From Labrys monachus (lineage in GTDB: Bacteria; Pseudomonadota; Alphaproteobacteria; Rhizobiales; Labraceae): a DNA stretch of 64,000 bases. The stretch is from NCBI RefSeq assembly GCF_030814655.1, contig NZ_JAUSVK010000001.1, forward strand, positions 2,065,501-2,129,500, given 5' to 3'. Below are positions 1 to 64,000 of the stretch, one piece after another. Position 1 is the first letter of the stretch. Each line of letters starts with the position of its first letter. The notes below the pieces were generated by a model. It searched no databases and was not told the origin of the DNA. It was given only the letters and a program-made list of their open reading frames with translations. The position numbers and the translations under genes were made by a program.

Positions 1-39
1 GGCCCGGCGGTCATCGGCGGCCGGTTGGACGGAATGCTC

Positions 40-1371
40 TCACGGCACCCGCCTGACGCCGAAGACGAGACGCATGGCCGTCTCCTTTCCGGGCACGACA
101 TGCTTTTGAAGCTCTCCGCGATGGAGGGCCATGATGCGCCGCACGATTTCCAGGCCGATGCCGAGCCGATCGGTGCTGTTGGAAAATTCGATGCCGCCGC
201 CGTCGCGAAGCAGCCCGGCATCGTCCACGACCGAGACCTCCAGGCCCGGACCGGCCACCACCTCGATGCCGGTGCCCGCCGGCGTGTGCTTCACCGCGTT
301 CTCGACGAGATTGCGGATGGCATCGTAGAGAAGCGGGGCATGGCCCTGGACGGTGCCCGCCCCCCTGTCGTCGAAGGCGATCCTGTCCTTGCGGTCATAG
401 ACATAGGGGGCGATGTCGATAACCACGCGCCGGGCGATCTCGGCGATGTCGATCGGCTGCAATGTGGTGCGGTCCACGCTTTCGAGGCGCCCGAGCGCGG
501 TGATCTGGGCGATGAAGCGCGTCAGCGCGTTGATATCCCCCTCGATCTTGCGGGCCCTCGGGTGGTCGATATAGCTGAGCTCGAGCTGCATCATGGCGAG
601 CGGCGTTCTGATTTCATGCGCGACCGCGGTGGTGAACACGCGCTGCGACGACATCAGCGAGCGGACGCGCGACAGCGTCCGGTTGATGGCGGCGCCGAAA
701 TCCGCGATTTCGCGAGGCATGCCGGCGACGTCGATCGTCTGCTTGGGATCGAGCGGATCGATGCTCTCCGCCAGATGCGCGGCCTGCCTTACGGGACGCA
801 GCGCGAAATGAATCGACAGCAGCGTCCCGCCCAGCAGAAGCAGCAGCATGATCGACATGGGGATGGCGAGATGGTCCTCGAACTCCTGCTCGAGGACACC
901 CCACAGGACGTGGTCATGGTCGTCCAGCACGGCGATTTCGATGAAGATCCTCTGGCCCTCGACGGTGAAGGTCTTGCCGCCGGCGACCTTGATCGGCTTT
1001 CCCGATCCGATGAGCCTTGACCACACGTCCGGCGGATTGACTTCGAGGGGCAAAAGGTGGCGTTCGCAATTGACGTCGCAATCGCTGTAGATCACCTCGC
1101 CCGTCGGCGTTCTGATGCGGGTCACATAGGACGGGTCGGTCGAATCGTAGCGCGCGAGATCGTCCGGCAGCCGGTAGCGCCAGCCGGACTGCTCGCGCCG
1201 GATTCCCTCGACCAGTAGGCCGGTCTCGCGCTGGACCATGAGGTCGGCGAGCTTGGTGTCGTCGAAATAGTAATCCGCGAAGATCACGAAGGCCTGCAGC
1301 GTCGCCGCCAGTGCGGCAAAGATCACGATGCGCCAGGCAACGATGCGGGCGAGTGTCTTTCGGCTGGTCAT
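40..1371 (-). CDS. Sensor histidine kinase, QseC/PmrB type
   Basis: Membrane sensor kinase of 443 residues from the ATG at 1371; an upstream in-frame start at 1440 would add an unlikely 23-residue leader. A first membrane segment lies at about residues 12-33, a periplasmic sensor at 34-167 with a C98/C102 pair (SDCDVNCER) that could form a disulfide, and a second membrane segment at about 168-190, followed by a HAMP-like linker. The H-box is AHEIRTPL with phospho-acceptor His252, the N-box is NLVENAVKH, and a G-box follows (DRLGIGLEIV). The likely partner is the OmpR-family regulator at 6264-6944 on the same strand, with the probable target genes lying between the two. Pairing is inferred from context. 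The stimulus is unknown; the family answers to cationic peptides, metals or pH. Confidence 0.9.
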   Translation of the reverse strand: MTSRKTLARIVAWRIVIFAALAATLQAFVIFADYYFDDTKLADLMVQRETGLLVEGIRREQSGWRYRLPDDLARYDSTDPSYVTRIRTPTGEVIYSDCDVNCERHLLPLEVNPPDVWSRLIGSGKPIKVAGGKTFTVEGQRIFIEIAVLDDHDHVLWGVLEQEFEDHLAIPMSIMLLLLLGGTLLSIHFALRPVRQAAHLAESIDPLDPKQTIDVAGMPREIADFGAAINRTLSRVRSLMSSQRVFTTAVAHEIRTPLAMMQLELSYIDHPRARKIEGDINALTRFIAQITALGRLESVDRTTLQPIDIAEIARRVVIDIAPYVYDRKDRIAFDDRGAGTVQGHAPLLYDAIRNLVENAVKHTPAGTGIEVVAGPGLEVSVVDDAGLLRDGGGIEFSNSTDRLGIGLEIVRRIMALHRGELQKHVVPGKETAMRLVFGVRRVP

Positions 1372-1734
1372 CGATCCCCCGATACCCGGTGCGCATCGTT
1401 CCCGAGAGCAAAATGCGTTCAAGCAGGTGCGGATCACCAATTGAACGCAGTGGTGCCAAAAGAATTTTGCGGTTCATGGTGGTTCGATCTGAAGGCAGGG
1501 CGTCCCACGAGGCCTCAGCCTATCCGATCGACCTGTCAAATGCCTGTCAAGGTTGAGCGAAAGCCGGGCCACAGCCGTGGCGCATGACGGCTTTCGCCGC
1601 ATTCGGACAGTCCTATGCGAGCCGATCCGCGGCGGCGGCAACGGCCTTGGATATCGAGCCCTTCGTGATTCCTGGCTTCAATTGCCGCTGCTTCGCGACG
1701 TTCGTGTTTATCTCTACTCAACAAGACGGTCAGA
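1372..1734. other. Divergent intergenic region, kinase / cytochrome c'
   Basis: No convincing gene lies here. The region holds the divergent promoters of the sensor kinase and the cytochrome c' operon and includes the CTGTCA direct repeat at 1533-1549, which is listed separately. I see no terminator or structured RNA. Confidence 0.6.
1533..1549 (+). promoter_or_regulatory. Probable response-regulator operator (CTGTCA-N5-CTGTCA)
   Basis: Two direct CTGTCA hexamers have an 11-bp period, the geometry used by OmpR-family regulators. On the other strand this reads TGACAG-N5-TGACAG. The identical pattern, in the same orientation relative to its gene, is found at 6188-6204 upstream of the ArnT-like glycosyltransferase. 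The site lies about 185 bp before the cytochrome c' start and about 160 bp before the divergent kinase start. Both sites are followed shortly by GCGAAAG. Binding by the regulator at 6264-6944 is inferred. Confidence 0.6.
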
Positions 1735-2130
1735 ATGCAGAAACATCATGGTCTCCTCGGCAAATATCGACCCTACACCATCGCCGGTCTCGCGGTCCTC
1801 GCCTTGACCGGACCTGCCCTGGCGCTGTCGCTCAAGGGCCTCATGCGGCAGATGTCCGACAATACCAGCGCGGCCAAGGCGGCCTTGTCCAGCTTCGACG
1901 CGCGGACCGCGGAAGCCGTTCTGCGCCGCTACGCGGCCGATGCCCGCGAAGGCAAGACTCTCTTCGCCAGCGGCCAAAGCGCAAGGGATCAGGACATGCG
2001 CGCACGCTTCGACAGGATGGCCGCCGCCGCCGAACCGCCGGGCCGCCAGACCCTGGACCCGGCTTCGTTCCGCAAGGCGTTCGTGGCCGTCGTCACCGAA
2101 TGCAAGACCTGCCACAGCGCGCACAAATAG
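1735..2130 (+). CDS. Cytochrome c' (class II c-type cytochrome)
   Basis: Small periplasmic haem protein of 131 residues. It starts with a signal peptide (hydrophobic stretch at about residues 15-31 ending ALA). The single haem motif CKTCH sits at residues 123-127, only a few residues from the C-terminus, as in class II cytochromes with a four-helix bundle. Such proteins carry electrons or bind NO, CO or O2. It is followed 36 bp later by a cytochrome b561 gene, and a GtrA gene follows that, so the three probably form one operon. The CTGTCA repeat upstream suggests control by the local two-component system. The family is clear; the partner and function here are inferred. Confidence 0.85.
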   Translation: MQKHHGLLGKYRPYTIAGLAVLALTGPALALSLKGLMRQMSDNTSAAKAALSSFDARTAEAVLRRYAADAREGKTLFASGQSARDQDMRARFDRMAAAAEPPGRQTLDPASFRKAFVAVVTECKTCHSAHK

Positions 2131-2155
2131 AGCGCCCGACATGATTTCCGATGAC

Positions 2156-2161
2156 AGGAGG
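2156..2161 (+). promoter_or_regulatory. Ribosome binding site deciding a TTG start
   Basis: A perfect AGGAGG lies five bases before TTG at 2167. It supports that non-ATG start for the cytochrome b561 gene, since there is no ATG with comparable spacing. Confidence 0.7.
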
Positions 2162-2166
2162 CTTGC

Positions 2167-2925
2167 TTGAACAAGCATGCGACAACGTATGAGCCCATCT
2201 CCAAGCCCACGAAGGAGCGGCAGGGGAGCGGCAGGACTTCGACCAAGGCCAGGACGGTCCGGGCCTGGGATCTTCCCACCCGCCTGTTCAAATGGTCGCT
2301 GGTCGCCCTGATCGCGACGGCGTGGATATCGAGCGGCTTCGCCGATCCCGACATGACCGTGCACAAGGCGGCCGGCTACGGCATTCTCGTCCTGCTGATC
2401 TATCGCCTGCTGTGGGGCATCTTCGGCGGGTCGACGGCGCGTTTCTCCACTTTCGTGCGCTCGCCCGCCTCGGCATGGTTCTATCTGCGCCTGCTCCGGC
2501 AGGGGCGCGCGAAGCCCTATCTCGGACATAACCCCGCCGGCGGCCTCATGGTGATCGGCCTCCTGCTCGGATGCTCGGTCCAGGTGCTGCTGGGCCTGTT
2601 CTCGAGCGACGGCGTCACCGCGGCGGGTCCCTTCGCCGGAATGGTCGGCGATACGGTCGCCGGCTGGGTGGCCGAGATCCATGCCGCCTGGTTCTACTTC
2701 GTCATCCTGGGCCTGGCGGGCCTCCATATCGCGGCAAACCTCTATTACCAGTTCGTCAAGCGCGACAATATCATCGGGGCGATGATCACCGGCCGCAAGG
2801 ACGTGCGGCCCTATGTCGACGGGCGTGAAGCGCAGGGCGGTTCGCTGGCCGTGGCCGGCATCTGCCTGCTGGTGGCCGCCGGCGTGGTCTACGGCGCGGT
2901 GGCGCTGTTCGGCTCCTCCGTCTGA
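2167..2925 (+). CDS. Cytochrome b561 family protein (di-haem membrane cytochrome)
   Basis: Integral membrane b-type cytochrome of 252 residues starting at TTG behind a perfect AGGAGG. After a charged 30-residue tail comes the typical WDLPTRLFKW entry into helix 1. Four or more hydrophobic segments follow, with histidines placed as haem ligands (VHKAAGY, GHNPAG, IHAAWFYF, GLHIAANLYY), then a cytoplasmic tail and one more C-terminal helix. Members pass electrons between the quinone pool and soluble c-type cytochromes, so the neighbouring cytochrome c' is the obvious partner. It lies between cytochrome c' and GtrA in one operon. Confidence 0.85.
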   Translation: MNKHATTYEPISKPTKERQGSGRTSTKARTVRAWDLPTRLFKWSLVALIATAWISSGFADPDMTVHKAAGYGILVLLIYRLLWGIFGGSTARFSTFVRSPASAWFYLRLLRQGRAKPYLGHNPAGGLMVIGLLLGCSVQVLLGLFSSDGVTAAGPFAGMVGDTVAGWVAEIHAAWFYFVILGLAGLHIAANLYYQFVKRDNIIGAMITGRKDVRPYVDGREAQGGSLAVAGICLLVAAGVVYGAVALFGSSV

Positions 2926-2936
2926 GCGCCGGCTTC

Positions 2937-3368
2937 GTGCCCCTTTCGAACAGATCGGCCGTCCGCGCGTCCGGGTCCACACCCGGCCGGCGGCGGCTGA
3001 TCTCATTCGCGATCGCCGGCACCCTCGGATTCATGGTCGATGCCGGCGTCCTGACGGGCCTTCTGCATCTGGGCTCCGATCGGCGGCTGGCCAGGCTGGC
3101 GTCCTTCGCATGCGCGCTCGTCGCGACGTGGCTGATCAATCGCTCGACGACCTTCGCCGACCGGGCCGGCGCCCTCAGCCTCGCTGAATTCATCCGCTAC
3201 GCCGGCGCCAGTTCGGGTGCCGCGGTTGTGAATCTGGGCGTCTATCTCGCGCTGACGTCCGGCTGCGACGTCTTCCGCCGCGAGCCGGTCATCGCGATCG
3301 CGGCGGCGACGGGCCTGTCGATGTCCCTGAATTTCTGGAGCTATCTCCGGCTGGTCTTCGCCCGATAG
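2937..3368 (+). CDS. GtrA-family membrane protein (polyprenyl-P-sugar flippase)
   Basis: 143 residues starting at GTG, 11 bp after the b561 stop. It has four hydrophobic segments and family features such as GTLGFMVDAGVL, INRSTTFADR and FIRYAGASSGAAVVNLGVY. GtrA proteins are thought to flip undecaprenyl-phosphate-linked sugar across the inner membrane, working with a GtrB-type transferase and a GT-C glycosyltransferase. Both of those lie just downstream on the opposite strand (3417-4472 and 4510-6060), so the complete three-part lipid or O-antigen modification set is present. It converges on the glycosyltransferase gene, 48 bp away. Confidence 0.8.
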   Translation: MPLSNRSAVRASGSTPGRRRLISFAIAGTLGFMVDAGVLTGLLHLGSDRRLARLASFACALVATWLINRSTTFADRAGALSLAEFIRYAGASSGAAVVNLGVYLALTSGCDVFRREPVIAIAAATGLSMSLNFWSYLRLVFAR

Positions 3369-3416
3369 GGCGGTCCCGACGGCCGGAAGCCCCACCCGCG
3401 GCCCATGCCGTGCCGC

Positions 3417-4472
3417 TCACAGATCGTTGGCGGCCGGATAGAACACGATGTCGTCGTCCGGCATGAGGCGGTGGTTCATCCGTGCGTCCCGCGCGGTCCC
3501 GCCCGGCGCCACGGGCTGGGCTGCAAGACCGCTCTCCGGCCTGAGGCCGACCGACCGGTCGACGATGAAGAGCGGCCTCGCCCGCACCTCGTCGAATATC
3601 CTGCCGACATACTCGCCCAGTATTCCCATGAAGAGGAGCTGGATTCCCAGCAGGAGGGACGACATCAGGAAGAGCATGCCGGCTTCCGAGGGAGCGCGAT
3701 GGTGCAGCACATGCCGGGCCAGCGCCTCGCCGCCGAGGATCGAGCCGAGCGACAGGGACAGCAGGCCTGCATAGAGGCACAACCGCAGCGGCGCCTTGGA
3801 GAAGGCGAAGAAGCTGTCCAGAGCCAGGCCGAGGAGCTTCGGAAAGCTCCATTTCGAACGGCCCTGCGAGCGATGGCCGTAGTGGAAGGGTACGCAGATC
3901 GAGCGAAAGCCGACCCATGAAAACAGGCCGCGGCTGAAGCGGTTCTTCTCCGCCAGTCTCCGGAAGGCATCGACCGGCTTTCGCCCCAGCAGCAGGAAAT
4001 CCGTGGCGCCGTCCGGCAGCGGTACCTTCGAGAGGCGCGCGAACAGCTGGTAGAAAAGCACCGAATAGAGCCGCCGGAGCCAGCCATCGGTATCCCTGTC
4101 GAGACGTTGTCCGAAAACGACCTCATAGCCCTCGCGCCAGCGCTGGATGAAGGCGGGGACCAGTTCCGGCGGGTGCTGGAGGTCGGCGTCCATGATGATG
4201 ACGGCGTCGCCGGGCGCGTAAGCGAGGCCGGCGGCGATGGCCTGTTCCTTGCCGAAATTGCGGCTCAGGGCGATCGCCGAGATCCGCTTGTCGGCCTCGT
4301 GGAACTTGCCGAGATAGGCGAATGTCCCGTCGGTGGAGCCGTCGTCGACGAACAGGATGGTCCAGTCCACCCGCGCCGGCTCCAGGCTGCGTTCCAGGCG
4401 GGAGACCAGTTCCTCCAGGCCGCCTCTTTCATTGAGGACCGGGATGACAATCGTGACGAGTGGCTTCGACAT
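3417..4472 (-). CDS. Family 2 glycosyltransferase, GtrB/ArnC-like
   Basis: 351 residues from the ATG at 4472. The N-terminal GT-A domain shows VTIVIPVLNE, DDGSTDGT and the metal-binding DADLQHPPE, followed by SRNFGKEQAI and the GRSKWSF segment. Two C-terminal membrane helices (about residues 225-250 and 260-290) anchor it, as in GtrB, ArnC and DPM1. These enzymes load a sugar from a nucleotide donor onto polyprenyl phosphate at the cytoplasmic face. The gene follows the ArnT-like gene by 37 bp on the same strand, so the two are co-transcribed. No UDP-Ara4N synthesis genes are present, so the sugar is not necessarily aminoarabinose. Confidence 0.88.
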   Translation of the reverse strand: MSKPLVTIVIPVLNERGGLEELVSRLERSLEPARVDWTILFVDDGSTDGTFAYLGKFHEADKRISAIALSRNFGKEQAIAAGLAYAPGDAVIIMDADLQHPPELVPAFIQRWREGYEVVFGQRLDRDTDGWLRRLYSVLFYQLFARLSKVPLPDGATDFLLLGRKPVDAFRRLAEKNRFSRGLFSWVGFRSICVPFHYGHRSQGRSKWSFPKLLGLALDSFFAFSKAPLRLCLYAGLLSLSLGSILGGEALARHVLHHRAPSEAGMLFLMSSLLLGIQLLFMGILGEYVGRIFDEVRARPLFIVDRSVGLRPESGLAAQPVAPGGTARDARMNHRLMPDDDIVFYPAANDL

Positions 4473-4509
4473 TCCAACGGTACCGATCGGGAGTGAGCGT
4501 GACAACGGT

Positions 4510-6060
4510 TCAGTTCTGACGGCGAAGAAAGGCGCCGGCCCGATTGCCGGGAGGCAGGAGCAGATAGGCGATGCGCAGCGGCTCGGCACGGTCCGCCCTT
4601 GACCAGATGAACGTCTCCTGGCCGAAGATGCTGGCCGGCGAGGCGGTCTCGAGATCGGCGACCTGTGCCGGCTCCGAGCCCGCCCGCCACACCACCAGCA
4701 GGCCCTTTTGCTCGACGGTGTCGGCCGTGATCCACGGCGCTTCGCTCGGATCGAGCTCCGTGAACACGCGGGCCTGGGGCAGCGGGTCCGCGATCAGCCC
4801 GGCGATCCACGGGTCGCCGCCGACGACGGCGAGCGGCGCGCCGGTCTTCGCCCGCCACAGCGCCTCGAAGCGCGAAGCGATCGCCGCCTCCGGCCACAAG
4901 GCCGTCGACCGGGGCTGGGCGGCCATGCTCTGCCAGATTTCGGTTGCCGGCAGGGCCAGGGCGAAGAGAACCACCAGGCCGAGCGCCGAAACCGCCAGAT
5001 AGTCGAAGGCGCGCGCAGTCAATCGGCTGCCGAGCAGACCGACGACGACGAGGCCGACGAGGTTGTACATCGGTGCGGCCCAGCCGGCATTGATGTCGCC
5101 TCTCAGCGAGGCGAGCGCGACGCATGCCAGCGGCGCGACTCCCACCAGGAGCAGGAAGATCCACCTGCGCCGTTCGAGCGTGAACGGACCGGCTGTCTGC
5201 TCCCTGCCTCGCGCTGCGAATAGGACGACGCCGATCAGCACGAAGAGGGCGGCGTTGTCGCCGATCTCCTTGGCTATGAAGAAGAGGGGATTGTGGCGCA
5301 GGCCCGCCGATTCCGCGCTCATATATTTCAGCGGCTGGAAGTCCAGGGCCCATAGCTCGTAGAGGAGGGGGCAGACCAGCAGGACGAAGACGGCCAGCGC
5401 AAGCCAGGGACCGATGCCGGCAAACCGCGCGCGGGCCTGCCGATCCGCCAGCAGCCAGGCCAGGCAGGCGAGGAGCAGCAGGCCCGTCGACAGCTTGGCA
5501 TACATGCCGAGCCCCGCCGCGGCCGCCAGCGCCAGCCACCAGCCGGGACGGTCCTGCCCGGACGCTCGCCACAGGCACCAGGCGATCGCCGCCCAGAACG
5601 GCATCTGTGCGACGTTGTGGTCGAACTGGACCGTGGGCCAGGTGAAGAAATAGCAGCCGGCGAGGAACAGGGTACCGGCTGCGGCGTGCCGGCCGCCGAC
5701 GAGATCGCGGCCGAGCAGAAAGACGAAGATGTAGGTGACGCAGACGAAGATCTGCGAGACGAGATAGGCCGGCCAGCCGATGCCGCCATACAGGAAGCGG
5801 CTGAGGCCGAGGCACCAGGCCGGCAATTGCGGATGCTTGTAGCTCAGCACGATCCATTCGCGCGCCCAGCCATAGCCTTCGATCACATTGCGCGGCAGGG
5901 CGCTGCGGCTGAGGGCCGGGACGAGCGTCCAGAACAGGAGCTGCAGGAAGCACAAGGCAAGGACGGCCGCCGTCGGCGTCAGAAGCCCGGATCTGGCCAA
6001 GGCGGCGGCCCGGAAAGGGGCCGGCGCCGGCTGGGCTGCGGCAGGAGGGATGGTGGTCAT
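4510..6060 (-). CDS. GT-C membrane glycosyltransferase (ArnT/PMT-like)
   Basis: 516 residues from the ATG at 6060 (MTTIPPAAA); an in-frame start at 6216 exists but adds an unconserved stretch across the promoter. The protein is very hydrophobic, with about 11-13 membrane segments. It carries the family layout of a first large periplasmic loop with acidic residues (YGWAREW, DHNVAQ) and a C-terminal soluble part. ArnT and PMT enzymes move a sugar from polyprenyl phosphate to lipid A, glycan or protein in the periplasm. With GtrA and the GtrB-like enzyme it completes a three-component system. The acceptor is unknown. A regulator-type direct repeat lies 128 bp upstream. Confidence 0.82.
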   Translation of the reverse strand: MTTIPPAAAQPAPAPFRAAALARSGLLTPTAAVLALCFLQLLFWTLVPALSRSALPRNVIEGYGWAREWIVLSYKHPQLPAWCLGLSRFLYGGIGWPAYLVSQIFVCVTYIFVFLLGRDLVGGRHAAAGTLFLAGCYFFTWPTVQFDHNVAQMPFWAAIAWCLWRASGQDRPGWWLALAAAAGLGMYAKLSTGLLLLACLAWLLADRQARARFAGIGPWLALAVFVLLVCPLLYELWALDFQPLKYMSAESAGLRHNPLFFIAKEIGDNAALFVLIGVVLFAARGREQTAGPFTLERRRWIFLLLVGVAPLACVALASLRGDINAGWAAPMYNLVGLVVVGLLGSRLTARAFDYLAVSALGLVVLFALALPATEIWQSMAAQPRSTALWPEAAIASRFEALWRAKTGAPLAVVGGDPWIAGLIADPLPQARVFTELDPSEAPWITADTVEQKGLLVVWRAGSEPAQVADLETASPASIFGQETFIWSRADRAEPLRIAYLLLPPGNRAGAFLRRQN

Positions 6061-6187
6061 GGCATTGTCGAACCGGCATTTCCGAAGAGGACCGCCGCAG
6101 CGGTCAGACAAATCTACAGAAGCCGGTGATGGCAAATCGCGGGCAAATTGATGAGATTGGCCACAATCGCCGGGTTTATCCTTTCGC

Positions 6188-6204
6188 TGACAGCGAGCTG
6201 ACAG
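6188..6204 (-). promoter_or_regulatory. Probable response-regulator operator (CTGTCA-N5-CTGTCA)
   Basis: TGACAG repeats at 6188-6193 and 6199-6204 on the plus strand read CTGTCA-N5-CTGTCA toward the ArnT-like gene. This matches the site at 1533-1549 in sequence, 11-bp period and orientation. Downstream on the coding strand come GCGAAAG and an A/T-rich GGATAAA that could serve as a -10 region. Confidence 0.6.
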
Positions 6205-6263
6205 CCCCCTCGACATCGGAGGGCGACGCTGTTCGCGAGCGAAAGGGGGCGGCGGGCCGGCCG

Positions 6264-6944
6264 CTAGTCCGGCTGCTTTTCCCGCAGGAGATAGCCGATG
6301 CCGCGGATCGTCTCGATCTCGACCCCGAGGTCATAGGGCAGCAGGCGGCGGCGCAGGCGCGAGATCGCCAGTTCGACGGCGTTCGTCGAAATCTCGCTGC
6401 TGAATTCGGACAGCATCGTTTCGATCGACTGCTTGGATGTCACGCGCCCGGCGTTGCGGAGCAGCAGCTCCAGAACCGATCTTTCGCGCGGCGCGATCGA
6501 CAGGGATTTCTGATCCGCCGTCACATTGCCGCTGGCCGGATCGAAGGCGAGGCCGCCGACGGCGATCTGCTCGGCATAATGGATGGCGCTGCGCCGCAGC
6601 AGGGCCCGGCAGCGCGCCATCAGTTCGGTGTGGTTGAAGGGCTTGACCAGATAGTCGTCGGCGCCGCCGTCGAGCGCCGCCACGCGGTCCTCGATCGAGC
6701 CGCGGGCGGTGATGACCAGGATGGGCGCGTTGAAGCCGCCGTGGCGCAGGTCCCGGATCAGCGCCAGGCCGTCGCCATCGGGCAGGCCGAGATCGACGAG
6801 CGCCAGATCGTAGGCGACCGCCTCGATGGCCTGGCGGGCGGCCGCCACCGTCTCCACGCTGTCCAGCCGCCAGCCGGCGAGATGGACGCTCTCTCCCAGC
6901 AGGTCGCGCAGACGCGCGCTGTCTTCAACCAAAAGCAGTCGCAT
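6264..6944 (-). CDS. OmpR-family response regulator, QseB/PmrA type
   Basis: 226 residues from the ATG at 6944 (MRLLLVEDS). The receiver has the acidic pair in VEDS, phospho-acceptor Asp51 (LALVDLGLPDGDG) and Lys101 (YLVKPF). The C-terminal winged helix shows LSIAPRERSVLELLL and the usual ending ETIRGIGYLL. Family members bind direct repeats with an 11-bp period, which matches the two CTGTCA sites here. The cognate kinase is probably the one at 40-1371, since no other QseC-type kinase is in the window. The upstream spacer to the dehydrogenase is 155 bp, so it probably has its own promoter. Confidence 0.92.
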   Translation of the reverse strand: MRLLLVEDSARLRDLLGESVHLAGWRLDSVETVAAARQAIEAVAYDLALVDLGLPDGDGLALIRDLRHGGFNAPILVITARGSIEDRVAALDGGADDYLVKPFNHTELMARCRALLRRSAIHYAEQIAVGGLAFDPASGNVTADQKSLSIAPRERSVLELLLRNAGRVTSKQSIETMLSEFSSEISTNAVELAISRLRRRLLPYDLGVEIETIRGIGYLLREKQPD

Positions 6945-7099
6945 GGACACCCTGCCGGTTCGCCCCGTGCCGAGCCGGCATGGTACGAGCACCACGCCGG
7001 CGGGGCAACCTCCTGCTCCCTGAGCCCTCGGCATGGTGGAGATATCGCCGCCTCGATGGCGCCAGGCGTCGAGCAAAGCCCAAAGGGGAGATATCCAGG

Positions 7100-7957
7100 C
7101 TACAGGATGGGCTTGCCGCCGGTGACCGCGATGGTGGCGCCCGAGATATAGCTCGACAGCGGATCGGCGAGCATGACATAGGCGGTGGCGAGTTCCGCCG
7201 GCTGGCCCGCCCGTTTCATCGGCACCTTGCTGCCGAAATTCTCGACCGTTTCTTCCGGCATGGTCGAGGGGATGAGCGGGGTCCAGATCGGGCCCGGCGC
7301 GACCGAATTGGCGCGGATGCCTTTTTCGGCGAGGAGTTGCGCCAGCCCCGCGGTGAAGTTCTGGATGGCCCCTTTGGTCGTCGCATAAGCGAGCAGCGTC
7401 GGGTTCGGCGTGTCCGCATTGACGGACGCCGTGTTGATGATCGCGCTGCCGGGCTTCATATGCGGCACGGCGGCTTTGACGAGATAGAACATTGCATGGA
7501 TGTTGGTGCGGAACGTCAGCTCCCATTCCTCGTCTGAGATGTCGCCGATGTCCTCGAACGTCGCCTGATGGGCGGCGTTGTTGACCAGGATGTCGACGAC
7601 GCCGAATTCGGCCACGGCCTTGTCGACGATCGCACGGCAATGCGCGGATGCCTGGATGTCGCCGGGGACGAGGACGGCCTTGCGCCCGGCGCTCTCGACC
7701 AGACGTTTGGTTTCGGCAGCGTCGACATGCTCGTCGAGATAGGACACGAGGATATCCGCACCTTCACGCGCGAAGGCGAGCGCCACCGCCCGGCCGATGC
7801 CGCTGTCGGCGCCGGTGATGATCGCCTTCTTGCCGGCGAGCTTTCCCGACCCCTTGTACGACGCTTCGCCATGGTCCGGCTTAGGGTCCATGCGGTCGGT
7901 CAAGCCGGGCATGGGCTGCTGCTGCTTTGGAAAGGGGGGCTGGGGATAATCCGACAT
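7100..7957 (-). CDS. Short-chain dehydrogenase/reductase, YghA-like
   Basis: 285 residues. It has a proline- and glutamine-rich N-terminal extension (about 40 residues) typical of the YghA/GsiB/general-stress SDR group. The cofactor loop is TGADSGIG (residues 48-55), NNAA follows, and the catalytic triad is Ser178, Tyr191 and Lys195 (YATTK). It probably reduces an aldehyde or sugar with NAD(P)H; the substrate cannot be told. It stands alone, 155 bp upstream of the response regulator on the same strand. Members with this N-terminus are often stress-induced. Confidence 0.85.
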   Translation of the reverse strand: MSDYPQPPFPKQQQPMPGLTDRMDPKPDHGEASYKGSGKLAGKKAIITGADSGIGRAVALAFAREGADILVSYLDEHVDAAETKRLVESAGRKAVLVPGDIQASAHCRAIVDKAVAEFGVVDILVNNAAHQATFEDIGDISDEEWELTFRTNIHAMFYLVKAAVPHMKPGSAIINTASVNADTPNPTLLAYATTKGAIQNFTAGLAQLLAEKGIRANSVAPGPIWTPLIPSTMPEETVENFGSKVPMKRAGQPAELATAYVMLADPLSSYISGATIAVTGGKPIL

Positions 7958-8138
7958 TGGAGGGGTTCTCTCGGTTGATGCATGGGTCGTCGATGCACAA
8001 CCGTCCTGCCCCCGTAGGGTTTCCCGAGCGTGCGATCAATCGCCCGCACCATGTCGATCCGGCCGGATCTGGGCCGGCTGGCGCCCGGCCGCCTGCCCGG
8101 CCTTGCCGGCGCGCCGGGATGGCGATCGGGCGCGCAAC

Positions 8139-9578
8139 TCAAGCGGCAGGCGCCTGCCCGGCGGTATCCAGCGCGAAGCCCGGGGATTCACCGCGCTGCC
8201 GTTCGGCCTTCTTCACGGCCTCGATGTCCCGGAACGAGGCTGCCGGATGATCGGCCGGCAGATAGGGGCCTTCGCCGAACAGCTTTTCGCGCAGTGTCCC
8301 GGCGCGATACGCCTTGGGGTAGGCGCCGCGGCGCTGCAGTTCGGGAACGAGCAGGTCGACGATGCTCTCGAAGGTCTCGGGCGTGACGGCATAGGCGAGG
8401 TTGAAGCCGTCGATGTCGGTTTCCTCCACCCATTGCTGCAGCTGATCGGCGACGGTTGTCGGGGAACCGACGAAGACCTGGCCGACGCCGCCGACACCGC
8501 CCCATGTCGCGAGGTCGTTGACCGTCCAGGAGCGGCTGTCGGAGACCAGATTCTCGATCATCGAGGTGAGTGCATTGGGCGGGATGTCCCGGATCACGTC
8601 GGTCGGCGAGAATTGACCGAAATCGACGCCGCTCCAGCCCGACATGAAGACGAGCGAGCCGTCATAGGAGGCATAGCGCCGGTATTCGTCGAAGCGGGCC
8701 TGGGCCTTGGCATCGGTTTCGTCGACGATGACCGTCACGAGACTGTAGATCAGCAGCTTTCGCGGGTCGCGGCCGCTTTCGGCGGCGCGGCGGCGTATGT
8801 CCGAGGCGTAGGCCTTGAGAACGCTCTTCGACAGCGACCCCACGAAGACGCATTCGGCATTGCGAGCGGCAAAGGCCTTGCCGGCGCCCGATGCGCCGGC
8901 CTGGTAGAGCAGAGGCGTGCGCTGGGGCGAGGGCTCGCACATATGATAGCCTGGAACCTCGAAATATTTACCCCTGTGGCCGATCTCGTGGACCTTCTCG
9001 GGGATGGCGAAGACGCGGTTGGCGCGGTCCCGCACCACGGCGCCTTCCTCCCAGCTGCCCTCGAACAGCTTGTAGAGGACTTCGAGATATTCCTGGGCGA
9101 CATCGTAGCGATCGTCATGGCGGCGAAGCGCGTCGTCCCCGACATTGCGGGCGCCGCTGTTCAGGTAGGACGTGACGATGTTCCATCCGACCCGCCCCTT
9201 GGTGAGGTGGTCGGCCGTCGAGAGGCGCCGGGCGAAGGTATAGGGATGCTCGAACGTGGTGGAAGCGGTGATGCCGATGCCCAGATGCTCGGTCGCCATC
9301 GAGATGGGCACGGCCAGCTGCAGCGGATCGTTGACGGGGATCTGGGCCGCCTGTTCGATGGCGTGATAGGCGCTGCCCTTGTAGACGTCGTAATAGCCGA
9401 CGACGTCGGCGATGAAGATGCCGTCGAAGATGCCGCGCTCCAGCGTGGCCGCCAGCCCGGTCCAGTATTCGACATCCTTGTACTGCCAGGAACGGTCGCG
9501 GGGATGCGCCCACAGCCCGGGCGACTGGTGCCCGACGCAGTTCATCTCGAAGGCGTTGAAGTGGATCTGACGGGTCAT
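8139..9578 (-). CDS. FMN-dependent monooxygenase, NtaA/SnaA/DszA family
   Basis: 479 residues from the ATG at 9578 (MTRQIHFNAF), a luciferase-like TIM-barrel flavin monooxygenase. Family landmarks are visible: WAHPRDRS near the N-terminus, EHLGIGITASTTFEHPY, GRVGWNIVTS and YQAGASGAGKAFAA. These enzymes use FMNH2 from a separate reductase to oxidise compounds such as nitrilotriacetate, dibenzothiophene sulfone, alkylsulfides or pristinamycin. It starts 25 bp after the ABC ATPase of a sulfonate-type importer, so the imported compound is probably its substrate. No flavin reductase is nearby. The exact substrate is unknown, with an organosulfur compound most likely. Confidence 0.85.
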   Translation of the reverse strand: MTRQIHFNAFEMNCVGHQSPGLWAHPRDRSWQYKDVEYWTGLAATLERGIFDGIFIADVVGYYDVYKGSAYHAIEQAAQIPVNDPLQLAVPISMATEHLGIGITASTTFEHPYTFARRLSTADHLTKGRVGWNIVTSYLNSGARNVGDDALRRHDDRYDVAQEYLEVLYKLFEGSWEEGAVVRDRANRVFAIPEKVHEIGHRGKYFEVPGYHMCEPSPQRTPLLYQAGASGAGKAFAARNAECVFVGSLSKSVLKAYASDIRRRAAESGRDPRKLLIYSLVTVIVDETDAKAQARFDEYRRYASYDGSLVFMSGWSGVDFGQFSPTDVIRDIPPNALTSMIENLVSDSRSWTVNDLATWGGVGGVGQVFVGSPTTVADQLQQWVEETDIDGFNLAYAVTPETFESIVDLLVPELQRRGAYPKAYRAGTLREKLFGEGPYLPADHPAASFRDIEAVKKAERQRGESPGFALDTAGQAPAA

Positions 9579-9603
9579 GGATGCGGGCCTTTGCGGGGGC
9601 GGG

Positions 9604-10446
9604 TCAGGCGGCGGCGGACGAGCCGGCGAGGCGGCTGCGTTCCTGTCCCTCGGCGTGCCGGAACTCGTCGCGCAGCAGGCTCCAGACCCGATGGCGCAAT
9701 TCGGCGAAGCGCGGGTCCGAGCGCAGATCCTCGTCCCGGCCCCTGGCTTCGAGCGGGATATCGACGACATCCTTGATGCGGCCGGGCCGGGAGGTCATCA
9801 CGGCGACGCGCTGGCCGAGATAAACGGCCTCGTCGATGCCGTGGGTGATGAAGACGATCGTCTTGCCGGACGTGCGCCAGATGCGCAGCAACTCGTCCTG
9901 CAGCGTCTCGCGCGTGTGGGCGTCGAGCGCCGCGAAGGGCTCGTCCATCAGCAGCACGCCCGGATCGTAGGCCAGGCTGCGGGCGATCGCCACCCGCTGC
10001 TTCATGCCGCCCGACAATTCGTGGGGGAGGCGGTCGCCGAAGCCTTCGAGACCGACCATTGCGAGGAAATGCCGGGCCCGCTCGGCCCGCTCGCGCCGGC
10101 CGACGCCCTTGGCCTCCAGGCCGAACTCGATGTTCTTCAGGGCGCTGCGCCAAGGGAAGAGGGCATATTGCTGGAAGACGAGGCCGCGGTCGAGGGCCGG
10201 ACCGGCAATCGGCCGGCCGTCGATGAGAATACGGCCGGTGCTCGGCGCCACCAGGCCGCCGAGGAGATCGAGCAGGGTGGATTTTCCGCAGCCGCTCGGC
10301 CCGACGATCACCATGAATTCGCCGGCCTTGACCTCGAGGTTGATGTTCTCGAGCGCGGTGAAGCTGCCGCCGCCGCCGTTCCGGCCGGACGCCACCTTGA
10401 GGGGAAACGTCTTGCCGACGTTCTGGATCTGTATGGTGCTGCTCAT
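9604..10446 (-). CDS. ABC transporter ATP-binding protein, SsuB/TauB type
   Basis: 280 residues from the ATG at 10446 (MSSTIQIQ). Walker A is GPSGCGKST, the Q-loop is FQQYALFPW, the signature is LSGGMKQR and Walker B is VLLMDEPFAALD. It powers import by the permease at 11621-12463 for the binding protein at 10530-11576. The family carries sulfonates, taurine, nitrate or similar organic anions. It sits third in the operon, between the binding protein and the monooxygenase. Confidence 0.92.
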   Translation of the reverse strand: MSSTIQIQNVGKTFPLKVASGRNGGGGSFTALENINLEVKAGEFMVIVGPSGCGKSTLLDLLGGLVAPSTGRILIDGRPIAGPALDRGLVFQQYALFPWRSALKNIEFGLEAKGVGRRERAERARHFLAMVGLEGFGDRLPHELSGGMKQRVAIARSLAYDPGVLLMDEPFAALDAHTRETLQDELLRIWRTSGKTIVFITHGIDEAVYLGQRVAVMTSRPGRIKDVVDIPLEARGRDEDLRSDPRFAELRHRVWSLLRDEFRHAEGQERSRLAGSSAAA

Positions 10447-10529
10447 CTCGTCATTCCCGGAAATGATGCGGACGGGCGAGACCCGGCACGGCCAAGGCCC
10501 GCCGTCCACGCCCGCGCGGCGGCGAAGCC

Positions 10530-11576
10530 TCAGGCCGAGGCGTAGGGATTGAAGGCGTTGGTGTAGAAATCGGTGGGCTTGTATTTGCCCTTCGGCACGA
10601 TATCGGCGTCCTCGACCAGCTTCAGCCAGAAGGCGAGATCCTGCTCGTTGTTCAGGCCGTGCGTCGCCCAGCGCAGATGGCTGTAATCCTCCTTGCCGTC
10701 CCTGTTGTAGATATCCGGCAGATATTGGGTATCGAGCTTGCCGCGGTCGACGCCCAGCTTGATGACGTCGGCCGGGTGCTGGTTCGCCCAGTCGGCCGCT
10801 TCGGCGATGGCCGAGACATAGCCCTTGATCAGTTCCGGATGCTCGGCGATGAATTTGTCGGAGGCCATGGTGCCGCCACGGGTGATGAAGCGCCCTGCGA
10901 TGTCGGAGACCGAGAAGAGCTGGCGGTAGCCGCCCTTGCGGCGCAGTTGGATGTCGAGCGGCGTGTAGGCGATGATCGCATCGATTCCGCCCTGCTGCAG
11001 CACCTGCTCATACTGCGCCTGCGGCACTGGGACGATCGTCACTTCGCTCTTGTGGACGCCGCGCTTGGCCAGCCAGTCCATGGCGAACCACACGCCGGAG
11101 AATGTCGGCCATTGCGTGCCGATGCGCTTGCCCTTGAGATCCTGCGCCGTCTTGATCGGCCCATTCTCGAGGACGATGAGGCCGTCGCCGGCATTGGCCG
11201 GATCGAAAGGCAGGGTGGAGGAAACGATCTCCCTGGCCTTCAGGCCCTTGTCGAAGACGTTGATGAAATAGGCGTAGTCGGCAAAGGGAGCCAGATCGAG
11301 CGCGCCGCTGTCGAGGGCGACGGTGTATTGATCCCAGGGGATGACGGCAAAGTCCGCCTGGATGCCGTATTTGGCGAAGAAGCCCTGCGCATCCGCGACT
11401 TCGATCAGTTCGTAGCCGATGCTCCAGTTCTGATTCAGGGGCGGACGGAAGATCCTGACGGATTTCAGATCGCCGGCCCGGGCCCGAGACGGCGAGAGCA
11501 GGGGGGCGGCGACGCCGGCGAGGGCGAGCGAACCGGCAGCCGCCTTGAGGAGGGAACGGCGGGAGACGTTGGACAT
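10530..11576 (-). CDS. ABC transporter substrate-binding protein, SsuA-like
   Basis: 348 residues from the ATG at 11576. It begins with a twin-arginine-like leader (SRRSLLKAAAG) and cleavage near RARAGDL, so it is a periplasmic binding protein of the SsuA/THI5/NMT1-like fold. Characteristic stretches include YFAKYGI-type text (FFAKYGIQADF), LKGKRIGTQ and QGGIDAIIAYTP. The ligand is probably an aliphatic sulfonate or related organosulfur compound, judged from the adjacent FMN monooxygenase. It lies 44 bp after the permease in the operon. Confidence 0.85.
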   Translation of the reverse strand: MSNVSRRSLLKAAAGSLALAGVAAPLLSPSRARAGDLKSVRIFRPPLNQNWSIGYELIEVADAQGFFAKYGIQADFAVIPWDQYTVALDSGALDLAPFADYAYFINVFDKGLKAREIVSSTLPFDPANAGDGLIVLENGPIKTAQDLKGKRIGTQWPTFSGVWFAMDWLAKRGVHKSEVTIVPVPQAQYEQVLQQGGIDAIIAYTPLDIQLRRKGGYRQLFSVSDIAGRFITRGGTMASDKFIAEHPELIKGYVSAIAEAADWANQHPADVIKLGVDRGKLDTQYLPDIYNRDGKEDYSHLRWATHGLNNEQDLAFWLKLVEDADIVPKGKYKPTDFYTNAFNPYASA

Positions 11577-11620
11577 GGCAGGCTCCTTTGAAGGGGGAGG
11601 ACGGGCCGTTGCGGCTCGGA

Positions 11621-12463
11621 TCAGGGATTGACGTCCTGGCGCCAGGACGACAGCCGGCGTTCCAGGGAGACCAGCAGCCAGTTGCTGCCGATGCCGAGCA
11701 GGGCGAGCACGATGACGCCGACATAGAGCAGGTGGACGCTCATCAGATATTGGGCGTTGACGATGAGGTAGCCGAGGCCGCTGCTGGCACCGACCATCTC
11801 CGAGACGACCAGCATCAGGAAGGAATAGGTCGCGGCCAGGCGCATGCCGGTGATGATCGAGGGAACGGCGGATGGCAGCACGACCTTGAGCAGCAGCTGC
11901 CAGCTCGGCAGGTCGATCGAACGGGCATATTTGACCAGGGCCGGATCGACGCTTCTGACACCGGTGATCGTGCCGAGCAGGATCGGCCAGACGACGACCC
12001 AGTAGATGATCGCCACATTGGTGGCGTAGCCGATGCCGAAGAACAGGATGAAGGCCGGAAACAGGGAGACCGGATTGGTCTGGCGCAGCAGCTGCAGCAG
12101 CGGATTGAGGTAGGATTCGAGCGGCTTGTACCATCCGAGCAGGATGCCGAGCGGGACCGCCGTGACCACGCCGAGGCCGAAACCGCCGGCAGCGCGCCCG
12201 ACGCTGACCAGGATCTGCGGCAGCAACTGGCCGGCAAGGGCATATTCGGCGCCCTTTTCGATCACCTCGGAGAAGGGCGGCAGGAAAGTGCGGTTGATGA
12301 GGCCGAAGCGCGGCGCCAGCTCCCACAGGAGCAGAAAGGCGACGATCGCCGCCGAATTGCGCAGCACCGGCTCGACCCATTCCCGAAACCAGAGACCGGC
12401 GGGGCGAAGATCGCCTCGACGCAAGGGGGGCGAGGTCTCGTCGTGAAGAATCTGATCGGTCAT
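11621..12463 (-). CDS. ABC transporter permease, SsuC type
   Basis: 280 residues from the ATG at 12463 (MTDQILHDE). It has six predicted membrane segments and the permease EAA-like loop, here at LPSAVPSIITGMRLA, typical of the SsuC/TauC family. It is the first gene of a four-gene operon of permease, binding protein, ATPase and monooxygenase, all reading leftward. An A/T-rich promoter-like patch lies 55-93 bp upstream. An in-frame start 60 bp further upstream (MHFIRAG) is less likely. Confidence 0.9.
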   Translation of the reverse strand: MTDQILHDETSPPLRRGDLRPAGLWFREWVEPVLRNSAAIVAFLLLWELAPRFGLINRTFLPPFSEVIEKGAEYALAGQLLPQILVSVGRAAGGFGLGVVTAVPLGILLGWYKPLESYLNPLLQLLRQTNPVSLFPAFILFFGIGYATNVAIIYWVVVWPILLGTITGVRSVDPALVKYARSIDLPSWQLLLKVVLPSAVPSIITGMRLAATYSFLMLVVSEMVGASSGLGYLIVNAQYLMSVHLLYVGVIVLALLGIGSNWLLVSLERRLSSWRQDVNP

Positions 12464-12517
12464 TTCGAAATCCAGGAAGGGATGGCGGATTGCCGTCCGG
12501 CGGCCGGCTCGGATAAA

Positions 12518-12556
12518 GTGCATATAATCTATAAAATCTATCAACAAAATGGATAT
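12518..12556 (-). promoter_or_regulatory. A/T-rich promoter-like patch before the sulfonate-type operon
   Basis: This is an unusually A/T-rich stretch in a G/C-rich neighbourhood. On the minus strand TTGTTG is followed after 15-17 bases by TATATG/TATGCA, plausible -35 and -10 elements. TAGATT is repeated within it (TAGATTTTATAGATTATA), which may be a regulator target. The start point is not determined. Confidence 0.4.
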
Positions 12557-12648
12557 GTCAACCCTCACCTGCCCGAGACCGGTGATCTTCCTGGACCGGA
12601 CGGGACTGCCCGCTTCTTCCGCCGGCCTTCCGCGGCCGGCAGGGTGGG

Positions 12649-12679
12649 CCGGTGAGCGGAGGCGCAGTCCGCTCACCGG
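12649..12679 (-). terminator. Strong hairpin downstream of the AraC-type regulator
   Basis: CCGGTGAGCGGA and TCCGCTCACCGG form a perfect 12-bp stem with a 7-base loop, about 80 bp past the regulator stop codon. There is no following T-run, so termination is only probable. Confidence 0.45.
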
Positions 12680-12758
12680 GGCTGGTCGCCGGTCGTCGGG
12701 CCCCGCGTTCGTCCCGGAAAGCTCTTTGCGTTTGCGGAGCCCTCGCTTCGGCCGCGCC

Positions 12759-13856
12759 TCACGCGAAGCGTGCATCCTCTTCGGCGACGTGAGGAGGTGG
12801 CGCATCGCCCGACATCGTCCGGCCGATGCTTTGGCGCAGGGCGGTCGGCGAGACCCCGAAAGCCTCCCTGAAGCGGCGGGAGAAATTGGAAGGATGCGGA
12901 AAGCCGGTGGAGATGGCGATATCCATCAGCGACCGCTTGCTCTTGAGTACCAGCCAGCGTGCGAGATCCAGCCGCAGCCGAACATAGGCCGCGTTGGGAC
13001 GCGTGCCCGTCTCCTCCCAGAACAGGCTCTCCAGCCGGCGGGCGGAAATGCCGACCCGGCCCGCTATGTCGCTGATGCGAAGCGGCTGGCTCATGCTCTG
13101 CTCCATGATCAGAAGGGCACGCCTGACCCGATCATCGGACACGGCCTTGCCCAGGGGCGCCCTGGCCTGCGGCTCGGAGGGCGGACGGGCCCTCTCGATC
13201 TGCTGGATCTGCAGGGCCTTCTCCGTCGAGGGCAGACCGAGATGGCGTTCGACGAGATAGGCGGCGAGATCCGCCGCGCCGGCGCCGCCCGAACAGGTGA
13301 TGCGGTTGCCGTTGACGAAGAACAGGCGGTCCGCCAAAGCGGGAATATCGGGAAATTGCCGGCGAAAATCATCGACGTGATACCAGCTGACGCAGGCTTT
13401 GCGTCGGAGCAGCAGGCCGGCCCGAGCCAGGATGAAAGAACCGGTGCAGACGCCGATCAGCGGGATGCCGGCGGCGTCCGCCCTGTGCAGGAAATCGATC
13501 GCCGCCTCGTCGAGCGGGGCCTCGGCCCGCAGGAGGCCGCCGACCACCGCCACATGGCTGAAGCGGCGGGGATCGCCGAGCGGCGCAGTCGGCGCGACCT
13601 CGATGCCGGCACTGCTCCTGATCAGGTGACCGGTTGCGCTGAGCACCTCCCAGTCGCAATGCACGCGCCCGCTGCGATCGCCGACATCGCTGGCGAGGCG
13701 CAGCGTGTCCAGGAACATCGAGAAGGCCGACATCGTGAAGTCACGGCTGAGAATGAACCCGATCCTCAACGGCTTCGCGCCGGCATCGACATTCGGTATC
13801 TGAACCACCTTGCAATCCCGTTGCTCGGGCGGCTGCGGGCCTGCCGCCGCTTTCAT
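12759..13856 (-). CDS. GlxA-type AraC-family transcriptional regulator
   Basis: 365 residues from the ATG at 13856. The N-terminal DJ-1/PfpI-like domain (about residues 30-215) contains the nucleophile-elbow segment IGVCTGSFILARAGLL. The C-terminal AraC domain has two helix-turn-helix motifs, LRISDIAGRVGISARRLESLF and DIAISTGFPHPSNFSRRFREAFG (shown in part). Such regulators usually activate catabolic operons for N- or S-containing compounds. It lies 295 bp upstream of the sulfonate-type operon on the same strand, so it may control it; this is inferred. The preceding gene on the same strand is rpiA, 104 bp away. Confidence 0.88.
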   Translation of the reverse strand: MKAAAGPQPPEQRDCKVVQIPNVDAGAKPLRIGFILSRDFTMSAFSMFLDTLRLASDVGDRSGRVHCDWEVLSATGHLIRSSAGIEVAPTAPLGDPRRFSHVAVVGGLLRAEAPLDEAAIDFLHRADAAGIPLIGVCTGSFILARAGLLLRRKACVSWYHVDDFRRQFPDIPALADRLFFVNGNRITCSGGAGAADLAAYLVERHLGLPSTEKALQIQQIERARPPSEPQARAPLGKAVSDDRVRRALLIMEQSMSQPLRISDIAGRVGISARRLESLFWEETGTRPNAAYVRLRLDLARWLVLKSKRSLMDIAISTGFPHPSNFSRRFREAFGVSPTALRQSIGRTMSGDAPPPHVAEEDARFA

Positions 13857-13960
13857 GCCGGGGTCCGGCGATTGCAGCTTACAGATGGGGGAGGCGCGGG
13901 GCCAGCGCCGCGGCATGGCCCAGCGCCATGCCGGCGGCGATCGGCGATCCGGCGGAACGG

Positions 13961-14680
13961 CTATTTCCGGTAGACTTCGACGTCCGCGGTGCCGTCGGCA
14001 TGGCCGATCACGATCTCCCTGGCGATGCCGACGAACAGGCCGTGCTCGACCACGCCCGGGATCTCGTTGAAGCGGGGCGCGAGGCGATCCGGCTCGCCGA
14101 TCGCCCGCAGGTGGCAGTCGACGATGTAGTTGCCGCTGTCGGTGACGACGGGCGTGTCGCCGCCGCGACGCAGGATCGGAACCTCGGTGAAGCCGAATTC
14201 GGTGAAGAGCCTGCGAAGCTGGTGGACGGTGTTGCGCCAGCCGAACTGGACGACCTCGATGGGCAGGGGAAAACGGCCGAGCGTGTCGACGATCTTGCTG
14301 TCGTCGGCGATGCAGACCATGCGCTTGGAGGCGCGCGCCACGATCTTCTCCCACAGGAGGCAGGCGCCGCCGCCCTTGATCATGCGGCCTTCGCGATCGA
14401 CCTCGTCCGGCCCGTCCAGCGTGACCTCCAGCTCGGTGACGTCGTTGAGGTCGAGCAGCGGCACGCCGGCTTCGACGGCGACCGCGCGGGTGGCGTTGGA
14501 GGTCGGCACGCCGGCGATGCGCAGGCCGTTCCTCACTTCCTCGCCGAGCAGGCGAACCATCCAGTGCGAGGTCGTGCCCGAACCGAGGCCGACCTGCATG
14601 TCGTTCCGGAAATAGGTCGCGATGGCCTTGCGGCCGGCGGCGATCTTGGCCTTGTCCTGCTCGTTCTTCGGCTGCAACAC
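13961..14680 (-). CDS. rpiA: Ribose-5-phosphate isomerase A
   Basis: 239 residues from a GTG at 14680. It interconverts ribose-5-phosphate and ribulose-5-phosphate. Conserved RpiA stretches are seen: VGLGSGTTSHWMV (phosphate loop), LDGPDEVD, KGGGACLLWEKIVA and the DDSK motif. It is the last gene of a leftward sugar operon, 49 bp after the RpiR-type regulator. Its presence here suggests the operon yields pentose or pentulose phosphates. Whether it is the only RpiA of the cell is unknown. Confidence 0.93.
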   Translation of the reverse strand: MLQPKNEQDKAKIAAGRKAIATYFRNDMQVGLGSGTTSHWMVRLLGEEVRNGLRIAGVPTSNATRAVAVEAGVPLLDLNDVTELEVTLDGPDEVDREGRMIKGGGACLLWEKIVARASKRMVCIADDSKIVDTLGRFPLPIEVVQFGWRNTVHQLRRLFTEFGFTEVPILRRGGDTPVVTDSGNYIVDCHLRAIGEPDRLAPRFNEIPGVVEHGLFVGIAREIVIGHADGTADVEVYRK

Positions 14681-14729
14681 GCGGGGCTCCTTCGGGTCAT
14701 TCGGCCGTGTTTCGGGGGGGGGGAGGGTC

Positions 14730-15563
14730 TCAATCCATGAACTTTTCGGTCAGCCAGGGATCGAGCGCGGTGAGGTTGTCCGGCATGTTGCGCCCCTGCT
14801 TCAGGCCGATCGCCGCCACCAGCATGTTGATGACAAGGAAATGGTTCAGGCGTGCCGTCAGCGGCGTGTAGAGCTCGCTGTGCTCGTAGCGCGGAACCGG
14901 AATGACGATGTCGCTGTGGCGGGCGAGGTGGGACTGCGGCGCGGTGATGCCGATGGTGGTCACGCCGTTCTCGCGGGCGATCATGGCGACGTTCACCAGC
15001 GTGCGCGTCGCCCCGGAATGGGAGAAGAGCACCGCCACCTCGTCGCTCCTCAGCGTCGGCGCCAGCACCATCTGGCGCTGGGCGTCGAAGACCGTGCGGC
15101 AGTGCAGGCCGAGGCGGAAGAGCTTGTGCTCGGCGTCGAAGGCCACGGTCTCGGAGATGCCGAGGCCGAGCAGGAACACCGCGCGGGCCTGGATCATGGC
15201 GTCCGCCGCCTTCTCCACCGCCACCGGATCGGCATCGTCGGCGAAGCGCTTGATGGCGTTCATCGAATTGCTGAGGATCTTGCCGACGGCGTCGGCGACG
15301 CTGTCCCCCTGCTCGATGGCGCGATGCACGAAGGGGGCCGCGGGCGACAGGCCCTGGGCGAGGCGCACCTTGAATTCGGGATAGCCGCTGCAGCCGAGCC
15401 GGCGGCAGAAGCGCAGGATGGTCGGATCGGAGACGTCCGCTTCCTTCTTCAGGTCCACCATGCTCATGGTGATGACCGCTTCGGGCTGCCTGAGGATGAC
15501 CTCGGCCAGCCGCAGCTCGGCCTTGGCGAGCGAGGCCCTGATCTTGGCGACTTCCTTCAGCAT
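14730..15563 (-). CDS. MurR/RpiR-family transcriptional regulator
   Basis: 277 residues from the ATG at 15563. An N-terminal helix-turn-helix of the RpiR type (KKEADVSDPTILRFCRRLG) is followed by a SIS sugar-phosphate-binding domain at about residues 120-260 (FLLGLGISE, LFSHSGATRT). RpiR proteins sense a sugar phosphate and often repress transport and catabolic genes. Two sites close to the HexR/RpiR palindrome TGTAGTWWWACTACA lie upstream of the aldehyde dehydrogenase and the binding-protein gene and are the best candidate operators. It is embedded in the operon, 7 bp after the HAD gene. Confidence 0.9.
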   Translation of the reverse strand: MLKEVAKIRASLAKAELRLAEVILRQPEAVITMSMVDLKKEADVSDPTILRFCRRLGCSGYPEFKVRLAQGLSPAAPFVHRAIEQGDSVADAVGKILSNSMNAIKRFADDADPVAVEKAADAMIQARAVFLLGLGISETVAFDAEHKLFRLGLHCRTVFDAQRQMVLAPTLRSDEVAVLFSHSGATRTLVNVAMIARENGVTTIGITAPQSHLARHSDIVIPVPRYEHSELYTPLTARLNHFLVINMLVAAIGLKQGRNMPDNLTALDPWLTEKFMD

Positions 15564-15570
15564 GGCGCCC

Positions 15571-16218
15571 TCAATCCGTCGCCACTGCGCCCGGCAGCAG
15601 GTCGGCAAAGCGGGCGAGGCGGGCCTGCGCCGCGACGGCGACGGCCGGGCCCGTGCCCCAGTCGACGATGCGGCAGGCGATGTTGGCGGCGGCGGCGCAG
15701 TCGCGGTCGATGACGGTATCGCCGACATAGACGACGTCCTGCGGTGCGACGCCGAGCGCCTCGACGGCATGCAGCAGCGCGCGCGGATCCGGCTTGGTGA
15801 AGGGCGTGGTATCCGCGCCAACCACCACCGACATCAGCGGGAGCAGGCCGAAATGGTCGAGCACGATCTCGGCGAGCTCCTGCAGCTTGTTGGTGCAGAC
15901 GCCGAGCCGGATGCCCGCCCCATGCAGCGCCTCGAGGGCGGGCTTGGCATCGGCGTAGAGCCTGGACGACTCCACCGGGTTGGCGCGGTAATAGGCGATA
16001 TAGGTGGCGACGTCCCGATCGAGGTCGTCGGTCCGGACATCCAGCGCCGCGAAGAGCTTGGCCACCAGCGCCCGCGCGCCTTCCCCGATGAAGCCCTCGA
16101 CGAAGGCGACCTCCTGCGGCGGCGCCCCGCGGTCGGCCAGCAGCCGGTTCATGGACAAAGTGATGTCCGGGGCGCTGTCGACCAGGGTTCCGTCGAGATC
16201 GAAAATGGCAGCCTTCAT
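15571..16218 (-). CDS. HAD-family phosphatase, phosphoglycolate phosphatase-like
   Basis: 215 residues with all HAD motifs: nucleophile DLDGTLVDS near the N-terminus, motif II CTNK, motif III lysine (TKPDP) and motif IV GDTVIDRD. The cap domain at about residues 15-80 is of the Gph type. It overlaps the kinase gene by four bases (ATGA), so translation is coupled. In the pathway it may remove phosphate from a two-carbon or sugar phosphate product such as phosphoglycolate. The true substrate cannot be told from sequence. Confidence 0.87.
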   Translation of the reverse strand: MKAAIFDLDGTLVDSAPDITLSMNRLLADRGAPPQEVAFVEGFIGEGARALVAKLFAALDVRTDDLDRDVATYIAYYRANPVESSRLYADAKPALEALHGAGIRLGVCTNKLQELAEIVLDHFGLLPLMSVVVGADTTPFTKPDPRALLHAVEALGVAPQDVVYVGDTVIDRDCAAAANIACRIVDWGTGPAVAVAAQARLARFADLLPGAVATD

Positions 16219-17747
16219 GGTCGAACCTTTCTGTCGGCCAGGGCGGCGATCTTGCCGAAGGTCGCCTCCATGGCCGGATAGAGCGTCTTGTAGACGGGAT
16301 GCATCGCGTCATAGAGGTCGGCGCGGGCGGGATCGGGCTCGATCTGTCGGGTCTGCGCCACCACGCCGACGGCCTCGTCCAGGCTCGCCCAACGGCCGGC
16401 GCCGATGCCGGCGAGCAGCGCGGCGCCGAAGGCGCCCCCTTCCGAGGCCCCGGAGACGGTCGCGACCGGGCGCCCGGTGACGTCGGCGAGCAGTTGCAGC
16501 CAGAGGGGCGAGGCGGTGGCGCCGCCCGAGGCGCGCAGCCGCTCACAATCGAGGCCGCTGCGGGCGAAGAGGTCGAGAATGGCGCGCATGTTGAACAGCA
16601 CCCCTTCCATCACGGCCCGGGACATGTGGCCGATGCCGTGGGCGCGGGTGAGGCCGATCCAGGCGCCGCGTCCGTCCGCGGCGATGTCGGGACAGCGCTC
16701 GCCCATCAGATAGGGCAGGAAGAGAAGGCCTTCGGCGCCGGCCGGCGTGCTTTCGGCCAGGGCGGCGAGACGGTCGAAGGAGAGGTCGCCGCCGGCCAGC
16801 GGCGCCAATGTCTCCTTCAGCCATTGAAAGGAGCCGCCGGCATTCAGCGACACGCCCATGACGTGCCAGCGGTCGGGCGCATTGCCGCAGGAGACCTGCA
16901 GGAGGCCGTCCCGGTTGTCCGGGCAGGCATAGGCCGCGCCGCCGACGATGCCGGCGGTGCCGATGGTGACGCCGATGCTGCCGGGCCGGACGACGCCCTG
17001 GGACGTCGTCTGCATCACCGCGTCGCCGCCGCCGGCGACGACCGGCAGGCCCGCCGGCAGGCCCCACAGCCGCGCGACCTCGGTCGAAAGGCCGGCGGTG
17101 ACCTCGCTCGATTCAAACACCGCAGGCGCCTGCGCCTGCCCCAGCCCGACGACGGCGAGGAGCTCCGGCGACCATCGCCGCCGCCGGACGTCGAACAGCC
17201 CGGTGCCGGAGGCGTCGGAAACATCGGTCGCGTGCACGCCGGTCATGCGCAGCCGCAGATAGTCCTTGGGATTGAGGAAACACCGCAGGCGGGCGAAGGC
17301 ATCCGGCTCCTGTTCCGCCATCCACAGGAACTTGCCGCCGGTGAAGCCGGGCAGCATGCGGTTGTTGGAGAGGGCGAGCAGGGCGTCGAGCCCGCCGACA
17401 CGCTCGGTGATGGTCTCGCATTGGGGGGCGGCCCGCTGGTCGCACCACAGCATCGCCGGGCGGATCACGCCGTCCTCCGCATCGAGGGGGACCAGGCCGT
17501 GCATCTGCCCGGTGAGGCCGATCGCCTGGACCTGCCAGCCCTCGAGACGCGCGGTGACCTGGCGCATCGTCTCGACGGTCGCCTGCCACCACAATTGCGG
17601 ATCCTGCTCGGCCCAGCCGGGACGCGGGGTGACGAGCGGATAGTCGATGCTGGCCCGGGCGACGACGCCACCCTCGGCGTCGAGCGCCAGGGTCTTGCAG
17701 GTCGAGGTGCCCAGATCGACGCCGATGAAGCAGGGACGCGAGCTCAT
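16215..17747 (-). CDS. FGGY carbohydrate kinase, xylulokinase family
   Basis: 510 residues, the usual length for XylB. The N-terminal ATPase motif is GVDLGTSTCKT, and the substrate loop GLTGQMHGLV carries the MHG typical of xylulokinases. GGGDAVMQ and the C-terminal GGATASPLW complete the family pattern. It phosphorylates a pentulose or related ketose using ATP. It lies 84 bp after the aldehyde dehydrogenase and overlaps the HAD gene. No sugar isomerase or polyol dehydrogenase is present to make the ketose, so either the transported sugar is already a ketose or that step is encoded elsewhere. Confidence 0.88.
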   Translation of the reverse strand: MSSRPCFIGVDLGTSTCKTLALDAEGGVVARASIDYPLVTPRPGWAEQDPQLWWQATVETMRQVTARLEGWQVQAIGLTGQMHGLVPLDAEDGVIRPAMLWCDQRAAPQCETITERVGGLDALLALSNNRMLPGFTGGKFLWMAEQEPDAFARLRCFLNPKDYLRLRMTGVHATDVSDASGTGLFDVRRRRWSPELLAVVGLGQAQAPAVFESSEVTAGLSTEVARLWGLPAGLPVVAGGGDAVMQTTSQGVVRPGSIGVTIGTAGIVGGAAYACPDNRDGLLQVSCGNAPDRWHVMGVSLNAGGSFQWLKETLAPLAGGDLSFDRLAALAESTPAGAEGLLFLPYLMGERCPDIAADGRGAWIGLTRAHGIGHMSRAVMEGVLFNMRAILDLFARSGLDCERLRASGGATASPLWLQLLADVTGRPVATVSGASEGGAFGAALLAGIGAGRWASLDEAVGVVAQTRQIEPDPARADLYDAMHPVYKTLYPAMEATFGKIAALADRKVRP

Positions 17748-17831
17748 GCGGGCGTGCCCTTCCGGCCGGGCGCCATCGAAGCGCGTATCGGAGGAGCGGC
17801 GCGAGGCTCGATCTGCATGGCTGTCATCCCC

Positions 17832-19280
17832 TCAGGCCCGATGGCGGATGCGGACATGCTTGAACTGGAGATAGCCCTCCATGCCCTCGCGGCCATGCTC
17901 GTATCCCGTGCCGCTCTTGCGGCGTCCGCCATAGGGGGCGTTGATGATGCCGGCATCGACATTGTTGATGGCGACGCTGCCGAAGGAGAGCTTCCGCGCC
18001 ATGTCGAAGATCTCGCCGGCATCGCGGGCATAGGCATAGGCGGCGAGGCCGTAGGGGGAATCGTTGGCGAGCTCGATCGCCTCCTCCAGCGTGTCGTAGG
18101 CACTGATGCCGACGACCGGGCCGAATGTCTCGGCGTTCATCACCAGCATGTCGGGCGTGCAGTCGGCGAGCACGGTCGGCTCGTAGAAATGGCCGACCGG
18201 CTTGTCGTCGGGACGCTTGCCGCCGCAGCCGAGGCGCGCACCCCTGGCGAGCGCATCGGCGACGTGCTCACGCACCTTGACGAGCCCGGCGGCATTGGTC
18301 ATCGGTCCGAGATCGGCGGTCGGCACGGCGAAGCCGTCGGCGATCACCAGCCTGCCGGCAGCCGCCACCATCCCGGCGACGAAGTCGTCATAGAGCGGCC
18401 GGTGGACATAGATGCGGTTGATGGCGATGCACACCTGGCCCATGTTGCGGAAGCTGCGCCGCACCGCTCCCTTCACGGCGGCGGCGAGGTCGGCGCTCGG
18501 CGCCACCACCAGCGGGCAGTTGCCGCCGAGCTCCAGCGAGACCGACTTGATGCCGCCCATGGTGCGGAAGATGTCCTCGCCGACCCGGAGCGAGCCGGTG
18601 AAGGCGATCTTGTCGATATCGGGATGGGAGACCAGCGCCTGGCCGGTGGTCGGGCCGTCGCCGTTGACGAGGTTGACGACGCCGGCGGGAAGGCCCGCCT
18701 CCTCGAGGCACCGGACCACGCCGATCGCCGACAGCGGCGTCCATTCCGAGGGCTTGACCACCAGCGTGCAGCCGGCGGCGAGGCCGGCGCCGAGCTTCCA
18801 GCCGATCAGTTCGACCGGATAGTTCCAGGGGGCGATCGCCGCCGCCACGCCCATCGGCTCCCGCTCGACCAGGCTGAGATGGCCGGGCTCCTCGTTGGGC
18901 GCGGTGTAGCCGAGCACGCGCACGGCCTCCTCGGCATAGTAGGCGAAGGTCTTGGCCAGCTTGTCGACCTCGCCCAGCGCCTCGTTCAGCGGCTTGCCCT
19001 GTTCGCGGGTCATCGCCTCGCCGATCCCCTGGCGATGGGCGCTGACCCGCTCCCCGGCCTTGCGCAGGATGTCGGCCCGGCGATGGGCACCGAGGTCGCG
19101 CCAGGCCGGGAAGGCCCGCCGCGCGGCGGCGACGGCACGGTCGACGACGGCCGCGCCGCTCCGGGCGACCTCGGCGATCCTTTCCTCGGTGGCGGGGTTG
19201 ACGACGGGCAACCAGTCCGCCGCGCCGTCCGCCGTCCATTGTCCGTCGATGAAATTGGGATAGCGCTTCACGTCGCTCAT
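17832..19280 (-). CDS. NAD(P)-dependent aldehyde dehydrogenase
   Basis: 482 residues of the ALDH superfamily. It shows the PWNYPVELIGWKLGAGLAAG segment, KPSEWTPLSAIG, FTGSLRVGEDIF, the LELGGN glutamate loop and a catalytic Cys in NMGQVCIAINRIY. The conserved ETFGPV is also present. It resembles succinate-semialdehyde and glycolaldehyde dehydrogenases. In this operon a sugar-derived aldehyde such as glycolaldehyde is plausible. An RpiR-type palindrome lies 34 bp before the start codon, suggesting a second, internal promoter. Confidence 0.88.
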   Translation of the reverse strand: MSDVKRYPNFIDGQWTADGAADWLPVVNPATEERIAEVARSGAAVVDRAVAAARRAFPAWRDLGAHRRADILRKAGERVSAHRQGIGEAMTREQGKPLNEALGEVDKLAKTFAYYAEEAVRVLGYTAPNEEPGHLSLVEREPMGVAAAIAPWNYPVELIGWKLGAGLAAGCTLVVKPSEWTPLSAIGVVRCLEEAGLPAGVVNLVNGDGPTTGQALVSHPDIDKIAFTGSLRVGEDIFRTMGGIKSVSLELGGNCPLVVAPSADLAAAVKGAVRRSFRNMGQVCIAINRIYVHRPLYDDFVAGMVAAAGRLVIADGFAVPTADLGPMTNAAGLVKVREHVADALARGARLGCGGKRPDDKPVGHFYEPTVLADCTPDMLVMNAETFGPVVGISAYDTLEEAIELANDSPYGLAAYAYARDAGEIFDMARKLSFGSVAINNVDAGIINAPYGGRRKSGTGYEHGREGMEGYLQFKHVRIRHRA

Positions 19281-19313
19281 AGTGGATTTCCGGAACCGGT
19301 CCGACCCGGCTTA

Positions 19314-19328
19314 TCTAGTAAAACTACA
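19314..19328 (-). promoter_or_regulatory. RpiR/HexR-like operator before the aldehyde dehydrogenase
   Basis: On the minus strand it reads TGTAGTTTTACTAGA, which agrees with TGTAGTWWWACTACA at 13 of 15 positions. It is 34 bp upstream of the dehydrogenase start. A related 15-mer is at 23212-23226. Assignment to the local RpiR protein is inferred. Confidence 0.55.
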
Positions 19329-19362
19329 TCGGGCAACCGAAGTCCGCTCCCCGGGTGGCAGA

Positions 19363-20376
19363 TCAGCGCCCGGCCGACATCCGCACGCGGATGGCGTCGA
19401 TGGCGACGGCGACGAAGATCATCAGGCCGCCGATCATCGGCACATAGAAGGAGGGGAAGCTGACCACGGCGAGGCCGGCCTGGATGGTGGTGAGCAGCAA
19501 CACGCCGCCGAGAATGCCGACGACCGAGCCGCGGCCGCCGAAGACTGACACGCCGCCGATGATCGGGGCTGCGATCGAATAGAGCAGGAAGCCCTCGCCC
19601 TGGTTGGAGGTGATCGCCATCTGCCAGGCCGCCAGCATGTAGCCGGCGATGCCGGCGAGCAGGCCGGAGAGCACGAAGGCGATGATCTTGATGCGGTCGA
19701 CGCGGATGCCGGCGGCGGTCGAGGCGGCGGCGTTGCCGCCCACCGCATAGATGCTGCGCCCCAGCACGGTGCGGCGCAGGATGATCGCCTCGGCGGCCAG
19801 GCAAACGACGAACACCAGCGGCATGATCGGCCAGGTGCCGATGGTGGCCTGTCCGATCCAGGTATATTCGTCGGGCATGTTGGCGATGGTGTTGCCCTCG
19901 GTGATGGCGAGGAGCGCTCCCTGCAGGATGATCATCATCGCCAGCGTCTCGATCAGTGACACCATGCGCAGGCGCGTGACGCACAGGCCGTTGAAGAGGC
20001 CGACGACAGCGCCCGCCAGGATGCCGACGAGCGCGCCGCCCCACCACGGCACGCCGTAATTGAGGGTGAGCGCCCCGATCACCGAGGAAAAGCCCATGTT
20101 GGAGGCGATGGACAGGTCGATCTCGGCCACCAGCAGCGGCAGCGAGATGGCGAGCGCCAGCAGGCCCAGCACCGTCGCCTGGACCATGATGTTCTGCATG
20201 TTGTTGATCGTGAAGAAGTAGGGGTTGAACACCCCGAAGATCACCACCAGCCCGAACAGCCAGAACCAGACGACGTTCTGGAGCAGCCATTGCAGGGTGC
20301 TCGATCGGCCGCTGCGCGCGGGGCCGGCGGTGCGGCTCGCGGCGGCGGACGGCTTGACGGAAGCTCCATCGCTCAT
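19363..20376 (-). CDS. Sugar ABC transporter permease, RbsC type
   Basis: 337 residues with about ten hydrophobic segments and RbsC family landmarks (EIDLSIASNMGFSSV, GAVVGLFNGLCVTRL, PPIIGG-like AAPIIGGVSVFGGRGSVVG). It forms the membrane channel for the RbsA-like ATPase, whose stop codon it overlaps by four bases. Family substrates are ribose, xylose, autoinducer-2, polyols and similar. Confidence 0.9.
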   Translation of the reverse strand: MSDGASVKPSAAASRTAGPARSGRSSTLQWLLQNVVWFWLFGLVVIFGVFNPYFFTINNMQNIMVQATVLGLLALAISLPLLVAEIDLSIASNMGFSSVIGALTLNYGVPWWGGALVGILAGAVVGLFNGLCVTRLRMVSLIETLAMMIILQGALLAITEGNTIANMPDEYTWIGQATIGTWPIMPLVFVVCLAAEAIILRRTVLGRSIYAVGGNAAASTAAGIRVDRIKIIAFVLSGLLAGIAGYMLAAWQMAITSNQGEGFLLYSIAAPIIGGVSVFGGRGSVVGILGGVLLLTTIQAGLAVVSFPSFYVPMIGGLMIFVAVAIDAIRVRMSAGR

Positions 20377-21926
20377 GGCTGGCTCGTTCCTGGAGTGTTG
20401 GCCGCGCGGTCGAAGGCCGCGGCGCGCAGGCGTTCCTTGGTGATGTCGGACCCAATGAGGGTCTCGACGATGGCGCCACCGGAGAAGACGCAGACGCGAT
20501 CGACCGTCCGCACCATCTCGTCGAGATCGGTGGTGATGACGATGACGCTCATGCCCTGTCCGGTGAGGGTGTCGATCTGCCGGTGCACGTCCTCCTTCAC
20601 GCCGACATCGATGCCGCGCGTCGGCTCGTCGAGGATCAGCAGCTTGGGGCCGGTGGCAATAACCCGTCCGAGACAGACCTTCTGCTGGTTGCCGCCGCTG
20701 AGGGAATCGCCCGGCGTGGCGAGGCCCGGCGCCTTCACGCCCATCTGGCGAAAATAGCGCTGGGCGGTCTCCCCCTCGCGCCGGGTGTCGATCCAGCCGA
20801 GCGAGGAGAGGGCATCGAGGCTCGACATCACCAGATTGTCGCCGATGGAGCGGATGCCGACGAGGCCGTCGCGGCGGCGATCATCCGAGAGATAGGCGAT
20901 GCCGTGCCGGAAGGCCTCGTGAGGCGCTGCGGGAAGCGGGATGGGCTCCTGGCCCGCGATGGCGAAGCTGCCGCTTTCCGTGGGCTCGAGGCCGAACATG
21001 CAGCGGGCGAAATCCTTGGCTCCGGAGCCCGGCAGGCCGGCGAAGCCGACGATCTCGCCGGCAGCGATGGAAAAATCCGCGACGGCGACACCGGCGGCGC
21101 GCACGTCGCGGAAGTATACGCCGGGGGAGGGGGAGAGCGTCTCCGGCGTGCGTTTGCGGCGGTGGAACAGGGACAGGTCCCGCCCCAGCACCATTTCGGA
21201 AAGGCTGTCGGAGTTGAGCGCGGCGATGTCGGCGCTCTCTCCGGCGAGCGCGCCGTCCCGGAGCACGGAGACGGCGTCGCAGATTTCGAGGATCTCTTCA
21301 TTGTAGTGCGAGATGAAGATGAAGGTGACGCCGCGCCCCCTCAGTTCCCGCATGAAATCGAAGAGCTGGTTGCGGTCGGCGACGGTGAGCGAGGTCGTGG
21401 GCTCGTCGAGGATGATCACCCGGCCGCCGCTGAACAGGGCGCGCAGGATGTTGAGCTTGCGTTTCTCGACCGCGCCGAGCAGGCCGGCGGACATGTCCGG
21501 CGCGATGCCGACGCCTTCGAGCATATGGGTCGCATCGCGCCTGAGGCGCTTGAAGTCGACGAAGCCGCCCTTGGAGGGCCAGCGGCCGAGCAGGAGGTTC
21601 TCCTCGACGCTCAAGGGGTCGACGATCATCGGCTCCTGGGTGACGAGGAAGACGCCGGCCTGCTCCATCGCCTTCACGTCGCGGCCGCCGACGGGACTGC
21701 CGTCGAGCCAGATCTCGCCGCTCGTCGGCGTTCGCATGCCGGAGATGAGGCCGACGAGCGTGCTCTTGCCGGCGCCGTTCTCGCCGAGCAGGCCGTGGAT
21801 GCTGCCGCGGCGGACCGAAAGGGAGACGCCCTTCAGGGCCTGCACGCCGGCATAGGTCTTCACCAGCCCGTCGGCCCGGAGGATGACGTCGGGCTCGGCA
21901 TGGGTTTGCGGGGCGGAAGCGATCAT
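20373..21926 (-). CDS. Sugar ABC transporter ATP-binding protein, RbsA type
   Basis: 517 residues with two tandem ABC domains. The first carries GENGAGKST and VIILDEPTTSLTV. The second keeps LSGGNQQKVCLGR and LLILDEPTRGIDVG, but its Walker A region (AGLPGSGAKDFAR) is altered, as is usual in RbsA-like proteins. It energises import with the RbsC-type permease and the binding protein at 22057-23151. A hairpin separates it from the binding-protein gene. Confidence 0.92.
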   Translation of the reverse strand: MIASAPQTHAEPDVILRADGLVKTYAGVQALKGVSLSVRRGSIHGLLGENGAGKSTLVGLISGMRTPTSGEIWLDGSPVGGRDVKAMEQAGVFLVTQEPMIVDPLSVEENLLLGRWPSKGGFVDFKRLRRDATHMLEGVGIAPDMSAGLLGAVEKRKLNILRALFSGGRVIILDEPTTSLTVADRNQLFDFMRELRGRGVTFIFISHYNEEILEICDAVSVLRDGALAGESADIAALNSDSLSEMVLGRDLSLFHRRKRTPETLSPSPGVYFRDVRAAGVAVADFSIAAGEIVGFAGLPGSGAKDFARCMFGLEPTESGSFAIAGQEPIPLPAAPHEAFRHGIAYLSDDRRRDGLVGIRSIGDNLVMSSLDALSSLGWIDTRREGETAQRYFRQMGVKAPGLATPGDSLSGGNQQKVCLGRVIATGPKLLILDEPTRGIDVGVKEDVHRQIDTLTGQGMSVIVITTDLDEMVRTVDRVCVFSGGAIVETLIGSDITKERLRAAAFDRAANTPGTSQP

Positions 21927-22004
21927 GCGAGATCTCGCGGGACGATGGGAAGGGGGCCTGCCGCGCCGGCCGGACGAAGCGCGGTGCGGCCGCCTGCTGA
22001 AGTC

Positions 22005-22029
22005 TCCCTTCCCCGATGCGGGGAAGGGA
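22005..22029 (-). repeat. Intercistronic hairpin between binding protein and ATPase genes
   Basis: TCCCTTCCCC and GGGGAAGGGA form a perfect 10-bp stem with a 5-base loop in the 130-bp gap. Such hairpins commonly stabilise the upstream message or cause partial termination, so that more binding protein than ATPase is made. There is no T-run. Confidence 0.55.
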
Positions 22030-22056
22030 CGGGCAGCGCACCCTGCTTCGACGGTC

Positions 22057-23151
22057 TCACTTATACTTCAGGCCCCATTCGTTGTAGGCGATGTTGCCCC
22101 ACATGCGCTTGTCGTCGACATTGTCCTTGTTGATCACGAAGGGGGGAATGATCAGCGAGGGGCCGGTCAGCGAGTCCGTGATGACGCCGCGTTCCCAGTA
22201 ATATTTCTTGTTCTCATAGGGGCCGGTCGGCACCGGCTGCTGCTTCATGGCGTATTTGGACAGCATCTCCACGGTGATCTCGGCATAGGCGATCGGATCC
22301 TGCGCGACCGAGGCGTCCATATAGCCGTCCTTGATCCACTGGTGGGCGATCGGCTCGCCGTCGATGTTGACGAAGATGGCATGGCCGTCCTCGCCCACCT
22401 TCTTCCAGCGGCCCTTCTGCTGCAAGGCCGTGACGATGCCGCGCGAGGGCGTGTCGGACGGCGCGTGGACGGCGTCGAGGTCCGGCACCTCGGCCAGGGT
22501 GGCGAGCGTCACCGACTGCATCTTGTCGATCATGCCCTCGGTCGGACGGCTGTAGAGCTTGATGTCCGGATATTTCTGCATGGTGGCTTCGAAGCCTTCC
22601 TTGCGCAGGCGCCAGGCGACGCTTTGCAGGGCGCCATAGGCGTTGAGCACGCTGCCCTTGGGCGAGCCGTGGCGGGCGGTCAGCAGCTTGATGATCTGCT
22701 CGGCCGCCATCGCGCCGCCCTGGTAATTGTCGAAGTCCACGGTGATGGCGACGCCGCCGTCCGAGGCCGGCGTGTCGATGATGCCGACGGGAATCTTCTT
22801 CTTGTTGAAGCGCTTGATGGCGCTGGCGATGGCCTGGCTGTCGATAGGGTCGGAGATGATCGCCGCCGGGTTCTTCAGGAGCAGGTTCTGCCACTGCTGC
22901 AACTGGCGCGTATTGTCGAAATTGGCGTTGACCGCCTGGAATTCCCAGCCCTGGGCCTCGACCGCCCGCTTGACAGCCTCTTCCTGGGCCACGAAGAAAT
23001 AATAGTCGAGGCTCTTGTTGGAATAGGGGACGAAAGGCTTGCTGGCTGCCGACGCGCCGCTGGCCTGGCTCCCGACGGCGGTGCCGGCGGCAAGCGCGGC
23101 CGCGCCTTTCAGGAAGGCACGACGAGAGGTTCGGAAAAACTCCGTAGACAT
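22057..23151 (-). CDS. Sugar ABC transporter substrate-binding protein, RbsB-like
   Basis: 364 residues with a twin-arginine-like leader (SRRAFLKGAAALAAG) and a periplasmic type I binding-protein fold. Typical text includes DPIDSQAIASAIKRFNKKKIPVGIIDTP (in part) and AAEQIIKLL. It is the first gene of the sugar operon and probably the specificity determinant. The ligand is unknown; downstream enzymes point to a pentose, pentulose or polyol. An RpiR-type site lies 61 bp upstream. Confidence 0.88.
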   Translation of the reverse strand: MSTEFFRTSRRAFLKGAAALAAGTAVGSQASGASAASKPFVPYSNKSLDYYFFVAQEEAVKRAVEAQGWEFQAVNANFDNTRQLQQWQNLLLKNPAAIISDPIDSQAIASAIKRFNKKKIPVGIIDTPASDGGVAITVDFDNYQGGAMAAEQIIKLLTARHGSPKGSVLNAYGALQSVAWRLRKEGFEATMQKYPDIKLYSRPTEGMIDKMQSVTLATLAEVPDLDAVHAPSDTPSRGIVTALQQKGRWKKVGEDGHAIFVNIDGEPIAHQWIKDGYMDASVAQDPIAYAEITVEMLSKYAMKQQPVPTGPYENKKYYWERGVITDSLTGPSLIIPPFVINKDNVDDKRMWGNIAYNEWGLKYK

Positions 23152-23661
23152 AGATTTCCTCCATAAAAGGCCGGTTTGGTTTGCCCCGGCTCGTTTGCTT
23201 CGACTTATCTACGTAGTTTTTCTATATTTCGGGACGTGTCAAGGGGCGGCCGGCCCACGGGCCCGAAATTAATGTGAGCGGGAGGGCGCAGGCGCAGGCG
23301 GCCTCCGCCGACCCTTCGCCATGGCTCCCCGGCGAGGCCGCGGGCGCTCCCGCCGCACCCCTCGGCCTCGAGTGACGCATGTGTCCTCGAACCCTTGGTC
23401 ACCACCGGAAGTTGTAGAACCCGGCTGTCGGCATTCACAAGCCTCGAGGTCTTTTCTATCGCCGGGAGTGGATGTTCGCCCCGAACGCCGCTAACCTCTT
23501 CTTGCGGCGGGGAGGAGGGGGCGGCGACGTTCTTCGCTTCCCGTGGAGACCGATCTTGTTGACGCTGGGTTTCTCCAGAACTTCCCGGTGCGTGTGTCTT
23601 TTTCCAGATCATATCTGTATTATTCCTCAGTCATGGATACTCGGCCTTCAGGATTTCGCAG
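23152..23661. other. Divergent promoter region, sugar operon / SARP regulator
   Basis: About 510 bases without a supported gene. The left part holds the A/T-richer promoter and RpiR-like operator of the sugar operon. The right part, just before the SARP gene, has the small palindrome AGATCATATCT near 23606. A minus-strand reading frame at 23205-23612 has no recognisable product. Confidence 0.5.
23212..23226 (+). promoter_or_regulatory. RpiR/HexR-like operator before the sugar-binding protein gene
   Basis: CGTAGTTTTTCTATA resembles TGTAGTWWWACTACA and shares the core GTAGTTTT-N-CTA with the site at 19314-19328. It is 61 bp upstream of the binding-protein start, in an A/T-rich stretch that also looks like a promoter. 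Confidence 0.5.
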
Positions 23662-25389
23662 ATGCATGTCGACGTAACTTTGCTTGGGCAGTTCTCGATT
23701 TCCGTCGACGGCCGTTCGCCGGGCGCGGGAGATTGGCGGCGGACGCGAAGCGTGGCGGTGGTCAAGCTCCTGGCGCTTGCTCCGCGGCACAGGATGCACC
23801 GGGAGCAGGTGATCGATGCGCTCTGGCCGGAACTCGGCCCGGAGGCCGGGGCAGCCAATCTCCGCAAGGCGATCCACTACGCCCGGCGGACGCTCGGGGA
23901 GCATGAAATCATCCTGGTGGAAGGGGAGACCCTCGCGCTGGCGCCGGGCGCGGAGATCGTCGTGGACGCGGAGGTCTTCGAGGCGGATGCGGCCGCGGCG
24001 CTGAAGACCGACGATCCGGCCGCCGCGGCACGCGCGGCGCAACTCTATGTCGGGGATCTGCTGCCCGGGGACCTCTACGCCGAGTGGACCGACGAGCGGC
24101 GGCAGCGGCTGCGCGATCTCTATGTGCGGGCGCTCAAGGCGGCCGGGCTTTGGGAGCAGGTCCTCTCCGTCGACCCGTTCGACGAACGGGCCGTGCGGGC
24201 GCTGATGCAGAGCGCCCTCGACGCCGGCGATCGCGGCGAGGTGATCCGGCAGTTCCAGCGCCTGCGCGACCGGCTGCGGGCCGACATGGGCATGGGCCCC
24301 CAGGCCGAGACGGTGAAATTGTACGAGCGCGCCGTGGCGCTCAGGAGCGTCGAGCCGGCGGGGATCTCGGAGCGCGTTCGCGGCCTGCTCGCATGGGGCA
24401 TCGTCCAGCTGAACAATGGCGAGTTCGGCGATGCGCGGGAAAAGGGCGAGGAGGCGCGGCTGCTGGCCATCGCGGCCAAGCTCGGCCGCGAGGTCGGCGA
24501 GGCGAGCGCGATCGTCGGCATCACCGCGCATATGCAGGGGCGCTGGCGTGAGATGTTCCAGTCCGAATTCGTCGACTGCATCCAACGCTCGCCGCAATTC
24601 GCCACCGAGGTCTTCGACGCGAATTTGTGCCTTGCGGAATTCTGCCTCACCAAGGCCGGCGGCCATGACGAGATGCGCAAATGCGCGGGCGAGCTTCTGG
24701 CGTTCGCCGAAGGCGCCGGCTCGATCGCAGGCCGGGCGCTCTCGCTCCTGATCCTCGGAATGGTCGAATTCCTGGAGGGACGGCTCGAGCCTGCCGAAGC
24801 GACGCTGACGGCCGCGGAAAAGCTCGCCGCCGAAGCCGGAACGCCGTTCGGACAGGCGCTCGCGCTCCACCGGCTGGCCGAGATCGCTCTTGCGCGCGGC
24901 CAGAACTGGCGCTCCAACCGGCTGGCGCAGAAGGGCATGCGCCTGTCGGAGTCGACCTGGTGCGCCGCGCACAGCTCGATCCGTTTTCAATGCCTCGCCG
25001 TCGAGGCGGCCACGACGCCCCAGCAGGTCAGGGAAGCCATCGAGGCAGGCGACAGGTCGCTCGCCGAGCGCACCATCTGCCAGCAATGCTCGATGGGCTT
25101 TCGCGTCGCTTCGGCGATCGCCTTGGCCGAGGCCGGTCATCTCGACCATGCGGTCCAGCGCATCAACGCGGCCGAGCGGATCGCCGGCATGTGGCAGGGC
25201 AGCCCCTGGCCGGTCGCGATCTGGGAGGCCCGCGGCGTCTATCGCCTGGCGTGCGGCGAAGGCGGACAGGCGGCGGCGCTGTTCCGCGAGGCCGCCGCCC
25301 GCTATTCCGAATTCGGCCGTGTGCGCGACGAACAGCGGTGCCTCGGCCGCATCGCGGCGGGAGGGCCCGCACTGCTCGCCGCCTCGTGA
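23662..25389 (+). CDS. SARP/BTAD-type transcriptional regulator
   Basis: 575 residues. An N-terminal OmpR-like winged helix at about residues 1-95 (VTLLGQFSISVDG, RTRSVAVVKLLALAP, REQVIDALWPE) is followed by a bacterial transcriptional activation (BTAD) domain at about 100-235 (DERAVRALMQSALDAGDR, FQRLRDRLRADMGMGP). The remaining C-terminal part, about 240-575, is helical and TPR-like. No NB-ARC or other ATPase motif is seen, unlike AfsR. These regulators are best known from actinobacterial antibiotic clusters and are scattered in alphaproteobacteria. No biosynthetic cluster is adjacent, so the targets are unknown. Confidence 0.82.
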   Translation: MHVDVTLLGQFSISVDGRSPGAGDWRRTRSVAVVKLLALAPRHRMHREQVIDALWPELGPEAGAANLRKAIHYARRTLGEHEIILVEGETLALAPGAEIVVDAEVFEADAAAALKTDDPAAAARAAQLYVGDLLPGDLYAEWTDERRQRLRDLYVRALKAAGLWEQVLSVDPFDERAVRALMQSALDAGDRGEVIRQFQRLRDRLRADMGMGPQAETVKLYERAVALRSVEPAGISERVRGLLAWGIVQLNNGEFGDAREKGEEARLLAIAAKLGREVGEASAIVGITAHMQGRWREMFQSEFVDCIQRSPQFATEVFDANLCLAEFCLTKAGGHDEMRKCAGELLAFAEGAGSIAGRALSLLILGMVEFLEGRLEPAEATLTAAEKLAAEAGTPFGQALALHRLAEIALARGQNWRSNRLAQKGMRLSESTWCAAHSSIRFQCLAVEAATTPQQVREAIEAGDRSLAERTICQQCSMGFRVASAIALAEAGHLDHAVQRINAAERIAGMWQGSPWPVAIWEARGVYRLACGEGGQAAALFREAAARYSEFGRVRDEQRCLGRIAAGGPALLAAS

Positions 25390-25443
25390 CGAGAAAGGCG
25401 GGCCGCGTGCGGCGTCGAGGCGCGAGGCCGGGGTCATGGCCGG

Positions 25444-26481
25444 TCAGGACGTCAGGGTGCCGGACGCTTTCTTCCAGGCGCCGAGGCCCCCGCTGATGTG
25501 CCGCGCCGAATGCAAGCCGGCGTCCTGAGCGGCCTGCACGGCCATCGCCGAGCGTTCGCCGAAGGCGCAATAGAAGAGCAATTGCTTGCCGGTGGCATTC
25601 GCCAACTCGTTCAGAATGCCGCCCGGCCGGAGATTTTCCTGCAACGCCGTATAGGGCAGGTGAACCGAGCCGGGAATCGTCCCGTGCCGGTCGCGCTCGC
25701 TTTGCTCGCGCAGGTCCACCAGTACGATGTCCGGGCGACCCGGCGCCGCCATCGCGGCAGCGGCCGACAGCGACCAGCCGCGGCGATCGATCTCCTCCTG
25801 ATGCAGGCCGACGCGCAGATTGGCGGGCAGGACGACGTCCATCATCTTGGGATTGGGCAGGTTCAGGTTTTGCATGAGATCGACATATTCCTCGATCGAT
25901 TTGACCTGAAGACGGGGGTTGAAGGCCCTCTCTTCGCCGATGGTCGAGACGGTATCGCCCTTGTAGTCATGCGCGGGATAGACGAGCGTCGAGTCCGGCA
26001 ATCTGAGAAGCTTGCCGAAGATCGATTCGTAGGACTGGCGGGGATCGCCATTTTGAAAATCCGTCCGGCCCGTGCCGCGGATCAGCAGCGTATCGCCGGT
26101 GAAGACCCTGTCGGCCATGACGAAGCTGTAGGAATCGTCGGTGTGGCCCGGCGTGTAGACCGCATCGAGCACGAGCCCTTCGACCGCCAGCTTGTCGCCG
26201 TCGCCGAGGCGCATCGACACCACGTCCGCCTTCGTCTGGTCGCCCATCACGGTGACGCACTGCGTCCTGTCGCGAAGCGCGCCGAGGCCCGTGATGTGAT
26301 CGGCGTGCAGATGGGTGTCGACGGCCTTCACCAATTTCAGATCGAGCTCACGGATGAGCTGCAGATAGCGGTCGACCTTGTCGAGCACGGGGTCGATGAT
26401 CATCGCCTCGCCGCCGCGGCGGCTGGCGAGCAGATAGGAATAGGTACCGGAAACCTGATCGAACAGCTGGCGAAAAATCAT
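25444..26481 (-). CDS. Persulfide dioxygenase-rhodanese fusion (ETHE1-like)
   Basis: 345 residues. The N-terminal metallo-beta-lactamase domain has THLHADH (His57, His59, Asp61, His62), His113, Asp130 and His171, as in ETHE1 persulfide dioxygenases. The C-terminal rhodanese domain (about 250-340) has the active cysteine Cys305 in CAFGERS. It oxidises glutathione persulfide to sulfite and moves sulfane sulfur, detoxifying sulfide. It lies 90 bp after a 1-Cys peroxiredoxin on the same strand, so the pair handles sulfide or peroxide stress. Confidence 0.88.
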   Translation of the reverse strand: MIFRQLFDQVSGTYSYLLASRRGGEAMIIDPVLDKVDRYLQLIRELDLKLVKAVDTHLHADHITGLGALRDRTQCVTVMGDQTKADVVSMRLGDGDKLAVEGLVLDAVYTPGHTDDSYSFVMADRVFTGDTLLIRGTGRTDFQNGDPRQSYESIFGKLLRLPDSTLVYPAHDYKGDTVSTIGEERAFNPRLQVKSIEEYVDLMQNLNLPNPKMMDVVLPANLRVGLHQEEIDRRGWSLSAAAAMAAPGRPDIVLVDLREQSERDRHGTIPGSVHLPYTALQENLRPGGILNELANATGKQLLFYCAFGERSAMAVQAAQDAGLHSARHISGGLGAWKKASGTLTS

Positions 26482-26571
26482 GAGCCCCGCGCCCCAATGG
26501 ATTGAACATGCATTCGGCGTGTGCAGGCTGCCTTGCTCGGCAACCTGCGGGAGTGGTCTCGCATGCGTGCC

Positions 26572-27231
<660 letters not shown>

Positions 27232-27459
27232 GGGTCTCTCCTTGGTCCTTGAAGCAGGATGCGGGCACCTTAGGCAGGCGACATTCCCCGAGCGTTCCCC
27301 GGTGCCGACGGCCGGTGACGGGCCGTTGCCGGCCGATCGGGGGGCCGATTCGAACGCCCGGCTGCCGGGCTTCTGTCGCGGGTTCGAAAGCCTTGGGTGC
27401 CACTTCGTTGCAAATTCGCATGTAAACAGCTATATTCGGCGAAACTGCAGGACATCGCT

Positions 27460-27858
27460 ATGCTCGCTACCACCCTGGGAGTCCGTGCCGCTGCCGCCGA
27501 GATCGACGCGGCCGCCGCCATGCGGGGCTTCTTCATGATCATGGAGGCCTGGCGCGCCGGCGCCGAGGAAAGTCGGGCGATTCTCGGTTCTCCTCCCGAG
27601 CGGACCTATTATTCCTGGCGGACCGGGAAGGGCGTGCGTGTGCCCCAGGACACGCTGCGCCGGATCGGATATGTCGCCGGCATCTACAAGGCGCTGCAGA
27701 TCGTCTATTCGGATCCGCATCTGGCGGATGGTTGGGTATCGCGTCCCAATCGGGCGTTCGGCGGACAGACGCCGCTGCAGCGCATGTCCGCCGGCGACGT
27801 GACGGACCTCGCGGCCGTCAGGTCGTATCTCGATGCGGCCCGGGCGCCCTGGAGCTGA
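27460..27858 (+). CDS. Xre/MbcA/ParS-type antitoxin
   Basis: 132 residues from the ATG at 27460 (MLATTLGV). An N-terminal Xre-like helical region is followed by the C-terminal MbcA/ParS toxin-binding domain, with RTYYSWRTGKG and PNRAFGGQTPLQRMSAGD as landmarks. The last motif is typical of antitoxins for RES toxins. It overlaps nothing but ends two bases before the toxin start, so the genes are co-translated. It probably neutralises the toxin and represses its own promoter in the 228-bp divergent gap. Confidence 0.88.
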   Translation: MLATTLGVRAAAAEIDAAAAMRGFFMIMEAWRAGAEESRAILGSPPERTYYSWRTGKGVRVPQDTLRRIGYVAGIYKALQIVYSDPHLADGWVSRPNRAFGGQTPLQRMSAGDVTDLAAVRSYLDAARAPWS

Positions 27859-27860
27859 TC

Positions 27861-28595
27861 ATGGCGCTTCGCCGCGTCGACTGGCCCCAGGCCTGGCGGA
27901 TCATCGCCTCCCGCTATCCGCCGATCGGCTTGTTCGAGAGGCTGACGGCCGACCCGAAGGTCTGGGAGGCGCTGATCGCGCTCGAGCAGATGACGAACCC
28001 GCGCGTGCGCGACGAGGTGGGCGAGATCGCCCTGGTCGCGCCGGAGGACCGTGTGAGCGGCCCGGGTGCGAGCTACATCATGGCGTCATTCACCCATGTC
28101 AATCCGAAAGGATCGCGCTTCAGCGACGGCAGCTTCGGCGTCTACTATGCCGCGTCCGATCTGCGCACCGCGATCGCCGAGACCGTTCACCATTTCGAGG
28201 CCTTCGCCCGCGACAGCGGCGATCCCCTGCGCACCGAGGATATGCGGGTGCTGGTCGGCGCGGTGCATGAGGCGTTCGAGGATGTGGACGATCTGGCCGA
28301 GCCCCAGCGCTCCCAGGTGCTGGATCCATCGGCTTACGCCGCGTCGCAGCCCTTTGCCCGGGCGCGGCGGGACGCCGGCGTTCTCGGCCTGGTCTATCCG
28401 AGCGTTCGCTGCGCCGGCGGGTTCTGCCTCGGCGCATTCAAGCCGCGTGCGGTGCGGATCCCCATGCAGGAACGCCATCTCCAATATCGCTGGAACGGCA
28501 CGCGCGTCGACCGCTACTTCGACTATCTGAACGACGAATGGGTGGCTTTGCCGGGCTCGGCGAGCGCTCCCGGCGAGGCTGGCGGCACCGAATAG
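27861..28595 (+). CDS. RES-domain toxin (NAD+-degrading)
   Basis: 244 residues from the ATG at 27861. The RES domain spans about residues 60-200, with GSRFSDGSFGVYYAASDLRT and AIAETVHHFEAF carrying the conserved Arg, Tyr and Glu. RES toxins break down NAD+ or ADP-ribosylate a target and stop growth. It directly follows its MbcA-like antitoxin, the standard order for this family. No mobile-element remnants are adjacent. Confidence 0.88.
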   Translation: MALRRVDWPQAWRIIASRYPPIGLFERLTADPKVWEALIALEQMTNPRVRDEVGEIALVAPEDRVSGPGASYIMASFTHVNPKGSRFSDGSFGVYYAASDLRTAIAETVHHFEAFARDSGDPLRTEDMRVLVGAVHEAFEDVDDLAEPQRSQVLDPSAYAASQPFARARRDAGVLGLVYPSVRCAGGFCLGAFKPRAVRIPMQERHLQYRWNGTRVDRYFDYLNDEWVALPGSASAPGEAGGTE

Positions 28596-28704
28596 GCGCC
28601 GTTCGTCCGTGCCGACGATCAGCCGGCAACCGCCCGACACCGTTTTAAGGGGGGATGCCGGCCCAGGCCATGCCTGGTCGGCCCGCCGGCCCGCAGCAGG
28701 CCGC

Positions 28705-29427
28705 TCACGGTACAAGGTCGTCGTCGCCGGTTCCGTCGATCAACGGATCGGGCTTGCATTCGGCAGCCAGCCGCATCCTGTCGAGAATGGCAATCGTCTG
28801 GCCCTGGACCTTGATACCTGACTTCTCCAGGCTCGACAGCGCGCGCGAAAACGACTCCCTGGTTATGCCGAGTTCCGACGCGATGAGATTTTTCTCGTAG
28901 GGGAGCACGATCCGATCCGGCGTGCCCTGCCTTTGGGACAAGGCCAGGATGTAGCATCCCACACGCTGGGTCGAGGACCTCAGCTTCAGGTTCTTGACCT
29001 GCCGCACCATGCGCCGGAATTGCTGCGCCAGGCTTCCGATCACCGAATGCGCCAACACCGGGTCTGTCTCGACGGCGGCGCGAAACGCGGCCGCATGGAT
29101 CAGCAGCAGGCGGGACGGCTCCGGCACGCGGGCCTGCATGAGATAGGGGGCGCCGGTGACGACAGCCGCGGGAATGATGAGATCCGGGGCGCGAACCGCT
29201 TCGATCAGCACCTCGCGGCCTTCGGCGGATCGTCCGAACAATTGCGCCGATCCCGACAGCACCACCAGCTGAAAGTTCGGCACGTCGCCCTGCTCGAACA
29301 GGATCGTGCCGGCGGCGACGCCGTGCACGACCGCATTGGCCAGCAGGCCTGCACGCCTTGCCTCCGACAATCCGCGCAGGAGCGGCAGATTTTCAGGCGC
29401 CGCGTCCCTGTCCGTCACTGTGTCCAA
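28705..29427 (-). CDS. Crp/Fnr-family regulator, DNR/NnrR-like
   Basis: 240 residues from a TTG at 29427 with GGGAG eight bases upstream; a GTG three codons in is an alternative. The N-terminal cyclic-nucleotide-binding-type beta-barrel (about 15-130) is followed by a Crp helix-turn-helix (ELGITRESFSRALSSLEKSG). It lacks the N-terminal cysteine cluster of Fnr, so it is not an iron-sulfur oxygen sensor; a haem/NO-type or other signal is likely. It is divergent from the nitrate reductase operon, and two Crp/Fnr-type sites lie in the shared gap. It is the probable activator of narK-narGHJI. Confidence 0.85.
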   Translation of the reverse strand: MDTVTDRDAAPENLPLLRGLSEARRAGLLANAVVHGVAAGTILFEQGDVPNFQLVVLSGSAQLFGRSAEGREVLIEAVRAPDLIIPAAVVTGAPYLMQARVPEPSRLLLIHAAAFRAAVETDPVLAHSVIGSLAQQFRRMVRQVKNLKLRSSTQRVGCYILALSQRQGTPDRIVLPYEKNLIASELGITRESFSRALSSLEKSGIKVQGQTIAILDRMRLAAECKPDPLIDGTGDDDLVP

Positions 29428-29469
29428 CCGATTGTCTCCCGATCGAGTGTCCGATCGCCGTCCTCAACT

Positions 29470-29485
29470 TGTGACAAATGTCACA
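29470..29485. promoter_or_regulatory. Perfect CRP-type palindrome
   Basis: TGTGA-CAAATG-TCACA matches the CRP half-sites with the canonical 6-base spacer. It lies 43 bp upstream of the Crp/Fnr-family regulator and about 104 bp before narK. It could mediate autoregulation or input from a second Crp-family protein. Confidence 0.6.
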
Positions 29486-29492
29486 TACATAT

Positions 29493-29506
29493 TTGATTCA
29501 GATCAC
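29493..29506 (+). promoter_or_regulatory. FNR/DNR-like box before narK
   Basis: TTGAT-TCAG-ATCAC differs from TTGAT-N4-ATCAA at one position. It lies 83 bp upstream of the narK start, a suitable place for anaerobic activation of the nitrate operon. Confidence 0.6.
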
Positions 29507-29588
29507 GTTGCGACGCGGCGACTTCGGCAATTTGGGCCCCGGCGGATGTGATTCCGCTCCTTGGGACCCATTGTCGAAGGGACTGCAT

Positions 29589-32330
29589 ATGATGCAACCG
29601 ACCGTGTATTCGAAATCCGGTCAGATCCTAAGCGCGAGCACGGCGGCGTTCACGGTCTGCTTCGCGGTCTGGACCATTTTCTCGATCATCGGCATTCGCA
29701 TCCGCCAGGAACTCGGCCTCAGCGAAACGCAGTTCGGCCTGCTTGTGGGCACGCCGATCCTCACGGGATCCCTGATAAGGGTCGCGCTGGGTATCTGGAC
29801 GGATCAATATGGCGGCCGGGTGGTCTTCACGATGACCATGCTGGCCGCCGCGACGGCGACATTCCTGCTGGCCGGCGCCCATACCTATCCCCAGATGCTG
29901 CTGGCCGCGCTGGGCGTCGGTATCGCGGGCGGCTCCTTCGCCGTCGGCGTCGCCTATGTGTCGCGCTGGTATCCGCCGGAAAGGCAGGGAACGGCGCTGG
30001 GCATCTTCGGCGCCGGCAATGTGGGGGCCGCGGTCACCAAATTCCTTGCGCCCTTCGTGCTCGTTGCCTTCGGGTGGCAGGCGGTGGCGCAGGTCTGGGC
30101 GGCAGGCCTCCTCCTCATGGCGGCCGTCTTCTGGTTCACGACGAGCGATGACCCGGTCATCGTCGAACGCAGGCGTTCCGGCATCAAGCCGAAGAGCGCC
30201 TGGCTCGAACTCGAGCCGCTGAAGAACGTGCAGATCTGGCGCTTCTCGCTCTATTATTTCTTCGTCTTCGGCGCCTTCGTCGCGCTCGCGCTGTGGCTGC
30301 CGCAATATCTCATCAACGTCTACGGCCTCGATATCAAGACGGCCGGCATGATCGCGGCCTTCTTCTCGGTGCCGGCCAGTCTCTTTCGCGCCTATGGCGG
30401 GCACCTCTCGGACAGCTTCGGCGCCCGGCGCGTGCTCTACTGGACCTTCCTGGTCTCGGCGGTGGCGACCTTCATCCTGTCCTATCCGCCGACCGACTAC
30501 ATCGTGCATGGCCTCAAGGGCACGACGGCCTTCCACCTCGAGATGAGCCTCGTCGGCTTCATCATCACCATCTTCGTGCTCGGCTTCTTCATGGCGCTTG
30601 GCAAGGCGGCCGTTTACAAGCACATCCCGGTCTACTATCCCGATCATGTCGGCTCGGCCGGCGGTCTCGTCGGCATGATCGGCGGCCTCGGCGGCTTTCT
30701 GCTGCCCATCCTGTTCGGCGTGCTGCTCGATCTCACCGGCCTGTGGACGAGCTGCTTCATGGCGCTCTTCGTCCTCGTCACCGGCGCGCTCCTGTGGATG
30801 CACGCCGCCATCCGCCAGATGGAACGGGCGGCCGTCGGCGAAGCGCTCGCCGAACTCCCGCCCTTCCCCGAGATGCAGGGCATGCCCGAGCCCGCGACGG
30901 CGCCGCGGAAAGGTGGCGCCCTCACGGATTGGCGGCCGGAAGACCCGGCGTTCTGGCAGGAGAAGGGGCGCCGGATCGCCCGGCGCAACCTGTGGCTTTC
31001 CATCCCGGCGCTCCTGTTGTCTTTCGCCATCTGGCAGGTATGGTCCGTCGTCGTCGCCAAGCTCCCGCTCGTCGGCTTCACCTTCACCACCGACCAGCTC
31101 TTCTGGCTCGCCGCTCTGCCCGGCCTCTCGGGCGCCACGCTCCGCATCTTCTATTCCTTCATGGTGCCGATCTTCGGCGGCAGGCTCTGGACGACCCTGA
31201 CGACCTGGTCGCTGATCATTCCGGCTGTCGGGATCGGCTATGCGGTCCAGAACCCCGACACCCCCTATGTGATCCTGTTGGGGCTGGCGCTGCTCTGCGG
31301 TTTCGGCGGCGGCAATTTCGCCTCCTCGATGGCCAATATCTCTTTCTTCTTCCCGAAGGCGGAAAAGGGCAACGCGCTGGCGCTCAATGCCGGCCTCGGC
31401 AATCTCGGGGTGAGCGTCGTCCAGTTCGTGGTGCCGCTCGCGATCACCGCCGGCATCTTCGGCTGGCTCGGCGGCGATCCCGCCATGGTCAAGGGGGCAG
31501 CCGGCGAGGCACCGCTCTGGCTGCAGAATGCCGGCTTCGTCTTCGTGCCGTTCATCGCGATCTCGGCCTTCGCGGCATGGTTCGGCATGAACGACATCGC
31601 CTCGGCCAAGGCCTCCTTCGCCGAGCAGGCCGTCATCTTCCAGCGACGGCACAACTGGATCATGTGCTGGCTCTACACCGGCACGTTCGGGTCGTTCATC
31701 GGCTACTCCGCCGGCTTCCCGCTGCTGTCCAAGATGCTGTTCCCCGAGGTGAATGCGCTGCAGTTCGCCTTCCTCGGCCCGCTCGTCGGCGCCCTCTCGC
31801 GCTCGGGCTCCGGCTGGCTGGCTGACAAATATGGCGGCGGGCGCGTCACCTTCTGGGCCTTCGTCCTGATGATGGCGGGCGTCGCCGGGGTTCTGTGGTT
31901 CGTCGGCGTCAAGGATCAGCCCGGTGCCTTCTACGGCTTCCTCGCGGCGTTCCTCGTGCTGTTCTTCGCCACCGGCGTCGGCAACGCGTCCACCTTCCAG
32001 ATGATCCCCGTGATCATGGCGAAGGAGATGGGCCGCCTGATGCCTGCCGCCGATGCGGAAACGCGCCGGCGGCAGGCGGAGAAGGAATCCGCCGCCATCA
32101 CCGGCTTCACCTCGGCGATCGCGGCCTTCGGCGCCTTCTTCATCCCCAAGGGCTACGGCACCTCGATCGCCCTCACGGGGGGGCCGGAGGCGGCCCTGTG
32201 GGGCTTCCTTCTCTTCTACGTGAGCTGCCTGGCGATCACCTGGGCCGTCTACACGCGCAAGGGCGGCCTTCTCCACGACGTGGAGCGCGCCAAGCGCAGC
32301 TCGCCCGTCCATCCGGCCGCAGCAAAATAA
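29589..32330 (+). CDS. narK: Fused nitrate/nitrite transporter NarK1-NarK2
   Basis: 913 residues from the ATG at 29589, with GAAGGG upstream. It consists of two full major-facilitator units in tandem, about 1-430 and 460-913, each with about 12 membrane segments. The second shows the NarK signature GGGNFASSMANISFFFPKAEKG (in part). The first shows the corresponding GIAGGSFAVGVAYVSRW. In fused NarK proteins such as that of Paracoccus, the first half acts as a proton-nitrate symporter and the second as a nitrate/nitrite antiporter. It is the first gene of the nar operon, 16 bp before narG. Confidence 0.93.
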   Translation: MMQPTVYSKSGQILSASTAAFTVCFAVWTIFSIIGIRIRQELGLSETQFGLLVGTPILTGSLIRVALGIWTDQYGGRVVFTMTMLAAATATFLLAGAHTYPQMLLAALGVGIAGGSFAVGVAYVSRWYPPERQGTALGIFGAGNVGAAVTKFLAPFVLVAFGWQAVAQVWAAGLLLMAAVFWFTTSDDPVIVERRRSGIKPKSAWLELEPLKNVQIWRFSLYYFFVFGAFVALALWLPQYLINVYGLDIKTAGMIAAFFSVPASLFRAYGGHLSDSFGARRVLYWTFLVSAVATFILSYPPTDYIVHGLKGTTAFHLEMSLVGFIITIFVLGFFMALGKAAVYKHIPVYYPDHVGSAGGLVGMIGGLGGFLLPILFGVLLDLTGLWTSCFMALFVLVTGALLWMHAAIRQMERAAVGEALAELPPFPEMQGMPEPATAPRKGGALTDWRPEDPAFWQEKGRRIARRNLWLSIPALLLSFAIWQVWSVVVAKLPLVGFTFTTDQLFWLAALPGLSGATLRIFYSFMVPIFGGRLWTTLTTWSLIIPAVGIGYAVQNPDTPYVILLGLALLCGFGGGNFASSMANISFFFPKAEKGNALALNAGLGNLGVSVVQFVVPLAITAGIFGWLGGDPAMVKGAAGEAPLWLQNAGFVFVPFIAISAFAAWFGMNDIASAKASFAEQAVIFQRRHNWIMCWLYTGTFGSFIGYSAGFPLLSKMLFPEVNALQFAFLGPLVGALSRSGSGWLADKYGGGRVTFWAFVLMMAGVAGVLWFVGVKDQPGAFYGFLAAFLVLFFATGVGNASTFQMIPVIMAKEMGRLMPAADAETRRRQAEKESAAITGFTSAIAAFGAFFIPKGYGTSIALTGGPEAALWGFLLFYVSCLAITWAVYTRKGGLLHDVERAKRSSPVHPAAAK

Positions 32331-32346
32331 CAGGGGTCAAAAAGCA

Positions 32347-35300
32347 ATGTCGCATTTTCTCGACCGGCTCACCTTCTTCCGCAAGACCGTGGACAATTTC
32401 TCCGATGGCCACGGCATCGTCACCAACGAGGATCGTTCCTGGGAGGACGGCTATCGCAAGCGCTGGCAGCACGACAAGATCGTGCGCTCCACGCATGGGG
32501 TGAACTGCACCGGTTCCTGCTCGTGGAAGATCTATGTCAAAGGCGGCATCGTCACCTGGGAGACGCAGCAGACCGACTATCCGCGCACGCGGCCCGATCT
32601 GCCCAACCACGAGCCTCGGGGCTGCGCGCGTGGCGCCTCCTACAGCTGGTACCTCTATTCCGGCGCGCGCGTGAAATATCCGATGATCCGCGGGCGGCTG
32701 CTGAAGCTGTGGCGTGCCGCGCGCGCCACCATGCCGCCCGTCGCGGCCTGGGCCTCGATCGTCGAGAATGCGGACAAGCGGCAGTCCTACGTCTCGATCC
32801 GGGGCCATGGCGGTTTCGTGCGCGCCACCTGGGACGAGGTGAACGAACTCATCGCGGCGGCCAACGCCTATACGGTAAAGGCCTATGGCCCCGACCGTGT
32901 CATCGGCTTCTCGCCGATCCCGGCCATGTCGATGGTCTCCTATGCGGCGGGTTCACGCTACCTGTCGCTGATGGGCGGCGTGTGCATGTCGTTCTACGAC
33001 TGGTATTGCGATCTCCCGCCGGCCAGCCCCCAGACCTGGGGCGAACAGACCGACGTCCCCGAAAGCGCCGACTGGTACAATGCCGGCTTCATCATCGTCT
33101 GGGGCTCCAACGTGCCGCAGACGCGGACGCCCGATGCGCATTTCTACACCGAGGTTCGCTACAAGGGCACCAAGAGCGCTGTCGTCAGCCCGGACTACGC
33201 CGAGGCGACCAAGTTTGCCGACATCTGGCTCAACCCGAAGCAGGGAACCGATGCGGCGCTGGCCCTGGCCATGGGTCACGTCATCCTTCGCGAATATTAT
33301 CTCGATCGGACGGTTCCCTATTTCGACGACTACGCCCGCCGTTATACCGACCTGCCGTTCCTGGTTCGCCTGACCGCACGCGACGGCCGGCTTGTCCCCG
33401 AACGGCTTCTGCGCGCCTCCGAAGTGGCCGGCGGCCTGGGCGAGACCAACAATCCGGCCTGGAAGACGGTGGCGATCGACGAGGGGACGGACGCCCTCGT
33501 CGCTCCGCGCGGCTCGATCGGCTATCGCTGGGGCGAGAGCGCCAAATGGAACCTCGAGGAGAAGGATGGGGAAGGGCGTGACCATCGTCTCAAGCTGACG
33601 CTTGCAGGCGAAGGTGCCGAGATCGCAGCCGTCGATTTTCCCTATTTCGGCGGCCGCGCCACCGAGCACTTCGTCGCCACCAGCCATGGAGAGATCCTCA
33701 CCCGCAACCTCCCGGTCCGCCGCATCGAACTGGGCGACGGCACGAGGGTGGCGGTTGCCACCGTGCACGACCTGATGATGGCCAATTACGGCCTCGACCG
33801 TGGCTTCGGCGGCAAGCATGCGGCCAGCAGCTATGACGAGGACGTGCCGTTCACGCCCGCCTGGGCGGAGTGCATCACCGGCGTGAAGCGCGATGCGATC
33901 ATCACGGTCGCGCGCGAATTCGCCACCAATGCGGAAAAGACCAACGGCCGCTCGATGGTGATTCTCGGCGCCGGCGTGAACCACTGGTACCACATGGACA
34001 TGACGTATCGGGGGATCATCAATCTCCTGGTCTTCTGCGGCGCCATCGGCCAGTCGGGCGGTGGCTGGTCGCATTATGTGGGGCAGGAAAAGCTCCGCCC
34101 GCAGACGGGCTGGACGCCGCTGGCTTTCGGGCTCGACTGGAACCGTCCGCCCCGGCACATGAATTCCACCTCGTTCTTCTACGCCCAGACCGATCAATGG
34201 CGCTATGAGACCCTGACGGCCGCCGAAATCCTCTCGCCCACCGCACCCGAGGGCGACTGGAACAAGAGCTTCATCGACTACAATGTCCGCGCCGAGCGGA
34301 TGGGCTGGCTGCCTTCCGCGCCTCAGCTCAAGCAGAACCCACTGACGATCGCCGGCAAGGCGAGGGCGGCCGGCCTCGAACCGAAGGATTATGTCGCCGG
34401 GGCGCTGAAGTCCGGCGAGCTGGAGCTTTCCTGCCACGACCCCGACGATCCCGCCAACTGGCCGCGCAACATGTTCGTCTGGCGCTCGAACCTGCTCGGC
34501 TCGTCCGGCAAGGGACACGAATATTTCCTCAAGCACCTGCTCGGCACCACCCATGGCGTGATGGGCAAGGATCTGGGCGCGGAAGGGGCGGTCCGCAACA
34601 CCGAAGTCGTGTGGCACGAGACCGCGCCGCAGGGGAAACTCGATCTGCTCGTCACCCTGGATTTTCGCATGTCGACCACATGCGTCTACTCCGACATCGT
34701 GCTGCCGACGGCCACCTGGTACGAGAAAAACGACCTCAACACCTCCGATATGCATCCTTTCATCCATCCGCTCTCCGCGGCGGTGGACCCGGCATGGGAA
34801 TCGCGCTCCGACTGGGAGATCTACAAGGGCCTCGCCAAGGCCTTCTCGGACGTCTCGCTCGAGGTGCTGGGCATCGAGGAGGACGTGGTTCTCACCCCCA
34901 TCCAGCATGACAGCCCGGCCGAGATGGCGCAGGCGCTGGACGTGAAGGACTGGAAGCTCGGCGAAGTCGAGCCGATACCGGGCAGGACGATGCCCTCGGT
35001 GACGCTCGTCACCCGCGACTATCCCAACCTCTACGCCCAGTTCACGGCGCTGGGGCCGCTGATGGCGACGGTCGGCAATGGCGGCAAGGGCATTGCCTGG
35101 AACACCGAGCGCGAGGTCGAGGCGCTCGGCGCGCTGAACGGCATACGCCTCGATGGAGTGGCCAGGGGCCTGCCCAGGATCGAGACCGACATCGACGCGG
35201 CCGAGGTCATCCTCATGCTGGCGCCGGAGACCAATGGCGAGGTGGCGATCAAGGCGTGGGAAGCCTTGTCGGCAATCACCGGCCGTGAGCACGCCCATCT

Positions 35301-36086
35301 CGCCTTGTCGAAGGAAGATGAGAAGATCCGCTTCCGCGACATCCAGGCCCAGCCGCGCAAGATCATTTCTTCGCCGACCTGGTCCGGCATCGAGAGCGAG
35401 AAGGTCTGCTACAATGCCGGCTACACCAATGTCCACGAGCTGATCCCATGGCGCACCTTGACCGGCCGCCAGCAGCTCTACCAGGATCACCTGTGGATGC
35501 GGGCCTTCGGCGAGGGGCTCGTCACCTGGAAGCCGCCGGTCGATCTCAAGACGATCCCCGGCATCAAGGACGTCCGCCCCAACGGGCATAAGGAGATCGT
35601 CCTCAATTTCATCACGCCGCACCAGAAGTGGGGCATCCATTCCACCTACACCGACAATCTGCTGATGCTGACGCTCAACCGCGGGGGGCCGGTGGTGTGG
35701 ATCTCCGAGACCGACGCCAAGGCCGCCGGCCTCGTCGACAATGACTGGGTCGAGGTCTTCAACATCAACGGCGCCCTGACCGCCCGCGCCGTCGTCTCCC
35801 AGCGCATCAAGCCGGGCATGATGATGATGTATCACGCCCAGGAAAAGATCGTGAACACGCCGGGATCGGAGATGACCGGCAATCGCGGCGGCATCCATAA
35901 CTCCGTCACCCGCACGGTGCTGAAGCCCACCCACATGATCGGCGGCTACGCCCAGCAGTCCTACGGCTTCAACTATTACGGAACCGTCGGCTCCAACCGC
36001 GATGAATTCATCGTCGTCCGCAAGATGGCCAATGTCGACTGGCTCGAAGGGCCGCTCGCATCCGAAGCGCCGAAGGAGGCTGCAGA

Positions 36087-36090
<4 letters not shown>
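32347..36090 (+). CDS. narG: Respiratory nitrate reductase alpha subunit
   Basis: 1247 residues, the catalytic molybdenum subunit that reduces nitrate to nitrite on the cytoplasmic side. The N-terminal FS0 cluster motif is HGVNCTGSCSW. The molybdenum-ligand aspartate lies in YDWYCDLPPASPQTWGEQ. The C-terminal domain contains GGYAQQSYGFNYYG. It has no signal peptide, as expected. Its stop overlaps the narH start by four bases. Confidence 0.97.
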
Positions 36091-37609
<1,519 letters not shown>

Positions 37610-37613
<4 letters not shown>

Positions 37614-38317
37614 TGACCGACCTGCCCGCGAACAAGAGCTTCAAGGGGCTCTCGGCGCTCCTTGCCTATCCGACCGGCGAACTCGCCACGGCGATCCCGG
37701 ACATCGGCGCGGTGATCACGTCGGAGCGGCTGGTATCGCAGGAAGCGATGCAGCAGCTCCGCCCCCTGCTCGCCGATCTGAGCACGGGAGACCTGTATGA
37801 CCTGCAGGAACGCTATGTCGAGCTGTTCGACAAGACGCGCCGCCATTCGTTGCATCTCTTCGAGCATATCCACGGCGAGAGCCGCGACCGGGGCCAGGCG
37901 ATGGTCGATCTGGTCGAGCATTATCAGCGCGGCGGACTTATGATCGCTGCGAACGAGCTGCCCGACTTCATCCCGCTTTTCCTGGAGTTTCTCTCGGCGC
38001 GTCCCCTCGATGAGGCGCGTGGCCTGCTCCGGGAGACGGCCCATATCCTTACCTTGCTCGAGGAACGGCTGGCCAGACGAAACGGGGCCTACGCCGCCGT
38101 CTTCACAGCTCTGCTCTCGATCGTCAGCGAGAGCGCCGGGATCGCCGGCACGGCCGAAGCCGACGACGAACCGGATGACCTCGCGGCCATCGATGCCGCC
38201 TGGGAGGAAACCGCCGTCACCTTCGGTCCGGGGAATGCGACCGACGGCTGCTCCGTCGACCGGCTGAGGATCCAGATGCGCGCCGCCAACCGCGACGTAC
38301 GGCGCGGCGCGGCCTAG
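37610..38317 (+). CDS. narJ: Nitrate reductase molybdenum cofactor assembly chaperone
   Basis: 235 residues from the ATG that overlaps the narH stop (ATGATGA; the second ATG is also possible). It is a TorD/NarJ-family helical chaperone that holds apo-NarG while cofactor is inserted. Landmarks are LSALLAYPT, the YVELFDKTRRHSLHLFEHIHGESRDRG block and a hydrophobic C-terminal half. It is not part of the final enzyme. It lies 13 bp before narI. Confidence 0.95.
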
Positions 38318-38330
38318 GGGAGGGGAGACA

Positions 38331-39110
38331 ATGTCCAACGCCATCAACGACGCGCTTTTCGGCTGGTATCCCTATCTCTGCCTGACGGTGTTCCTCCTCG
38401 GCAGCCTCATCCGCTTCGACCGCGAGCAATACACCTGGAAGACCGGGTCTTCCCAGCTCCTGCGCCGCCGCCAGCTTCGCTGGGGCTCCAATCTGTTCCA
38501 TGTCGGCATCCTCGCGATCTTCGGCGGGCATTTCGTCGGCCTGCTGACGCCGATCTGGGTCTTCGACACGCTCGGCATTTCTCACGGCTTCAAGCAGGGC
38601 CTCGCGATCGTCGTCGGGGGTGTCGCAGGCATCGCCTGCTTCGTCGGCATCGCACTTCTTGCTCACCGCAGGCTCTTCGACGCCCGGATCCGCAACACCT
38701 CCAGCTTCGGCGACATCGCCATTCTGTTGCTGCTCTGGCTTCAACTCACCATCGGCCTCTCCACCATCTTCGTCTCGCTCGGCCATATGGACGGCCATGA
38801 GATGGTGAAGTTCATGAGGTGGGCGCAGGGCATCCTGACCCTCCAGCCTTCCGCGGCTGCCTATGTCGCCGACGTGAATCCGATCTTCAAGGCCCATCTC
38901 CTTCTGGGCATGACCATCTTCCTCGTCTTCCCCTTCACCAGGCTGGTCCATGTCTGGAGTGCGCCGATCTGGTATCTTGGTCGCCCCGGCTACCAGGTCG
39001 TGCGCACGCGCTTTGCGGACCGCCGATCATCCACGCCCGTGCCGACGGTCCGGCCCCATGTGCCCGTGCGGCCGGTCGCCACCCATCCCACCACCCACCC
39101 GGCGGAGTAG
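38331..39110 (+). CDS. narI: Respiratory nitrate reductase gamma subunit (cytochrome b)
   Basis: 259 residues with five membrane helices. Haem-ligand histidines lie in FHVGILAIFGGHFVG and in AHLLLGMTIFLVFPFTRLVHVWSAP (shown in part). It oxidises quinol at the periplasmic side and passes electrons to NarH. It has a proline-rich C-terminal tail of about 30 residues that varies in the family. The next gene starts three bases after its stop. Confidence 0.95.
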   Translation: MSNAINDALFGWYPYLCLTVFLLGSLIRFDREQYTWKTGSSQLLRRRQLRWGSNLFHVGILAIFGGHFVGLLTPIWVFDTLGISHGFKQGLAIVVGGVAGIACFVGIALLAHRRLFDARIRNTSSFGDIAILLLLWLQLTIGLSTIFVSLGHMDGHEMVKFMRWAQGILTLQPSAAAYVADVNPIFKAHLLLGMTIFLVFPFTRLVHVWSAPIWYLGRPGYQVVRTRFADRRSSTPVPTVRPHVPVRPVATHPTTHPAE

Positions 39111-39113
39111 ATC

Positions 39114-40016
39114 ATGACCGCGCTCATCATCAATCACGCGGGCGGCAGCAAGCCGTCGACGGACCATCCGCACGAACATCGCCCTGCGGCACCGGACACC
39201 AGGCCGTCGGGCGAGCGCGTGGCGATGCCCGCAGTGACCGTCAATGGCGTGACGATCTCCCGCAAGGCGATCGCCGCCGAGGTGCAGAACTTTCCGGCCC
39301 GCAATCCCGGCGAGGGCTGGACGGCGGCGACCCGTGCGCTGGTCGTCCGCGAATTGCTCCTGCAGGAAGCGTACCGTCTCGATGTCCGCGCGGAGCAGCG
39401 AACCGACGCGGATGGGCGGCGGGAGACCCCGGAAGACGCACAGATGCGCAGCCTCATCGAACGCGAAGTCCATGTCCCGGACGCGGACGAAGAGACGCTC
39501 CGCCGGTTCTACGACAACAACCTTCGCCGCTTCGTCACCCCCTCGCTCTACGAAGCCGATCATATCCTGATCGGCGCTCGCCGCGAGGATGAGGAAGCCT
39601 TCGCGGCGGCGCGCGAAAGGGCCTCCTCGCTCAGATCCGCCCTGGCGGCGGAGCCGGAACGTTTCGCCGCCCTGGCTCGCGATTGTTCTGATTGCCCGTC
39701 CGGCTCTGTTGGCGGCAGCCTCGGCCAGATCGGGCCGGGCGACACGACACCGGCGTTCGAAGCCGCTCTCGTCGAACTCGCCCCCGGCGACATCTCGGCG
39801 CCGGTGGAGACGCGTTACGGCGTCCACCTCATTCGCCTGACCCGGCGAATCGAGGGCCGCCAGCTCCCCTTCGAGGCTGTGCGCGACCGCATCGCTTCCT
39901 ATCTGACCGAACACGTCCGGCGGCAGGCGACGGCGCAGTATCTTTCTCTGCTCGTCGGCCAGGCGGTCATCACCGGAATTGCGATCGATGGCGCCTCGTC
40001 GCCACTGGTGCAGTGA
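39114..40016 (+). CDS. PpiC-type peptidyl-prolyl cis-trans isomerase
   Basis: 300 residues. A central parvulin domain at about residues 140-240 carries EADHILIGARRED, FAALARDCSDCPSGSVGGSLG and YGVHLIRLTRR. There is no clear signal peptide, so it may act in the cytoplasm like NifM. A parvulin after narI is a recurring arrangement in alphaproteobacterial nar operons and may help fold or mature the reductase. It sits three bases after narI, so co-expression is almost certain; the function is inferred. Confidence 0.88.
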   Translation: MTALIINHAGGSKPSTDHPHEHRPAAPDTRPSGERVAMPAVTVNGVTISRKAIAAEVQNFPARNPGEGWTAATRALVVRELLLQEAYRLDVRAEQRTDADGRRETPEDAQMRSLIEREVHVPDADEETLRRFYDNNLRRFVTPSLYEADHILIGARREDEEAFAAARERASSLRSALAAEPERFAALARDCSDCPSGSVGGSLGQIGPGDTTPAFEAALVELAPGDISAPVETRYGVHLIRLTRRIEGRQLPFEAVRDRIASYLTEHVRRQATAQYLSLLVGQAVITGIAIDGASSPLVQ

Positions 40017-40025
40017 GGGGATGCG

Positions 40026-40310
40026 ATGCTCGGAAATCTCATCGCTTCGCTGGACGATCCGAAGATCGCCATGACCCTGGTCGCTGCTTTCGACGACCCG
40101 TCCTTGCTGGCGCGGCTGGCCTCGGCCGCCGATGCGTCCGGCCGGCCGCCGGGCGCGTACATCGCTTCGATCGTGCGCAATTTCATCGAGACGGCGTCCG
40201 ACGATCATTGGACGCAGCTCATCGGCATCATGAACCGTGCCGACGATCCGGGCCTCGCCGCGATGCGCGCCATTCTCGAAAAGGCCCTGCCGCAGACAAG
40301 GGAGAGCTGA
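40026..40310 (+). CDS. Small protein of unknown function in the nar operon
   Basis: 94 residues, not recognised. It is rich in alanine, aspartate and leucine, predicted helical, with no cysteines, signal peptide or membrane segment. Placed nine bases after the PpiC gene and two before moeA, it is clearly an operon member. A role in nitrate reductase maturation or in molybdenum cofactor delivery is possible but unsupported by motifs. Confidence 0.75.
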   Translation: MLGNLIASLDDPKIAMTLVAAFDDPSLLARLASAADASGRPPGAYIASIVRNFIETASDDHWTQLIGIMNRADDPGLAAMRAILEKALPQTRES

Positions 40311-40312
40311 CC

Positions 40313-41563
40313 ATGGGTGCCGCCCTACGCGACGATAATTTTGGCGCGGATACGCAGACGGTGTCCTTCGATGCCGCGCGGCACGCTGCCGCGGCGCTCG
40401 CCCGGCCGCTCGACCGGTCGGAAGACGTGCCGATAGCCCTCGCTGCCGGGCGCGTCCTGGCCGCGGCGATCGAGGCTCCGAGCGCGCTGCCGCCTTTCGA
40501 TCAGGCTGCGATGGACGGATATGCCGTCTGCCTGTCCGGCAGGAAGGGCGTGCCTGTGGTCCTTCCGATGGGCGGACGCACGAATGCCGGAGATGCGCCG
40601 GGCGTCCTGCGCCCGGGTACGGCGCATCGCGTCATGACGGGTGCGGCGCTGCCGACCGGCGCCGATGCCGTCGTGATGCAGGAGCATGTGGCGCGCCGGG
40701 GCGACCTCCTGCATTTCGATCTTCCCATCGAGCCCGGCGCCCATATCCGCAGGAGCGGTGAGGACGTGGTGCGGGGCGCTGCCGTCATCGAGCCGGGCCG
40801 CATGATCGGCTGGGCCGACATTGCTGTTCTCGCAGCCCTCGGCGTCAGGACCGTGCGGGTTGCCTGCCCGTTGCGGATCGCGGTCGTCACGACCGGCTCC
40901 GAACTTCGCGACGGCGGCGAACCGCTGCCGGCCGGCGCCATCTACGATTCGAACGGGCCGATGCTGGCAGCGCTCCTGGCGGGCCCCAACACACATATCG
41001 TGTCGCTGAGCGTGCGCGACGAGGTGAACGCCATCGCGGATGCGCTCCAAACCCAGGCGGGGGCGGTCGATCTCGTGATTACCACGGCCGGCATGTCGGT
41101 TGGAGACGCGGATCACGTGCGCGATGCGGTCGGGCGCGCCGGCGGTCGGCTCGACATCGTCAAGGTGGCGATGAAACCTGGCAAGCCGCTGGCGTTCGGC
41201 ATGATCGGGGAGGCGTATTTCGCGGGGTTGCCGGGCAATCCGCAGGCCGCGGCCTATGGCGCACTCGCCTTCGTGCGCCCGATGACGAGAAGGCTGCTCG
41301 GCCAGGCTCCGGCGAAGCGCGTCACGGCCAGGACAGCCTTCGCAGCGTCCCGCAAGCCGGATCGCACGGAATTGCTGCCCGTGAGCCTGAGCGTCGAGCA
41401 CGGCCGGTTGACCGCCCGTCGCAGCGGACCGGATGGCTCGCACAGAATGATGCCGATGGTGTCCGCCGACGCCGTTGCCGTCGTGCCGGGCGCATCGACG
41501 CCCCTTGAGGCCGGTACGTGCCTCGAAGTCCTCCCCTTCGATCAACCGCGTCTGGGCGGATAG
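40313..41563 (+). CDS. moeA: Molybdopterin molybdenumtransferase
   Basis: 416 residues from the ATG at 40313. It inserts molybdenum into adenylylated molybdopterin. Family landmarks are FDQAAMDGYAV, MTGAALPTGADAVVMQE, the GMSVGDADHV loop and PGNPQAA. Being at the end of the nar operon, it probably ensures cofactor supply when nitrate reductase is induced. Another copy may exist with the other cofactor genes. Confidence 0.93.
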   Translation: MGAALRDDNFGADTQTVSFDAARHAAAALARPLDRSEDVPIALAAGRVLAAAIEAPSALPPFDQAAMDGYAVCLSGRKGVPVVLPMGGRTNAGDAPGVLRPGTAHRVMTGAALPTGADAVVMQEHVARRGDLLHFDLPIEPGAHIRRSGEDVVRGAAVIEPGRMIGWADIAVLAALGVRTVRVACPLRIAVVTTGSELRDGGEPLPAGAIYDSNGPMLAALLAGPNTHIVSLSVRDEVNAIADALQTQAGAVDLVITTAGMSVGDADHVRDAVGRAGGRLDIVKVAMKPGKPLAFGMIGEAYFAGLPGNPQAAAYGALAFVRPMTRRLLGQAPAKRVTARTAFAASRKPDRTELLPVSLSVEHGRLTARRSGPDGSHRMMPMVSADAVAVVPGASTPLEAGTCLEVLPFDQPRLGG

Positions 41564-41724
41564 GGGCATGGCCTGCTTTCTGGTCGACGGTGCCGGGCGG
41601 AGGATGCCGCACAGGCTCGATCCAGCCTTTCGTCCGGGCCGTGGCCCGTTCCATGCTGGCGCCAGGCCGCGGACCGACGCCGCCCATGTCCGCCAGCCGG
41701 TGCCTTCATACAAGGAGTTCTCGC

Positions 41725-42297
41725 ATGCAGATCGCTGAACGAAACTATCCGATCACGGCGATCGTCTATTCCAGCGGTGCGCAATTCGAGGCTTTCCTGC
41801 AGGCCATCACTGCGGTGATGGCCGATCAGGGGCTGCGGCTGGCCGGTCTCATCCAGCGCAGCGAACCCAAGCCTGATCGCGTGAAATGCGACATGCATCT
41901 GCTGGACCTCGCGACCGGGGAGAGCCACGGCATATCCGACGACCGCGGCTCTCACGCCCGCGGCTGTGTCCTGAACACCGACAGGCTGTTGCGCGCCTGC
42001 GAGGCGGCGCAAGCCGGATTGTCCGGCCGGACCGATCTCCTGGTCCTCTGCAAATTCGGCAAGGCCGAGGTCGAAGGGGGCGGGTTCAGAGCGCTGATCG
42101 GCAACGCGATCGAGCGGTCCGTTCCTGTCCTGATCGGTGTTCCCCTGATCAATCTCGCACCGTTCTGCGCATTCTCGGCGGGGTTCGAGCGCGTGATCGA
42201 ACTGTCCGAACTCGACACCGACCCGCTCCTCGCGGTCCAACATCTGCGGGCTGGCTTCGGGCCGATTCGGGCGGAGCAGGGGGTGGGAGCGGCATGA
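41725..42297 (+). CDS. DUF2478 family protein
   Basis: 190 residues from the ATG at 41725, preceded by AAGGAG; an open frame extends upstream but is not conserved-looking. It begins with ITAIVYSSGAQFEAFLQAI and contains LLVLCKFGKAEVEGGGFRALI and the end motif PVLIGVPLINLAPFCAF. DUF2478 proteins often accompany molybdenum uptake or cofactor genes, but their function is not established. It lies 161 bp after moeA and probably belongs to the same transcript. Confidence 0.75.
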   Translation: MQIAERNYPITAIVYSSGAQFEAFLQAITAVMADQGLRLAGLIQRSEPKPDRVKCDMHLLDLATGESHGISDDRGSHARGCVLNTDRLLRACEAAQAGLSGRTDLLVLCKFGKAEVEGGGFRALIGNAIERSVPVLIGVPLINLAPFCAFSAGFERVIELSELDTDPLLAVQHLRAGFGPIRAEQGVGAA

Positions 42298-42605
42298 TCC
42301 GGCCGCCGCATCGTCCTGGGAGCTCCCGCTCGGAATGGTGACTACAGTCTCCGGTGCCGGGTGGTCGACACGGCGCTCACGATGCAATCGGGAAGGGCAG
42401 GAGGCGGCCGGAGACGGCCGCCAAGCTCGAGTTCGATCCCGCCATCGCCGGATCATGACGGCGGGGCGGATCGGCCCGTTCTCGGGGCGGCGATCGAACC
42501 GCCGATTCCAGGCCTGACGCACATATGCAAACGCCGGCACCGCCCGCATATGGGTCCGCTCCGCAGGCGGGCGACCGTGAGGAGGCGGATCGTTGCACTA
42601 CAGCG

Positions 42606-42629
42606 GTAACCCATTTCTCCAGGGTCGAA
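42606..42629 (+). promoter_or_regulatory. ECF-type promoter, GTAACC-N14-CGAA (module A)
   Basis: GTAACC at 42606-42611 and CGAA at 42626-42629 are separated by 14 bases. The same pair and spacing occur at 46348-46371, and with TGAA at 50426-50449. The hexamers resemble those of SigF-like ECF promoters of alphaproteobacteria, though the spacer reported there is longer as I recall it. The sequence before GTAACC (ACTACA-N3) is also shared. No ECF sigma gene is in the window. Confidence 0.5.
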
Positions 42630-42634
42630 ATGCT

Positions 42635-42696
42635 CCCGTAGCCGGGCGCCGGCACGCTCTCCGTCGTCAACTCCGACAAACAGTGGAGAGAAAGCA
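42635..42696 (+). ncRNA. Structured 5' leader with Shine-Dalgarno-pairing stem (module A)
   Basis: Cis element of the DUF1127 gene. CCCG-TAGC-CGGG (42635-42646) forms a 5' hairpin. CTCTCC (42657-42662) pairs with GGAGAG (42685-42690), which is the Shine-Dalgarno six bases before the ATG. Inside, GTCG (42663-42666) pairs with CGAC (42674-42677) and a 7-base bulge follows. Module B has the same layout with changed bases. It could be a translation switch such as a thermometer or a ligand-responsive leader. Confidence 0.5.
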
Positions 42697-43350
42697 ATGC
42701 GGCTCGAAGAGAAGTCGTCGCGCACCGCCGCCGCCCACGACAACCGCAGCATACGCCTATGGGAAGGAGAACCATTGGACCTTGCCGAGGCCCTCCCGTC
42801 CTTCATGTTCAGATCAGGGGCGCCCGTTGTCGACGACCGCGCGGGGCGGCCCAGGAGCATCTTCCTCTTGGCGATATCGAGTATCGTGGAGGGCTTTGCG
42901 CTCTATGGTGCCAGCATGCACCCGGAAGTCTACGCCGCGCTCGATGAGGACCGGCGTGCCCCCGGACGCGGCAAGGAGGCGTCGCCGACCCGGCGATTTG
43001 AGCGGCCCGCGCGCGCGATCTTTCCCCCGGCCTGCTCGATAGAGCCGATCCGGCTCTCATCCAGCGCAACGAAGCGCCTCGGCTGGCCGCAGCAGCGAGG
43101 AGGCGTCGGAAAACCTGCTGTCGGCCTCGACCCCTATGCGCCGATTCGGAGGGGCGCAAGCCGTTCCACCGCTCCGCTCGCGCGGCTCCTGTCGATGCTC
43201 GCCATGCCCTGGCGAGGATGGGTTCGCGCAACCGAGAGGCGCCGGGCACGCGTGGCGCTGGAGACCTTGGACGACCGGCTGCTCCGGGATATCGGGCTGT
43301 TGCGCCACGATATTGACGTGGTTACCCGCTATTGGCGGCCGACGGATTGA
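42697..43350 (+). CDS. DUF1127 domain protein with long N-terminal region
   Basis: 217 residues from the ATG at 42697, six bases after GGAGAG. Only the C-terminal 45 residues are recognisable, a DUF1127 (YjiS-like) domain with RARVALETLDDRLLRDIGLLR. The 170 residues before it are arginine-, serine- and proline-rich and look unstructured. DUF1127 proteins are usually small stress- or phosphate-related adaptors, sometimes binding RNA in alphaproteobacteria. It precedes the VirA-like kinase by 361 bp. Its leader and promoter are duplicated beyond the kinase gene. Confidence 0.65.
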   Translation: MRLEEKSSRTAAAHDNRSIRLWEGEPLDLAEALPSFMFRSGAPVVDDRAGRPRSIFLLAISSIVEGFALYGASMHPEVYAALDEDRRAPGRGKEASPTRRFERPARAIFPPACSIEPIRLSSSATKRLGWPQQRGGVGKPAVGLDPYAPIRRGASRSTAPLARLLSMLAMPWRGWVRATERRRARVALETLDDRLLRDIGLLRHDIDVVTRYWRPTD

Positions 43351-43711
43351 CGCTTCTCCCTCCTTGATATTGCGATTCGGCCCTTGGCGCGGCGACGGTG
43401 GCCCTTGCCGTCAGCCGGCACACATCCACCGGTTTCATGCATCGATTCCGACGTCCTGCCGATATGCACCGCATCCCAGAAATCACCCCTGCTTTCATTC
43501 GGCCGCCTCCTGCCTCACGCATTCCGGGGCGGTGCGACAAGGGCGCCGTCCCGCCCCACTTTCATGACGCCAGCGCATCGGCGTTCGGTGATGCCGCTTC
43601 CGGGGTGGTCGCAGCGGAACTCGATCGGAGATCGCCGGAGGAGCGGGCCGCCGCGTTCCCGCATACTTCCCCGGGGACGGATCATGATCTCCCCTGGAGC
43701 GGGCCAAGGCC
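43351..43711. other. Intergenic region before the VirA-like kinase
   Basis: About 360 bases with no supported gene, hairpin terminator or vir-box-like site. It presumably contains the kinase promoter. A short frame at 43384-43974 runs into the kinase in another frame and is not credible. Confidence 0.45.
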
Positions 43712-46207
43712 GTGAAGACAGTCATAGCCGTTACCGCGGCGCTGCCCGCGCTCGTCCTGCTCACATGGCTGTCGCTGAGCGCCGTCAACTCGGATGCGGA
43801 AGGGCTCAATCGGGCTCTCGGCGTGCTCGACCAGCTGGACATGGCGGAAAGCGCCCTGACGCGCGACATGCTCAGTGCGCGCGCAGGCTTGTTGCGGGAC
43901 TACGATCCCCTGGTGCACGGGGTGAAGGTGATCGACGAGTCGCTTGCTCAACTGCACAGCGATGTGGCGAATGACGCCGACATCACCGCCGAGGTCGATC
44001 GTCTGGCCGCCGCGATGAGGCAGCAGGAAGAACTGGTCGAACGCTTCAAGAGCGACAATGCCCTGCTCCAAAATTCCTTCGCCTATTTCGGCCTGTTCAG
44101 CGGCCGGCTGAGCTCGTGGAGCCGCAACGAGCCCATGGCGCCGGCGATCGGCTCACTCACCACGGCGATGCTGCGATTGACGCTCGATACGTCTCCGGCG
44201 ATGGCGCAGGATGTCGAGGATCGGCTGAATGACCTCGCCGCACAGCAGTTTCCGCCCAGCGACACCGATTCAGTGCAAGGGCTGCTGGCGCATGGCAGAT
44301 TGCTTCATGACCTTCTGCCTGCGACCGACGCCTCCCTGAAGGCTTTGCGCGCGCTGCCGTTGAAACAGAGCCAGAAGGCCGTTCGTACGCTCATGCGCGA
44401 CCGCCGTGCCGCCTCGATGGCGAAAGCGGGCCATTTCCAGCTCCTGCTCTACGCGGCGTCGCTTCTGCTGCTCGCCGCGCTCCTTCACTTCGGATGGCGG
44501 CTCCGGGCGCGGATGCGCGATCTGCAGCGACGAGCGGCGCTCGAAGGTGTCATCGCCGGCATTTCCACCCGCTTCATCAATGTCCGGTCGCATGAGATCG
44601 GTGCGCGAGTCGAGGAGGCCCTCGGCGAGCTGGCTGCCCATGTCGGCGCGGACAGGGCGTATCTCCTCCTGGCCCGCAAGCCGGAGCAGTCGCACCTATG
44701 GAGCCGGGACGGTGTCGGTTATTCGCCGGACTGGCCTCGCCGTGCGCCGGAGCTGTCGGCCCGGCTGAGGTCGGCCAGGGACGGGATCATCCATATCCCC
44801 CACTGCGACCGGCTGGCCGCCGGAGCGGACAGGGACATCCTCGCGGCGGCCGGTCTCCACAGCTGGGCCGGTGTCTGCACCATCGTCGGTGACGGCGGAA
44901 TCGACCTGTTGGGTTTTGATGCCCTACGCGGCCCATTGAACGCCCGGATCGCGGAACTCGGCCTGTTGCGCATGGCACTCGATGCCTTTGCCAACGCCCT
45001 TGCCCGCAACAGCCTCGAGCAGGAGAGAACCCGACTGGAAGCACGGTTGCAGCAGGCCCGCCGCATGGAGACGGTCGGCGCGCTCGCCAGCGGCATCGCG
45101 CATAATTTCAACAATATCCTGGGCGCCATCCTGGGTCATGCGGAAATGGCGGAAGAACAGGTCGCGGCCAGGCGGCGGCCAGACCGGCATCTCCTGGCGA
45201 TCCGCACGGCCGGAATGCGCGCGCGCGATCTGGTCGATCAGATCCTGTCGTTCGGCCGCCGGCGCGACGGGCATCGCCGGCCGGTGAATGTCGATGCGCT
45301 GCTGGCCGAGACGGCCTCCATGCTGCGGGCATCCCTGCCGAAGCAGATCGAGCTGGTCATCAGAAGGGCGGCCGATCCGGTCATCGTGCATGGCGAACCG
45401 GAGCAGTTGCAGCAGGTCATCCTCAATCTCTGCAACAATGCCGTGCAGGCGATGAATGACGAGGGGCGCCTGATCGTCGAAACGGAAATTCACGAACTGA
45501 CGGCGAAAATGGTGCACAGCCATGGGACGTCCGCGCCGGGTCTCCATCTTCGCCTTGCTGTCCGCGATTCCGGCCACGGCATGGAGGAGGCGACGCGGGA
45601 GCGGATATTCGAACCTTTCTTCACCACGCGTTCGGCCGGAAACGGCCTCGGGCTGGCGACCGTGCAGGAAATCGTCCGCGACCATGACGGCAGCATGAAC
45701 GTATGGAGCGCGCCGGGCGTCGGCAGCCGTTTTGAAGCCTGGCTTCCCTGCATCGCCGCAACCGCCGCGCCCGATCGGATTGCGTCGTCCGGGACGCTCC
45801 CTCTCGGGCGCGGCGAGACATTGATGCTGATCGACGACGATAGCGTGCGGTTAATGAGGGGGGAGGAGATGCTGGCGGCGCTCGGCTATGAGCCGGTCGG
45901 CTTCGTCAGCCCGTCCGAGGCTCTGGCCGCCTGCCGAAAAACGCCCGAGCGCTTCGATGCCGTCGTGGTGAGTCATGCCGGCTCGGCAAGGTCTGCGCTC
46001 GACCTGGCAATGGCGCTACGCGCGGCCGCGCCGGATCTGCCGGTCGTGATCGCGACGGCGTCGGTGAACGAGGTCGACGCCGATACGCTGGCCGTCGCCG
46101 GTCGCTTCGAGATCGTGCGCTCGCCCCTCAGCTCCGCGCAGGTCGCCGAAGCGCTCAAGCGGGCACTGACGAATGACGGAAATTTTGCTGGCCTGCTGCG
46201 GGCGTAG
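43712..46207 (+). CDS. VirA-like hybrid sensor histidine kinase
   Basis: 831 residues from a GTG at 43712 (an in-frame stop lies just upstream). Membrane segments at about 4-22 and 243-262 flank a periplasmic helical sensor. A GAF-like domain follows at about 270-435. The H-box ASGIAHNFNNILGAILGHAEM with His464 is the VirA type, and ATPase motifs LCNNAVQAM, DSGHGM and GLGLATV follow. The C-terminal receiver (about 708-825) is degenerate: the phospho-acceptor Asp is Ser (FDAVVVSHAG) and the usual Lys-Pro is altered (VRSPLS). In VirA the receiver also modulates signalling. The likely partner is the VirG-like regulator at 49190-49897. Confidence 0.88.
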   Translation: MKTVIAVTAALPALVLLTWLSLSAVNSDAEGLNRALGVLDQLDMAESALTRDMLSARAGLLRDYDPLVHGVKVIDESLAQLHSDVANDADITAEVDRLAAAMRQQEELVERFKSDNALLQNSFAYFGLFSGRLSSWSRNEPMAPAIGSLTTAMLRLTLDTSPAMAQDVEDRLNDLAAQQFPPSDTDSVQGLLAHGRLLHDLLPATDASLKALRALPLKQSQKAVRTLMRDRRAASMAKAGHFQLLLYAASLLLLAALLHFGWRLRARMRDLQRRAALEGVIAGISTRFINVRSHEIGARVEEALGELAAHVGADRAYLLLARKPEQSHLWSRDGVGYSPDWPRRAPELSARLRSARDGIIHIPHCDRLAAGADRDILAAAGLHSWAGVCTIVGDGGIDLLGFDALRGPLNARIAELGLLRMALDAFANALARNSLEQERTRLEARLQQARRMETVGALASGIAHNFNNILGAILGHAEMAEEQVAARRRPDRHLLAIRTAGMRARDLVDQILSFGRRRDGHRRPVNVDALLAETASMLRASLPKQIELVIRRAADPVIVHGEPEQLQQVILNLCNNAVQAMNDEGRLIVETEIHELTAKMVHSHGTSAPGLHLRLAVRDSGHGMEEATRERIFEPFFTTRSAGNGLGLATVQEIVRDHDGSMNVWSAPGVGSRFEAWLPCIAATAAPDRIASSGTLPLGRGETLMLIDDDSVRLMRGEEMLAALGYEPVGFVSPSEALAACRKTPERFDAVVVSHAGSARSALDLAMALRAAAPDLPVVIATASVNEVDADTLAVAGRFEIVRSPLSSAQVAEALKRALTNDGNFAGLLRA

Positions 46208-46320
46208 AGCCATCGTCCAGTCGCGGCGACGCCGAGCCGTTTCGAGCCGCGCATACCTCTTGAGCGCTGTTCGACCTCCATGCGTGGAGAGCCGGCCCGA
46301 CGCAGCGATCACGCCCATCG

Positions 46321-46332
46321 TCCAATTCGAAT
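46321..46332 (+). promoter_or_regulatory. Vir-box-like site overlapping a 12-bp palindrome
   Basis: TCCAATTCGAAT agrees with the VirG-box consensus TNCAATTGAAAY at 10 of 12 positions. It overlaps the perfect palindrome CAATTCGAATTG and ends 15 bases before the GTAACC element, a position suitable for an activator. Binding by the VirG-like regulator is inferred. Confidence 0.35.
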
Positions 46333-46347
46333 TGTCATACTACAATC

Positions 46348-46371
46348 GTAACCGCTTTTTTCAGGGGCGAA
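46348..46371 (+). promoter_or_regulatory. ECF-type promoter, GTAACC-N14-CGAA (module B)
   Basis: GTAACC at 46348-46353 and CGAA at 46368-46371, with the same 14-base spacer as module A. The preceding ACTACAATC is close to module A and to the third site at 50426. It probably drives the DUF1127-like remnant and the cytochrome c peroxidase. Confidence 0.5.
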
Positions 46372-46376
46372 ACAGT

Positions 46377-46438
46377 CCCGTAGCCGGGCGCGGGCAATGT
46401 CTCCGCCGGCCACACCCGGTGACAGGTGGAGAACAGGA
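46377..46438 (+). ncRNA. Structured 5' leader with Shine-Dalgarno-pairing stem (module B)
   Basis: Second copy of the leader. The CCCG-TAGC-CGGG hairpin is at 46377-46388. TCTCC (46400-46404) pairs with GGAGA (46428-46432), the Shine-Dalgarno six bases before ATG 46439. The inner stem is GCCGG (46405-46409) with CCGGT (46416-46420), replacing GTCG/CGAC of module A. The 7-base bulge is kept (GACAGGT here, AAACAGT in A). Stem geometry is thus conserved while bases change. Confidence 0.5.
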
Positions 46439-46650
46439 ATGCAGCGTCGGAAGAATTGCCCTCCTTGCCGCCGCGGGCAAAGGGCATCGGCAAAGCACGG
46501 CGCCGACGGCGCATGGCAAGCTATTCCGCCGACGATAGCGCCCTGAGGGATATCGGACATCGGCGCCATGGCCGGATATCGGCCAAGCCCGGCCCTGTGC
46601 CGTTGCCGCCGATGCGCCCGCGGGGACGCCCAGAACTGCAACAGACTTGA
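46439..46650 (+). pseudogene. DUF1127-like small gene, apparently frameshifted
   Basis: By analogy with module A, translation should begin at the ATG at 46439, but that frame ends after about 35 codons. In the neighbouring frame (open from a GTG at 46426 to 46650) lies ADDSALRDIGHRRHGRI, which resembles the DUF1127 core LDDRLLRDIGLLR. This suggests a decayed or frameshifted paralogue of the gene at 42697. Alternatively the GTG frame is a short intact protein of 74 residues. Confidence 0.35.
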
Positions 46651-46690
46651 ATGCCTCTCCCGATCGATGTGCCGCTCTCGAATCTGTCCC

Positions 46691-47719
46691 ATGCATTACA
46701 TTCTCAAGATCGCATTTGTCTTCGCCTGGCTCTCCGCGGGGTTTTATCCCTTGCGGGGCATTGGCCGGGTGTCGGGCTTTCTTGCGCTGTCCCTGAGCGT
46801 GTGCGTGGTGTTGTTCCCTCTTGCCGGCGAGGCGCCCGCGCAATCCCCTTCGACATCGAGCGCGACGCCGGCGTTGGACGAGCCGATAACGCCGATTCCC
46901 AGCCCTCCCGCCGCCGATCCTCGCAAGCTGGCCCTCGGGGAAAGCCTCTTTGCCGATCGTCGCCTGTCCCATGACGGGCGCCTTGCATGCTCGTCCTGTC
47001 ATGACATCCGCACCAACGGGGCGTTGAGCCGGGTGTCGGGAACGGCGAACGCCGGCGCGAAGATGGCGTTCGATACGCCTACCGTCTTCAACGCCGCCCT
47101 CAGCTTCCGACTGAACTGGGAGGGGAATCAGCGCAGCCTCCAGTCACAGGCGGAGGCTTCGTTGAAGGATCCCGGGGGCATGGCGGCCGGCATGGACGAA
47201 GTGCTCGATAGATTGAAGGCCGCTTCCGACGTGGCGAGCCGGTTCAACGAGGCTTACGGGCATCCGCCGGATCGGGCCAGCCTGCTGGACGCACTCGAAA
47301 TCTATGAAGAATCGCTGGTGACGCCCGGAAGCCGGTTCGATCGTTGGCTTTCCGGCGAGGCCGCTCAACTTTCACCCAACGAGCAGTACGGCTATCGGCT
47401 GTTCAAGTCGCTCGGATGCGCCTCCTGCCATCAGGGCGTGAACATCGGCGGCAACCTGTTCGAGAGGGTCGGCATCTTTCGTCCGCTGACCTCGACGCAG
47501 CCTCGGCTCCTGCGCGTTCCCAGCCTGCGCAACATCGCCACCACGCCGCCCTACTTCCATGACGGCAGTGCGCCGACGCTCGACGATGCCGTCCGCAGGA
47601 TGGCCCTGGCGCAGCTGGACCAAAGACTGCCGGACGTGCAAGTCGACGCGATCGTCGCATTCCTGAACACGCTCACGGGCACCTATCGGGGCGTGCCCGT
47701 AACCGGGCCGGCACCGTGA
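46691..47719 (+). CDS. Di-haem cytochrome c peroxidase (CcpA/MauG family)
   Basis: 342 residues from the ATG at 46691. The N-terminal 50 residues contain hydrophobic segments for export or anchoring. Two haem motifs are present, CSSCH (Cys100-His104) and CASCH (Cys243-His247), and the ending PSLRNIATTPPYFHDGSAPTLDDAV (in part) is characteristic. It reduces peroxide in the periplasm with electrons from cytochromes, or oxidises another substrate like MauG. Lying between the VirA-like kinase and the VirG-like regulator, it may be under their control. Confidence 0.88.
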   Translation: MHYILKIAFVFAWLSAGFYPLRGIGRVSGFLALSLSVCVVLFPLAGEAPAQSPSTSSATPALDEPITPIPSPPAADPRKLALGESLFADRRLSHDGRLACSSCHDIRTNGALSRVSGTANAGAKMAFDTPTVFNAALSFRLNWEGNQRSLQSQAEASLKDPGGMAAGMDEVLDRLKAASDVASRFNEAYGHPPDRASLLDALEIYEESLVTPGSRFDRWLSGEAAQLSPNEQYGYRLFKSLGCASCHQGVNIGGNLFERVGIFRPLTSTQPRLLRVPSLRNIATTPPYFHDGSAPTLDDAVRRMALAQLDQRLPDVQVDAIVAFLNTLTGTYRGVPVTGPAP

Positions 47720-48113
47720 AGGGCGGCGCCGGGGCGCGAAATCCGGACGGGCGTTTGCCGGAAAGATCCGGCGCCGCATGTTCCGGGACGCCGACAAGCG
47801 AGGGGAGGGGGCGACGGCGAGTGGCCGACGGTCAGCCGGCATCGGAACGCTGCACCGGCGCCCTGGATTACATTTGAAACCGGGTCGCACCAATTTGACA
47901 CGGAAATGAAATCGGCGGCGCATTAGGAAATGCCGGCTGCTGAAATCGAGACGCTCTCCAGAACCCATGGCGACCTGCGGGGCACGGTGGGACGTGCGCC
48001 GCGCGAACGGCGAGGCGCTTGACGGATGCAGGCATCGATGTCCCTCCGGCCATGCGCCGGGGCCGGCTATAAATTTCAACGAATGTGCCAAGGGCACCCA
48101 GAAAGGACATGTC
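47720..48113. other. Intergenic region before the cyclase-family gene
   Basis: About 390 bases with no supported gene. The only notable content is a pair of ATTTGA blocks 21 bp apart, one of them a near-perfect vir-box-like site at 47869-47880. Confidence 0.5.
47869..47880 (+). promoter_or_regulatory. Vir-box-like site before the cyclase-family gene
   Basis: TACATTTGAAAC agrees with TNCAATTGAAAY at 11 of 12 positions. A weaker partner, CCAATTTGACAC at 47890-47901, is exactly 21 bp (two helical turns) away. They lie about 215-245 bp upstream of the start codon. Control by the VirG-like protein is inferred. Confidence 0.4.
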
Positions 48114-48920
48114 ATGGCTCGGCGTTATGTCGACCTGTCGATCCCCATCACCGACCGGATCATGTCGGATCCGCCGGTCATGGCTCCGAAGATAACGCGC
48201 TTTCATCACAAGGAGAGTTTTGGCCAGCTCGCAGCGTTCTTCCCGGGCCTGAGGCCGGAAGATCTGCCGGATGGCGAGGCCTGGGCGATCGAGTCCCTTC
48301 AGCTTACGACCCATAACGGCACGCATATGGACGCGCCGTACCACTATCATTCGACGTCCGACGACGGATTGCCGGCGCCGACAATCGACGAAGCCCCCCT
48401 GGACTATTTTCATCGTCCGGGCGTGAGGCTCGATTTCAGGCATTTTCCCCATGGCTATGTCGCGGGCAAGGCAGATGTCGAGGCGGAGCTGCACCGAATT
48501 GGCTATGTCCTGCAGCCGCTTGATATCGTGCTGATCAATACGAGTGCGGGGGCTGCCTATGGCGATCCAGGCTATGTCGACAAGGGCTGCGGCCTGGGTG
48601 CTGAAGCCACGCTGTTCCTGACGGCGCAGGGGATCAAGGTCGTCGGCACCGACGCCTGGTCATGGGATGCGCCCTTTTCCTTCACCGCCGCGCGGTATCG
48701 GCGCGACAACGACGCCAGCATCATCTGGGAGGGCCACAAGGCGGGACGGGTGCGCGGCTATTATCAGATCGAGAAACTGACCAACCTCGACCTGTTGCCT
48801 GCTACAGGCTTCACGGTATCGTGCTTCCCCGTGAAAATCGACCGCGGTTCGGCGGGATGGGTACGCGCCGTCGCGATGATGGACGACGATGCCGTCGCAG
48901 GGCAGGAGCATTCGGCCTGA
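48114..48920 (+). CDS. Cyclase-family metal-dependent hydrolase (KynB-like)
   Basis: 268 residues from the ATG at 48114 behind GAAAGGAC. The metal-binding family motif HNGTHMDAPYHYH is clear, with DLSIPI near the N-terminus. The fold is that of kynurenine formamidases and isatin hydrolases, which hydrolyse amides of aromatic or cyclic compounds. In a VirA/VirG-like setting a plant-derived aromatic substrate is conceivable but unproven. It stands alone between the peroxidase and the regulator. Confidence 0.83.
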   Translation: MARRYVDLSIPITDRIMSDPPVMAPKITRFHHKESFGQLAAFFPGLRPEDLPDGEAWAIESLQLTTHNGTHMDAPYHYHSTSDDGLPAPTIDEAPLDYFHRPGVRLDFRHFPHGYVAGKADVEAELHRIGYVLQPLDIVLINTSAGAAYGDPGYVDKGCGLGAEATLFLTAQGIKVVGTDAWSWDAPFSFTAARYRRDNDASIIWEGHKAGRVRGYYQIEKLTNLDLLPATGFTVSCFPVKIDRGSAGWVRAVAMMDDDAVAGQEHSA

Positions 48921-49189
48921 CCTCGGGACGGCCGACGCCGGCCATGCCGCAGTCGTTCATCCCGGCGCGAGGGGCGGTATCGAGCCGCATGCCGTGACGC
49001 ATCAGGCCGGGGCTCCGATGCTGCAGGGAATGCCGGGTCGATCGCGTACGGGCTCTTGTGATGCGAACGACCCGCCGGGCGGCGAATTCGGGAGCCAGGG
49101 ACGTTCGTTCCGGGAAGCCTGGAGATGGCTCCGTCCGGCAGCGCCCCAGCTCTTGCCTCAGGAAAGTATCTTGCGCTGCCGCCGGCGCT
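48921..49189. other. Convergent intergenic region
   Basis: About 270 bases between the convergent cyclase-family and VirG-like genes. I see no gene and no clear terminator. Confidence 0.4.
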
Positions 49190-49897
49190 TCAAAGCGGCG
49201 CGACGGCGAGCGCGAACGTATAGCCGACGCCGCGCTCGGTCACGATGATGCTCGGTGCGATCGGATCCGTCTCCAGCTTGCGCCGCAGCCGAAGCACCTG
49301 GACGTCGATGCTGCGGTCGAAGACATCCTCATGTATGCGGGTGGCCTGCAACAGATATTCGCGGGTGAGCGGGCGTTGCGGCGCGTCGAGAAACGCGATC
49401 AGCAGCGAATATTCGCTTTTCGTCAGCGCAACCTGCTCACCGGAGCGATCCGTCAGGCGGCGCAGGCGCCGCTCCAGCTGCCAGCCGCCAAATCGATAGC
49501 CGCCACGCTCCGCATCCTTCGGCGCCGCGACACGTGTCGCCTCGCGCCGGAGCACCGCCCGGATACGCGCCAACAGTTCGCGCAGGCCGAACGGCTTGAC
49601 GACATAGTCGTCCGCCCCGAGTTCCAGCCCGACGACACGGTCGATTTCGTCGCGGCGATGGCCGCTGGTGATGATGACGGGGACGTCCGATTGCGACCGG
49701 ATTTCACGCAGGAGATCGAGGCCGTCTTCCTCGTCGAGGCGCAGGTCGAGCAGCACCAGGCTGAATTCCTCGCGCGCGAGGAGGCTGATCATTTCCTGCC
49801 GCCGATAGGCGGAGAGGGCCCGGATGTCGTGATTCGCAAGATAGTCCACGATCATATGCTGTATCGTGGGGTCGTCGTCGACGACCAGGATGTTCAT
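49190..49897 (-). CDS. VirG-like OmpR-family response regulator
   Basis: 235 residues from the ATG at 49897 (MNILVVDDD); an open frame to 49987 allows a 30-residue N-terminal extension of the kind VirG annotations also carry. Asp51 (LVLLDLRLDEEDGL) and Lys101 (VVKPFGLRELLARIR) are present. The DNA-binding domain shows VALTKSEYSLLIAFLDAP and the VirG-like DRSIDVQVLRLRRKLE. It probably receives phosphate from the VirA-like kinase and binds vir-box-like sites nearby. No vir or T-DNA genes are in the window. Confidence 0.88.
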   Translation of the reverse strand: MNILVVDDDPTIQHMIVDYLANHDIRALSAYRRQEMISLLAREEFSLVLLDLRLDEEDGLDLLREIRSQSDVPVIITSGHRRDEIDRVVGLELGADDYVVKPFGLRELLARIRAVLRREATRVAAPKDAERGGYRFGGWQLERRLRRLTDRSGEQVALTKSEYSLLIAFLDAPQRPLTREYLLQATRIHEDVFDRSIDVQVLRLRRKLETDPIAPSIIVTERGVGYTFALAVAPL

Positions 49898-50173
49898 CGG
49901 TTGACGGCGCTCGCTGCTTGCGTTCGGCCGGGACGGACGCGGTGCTCGGGTTTCAGTGCCGCCGAGCTTGTTTGCTGGGGTATTCATAGATCAGCCAATC
50001 ACTTGGAAATCCGGGAGCCGGCAATGGCGATCGGCCGATCCCAGCGTGAACAGCAAAGGTCCATCACCAGCTTGGCCGAGGGCGTGATGGACACAATGAA
50101 AACGTTATCTTTGGAGAAGTCGGTATAGGACAACCCAGCGAACTCCAAGAGCGATTTTGTGAATTTCTAAACA

Positions 50174-50185
50174 AATTCAATTATA
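50174..50185 (-). promoter_or_regulatory. Vir-box-like site in the A/T-rich divergent block
   Basis: AATTCAATTATA on the plus strand agrees with the reverse complement of TNCAATTGAAAY at 10 of 12 positions. It overlaps the inverted repeat at 50161-50178 and lies between the VirG-like gene and the glycosyltransferase. Confidence 0.3.
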
Positions 50186-50425
50186 TAGAGTGATGCTTCC
50201 GGCGATGTACCCTATGGAACAGATCGAAACGGCCTCGTGTAAACCGTTTGACGTATGCTCCTCGAATGAGGCGATCTGGCGGCGCAGCCAGTGCCGGAGC
50301 GACTGGCTTGGGGACAGTGCGATCGGGCTGGAGGCCTGCCCGGGTCGGCGCGGATCTGGTCGGGAGGCGGTCGCTCCCGTCGAGCCTCTCCGATTGTTCC
50401 GCGCGAACTCTCCCGCATTGCAATC

Positions 50426-50449
50426 GTAACCATTTGGCCTGGCCCTGAA
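50426..50449 (+). promoter_or_regulatory. Third GTAACC-N14-TGAA promoter-like element
   Basis: GTAACC at 50426-50431 and TGAA at 50446-50449 have the same 14-base spacer as modules A and B, and the preceding GCAATC matches module B closely (CAATC). It lies about 110 bp before the glycosyltransferase start. The structured leader of modules A and B is not repeated here. Confidence 0.4.
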
Positions 50450-50557
50450 GCCAAGGTGTAATCGGCCTATCGCAAGTCTATCTCCGCTTCGCCCGCCTGA
50501 TCAGATCCATTCTGGAGTTGGCGGGAAGTTGTTATAAAAGCAGAGTGGCTTGATCTC

Positions 50558-51883
50558 ATGAAAATTCTAATTGCTTCGACGCCGGCAACGGGTCATCTCA
50601 ATCCATTGCTTGCAATCGGCCGGATCCTGATCGCCGAAGGTCATCAGGTCATCGTCCTGTCAGGCACCGCCTTGCGCGGCCGCATCGAAGGTATCTCGGC
50701 GGGATTCCGTCCGCTTCCCGCGAGCGTGGATTTCGATCCGGGCAACATCCACTCGGTGGCCCCGGAGTTGAAGGACACGCCGCCTGGACCGGAATGGTTG
50801 CGCATCGCGGTCCAGCGCGTGTTCGCCGACCCGATTCCGGCCCAGCACGAGAGGCTGCAGGGGATTCTTCGCGATTTCCCGGCGGACGTCGTCATCACCG
50901 ACGATACATTCTTCGGCGTCCTGCCCATGCTGCTCGGGCCGCGCTCGGAACGCCCGCCTGTCGTCCTTTGCGGGACATCCATCCTGCATTGCCGCCGGGC
51001 CGACAAGGCACCGCATTTCGCCGGCCTGCCGCCGGCACTCACCAAGGCGCAGCGCAGCGAGTACGAGGCGATCGCGCGAGAGCATGAGACGGCCGTCGAT
51101 CAGCCCATCGCCAGCCGGGTCAATCGCTATCTCGGCACGTTGGGCCTCGGTCCTTTGCCGGCAAGCCTTTTCGAATCCGTGGTGGAACTTGCAGACATCC
51201 ATCTGCAGCTGACCGTGCCGAGTTTCGAGTTTCCGCGCTACACCCCGCCCTCGGTGCATTTCGTCGGAGCCTTGCCCTTCATTCCCAATCAGGCTCCCCT
51301 CCCGCCCTGGGCGCATGAATTGGACGGATCGCGCAAGGTCGTGCTCGTGACGCAAGGAACGGTGGCCAATCACGATTTCGGCCTTCTGACCGTTCCGACG
51401 CTGGCGGCGCTGGCAAACGAGCCCGACGTGCTGGTGGTCGCCACCGCCGGCGGCCGCGCCATCGATGCCATACCCGGCCCGATCCCGGACAATGCGCGCC
51501 TCGCCAGCTATCTGCCGTTCGAATGGCTGCTTCCCAAAGTCGATCTGCTGGTGACCAATGGCGGTTACGGCAGCGTCAACCAGGCCATGAGCCTGGGTGT
51601 CCCGCTTGTCACGGCGGGGCTGACGGAGGACAAGGCCGACGTCAATGCGCGGGTCGCGTGGTCCGGGGTCGGCATCGATCTTGCGACCAACGAGCCCACG
51701 CCGCAGGCGCTGAGGCAAGCCGTTCGAACGGTGCTCGACACGCCGAACTATCGTGCGCGCTCCCGCCAGATGGCTGGAGAATTCGCCGAGATCGATACGC
51801 GATCGGAGATTCTCCGGCTCGTCAACGAGGCTGCGTCCCGGCATCGGACGGCTCGGCCTCTCGCGGTAGAGAACTTCCTCTAG
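50558..51883 (+). CDS. GT1-family glycosyltransferase (UGT/MGT type)
   Basis: 441 residues of the GT-B fold. It starts MKILIASTPATGHLNP, the acceptor-side signature of the MGT/UGT family, and has the nucleotide-sugar segment PFEWLLPKVDLLVTNGGYGSVNQAM (in part). These enzymes glycosylate small lipophilic molecules such as macrolides, flavonoids, sterols or carotenoids. It is preceded by a GTAACC-type promoter element and TATAAA-like sequence. It has no operon partner, so the acceptor is unknown. Confidence 0.87.
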   Translation: MKILIASTPATGHLNPLLAIGRILIAEGHQVIVLSGTALRGRIEGISAGFRPLPASVDFDPGNIHSVAPELKDTPPGPEWLRIAVQRVFADPIPAQHERLQGILRDFPADVVITDDTFFGVLPMLLGPRSERPPVVLCGTSILHCRRADKAPHFAGLPPALTKAQRSEYEAIAREHETAVDQPIASRVNRYLGTLGLGPLPASLFESVVELADIHLQLTVPSFEFPRYTPPSVHFVGALPFIPNQAPLPPWAHELDGSRKVVLVTQGTVANHDFGLLTVPTLAALANEPDVLVVATAGGRAIDAIPGPIPDNARLASYLPFEWLLPKVDLLVTNGGYGSVNQAMSLGVPLVTAGLTEDKADVNARVAWSGVGIDLATNEPTPQALRQAVRTVLDTPNYRARSRQMAGEFAEIDTRSEILRLVNEAASRHRTARPLAVENFL

Positions 51884-52169
51884 GCAAGGATTCTGCCTCG
51901 GCTTCGTCCACGACCTCGGCAACCCGGTCCTGCGGGCCTGACCCAGGCGGCGACGGGCGCGCAATCCGACGGGCCTGCTGCCGGCGTGGAACAGGGTATC
52001 GCGTACCGCCGGACCAGTCCAAGCACGCGACGCTGCCGGGTCCCGAAGACCGCGGCAGCGGCAATCCCGCTGCCGTCATGCGTATCGAATACGAGCGCCC
52101 AACCCGCCATGGTCTCCGGATCATGGTGGCTCCGTGCTTCAGAGGCTTCACGAAATCGCAATTGGAATG

Positions 52170-53717
52170 CTAAATCGCTCGCGGATTGAGCTCGGCGAAT
52201 ATCGCTTCGACTTCTGCCGTTTCCGCATCCGTGAGGCCGGCGAATTCCTTTTCGCGGGCGCGCCTGGAAAGCACGCCGCCATTTTGCCGGAGGAACCGGA
52301 ACAGAAGGTCGAGCAGCCTGTCCGGCATGTCGGCAATCGCCTTCACACGCGTCTTGAACTGATCGTAGGCTTTCAGGAAAGCCGTCTCGGCCGGTAGATC
52401 GACATCGACTGTCCGCGCCACGCATGAGAACAGAAACTCGGCATGCGGCGTCGCGTCGAAGTACCGGTAGAAATCGGCCGTATCGTTCAGAACTTCGACA
52501 TTGTTGCGATCGGTCGGCCGCCAGCGGATGAGCGGCAGCACGCGCTTTGAATAACTCTCAAGGGTGCGGCGGTAGTCATCGATGCGGTCGAGAATGACCG
52601 CCGAGACCGGAAACACGACGCCTGGCGGATTGAACCTCCGCTCTGCCAATACATGGTGGATCAGAAACCGGTGCAGGCGGCCGTTCCCGTCCTCGAAGGG
52701 GTGAATATAGACGAAGCCGAAGGCCAGCATTGCTGCGGCCAGCACGGGGTCGAGCGCGCGCGCGGCGGTGCGGTCGAAGTCGATCAAACCGTCCACGAGC
52801 TCCGCCAGATCCTGATGACGGGCGCTGATATGGTTGGGTATGGGGGTGCCGGTGCTTCTGTCATGCTCGCCGACAAAGCCGCCTTCGGTACGGAGGCCCA
52901 GACGAACAAAGCGGGCGTCGCCGATAACGATCTTCTGCAGGCGGAGCAGTTCTTCAAGGTCGATCGAGCGCCGCCCGGCCTCGGCAATGACCCGGCCCCA
53001 ACGCAGGATGCGCTCCTGCGGCGGATCTTCGCCTTCGATCTGGAAGCTGGAGCGCGAGTCTTTCAGCAGCAAGAAGGCGGCGGTGCGCGCCAGCAGGTCG
53101 GCGGGCACGTCGGCGACCAGCGCCCGCGCCCGATCCGCGAGATTGCGCGCGACAAAGCCCTCCAATGCCGGCGTCCGGAAGATCATCGGGCAGAAGGCCG
53201 GCGTGCCTGGAAGATTATTTTTGACGCGATGGCGCGTCGAACTGGTGCCTTCTGTCGCCCATTGCTGGCCGGGATCGACGACAGGCGCATAGGCGCCGGC
53301 CCTGGCATCCGGAAGATCGAGACGCGCTTGCAGGAGCCACTCATACAAAAACCAGACGCGGCGGGCGAACGCGCCTGTCGGCGCGCCCCGAACGATGTCG
53401 GCGATCGACGCCGGCCCCGTCCGGCGGAACAGGGCTTTCAGGACGCAGAGATCGAGCCCTTCGTAGCGAAGGGCGAAGGTCAGATGGCCGGTAAGGCTGT
53501 CGTCGGGGCGGTGGCGTGGCGTATAGATGCGCCAGTCTTCGGCCTCGTAGACTTTGTGGCGCTGGCCGATGGCGGCGAGGGTCAGCGGTACGGGAACGCC
53601 CAGGCCGTAAGCATCGATCAGCGCGGCATAACCCGCCGGCTGTGCCTCTTCAGGCAGGCGCCGGTCATGAAAAACGGTAACAACCCCTGAAAATTGGTAC
53701 TGAGGGGCGCCGGTCAT
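52170..53717 (-). CDS. Fic-family protein (class II AMP-transferase type)
   Basis: 515 residues from the ATG at 53717; a TTG at 53726 is also possible. The Fic motif HPFEDGNGRLHR carries catalytic His339. The inhibitory helix motif SFQIEG (Ser224 to Gly229) lies upstream in the same chain, as in class II enzymes, so activity is self-limited. The N-terminal 180 residues resemble the DNA-associated extension of large Fic proteins, and the C-terminal part is helical. Fic enzymes AMPylate target proteins. The start region has a 15-bp direct repeat and a TATAG/CTATA inverted repeat (53731-53748). It lies next to recombinase remnants and tRNA-Arg. Confidence 0.85.
   Translation of the reverse strand: MTGAPQYQFSGVVTVFHDRRLPEEAQPAGYAALIDAYGLGVPVPLTLAAIGQRHKVYEAEDWRIYTPRHRPDDSLTGHLTFALRYEGLDLCVLKALFRRTGPASIADIVRGAPTGAFARRVWFLYEWLLQARLDLPDARAGAYAPVVDPGQQWATEGTSSTRHRVKNNLPGTPAFCPMIFRTPALEGFVARNLADRARALVADVPADLLARTAAFLLLKDSRSSFQIEGEDPPQERILRWGRVIAEAGRRSIDLEELLRLQKIVIGDARFVRLGLRTEGGFVGEHDRSTGTPIPNHISARHQDLAELVDGLIDFDRTAARALDPVLAAAMLAFGFVYIHPFEDGNGRLHRFLIHHVLAERRFNPPGVVFPVSAVILDRIDDYRRTLESYSKRVLPLIRWRPTDRNNVEVLNDTADFYRYFDATPHAEFLFSCVARTVDVDLPAETAFLKAYDQFKTRVKAIADMPDRLLDLLFRFLRQNGGVLSRRAREKEFAGLTDAETAEVEAIFAELNPRAI
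53657..53671. repeat. 15-bp direct repeat, copy 1 (inside Fic N-terminus)
   Basis: GGCGCCGGTCATGAA; an identical copy is at 53706-53720, 49 bp away, and spans the Fic start codon. The offset is not a multiple of three, so it is not a coding repeat. Confidence 0.6.
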
Positions 53718-53720
53718 GAA
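53706..53720. repeat. 15-bp direct repeat, copy 2 (over Fic start codon)
   Basis: Identical to 53657-53671. Both copies contain CAT, so each offers an ATG on the minus strand, but only this one is in frame with the Fic protein. Confidence 0.6.
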
Positions 53721-53835
53721 TTTCAATACCTATAGCCGAATATCTATACCAGATGGCATATTCTCATGAAAATCGATAACTTTCAATGAACCTGCTGCGG
53801 TCAGCAACCGCGTATCCCACATGCCGGTACCGGGC

Positions 53836-54140
53836 CGCCTGGGACGCTTCTACGCGGCCATCGAGTAGGGCGCGGCGATCCCACCGACCCCACGCTCAAG
53901 GAGCGCATAGCCGCCGTCAAACGGAACGCGACCTGGCGCTGATTGCTCTCGATCGTGCCGTGAAAGAATAAAATCAGCGCGCCCGCATTCCGGACGAAAG
54001 GATCGCCGCATTTGTGGAGATCATGCGTTCAAATAGCCTGACGACGATACGCCGTTTCGGCACGCCTACATCCGCTCGCGATCGACCTGGTGGAAGTCGA
54101 TGAGACTGAAGTCCGCATCCATGGCGCCGGACGGTTCCTG
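53836..54140 (+). pseudogene. C-terminal remnant of a large serine recombinase
   Basis: Fragments in changing frames give, in order, RLGRFYAAIE followed by a stop, DPTDPTLKERIAAVK, ERDLALIALDRAVKE, RARIPDERIAAFVEIMRSN, PFRHAYIRS and VEVDETEVRIHG. This is the known order of the C-terminal region of large serine (resolvase-type) recombinases. At least three frameshifts and a stop separate the pieces, and the catalytic domain is missing. It marks a decayed integrated element beside tRNA-Arg, on the side where an element using the tRNA 3' end would lie. Confidence 0.75.
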
Positions 54141-54199
54141 AATGTCTCGTTATGGACGATGGAGCAACTACGGCTGAAGCGCCCGGTTTCGTTCGGAAT

Positions 54200-54276
54200 T
54201 GGCGCGCCCGAAAGGATTCGAACCTCTGACCCTCAGATTCGTAGTCTGATGCTCTATCCAGCTGAGCTACGGGCGC
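54200..54276 (-). tRNA. tRNA-Arg (anticodon ACG)
   Basis: A 77-base cloverleaf on the minus strand. The acceptor stem is GCGCCCG with CGGGCGC, and CCA is encoded. The D-arm is AGCTCAGCTGGATAGAGC, the anticodon stem-loop is CAGA-CTACGAA-TCTG with anticodon ACG, and the T-loop is GGTTCGAATCC. It reads CGU/CGC/CGA arginine codons after A-to-I editing. The adjacent recombinase remnant suggests it was an integration site. Confidence 0.97.
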
Positions 54277-54281
54277 GCTAG

Positions 54282-54581
54282 GAAGCGCTCAGCGCTTCCG
54301 GTGGCGTCTGAATAGTCAAGGCGGCCGCGGAATGCAAGCGCCTTCGGTGTTTTTTACCGGGCGGTCGGGAAGTTTTTGGAGCGCCTCCGAGGCGGCGGCG
54401 GACAGGCCCCTCAAACCCGTGCAAATGAGGGGTCCTGCGCGAGGAACGCCGCATCGGGCCGCGTATTTTCGCGATCGCGCAGCCGTCCGGCCGGGTTCCC
54501 GCCGCCGTGCCGCGGGCTGTGATCGGCGCTCGTGTCCTGCACGCCGGCCGAATCGCGCCCGCTGCCGGCGGCGGCTCCTGT
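54282..54581. other. Intergenic region, tRNA-Arg / hlyU
   Basis: About 300 bases. No gene is supported; the plus-strand frames are shadows. No tRNA-derived direct repeat was found here. Confidence 0.4.
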
Positions 54582-54881
54582 TCAGTCGAAGAGGCGTTCC
54601 CCCTGCTCGTCGACGAGTTGCCGGCCCTTGGCCAGGGAGAACTGCACGGCGTCGTCCAGGCTGGCGAAACGGTCGGCGCGAATGAATTTATGGCTCTTCG
54701 GCGTCCCGTTGACGTCCTTTTCGATCACGCCCGCGGTCTGGTACTGGCCGGCCTCCTTGTAGGGGGCGGCGCGGATGGTGAACCCCTTGTGTTCATGGCC
54801 TTCGGCTTCCGCGGGCTCGTCGGCCGCCGCCTCGCGGCGTCCGCCGAGGAGCGACGATATGGATTTGAGGAATGATGCCAT
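54582..54881 (-). CDS. hlyU: HlyU-family transcriptional activator
   Basis: 99 residues from the ATG at 54881 (MASFLKSISSLLGG); an in-frame ATG at 54914 is also open. The HlyU-type domain spans about 30-95, with GFTIRAAPYKEAGQYQTAGVIEKD (in part) and SHKFIRADRFASLDDAV. HlyU regulates haemolysin genes in Vibrio; in alphaproteobacteria the role is unknown and the domain is common near housekeeping genes. It lies downstream of the rpoD terminator on the same strand. Confidence 0.78.
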   Translation of the reverse strand: MASFLKSISSLLGGRREAAADEPAEAEGHEHKGFTIRAAPYKEAGQYQTAGVIEKDVNGTPKSHKFIRADRFASLDDAVQFSLAKGRQLVDEQGERLFD

Positions 54882-54989
54882 GATGCTGCCCCCTGTTCGG
54901 ATCGATCGACCCATAGAATAACCCTACCGTCATGGCTGCGCCAATGCCGGCCGCCGTCCCCCGCACACTCGACGCCAAACCCGCTCCAC

Positions 54990-55023
54990 AAAAAAGCCTT
55001 CTCCGATAATCCGGAGAAGGCTT
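54990..55023 (-). terminator. Rho-independent terminator of rpoD
   Basis: AAGCCTTCTCCG and CGGAGAAGGCTT form a perfect 12-bp stem with a 6-base loop, followed on the minus strand by a run of T. It lies 33 bp past the rpoD stop codon. Confidence 0.9.
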
Positions 55024-55055
55024 GGATGTTCCGGCCCAGGGCAGGGCGGGGTGGT

Positions 55056-57059
<2,004 letters not shown>

Positions 57060-57276
57060 CGTCGTTGTCCTCATCGCCTCGAACCGGCCAGCCTCCCGCA
57101 AGGACCGCTGGCTTAAGACCGCACCTTGTGCCACACCCGAAGGCATGGCCGGATTCCCTCCCGCAGAGGGATTGATCGCCAACACCAAAAAGGGCAGCGT
57201 CCGTTGTCCGGAGCCACCCGACTCGCTGTCGCACCATTGACGGGTAAACGCTAATCCGCCGTTAACCCTGCTCGAT

Positions 57277-57318
57277 CCGTTTTCCGGTCCGGCCGGCGAA
57301 AGCCGGACCGGAAAACGG
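57277..57318 (-). terminator. Perfect 17-bp hairpin between dnaG and rpoD
   Basis: CCGTTTTCCGGTCCGGC at 57277-57293 pairs without mismatch with 57302-57318 across an 8-base loop. It begins one base after the dnaG stop codon. There is no T-run, so it may be an attenuator, an RNase processing site or a stability element rather than a full terminator, which would allow rpoD to be read from upstream. Confidence 0.6.
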
Positions 57319-57319
57319 A

Positions 57320-59230
57320 CTACATGGCCCGTGCCGCACGTCCAGATGAAGCTCCGAACCCATCGATCGTCGCCTCCATGCCTTCCATCGCGGCAAGCTG
57401 GGCCTTGATCTCCGTCAGATGGGCGAAATTCTCTTGTGTGAAGTCCTGTTCGAGCGCGGCAGCGGCAAGCCTGAGCTCCTTATGTAACGTACGCGATTTG
57501 TGATGCAAGGTCACCACATGCATGAATCCCTGCTGAACATCGGAAAAAGCGGCGTCGTGGCGCACCCAGAAATGGGTCGGCGCACTCGCCGCGCTGATAT
57601 GAGCGAGCAGGCGCTCGAATCCGAGCACGTGCAGCTGCGCGGTGATCACAGGTGATTCGCGCTGGCCGTGGGCCGCGCAATCGATCAGCGCCTGGCGCAG
57701 GCGGTTGGCTTCCGCATTGTCGAATTCCAGCTCGGCCAGCGTCTCGCAATGATGATCGAGAAGTTCCGGATGCGCCACCAGGGCCGCGAGGATGAGCGCT
57801 TCCCGGGCGGGCAGCCCGCCATGGCCGCCGCGCACGCGGACGCTTTCCTTGACGCCGGGGGTGACGAGGCGGCCGAGGGGCGCCGCCTCGCGCCGGCCAT
57901 TGCCCTGCTGGCGCCATGGCTGCCTCTGCGTCCTGTCGAAGGAGCCTTGCGGCCCGCGGGCCGGGGCGAACAGGCCGCGCAGCCTCGTCTCCATGTCGGC
58001 GCGGTAGTGCTTGCGGACTGTTTCGTCGCGGATCGGGGCGAGCGCCTCCATCAAGCGGCGCTCGAGCGCGGCACGGGCCTCCGGCGTCGAGAGGTCGCCG
58101 TTCTCGGTCTCGCGGGCCCACAGGATGTCGGAGAGCGGCAGGGCCGCCTGCAGCACCTCGCCTACGGCGCCCGGTCCGGCCCGGCGCACCAGTTCGTCCG
58201 GGTCCTGCCCGTCGGGCAGCAGCGCGAAGCGGAGCGTCTTCGCCGGGCCGATCTGCGGCAGGGCGACGTCGACGGCGCGATAGGCGGCGCGGCGGCCCGC
58301 CTTGTCCCCGTCGAAGCACAGGACCGGCTCCTCGCTCAGGCGCCAGAGGAGGTTGAGCTGGTCTTCCGTCAGCGCCGTCCCGAGCGGGGCGACGGTATGG
58401 GGAAAACCGGCGACGCTCATCATGATGACGTCGACATAGCCTTCCACCGCGATGATGCCGCCCTTGTCATGGGCCGCCTTGCGGGCCTTGTGGTGGTTGT
58501 AGAGGCAGGAGCCCTTGTGGAAGAGCGGCGTTTCCGGCGAGTTCAGGTATTTGGCCTGGGCGTCCTTGTCCATGGCCCGGCCGCCGAAGGCGATCACGCT
58601 GCCGCGGGCGTCATGGATCGGGAACATCACCCGGTCGCGGAAGCGGTCATAGGGGACCTGGATATCCTCGCCATGGATGAGCAGGCCGGCCTCGATCATC
58701 GCGTCGCGGTCGACGCCCCGGGAGGCGAGGTGGTCGCGTAGCGCATATTTCTCGTTGGGCGAATAGCCGATGCCGAACTCGGCCTGGATCGCCGGCGTCA
58801 GGCCGCGATCGGCGAGATAGCCGCGCGCGGCCGCGCCCTCGCGCGCCTGCAGGCGGCCCTGGAAGAAGGCGGCGGCGAGATCGAGCACCTCGTGCAGGGA
58901 AGCGCGCCGCTCCTCGCGGACGACGTCCTCGGCCGTCATCTTCGGCAGGGCCACGCCGGCTTCGTCGGCGCAGCGGCCGACCGCCTCGGGGAAGGAAAGG
59001 CCCTCGACCTCCATCAGGAAGCGGAAGATGTCGCCATGCTTGCCGGAGGAGAAGCAGTGATAGAAGCCCTTCTGGTCGTTGACGTAGAAGGATGGCGTCT
59101 TCTCCGCGTTGAAGGGAGACAGGCCGCGCCACTCCCGGCCCTGCTTCCTGAGCTTGACGCGCTTGCCCACGACCGCGGACACCGGAAGGCGGGCGCGGAT
59201 CTCGTCGAGCAGGGCAGGCGGATATTTCAT
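57320..59230 (-). CDS. dnaG: DNA primase
   Basis: 636 residues. It makes RNA primers at the replication fork with DnaB helicase. The N-terminal zinc region (about 30-75) reads [20 protein letters not shown] and [12 protein letters not shown]; only one of the four CHC2 ligands survives, a clade feature of Hyphomicrobiales. The TOPRIM domain shows [13 protein letters not shown] and [14 protein letters not shown]. The C-terminal part (about 480-636) is the helicase-binding domain. Confidence 0.95.
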
Positions 59231-59374
59231 GGCTTCAATCTGAGGATGGGCGCTGCGTTGGCAAGGTGCATGGAGGGCATGCTCCTCGCCGGATGTTTCG
59301 AGGATACCAGATATCAGCCGATGACGTCGCCGTCCTTCGCGTTCGCTCCCCTCAATCGGGGCCGCCGGCAGCCT

Positions 59375-60352
59375 TCATCGATGGTTCTGGGAACCACCGC
59401 CGATACGCCCGGATCGGATGGGCGGCAAGTGCGGATCGCCGATCTCGGCCGCCGTCTGCTTGAAGATGCCTCTGAGCCAGGCCAGCAAGCGGTCGTTCTT
59501 GCGGGCCGCAGGCCAGACCATGGTGAGGGGCAGGGCTGTCCTTTCCAGCGGCGGTTCGGCGAGGACGAGATCGAAAGCGTCCGCGAACCGGCGCGCGAAG
59601 GCGCGCGACAGCGTCGTCACCATGTCGGTCCTCGCCACCACCGCCAGGGCGGCGGTGAAATGCGGGGTCGTCAGGGCGACGCGCCGTTCGAGGCCGGCGG
59701 CCGCCAGCGTCGAATCGGCTTCGGTATGGCCGTCGCCGAAGATCGACACGGTGACGTGCGAGAAGCGCGCATAGTCGGCCAGGCTCGGCGCCGGGTTTCG
59801 AGCCGCGGGATGGCCGCGACGCATGACCAAAGCGAGGCTGTCCTCCAGCAGCAATTCGCTGTGCGCCCCGGCCGGCAGCGGATAGGTGGCGAGCGAAAAC
59901 GTCATGTCGATCTCGCCTGCCTGCATGCGGCTTGCGATATCCGGGCCGAGCGGCATTGCGCGCAAGTCGACCTCAGGCGCTTCCTTCATCAGCCGCGCCA
60001 TGACCCCGGGAAAGAACAGCGCGGTCTGCGAATCGACCGCGGCGATGCGGATCGTGCGCCGTTCCGATGCCGGGTCGAAGCGCGGTTCCGCCACGACATC
60101 GCCGATATCGGCAAGGATGGCGTGGATTCTCGGCGCAAGAGCCTCCGCCCGGGCGGTCAGCACCATGCCGGCTCCGGATCGGAGCATCAACTCGTCGCCG
60201 AAGAGATGGCGCAGCCTGTCGAGCGCCCGGCTCATGGCCGGCTGGCTCAGGCCAATGTCCCGCGCCGCCCGGCTGACGCTGCGATGGGCCAGAAGCGCAC
60301 CCAGCGCCGTGAGCAGGTTGAGGTCGATCGCTTTCAGATGCACGTCGCGCAT
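59375..60352 (-). CDS. LysR-family transcriptional regulator
   Basis: 325 residues from the ATG at 60352 (MRDVHLKAIDLNLL); an ATG six codons upstream is also possible. The N-terminal winged helix has RSVSRAARDIGLSQPAMSRALDRLR (in part). The effector-binding domain spans about 90-310. It is divergent from the NAD-dependent epimerase gene 74 bp away, the usual arrangement when a LysR protein regulates its neighbour. Confidence 0.88.
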   Translation of the reverse strand: MRDVHLKAIDLNLLTALGALLAHRSVSRAARDIGLSQPAMSRALDRLRHLFGDELMLRSGAGMVLTARAEALAPRIHAILADIGDVVAEPRFDPASERRTIRIAAVDSQTALFFPGVMARLMKEAPEVDLRAMPLGPDIASRMQAGEIDMTFSLATYPLPAGAHSELLLEDSLALVMRRGHPAARNPAPSLADYARFSHVTVSIFGDGHTEADSTLAAAGLERRVALTTPHFTAALAVVARTDMVTTLSRAFARRFADAFDLVLAEPPLERTALPLTMVWPAARKNDRLLAWLRGIFKQTAAEIGDPHLPPIRSGRIGGGSQNHR

Positions 60353-60426
60353 ATGGTAGATATAAACCATGCATTGGAATTATGATAGGACACCCTGTAT
60401 CGCTTCTCCCACCAAAGGAGGCGATC

Positions 60427-61365
60427 ATGCCGGAGAAAATTCTGATCCTGGGTTACGGCCCGATTGGCCAGGCCATCGTGCAGCAGCTTGCGGCAGCGGG
60501 TCGCACATCGACCATCGTGCAGCGCAGGCGGCCGGAAAACCTGCCCGAGGGCGCAGTGTTCGAGGCGTGCGACGCGCTCGATGGCCCGGCGTTGCGCCGT
60601 GTCGTCCAGGGCGCGAGCGCGGTGGTCTGCACGATCGGCCTCGCCTATGATTCCGCCGTCTGGGAAAAGAGCTGGCCCCGGCTCATGACCAACATGCTCG
60701 ACGCCTGCGAGGCCGCCGGAGCGCGTCTCGTCTTCATCGACAATGTCTATATGTACGGGCCGCAGGACGCCCCGCTGACGGAGGACCTGCCGATGGCCGC
60801 GACAGGCCGCAAGGGCAAGGTCCGTGCCGCCATCACGCGGCAATGGCAGGCCAGCTACAAGGCGGGGCGTGTCAGGACCGCAGCCCTCCGCGCCCCGGAT
60901 TTCTACGGTCCCGGCACCACGCTGTCGATCTTCGGCGACGCCACCATCGGCGCCCTCGCCAAGGGAAGGACCGCCCAGCTCGTCGTCGCGCCGGATGCGC
61001 CGCACGCGCTCGCCTATGTGCCGGACATCGCGCGAGCCGCCATCCTGCTGCTCGACGCGCCGGATGACGCCTACGGCCAGATCTGGCATGCGCCCTGCGC
61101 GCCCGCCCGGGCGCCGCGCGAACTTCTCGGCATGGCGGCCTCGCGGCTGGGTGTCGGGCTGCGGTTGATGGCGCTGCCGGGATGGCTGATGCCGCTGCTC
61201 GGCCTGTTCATGCCTTTCCTGCGCGAATGGCACGAAACCTATTTCCAGCACGACCGGCCTTTCCGGGTCGACAGCCGGAAATTCGAACAGCGCTTCGGCG
61301 TGCAGCCGACCCCGCTGGAGGAAGGGATCGAAGCCACGGCCGAGAGCTTTCGCAGACCGCATTAG
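60427..61365 (+). CDS. NAD-dependent epimerase/dehydratase family protein
   Basis: 312 residues from the ATG at 60427, preceded by a near-perfect AAAGGAGG. The extended-SDR Rossmann motif is GYGPIGQAIVQQL, and the central VFIDNVYMYG corresponds to the catalytic YxxxK region of this group, with the Tyr but no clear Lys at +4. It may act on a nucleotide sugar or a small ketone; the substrate is unknown. Control by the divergent LysR regulator is likely. Confidence 0.8.
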   Translation: MPEKILILGYGPIGQAIVQQLAAAGRTSTIVQRRRPENLPEGAVFEACDALDGPALRRVVQGASAVVCTIGLAYDSAVWEKSWPRLMTNMLDACEAAGARLVFIDNVYMYGPQDAPLTEDLPMAATGRKGKVRAAITRQWQASYKAGRVRTAALRAPDFYGPGTTLSIFGDATIGALAKGRTAQLVVAPDAPHALAYVPDIARAAILLLDAPDDAYGQIWHAPCAPARAPRELLGMAASRLGVGLRLMALPGWLMPLLGLFMPFLREWHETYFQHDRPFRVDSRKFEQRFGVQPTPLEEGIEATAESFRRPH

Positions 61366-61534
61366 CCGATGGTATCGACACCTCACCGGACATCTTCCGG
61401 ATCCTCGTCGTGCGGACGACGAAGCGGAGTCCGGCGAAAGACGGGATGCCAAAGACGCCGCGTCGATCGCATCCCAGCCCGCGGCGAAGACGTCATAGGC
61501 GCTGACGCGCGTCCTCCCACGACCTCAGGTCAGG

Positions 61535-62671
61535 CTATTGCCCGAGCACGGCCTGGCCGAGCCGCAGCGGGGTCTGGAGGATGGTGCCGGCGGTGTTGAC
61601 GACGAAGAGGCCGGTGCGCGAGACCGGGTTGCCGCGGGCCGCCGCGGCGTCGTTCCTGGCCACTTCGCTCAGCGCCGGCAGGATGCTGACGAATTTGCCG
61701 TGATTCATTGCATCGAGGCTCTTGGTGTCCGACATGTCGATCACGCGCAGGTTGTAACGGGTCATCGCCTCCTGCGCCTTCGGGGTATCGGCGAGCGCAT
61801 TGCCGAGGCGCGGCAGGTCGCCCGCGATGCGCTGCGAGGCGCCGAGGGCGCGGTCGTCCCGCGATATGCCGATGGTGATCGGCTCGTTCAACTTGCCGAT
61901 CGCGTCGATCTGCGTCCTGAAGACGTCGACGTCGATGTCGGGCGACATCAGGAAGACTTCGCCGAGCTTCGGGAGAAAAGCCGACCCGCCGCGTATCTTC
62001 GCCTGGCGCAGGGTTTCGACCGCCAGCCAGTTGCCCATGCTGTGCGCGATGATGTGGATGCGCTTGACGCCCGGGGTGCGGGCGAGATCATTGAGGAATT
62101 CCTCGAAATAATCCCGCGAATAGGTACTGGCCTCGCGGTCGGCGACATAGCCCGTCAGCGTGCCGAGCGAAGGCCATGCGAACCCCACGACCGTGCCTGG
62201 AAAGCCGCTGTCGCGGCTGAGTTCGGCGACCCGGTAGACGGCTTCCTGGTAATTGGTGTTGTAGCCGTGTACGAAGACGGCGACTTCGCCGCTTTTCCGG
62301 CCGTTGAGCAGCGCCTTGCTGAAGCCCGCTTCGTCCAGCGCGCCGGAGTTGAGCACGACGAAATTGCGGGCGGGGTCGCCCGGCGCCTCGCTCGGCCATT
62401 CGATCTGCCCCTCGACATGGGTGGGGGGTATGGAGATCGAATATTGCTCGTAGCTCAGCCCGAAATTGCGCTTGTCCGTGAAGTCCCGCCGGTCGACGGT
62501 CGAGCGCTGGCGGGTCGTCGCCATCAGCACCCTGACCGGTGTGCCCACGCCCGCGGCGTCGGCGACGGGGTGCAGCAGCCGCGGGCCGGGCCGGTCGGCA
62601 CAGGCCGCAAGGCAGGCGACGAGAGCCAGGGCGGCCGCTGCCAGCCGGAACATTCGGATGAAGGACGCCAT
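61535..62671 (-). CDS. Lipoprotein alpha/beta hydrolase (DUF900 family)
   Basis: 378 residues from the ATG at 62671; an ATG six codons upstream is less likely. The signal peptide ends in the lipobox LAAC with the lipid-carrying Cys24, so it is a membrane lipoprotein. The alpha/beta-hydrolase core shows VFVHGYNTNYQEAVYR and the nucleophile elbow HIIAHSMGNWL. The family is annotated as esterase/lipase superfamily without a defined substrate. It stands alone, convergent with the epimerase gene. Confidence 0.82.
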   Translation of the reverse strand: MASFIRMFRLAAAALALVACLAACADRPGPRLLHPVADAAGVGTPVRVLMATTRQRSTVDRRDFTDKRNFGLSYEQYSISIPPTHVEGQIEWPSEAPGDPARNFVVLNSGALDEAGFSKALLNGRKSGEVAVFVHGYNTNYQEAVYRVAELSRDSGFPGTVVGFAWPSLGTLTGYVADREASTYSRDYFEEFLNDLARTPGVKRIHIIAHSMGNWLAVETLRQAKIRGGSAFLPKLGEVFLMSPDIDVDVFRTQIDAIGKLNEPITIGISRDDRALGASQRIAGDLPRLGNALADTPKAQEAMTRYNLRVIDMSDTKSLDAMNHGKFVSILPALSEVARNDAAAARGNPVSRTGLFVVNTAGTILQTPLRLGQAVLGQ

Positions 62672-62808
62672 GCCTGCCTCTGACCGCAACCGCCGGACAG
62701 TCTAGCTGTAGCTGCGGCAACAAGGAAGGGCGCCCCGGGATCGTCGATTGCCGCGGGTGTGCGCCGCAGGGGCCGTCCCGGGCCGCCGCGCCGGTGCGGG
62801 AGAGGCCT

Positions 62809-63270
62809 CTACCCGCCGAGGGCTTCCTTGACGAGCGGGCCGGTCCTGGAAAAATCCATCTGGCCGGCGAAGCGCTCCTTCAGCGCGGCCATCACCTTGC
62901 CCATGTCCTTCATGCCGGCGGCGCCCGTTTCGGCCACGACCGCGGCGATGGCGGCCCTGGTCTCGGCGGCATCCATCTGCTTGGGCAGGAAGGAGGAGAT
63001 GACCTCGATCTCGGCTTTCGCCTGCTCGGCGAGCTCGGCACGGCCGGCCTTGATCGCGGTCTCCTGCGATTCCTGGGCTTGCTTGATCATCTTCTGCAGC
63101 ATGGAGAGGATTTCGCCGTCGGGAATGCGGCCGTCATGCTCTCCGCCGCGAGCGGCGATGTCGCGATCCTTCAGAGCGGCCGTGATCAGGCGGACGACGG
63201 AAAGACGCGGCTTGTCGCCGGCCTTCATGGCTTCCTTGACGGCGTTGTTGAAGTCTTCGCGCAAAGGCAT
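62809..63270 (-). CDS. yqeY: GatB/YqeY domain protein
   Basis: 153 residues, full length for YqeY. Helical N-terminal half (MPLREDFNNAVKEAMKAGD) and the tail domain similar to GatB/GatE (MKDMGKVMAALKERFAGQMDF). It is thought to assist tRNA-dependent amidation or bind tRNA, but its role is not settled. Divergent from carA across 241 bp, the conserved Hyphomicrobiales arrangement near dnaG and rpoD. Confidence 0.92.
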   Translation of the reverse strand: MPLREDFNNAVKEAMKAGDKPRLSVVRLITAALKDRDIAARGGEHDGRIPDGEILSMLQKMIKQAQESQETAIKAGRAELAEQAKAEIEVISSFLPKQMDAAETRAAIAAVVAETGAAGMKDMGKVMAALKERFAGQMDFSRTGPLVKEALGG

Positions 63271-63511
63271 TGTCGGGACCTTCCTGATCTAAGATTTGGT
63301 TCGTAGGGGGCACGACGCTGGGAACTATTTCACGACGCCATTGCAAGCTACTGTTTCTTCTTGCAATTCCGCTTCATGCAAAGGGTTGACGGCAAGCCGT
63401 CCCATCCCTAATTTCCGCCGCGACTGCCGGGCCGGCCGGTTTCTGCCGCCGCCATCGAACCGGCACTTAAGATGAAAATGACCGTCACACAAGCTAGGAC
63501 GCGCGATCACC

Positions 63512-64000
63512 ATGGAAAATGGCTGGATTGAACCCAAAGCCACGGCTCTCCTCGTGCTTGCCGACGGCACCGTGCTGGAAGGGATCGGCCTGGGCGCCGT
63601 CACCAAGGCCGCGGGCGAATTGTGCTTCAATACCGCGATGACGGGCTATGAGGAGATCCTGACCGATCCTTCCTATGCCGGCCAGATCATCACCTTCACC
63701 TTTCCCCATATCGGCAATGTCGGCGTCAACGATGAGGATATCGAGACGGTGAACATGGCCGCCTCCTCCGGCGTGCGCGGCATCGTGCTGCATGCGCCGA
63801 TCACCGAGCCTGCCAATTACCGCGCCAGCCGCCACCTCGACGCCTGGCTGAAGGCCCGCAACATCGCCGGTATCGCCGGCATCGACACGCGGGCCCTGAC
63901 GGCCCGCATCCGCGAGGGCGGCATGCCGAACGCGGTGCTGGCCTTCGATCCCGACGGGGATTTCGACGTCGAGGCCCTGAAGCGCGAGGCGGCGGGGCTG
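63512..64000 (+). CDS. carA: Carbamoyl-phosphate synthase small subunit (partial)
   Basis: The first 163 residues are present; the gene runs off the right edge. It starts at the ATG at 63512 (MENGWIEPKATALLVLADGT). Conserved text includes GELCFNTAMTGYEEILTDPSYAGQI (in part) and GIAGIDTRALTARIREGG, the N-terminal domain of CarA. The glutaminase domain is beyond the window. It supplies carbamoyl phosphate for arginine and pyrimidine synthesis. Confidence 0.95.
   Translation, partial: MENGWIEPKATALLVLADGTVLEGIGLGAVTKAAGELCFNTAMTGYEEILTDPSYAGQIITFTFPHIGNVGVNDEDIETVNMAASSGVRGIVLHAPITEPANYRASRHLDAWLKARNIAGIAGIDTRALTARIREGGMPNAVLAFDPDGDFDVEALKREAAGL

Follow-up and report, generated by a model that had tools for sequence, protein, structure and literature searches.

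A conserved CTGTCR direct repeat as candidate operator of a split PmrA/TctD-type two-component system in Labrys monachus

Within the OmpR family of response regulators, PmrA (BasR) governs targets that modify the envelope, while UzcR of Caulobacter is an envelope/metal regulator of an alphaproteobacterium. The Pho box of E. coli is built of direct repeats with an 11-bp period, CTGTCAT being the most conserved motif, according to the consulted part of PMC4415409. On the protein side, Arg201 of PhoB touches a guanine and Asn196 of PmrA is named as its counterpart (relevant passages of PMC3973317). A PepSY protein encoded beside a two-component pair has been presented, in the excerpted account of PMC12714742, as a module type occurring across several phyla. 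Our literature search found no paper on a system composed of PepSY, b561, regulator and kinase, and none on a CTGTCA direct-repeat regulator in alphaproteobacteria.

The locus considered here lies in a 64,000-nucleotide stretch of the L. monachus genome (the window). It begins with a minus-strand gene of a sensor histidine kinase (40-1371; start set at the ATG at 1371, the frame being open from 1440), which is above the cut-off for HATPase_c and under it for HisKA. An operon on the plus strand encodes a cytochrome c' (1735-2130; PF01322, Cytochrom_C_2) with a CxxCH motif close to the C terminus and, as judged by eye, a likely signal peptide, followed by a cytochrome b561-type membrane protein (2167-2925; PF01292) and a GtrA-type membrane protein (2937-3368; PF04138), a probable flippase of lipid-linked sugar. 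It converges in the middle of the locus with a minus-strand operon encoding a GT39-type (PMT_2) membrane glycosyltransferase (4510-6060; PF13231) and a GT2 glycosyltransferase (3417-4472; PF00535). The latter stayed under the NCBIfam cut-offs of both PgfS (273.3 bits, cut-off 500) and PRK10714 (167.4 bits, cut-off 529) and is probably a polyprenyl-phosphate sugar synthase. The GT39-type gene had been called ArnT-like in the first-pass annotation, a name that proved too narrow, as Pfam places the protein only in the wider PMT_2 family and the NCBIfam search at E 0.001 returned no match, no curated ArnT model included. The locus is closed by the minus-strand gene of an OmpR/PhoB-family response regulator of the PmrA/TctD subgroup (6264-6944; recognition helix TNAVELAISRLR). 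Pfam detected no PepSY protein among the eight window proteins scanned (short frames lay outside the scan) and no tricarboxylate transporter among the window genes scanned.

Two repeats of the form CTGTCA-N5-CTGTCA, equivalent to TGACAG-N5-TGACAG on the opposite strand, precede the two operons. Putative operator 1, CTGTCAAATGCCTGTCA on the plus strand (1533-1549), lies in the kinase/cytochrome c' intergenic region, 185 bases before the cytochrome c' start codon; putative operator 2, CTGTCAGCTCGCTGTCA on the minus strand (6188-6204), lies 127 bases ahead of the start codon of GT39, and GATAAA starts 7 bases past its second half-site. The TGACAG reading accordingly falls on the minus strand at 1533-1549 and on the plus strand at 6188-6204. 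These repeats had been described as identical, with an 11-bp period, and as situated in two divergent promoter regions; the half-sites are identical indeed, while the spacers differ, and divergence applies to the first region (1372-1734), the second one (6061-6263) being located between the stop codon of the minus-strand regulator gene and the start codon of the minus-strand GT39 gene. It was correctly noted that the repeats have the same orientation relative to both operons, CTGTCA reading toward each of them, and that they lie between a kinase and a regulator encoded on the same, minus, strand. In the window, no site precedes the regulator gene itself. No sigma-70-type promoter was recognised at either repeat, and the scan for promoters and terminators performed at chance level.

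The exact TGACAG-N5-TGACAG repeat occurs in the window only at these two positions and in the whole 6.92-Mb genome in four copies, the backwards pattern being absent; the looser CTGTCR-N5-CTGTCR gives 10 genome sites, and its backwards pattern two. That two unrelated repeats arose here by chance, with no regulator behind them, is very hard to credit, since a frequency of four exact copies per 6.92 Mb predicts about 0.003 copies in 4.7 kb, where two were found, and since they sit at a locus where relatives keep the motif (see below). This explanation would draw on the absence of a clear excess at two mismatches, where the five sites of the window are unremarkable (shuffles gave a mean of 2.34 and at least five sites in 11 of 100 cases), and on the position of some of the 10 genome sites within reading frames that were called as genes.

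The regulator possesses a receiver domain (PF00072) and a Trans_reg_C winged helix (PF00486), both above cut-off, and thus belongs to the OmpR/PhoB family. Its initial designation as QseB-like did not hold, as it is not nearer to QseB than to other members: the NCBIfam scores were 174.4 bits for PmrA (NF007928, cut-off 330), 173.1 bits for TctD (NF012023, cut-off 337) and 155.3 bits for QseB (cut-off 345), all far under the equivalog cut-offs; the score for the QseC equivalog, 78.7 bits, was likewise under its cut-off of 475. The helix pattern NA[VLI][ED]L-x-[VIL]-SRLR is present in 29 of the 30 proteins comprising the regulator and its relatives, SRLR in all 30, and the full pattern in none of the 16 other OmpR-family regulators examined in this genome. 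In our own alignment the Arg of SRLR takes the place of PhoB Arg201 and PmrA Asn196, a position in which it would match CTGTC rather than CTTAA. SRLR or GRLR also occurs in several further regulators of this genome, hence the Arg residue alone does not set the site.

The arrangement of the locus was compared with that in related bacteria. Among 397 genomes drawn from the order, the regulator was found at E 1e-58 in 29, including this genome; the other 28 genomes provided 29 relative loci (G345 has two), and 13 distant loci (23-35% identity) from the contig search with the regulator were left out. A kinase homologue directly follows the regulator in all 29 relative loci, so that the window holds a split pair, as had been suspected from the look of separated partners, and the kinase (40-1371) is predicted to be the cognate partner of the regulator (6264-6944). 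A b561 homologue is encoded within 1.5 kb upstream of the regulator in 23 of the 29 loci, often preceded by a small frame; two of these frames were scanned, and both proved to be PepSY_2 proteins. Taken together, these data indicate that PepSY-b561-regulator-kinase is the usual form and the window an exception. The kinase itself has a periplasmic C-x3-C motif in 27 of 29 aligned rows, the window included (the alignment omits L093; the script count was 26/29, the L087 frame being fused), and this conservation hints at a metal or thiol signal. The gene following the kinase encodes a rubrerythrin-VIT1 protein in L085 and a TerC protein in L082, neighbours which hint at a metal link.

Among the five genomes of the genus, two encode the regulator, and b561 was found in this one only, the four others giving no match at E 1e-8. 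Besides the regulator and the kinase, synteny extended only to a b561 match in the case of G027 and to a single 28% match in that of G004. Homologues of GT39 were located at 13 relative loci, where GT39 and GT2 occur together in four cases and the whole set of GT39, GT2 and GtrA in one (L072); such groupings make it plausible for the two operons to share a single type of operator. At these 13 loci there was neither a regulator match nor an exact site, two of them having a 2-mismatch site, so the box does not travel with GT39.

An exact CTGTCR-N5-CTGTCR repeat was found within 1300 bp upstream of the regulator gene in 19 of the 29 relative loci, representing seven genera and four families (nine of these loci come from one genus), versus none in 50 Markov resamplings. 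When spacers from 0 to 20 were scanned upstream of the regulator, exact matches appeared at spacer 5, plus one at spacer 11. With spacer 5, none of the 39 shuffled hexamers matched any locus exactly, against 13 loci for CTGTCG and four for CTGTCA; at one mismatch the shuffled hexamers matched 0.56 loci on average (maximum 4), against 19 and eight, respectively. The reversed-motif column overlaps the real motif in the relative loci and was left out as a control. Allowing up to two mismatches, sites were present at 26 of the 29 loci and in 11 of the 14 genera; the contribution of chance at this level is not small, since 20 resamplings averaged 9.2 loci and reached at most 14, and one shuffled hexamer matched 19. 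Twenty-two of the 26 sites fall between -960 and -815, a clustering that is not expected from chance. No exact copy was detected at the loci of 16 other OmpR-family regulators of this genome. As for orientation, 22 of the 26 relatives that have a site show YGACAG reading toward the operon, the reverse of what is seen at the two targets in the window, and the window-like orientation occurs in four (L082, L098, L099 and L103); at the 16 exact sites with YGACAG toward the operon the next ATG, usually the PepSY start, is 56-68 bases on.

Conservation of the repeats in orthologous promoters, which the first-pass annotation had named as a check of its proposal of one regulon around the regulator, is thus observed, exactly in 19 and with up to two mismatches in 26 of the 29 loci, and together with the adjacency of the pair in relatives it lends support to that proposal. 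On these comparative grounds we consider it probable that both repeats are operators of the regulator encoded at 6264-6944, controlling the cytochrome c'-b561-GtrA and GT39-GT2 operons.

The association has its limits among both close and distant relatives. The congener G004, which has the closest regulator (74% identity) with the same helix, contains no site with up to two mismatches within 1300 bp upstream, and the same applies to L083 and L101, where a site lies at -2607 and a 2-mismatch site behind the kinase, respectively. In L093 an exact CTGTCR-type repeat is situated at +1997 from the regulator start, behind the kinase and before a methyltransferase gene, which suggests a further target in that genome. 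An out-of-sample set of 385 genomes of the class yielded 22 more loci, of which 21 lie outside the order. None of the 22 had an exact site upstream, and five had a 1-mismatch site: four loci of one genus, with the helix GSNALEVLVSRLR, and L204, whose regulator is 57% identical and which combines b561 upstream with a site of the usual orientation at -936. The remaining 17 had no site upstream, most of them having other helices, yet L223 lacks a site despite its helix NAVELYISRLR. This pattern indicates that the box goes with close orthologues and that the helix alone is no predictor.

A different reading of the same repeats is that they are Pho boxes, through which PhoB, encoded elsewhere, would induce the two operons during phosphate starvation, a state in which sugar-modified lipids may take the place of phosphate. 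The Pho box, as outlined in the consulted part of PMC4415409, has the same 11-bp period and the CTGTC core in common with them; a PhoB above the family cut-off is encoded in this genome; the repeats have the orientation toward the cytochrome c' and GT39 operons that would be expected of a Pho box; and two of the 10 CTGTCR-N5-CTGTCR genome sites are Pho-linked by place. One of the latter (L122, 1829-1845) precedes a kinase gene that is itself located upstream of pstS, and it faces a gene read as ppk2; the other (L129, 1938-1954) lies before the gene preceding the second pstS and is matched by a box in G004 (L182). For the frames around the Pho-linked sites, phoR, ppk2 and MFS are names of our own reading. 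For comparison, nine Pho boxes were picked by eye, with a search pattern that did not require T at position 7, from 15 pstS-upstream regions (13 fetched and two of this genome), after dropping L179, which repeats L177, and L172, L180, L181, L183 and L184, which had no accepted box. The local class was composed from the 29 loci, three of them without a site, by thinning 26 sites to 18.

In the first half-site, position 7 is occupied by T in all nine chosen Pho boxes, whereas the window sites have A and G there, and G or A is found in 16 of the 18 thinned local sites; by this feature neither window site belongs to the Pho boxes. The weight matrices favoured the local class by +13.6 bits for 1533-1549 and +10.9 bits for 6188-6204. 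Leave-one-out assignment was correct for 17 of the 18 local and eight of the nine Pho sites, both samples being small, the misplaced ones being local L082 and Pho L129. The latter, situated at this genome's second pstS, scored +6.5 toward the local class when left out of training, so a matrix score as such leaves room for PhoB; a site inside a reading frame (4290817) reached +9.7. Apart from the scores, the exact motif accompanies the regulator orthologue in seven genera, mostly in an orientation unfit for a Pho box. The involvement of PhoB is made less likely by these facts, and we regard it as rather unlikely. A fourth exact repeat of this genome (575410; L128, 2011-2027), intergenic by our gene calls, scored +10.3 bits toward the local-regulator class and is a possible further target.

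It could also be supposed that the two sites are bound by a different member of the PmrA/TctD subgroup, the local regulator having other targets. Two congener regulators with the helices NALELLVSRLR and NAVELYIARLR also adjoin a CTGTCA repeat; with a repeat of this kind beside such TctD-like proteins, the box is not confined to the orthologue considered here. In this genome, though, the characteristic helix is absent from the 16 other OmpR-family regulators that were examined, and we hold the participation of another regulator to be improbable in a high degree.

Returning to the local regulator as the probable ligand, the system might operate as follows. The kinase (40-1371) would phosphorylate the regulator (6264-6944), a dimer of which would bind head-to-tail to half-sites (C/G)CTGTC(A/G) 11 bp apart, as PmrA and PhoB do, and would presumably activate both convergent operons; feedback on the kinase is conceivable, as operator 1 lies in the region common to the kinase gene. 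In relatives, the usual form would be a single PepSY-b561-regulator-kinase operon with the operator about 56-68 bases before the first start codon, while in this species a cassette separates the regulator from the kinase, each cassette operon carrying one putative operator. In the predicted lipid-linked sugar pathway, GT2 would charge the carrier, GtrA would flip it and GT39 would transfer the sugar. Since the cassette joins membrane/periplasmic electron transfer with this pathway, its likely output, evoked by an envelope signal, is surface or lipid modification together with redox handling, and we infer co-induction of redox and surface-sugar functions.

A bolder version, in which the cassette split the pair, put both convergent operons under the pair's box and left them open to both PhoB and the local regulator, seems to us doubtful. 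Its basis is that the box differs from the Pho box mainly at one base per half-site, so that phosphate starvation and an envelope signal could co-drive the operons; if true, the same surface-glycosylation and electron-transfer genes would answer both regulators. With the local regulator as the preferred one, an uncharacterised PmrA/TctD-type system present in 29 of the 397 sampled genomes of the order gains a conserved candidate operator, a criterion is suggested for telling this box from the Pho box, and candidate targets can be named (cytochrome c'-b561 and lipid-linked sugar transfer) in a species where the pairing of sensor and regulator is no longer apparent from their position. Should this reading be true, calling every CTGTCA repeat a Pho box would mis-assign both operons.

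Compared with the described systems, the regulator resembles PmrA in belonging to the OmpR family and in that its best two solved sequence matches are BasR chains (8jo2 and 4s04). The PmrA box likewise has two head-to-tail half-sites five bases apart, but these are CTTAAG and XTTAAT in the relevant passages of PMC3973317 and CTGTCR here, and the regulator is far under the PmrA equivalog cut-off. From PhoB it is set apart by its score with the PhoB model, 145 bits where the cut-off is 296.2. TctDE is similar by its family score, nearly equal to that of PmrA, and by the congener TctD-like regulator with a similar helix and an adjacent repeat; it differs in that the local regulator is under the TctD cut-off and that no tricarboxylate transporter is encoded by the genes scanned. 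In the congener G001 the repeat CTGTCAGCGACCTGTCA (L131, 3467-3483), with the same core in G002 (L035) and G003 (L023), lies between a TctD-like regulator-kinase pair and a gene which we take to be TctC; this repeat is likely a TctD operator kept in three congeners. In G004 a repeat (L130, 3574-3590) lies in the region common to another TctD-like regulator and a neighbour gene, presumably TerC. UzcR shares the OmpR-type architecture and the alphaproteobacterial host, but a UzcR-type site is ruled out, the motif published in the consulted part of PMC8963506, CATTAC-N6-TTAA, being different from CTGTCR-N5-CTGTCR. Finally, modules of the DbfQRS/BqsRS type are matched by the relatives, in which consecutive genes encode a PepSY_2 protein, b561, regulator and kinase; the PepSY component was recognised in both relative proteins scanned, but not in any of the eight window proteins. 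The window departs from them in that cytochrome c' precedes b561 and a glycosylation cassette splits the pair, and while the regulation itself is probably of an ordinary kind, this rearrangement is probably the distinctive part.
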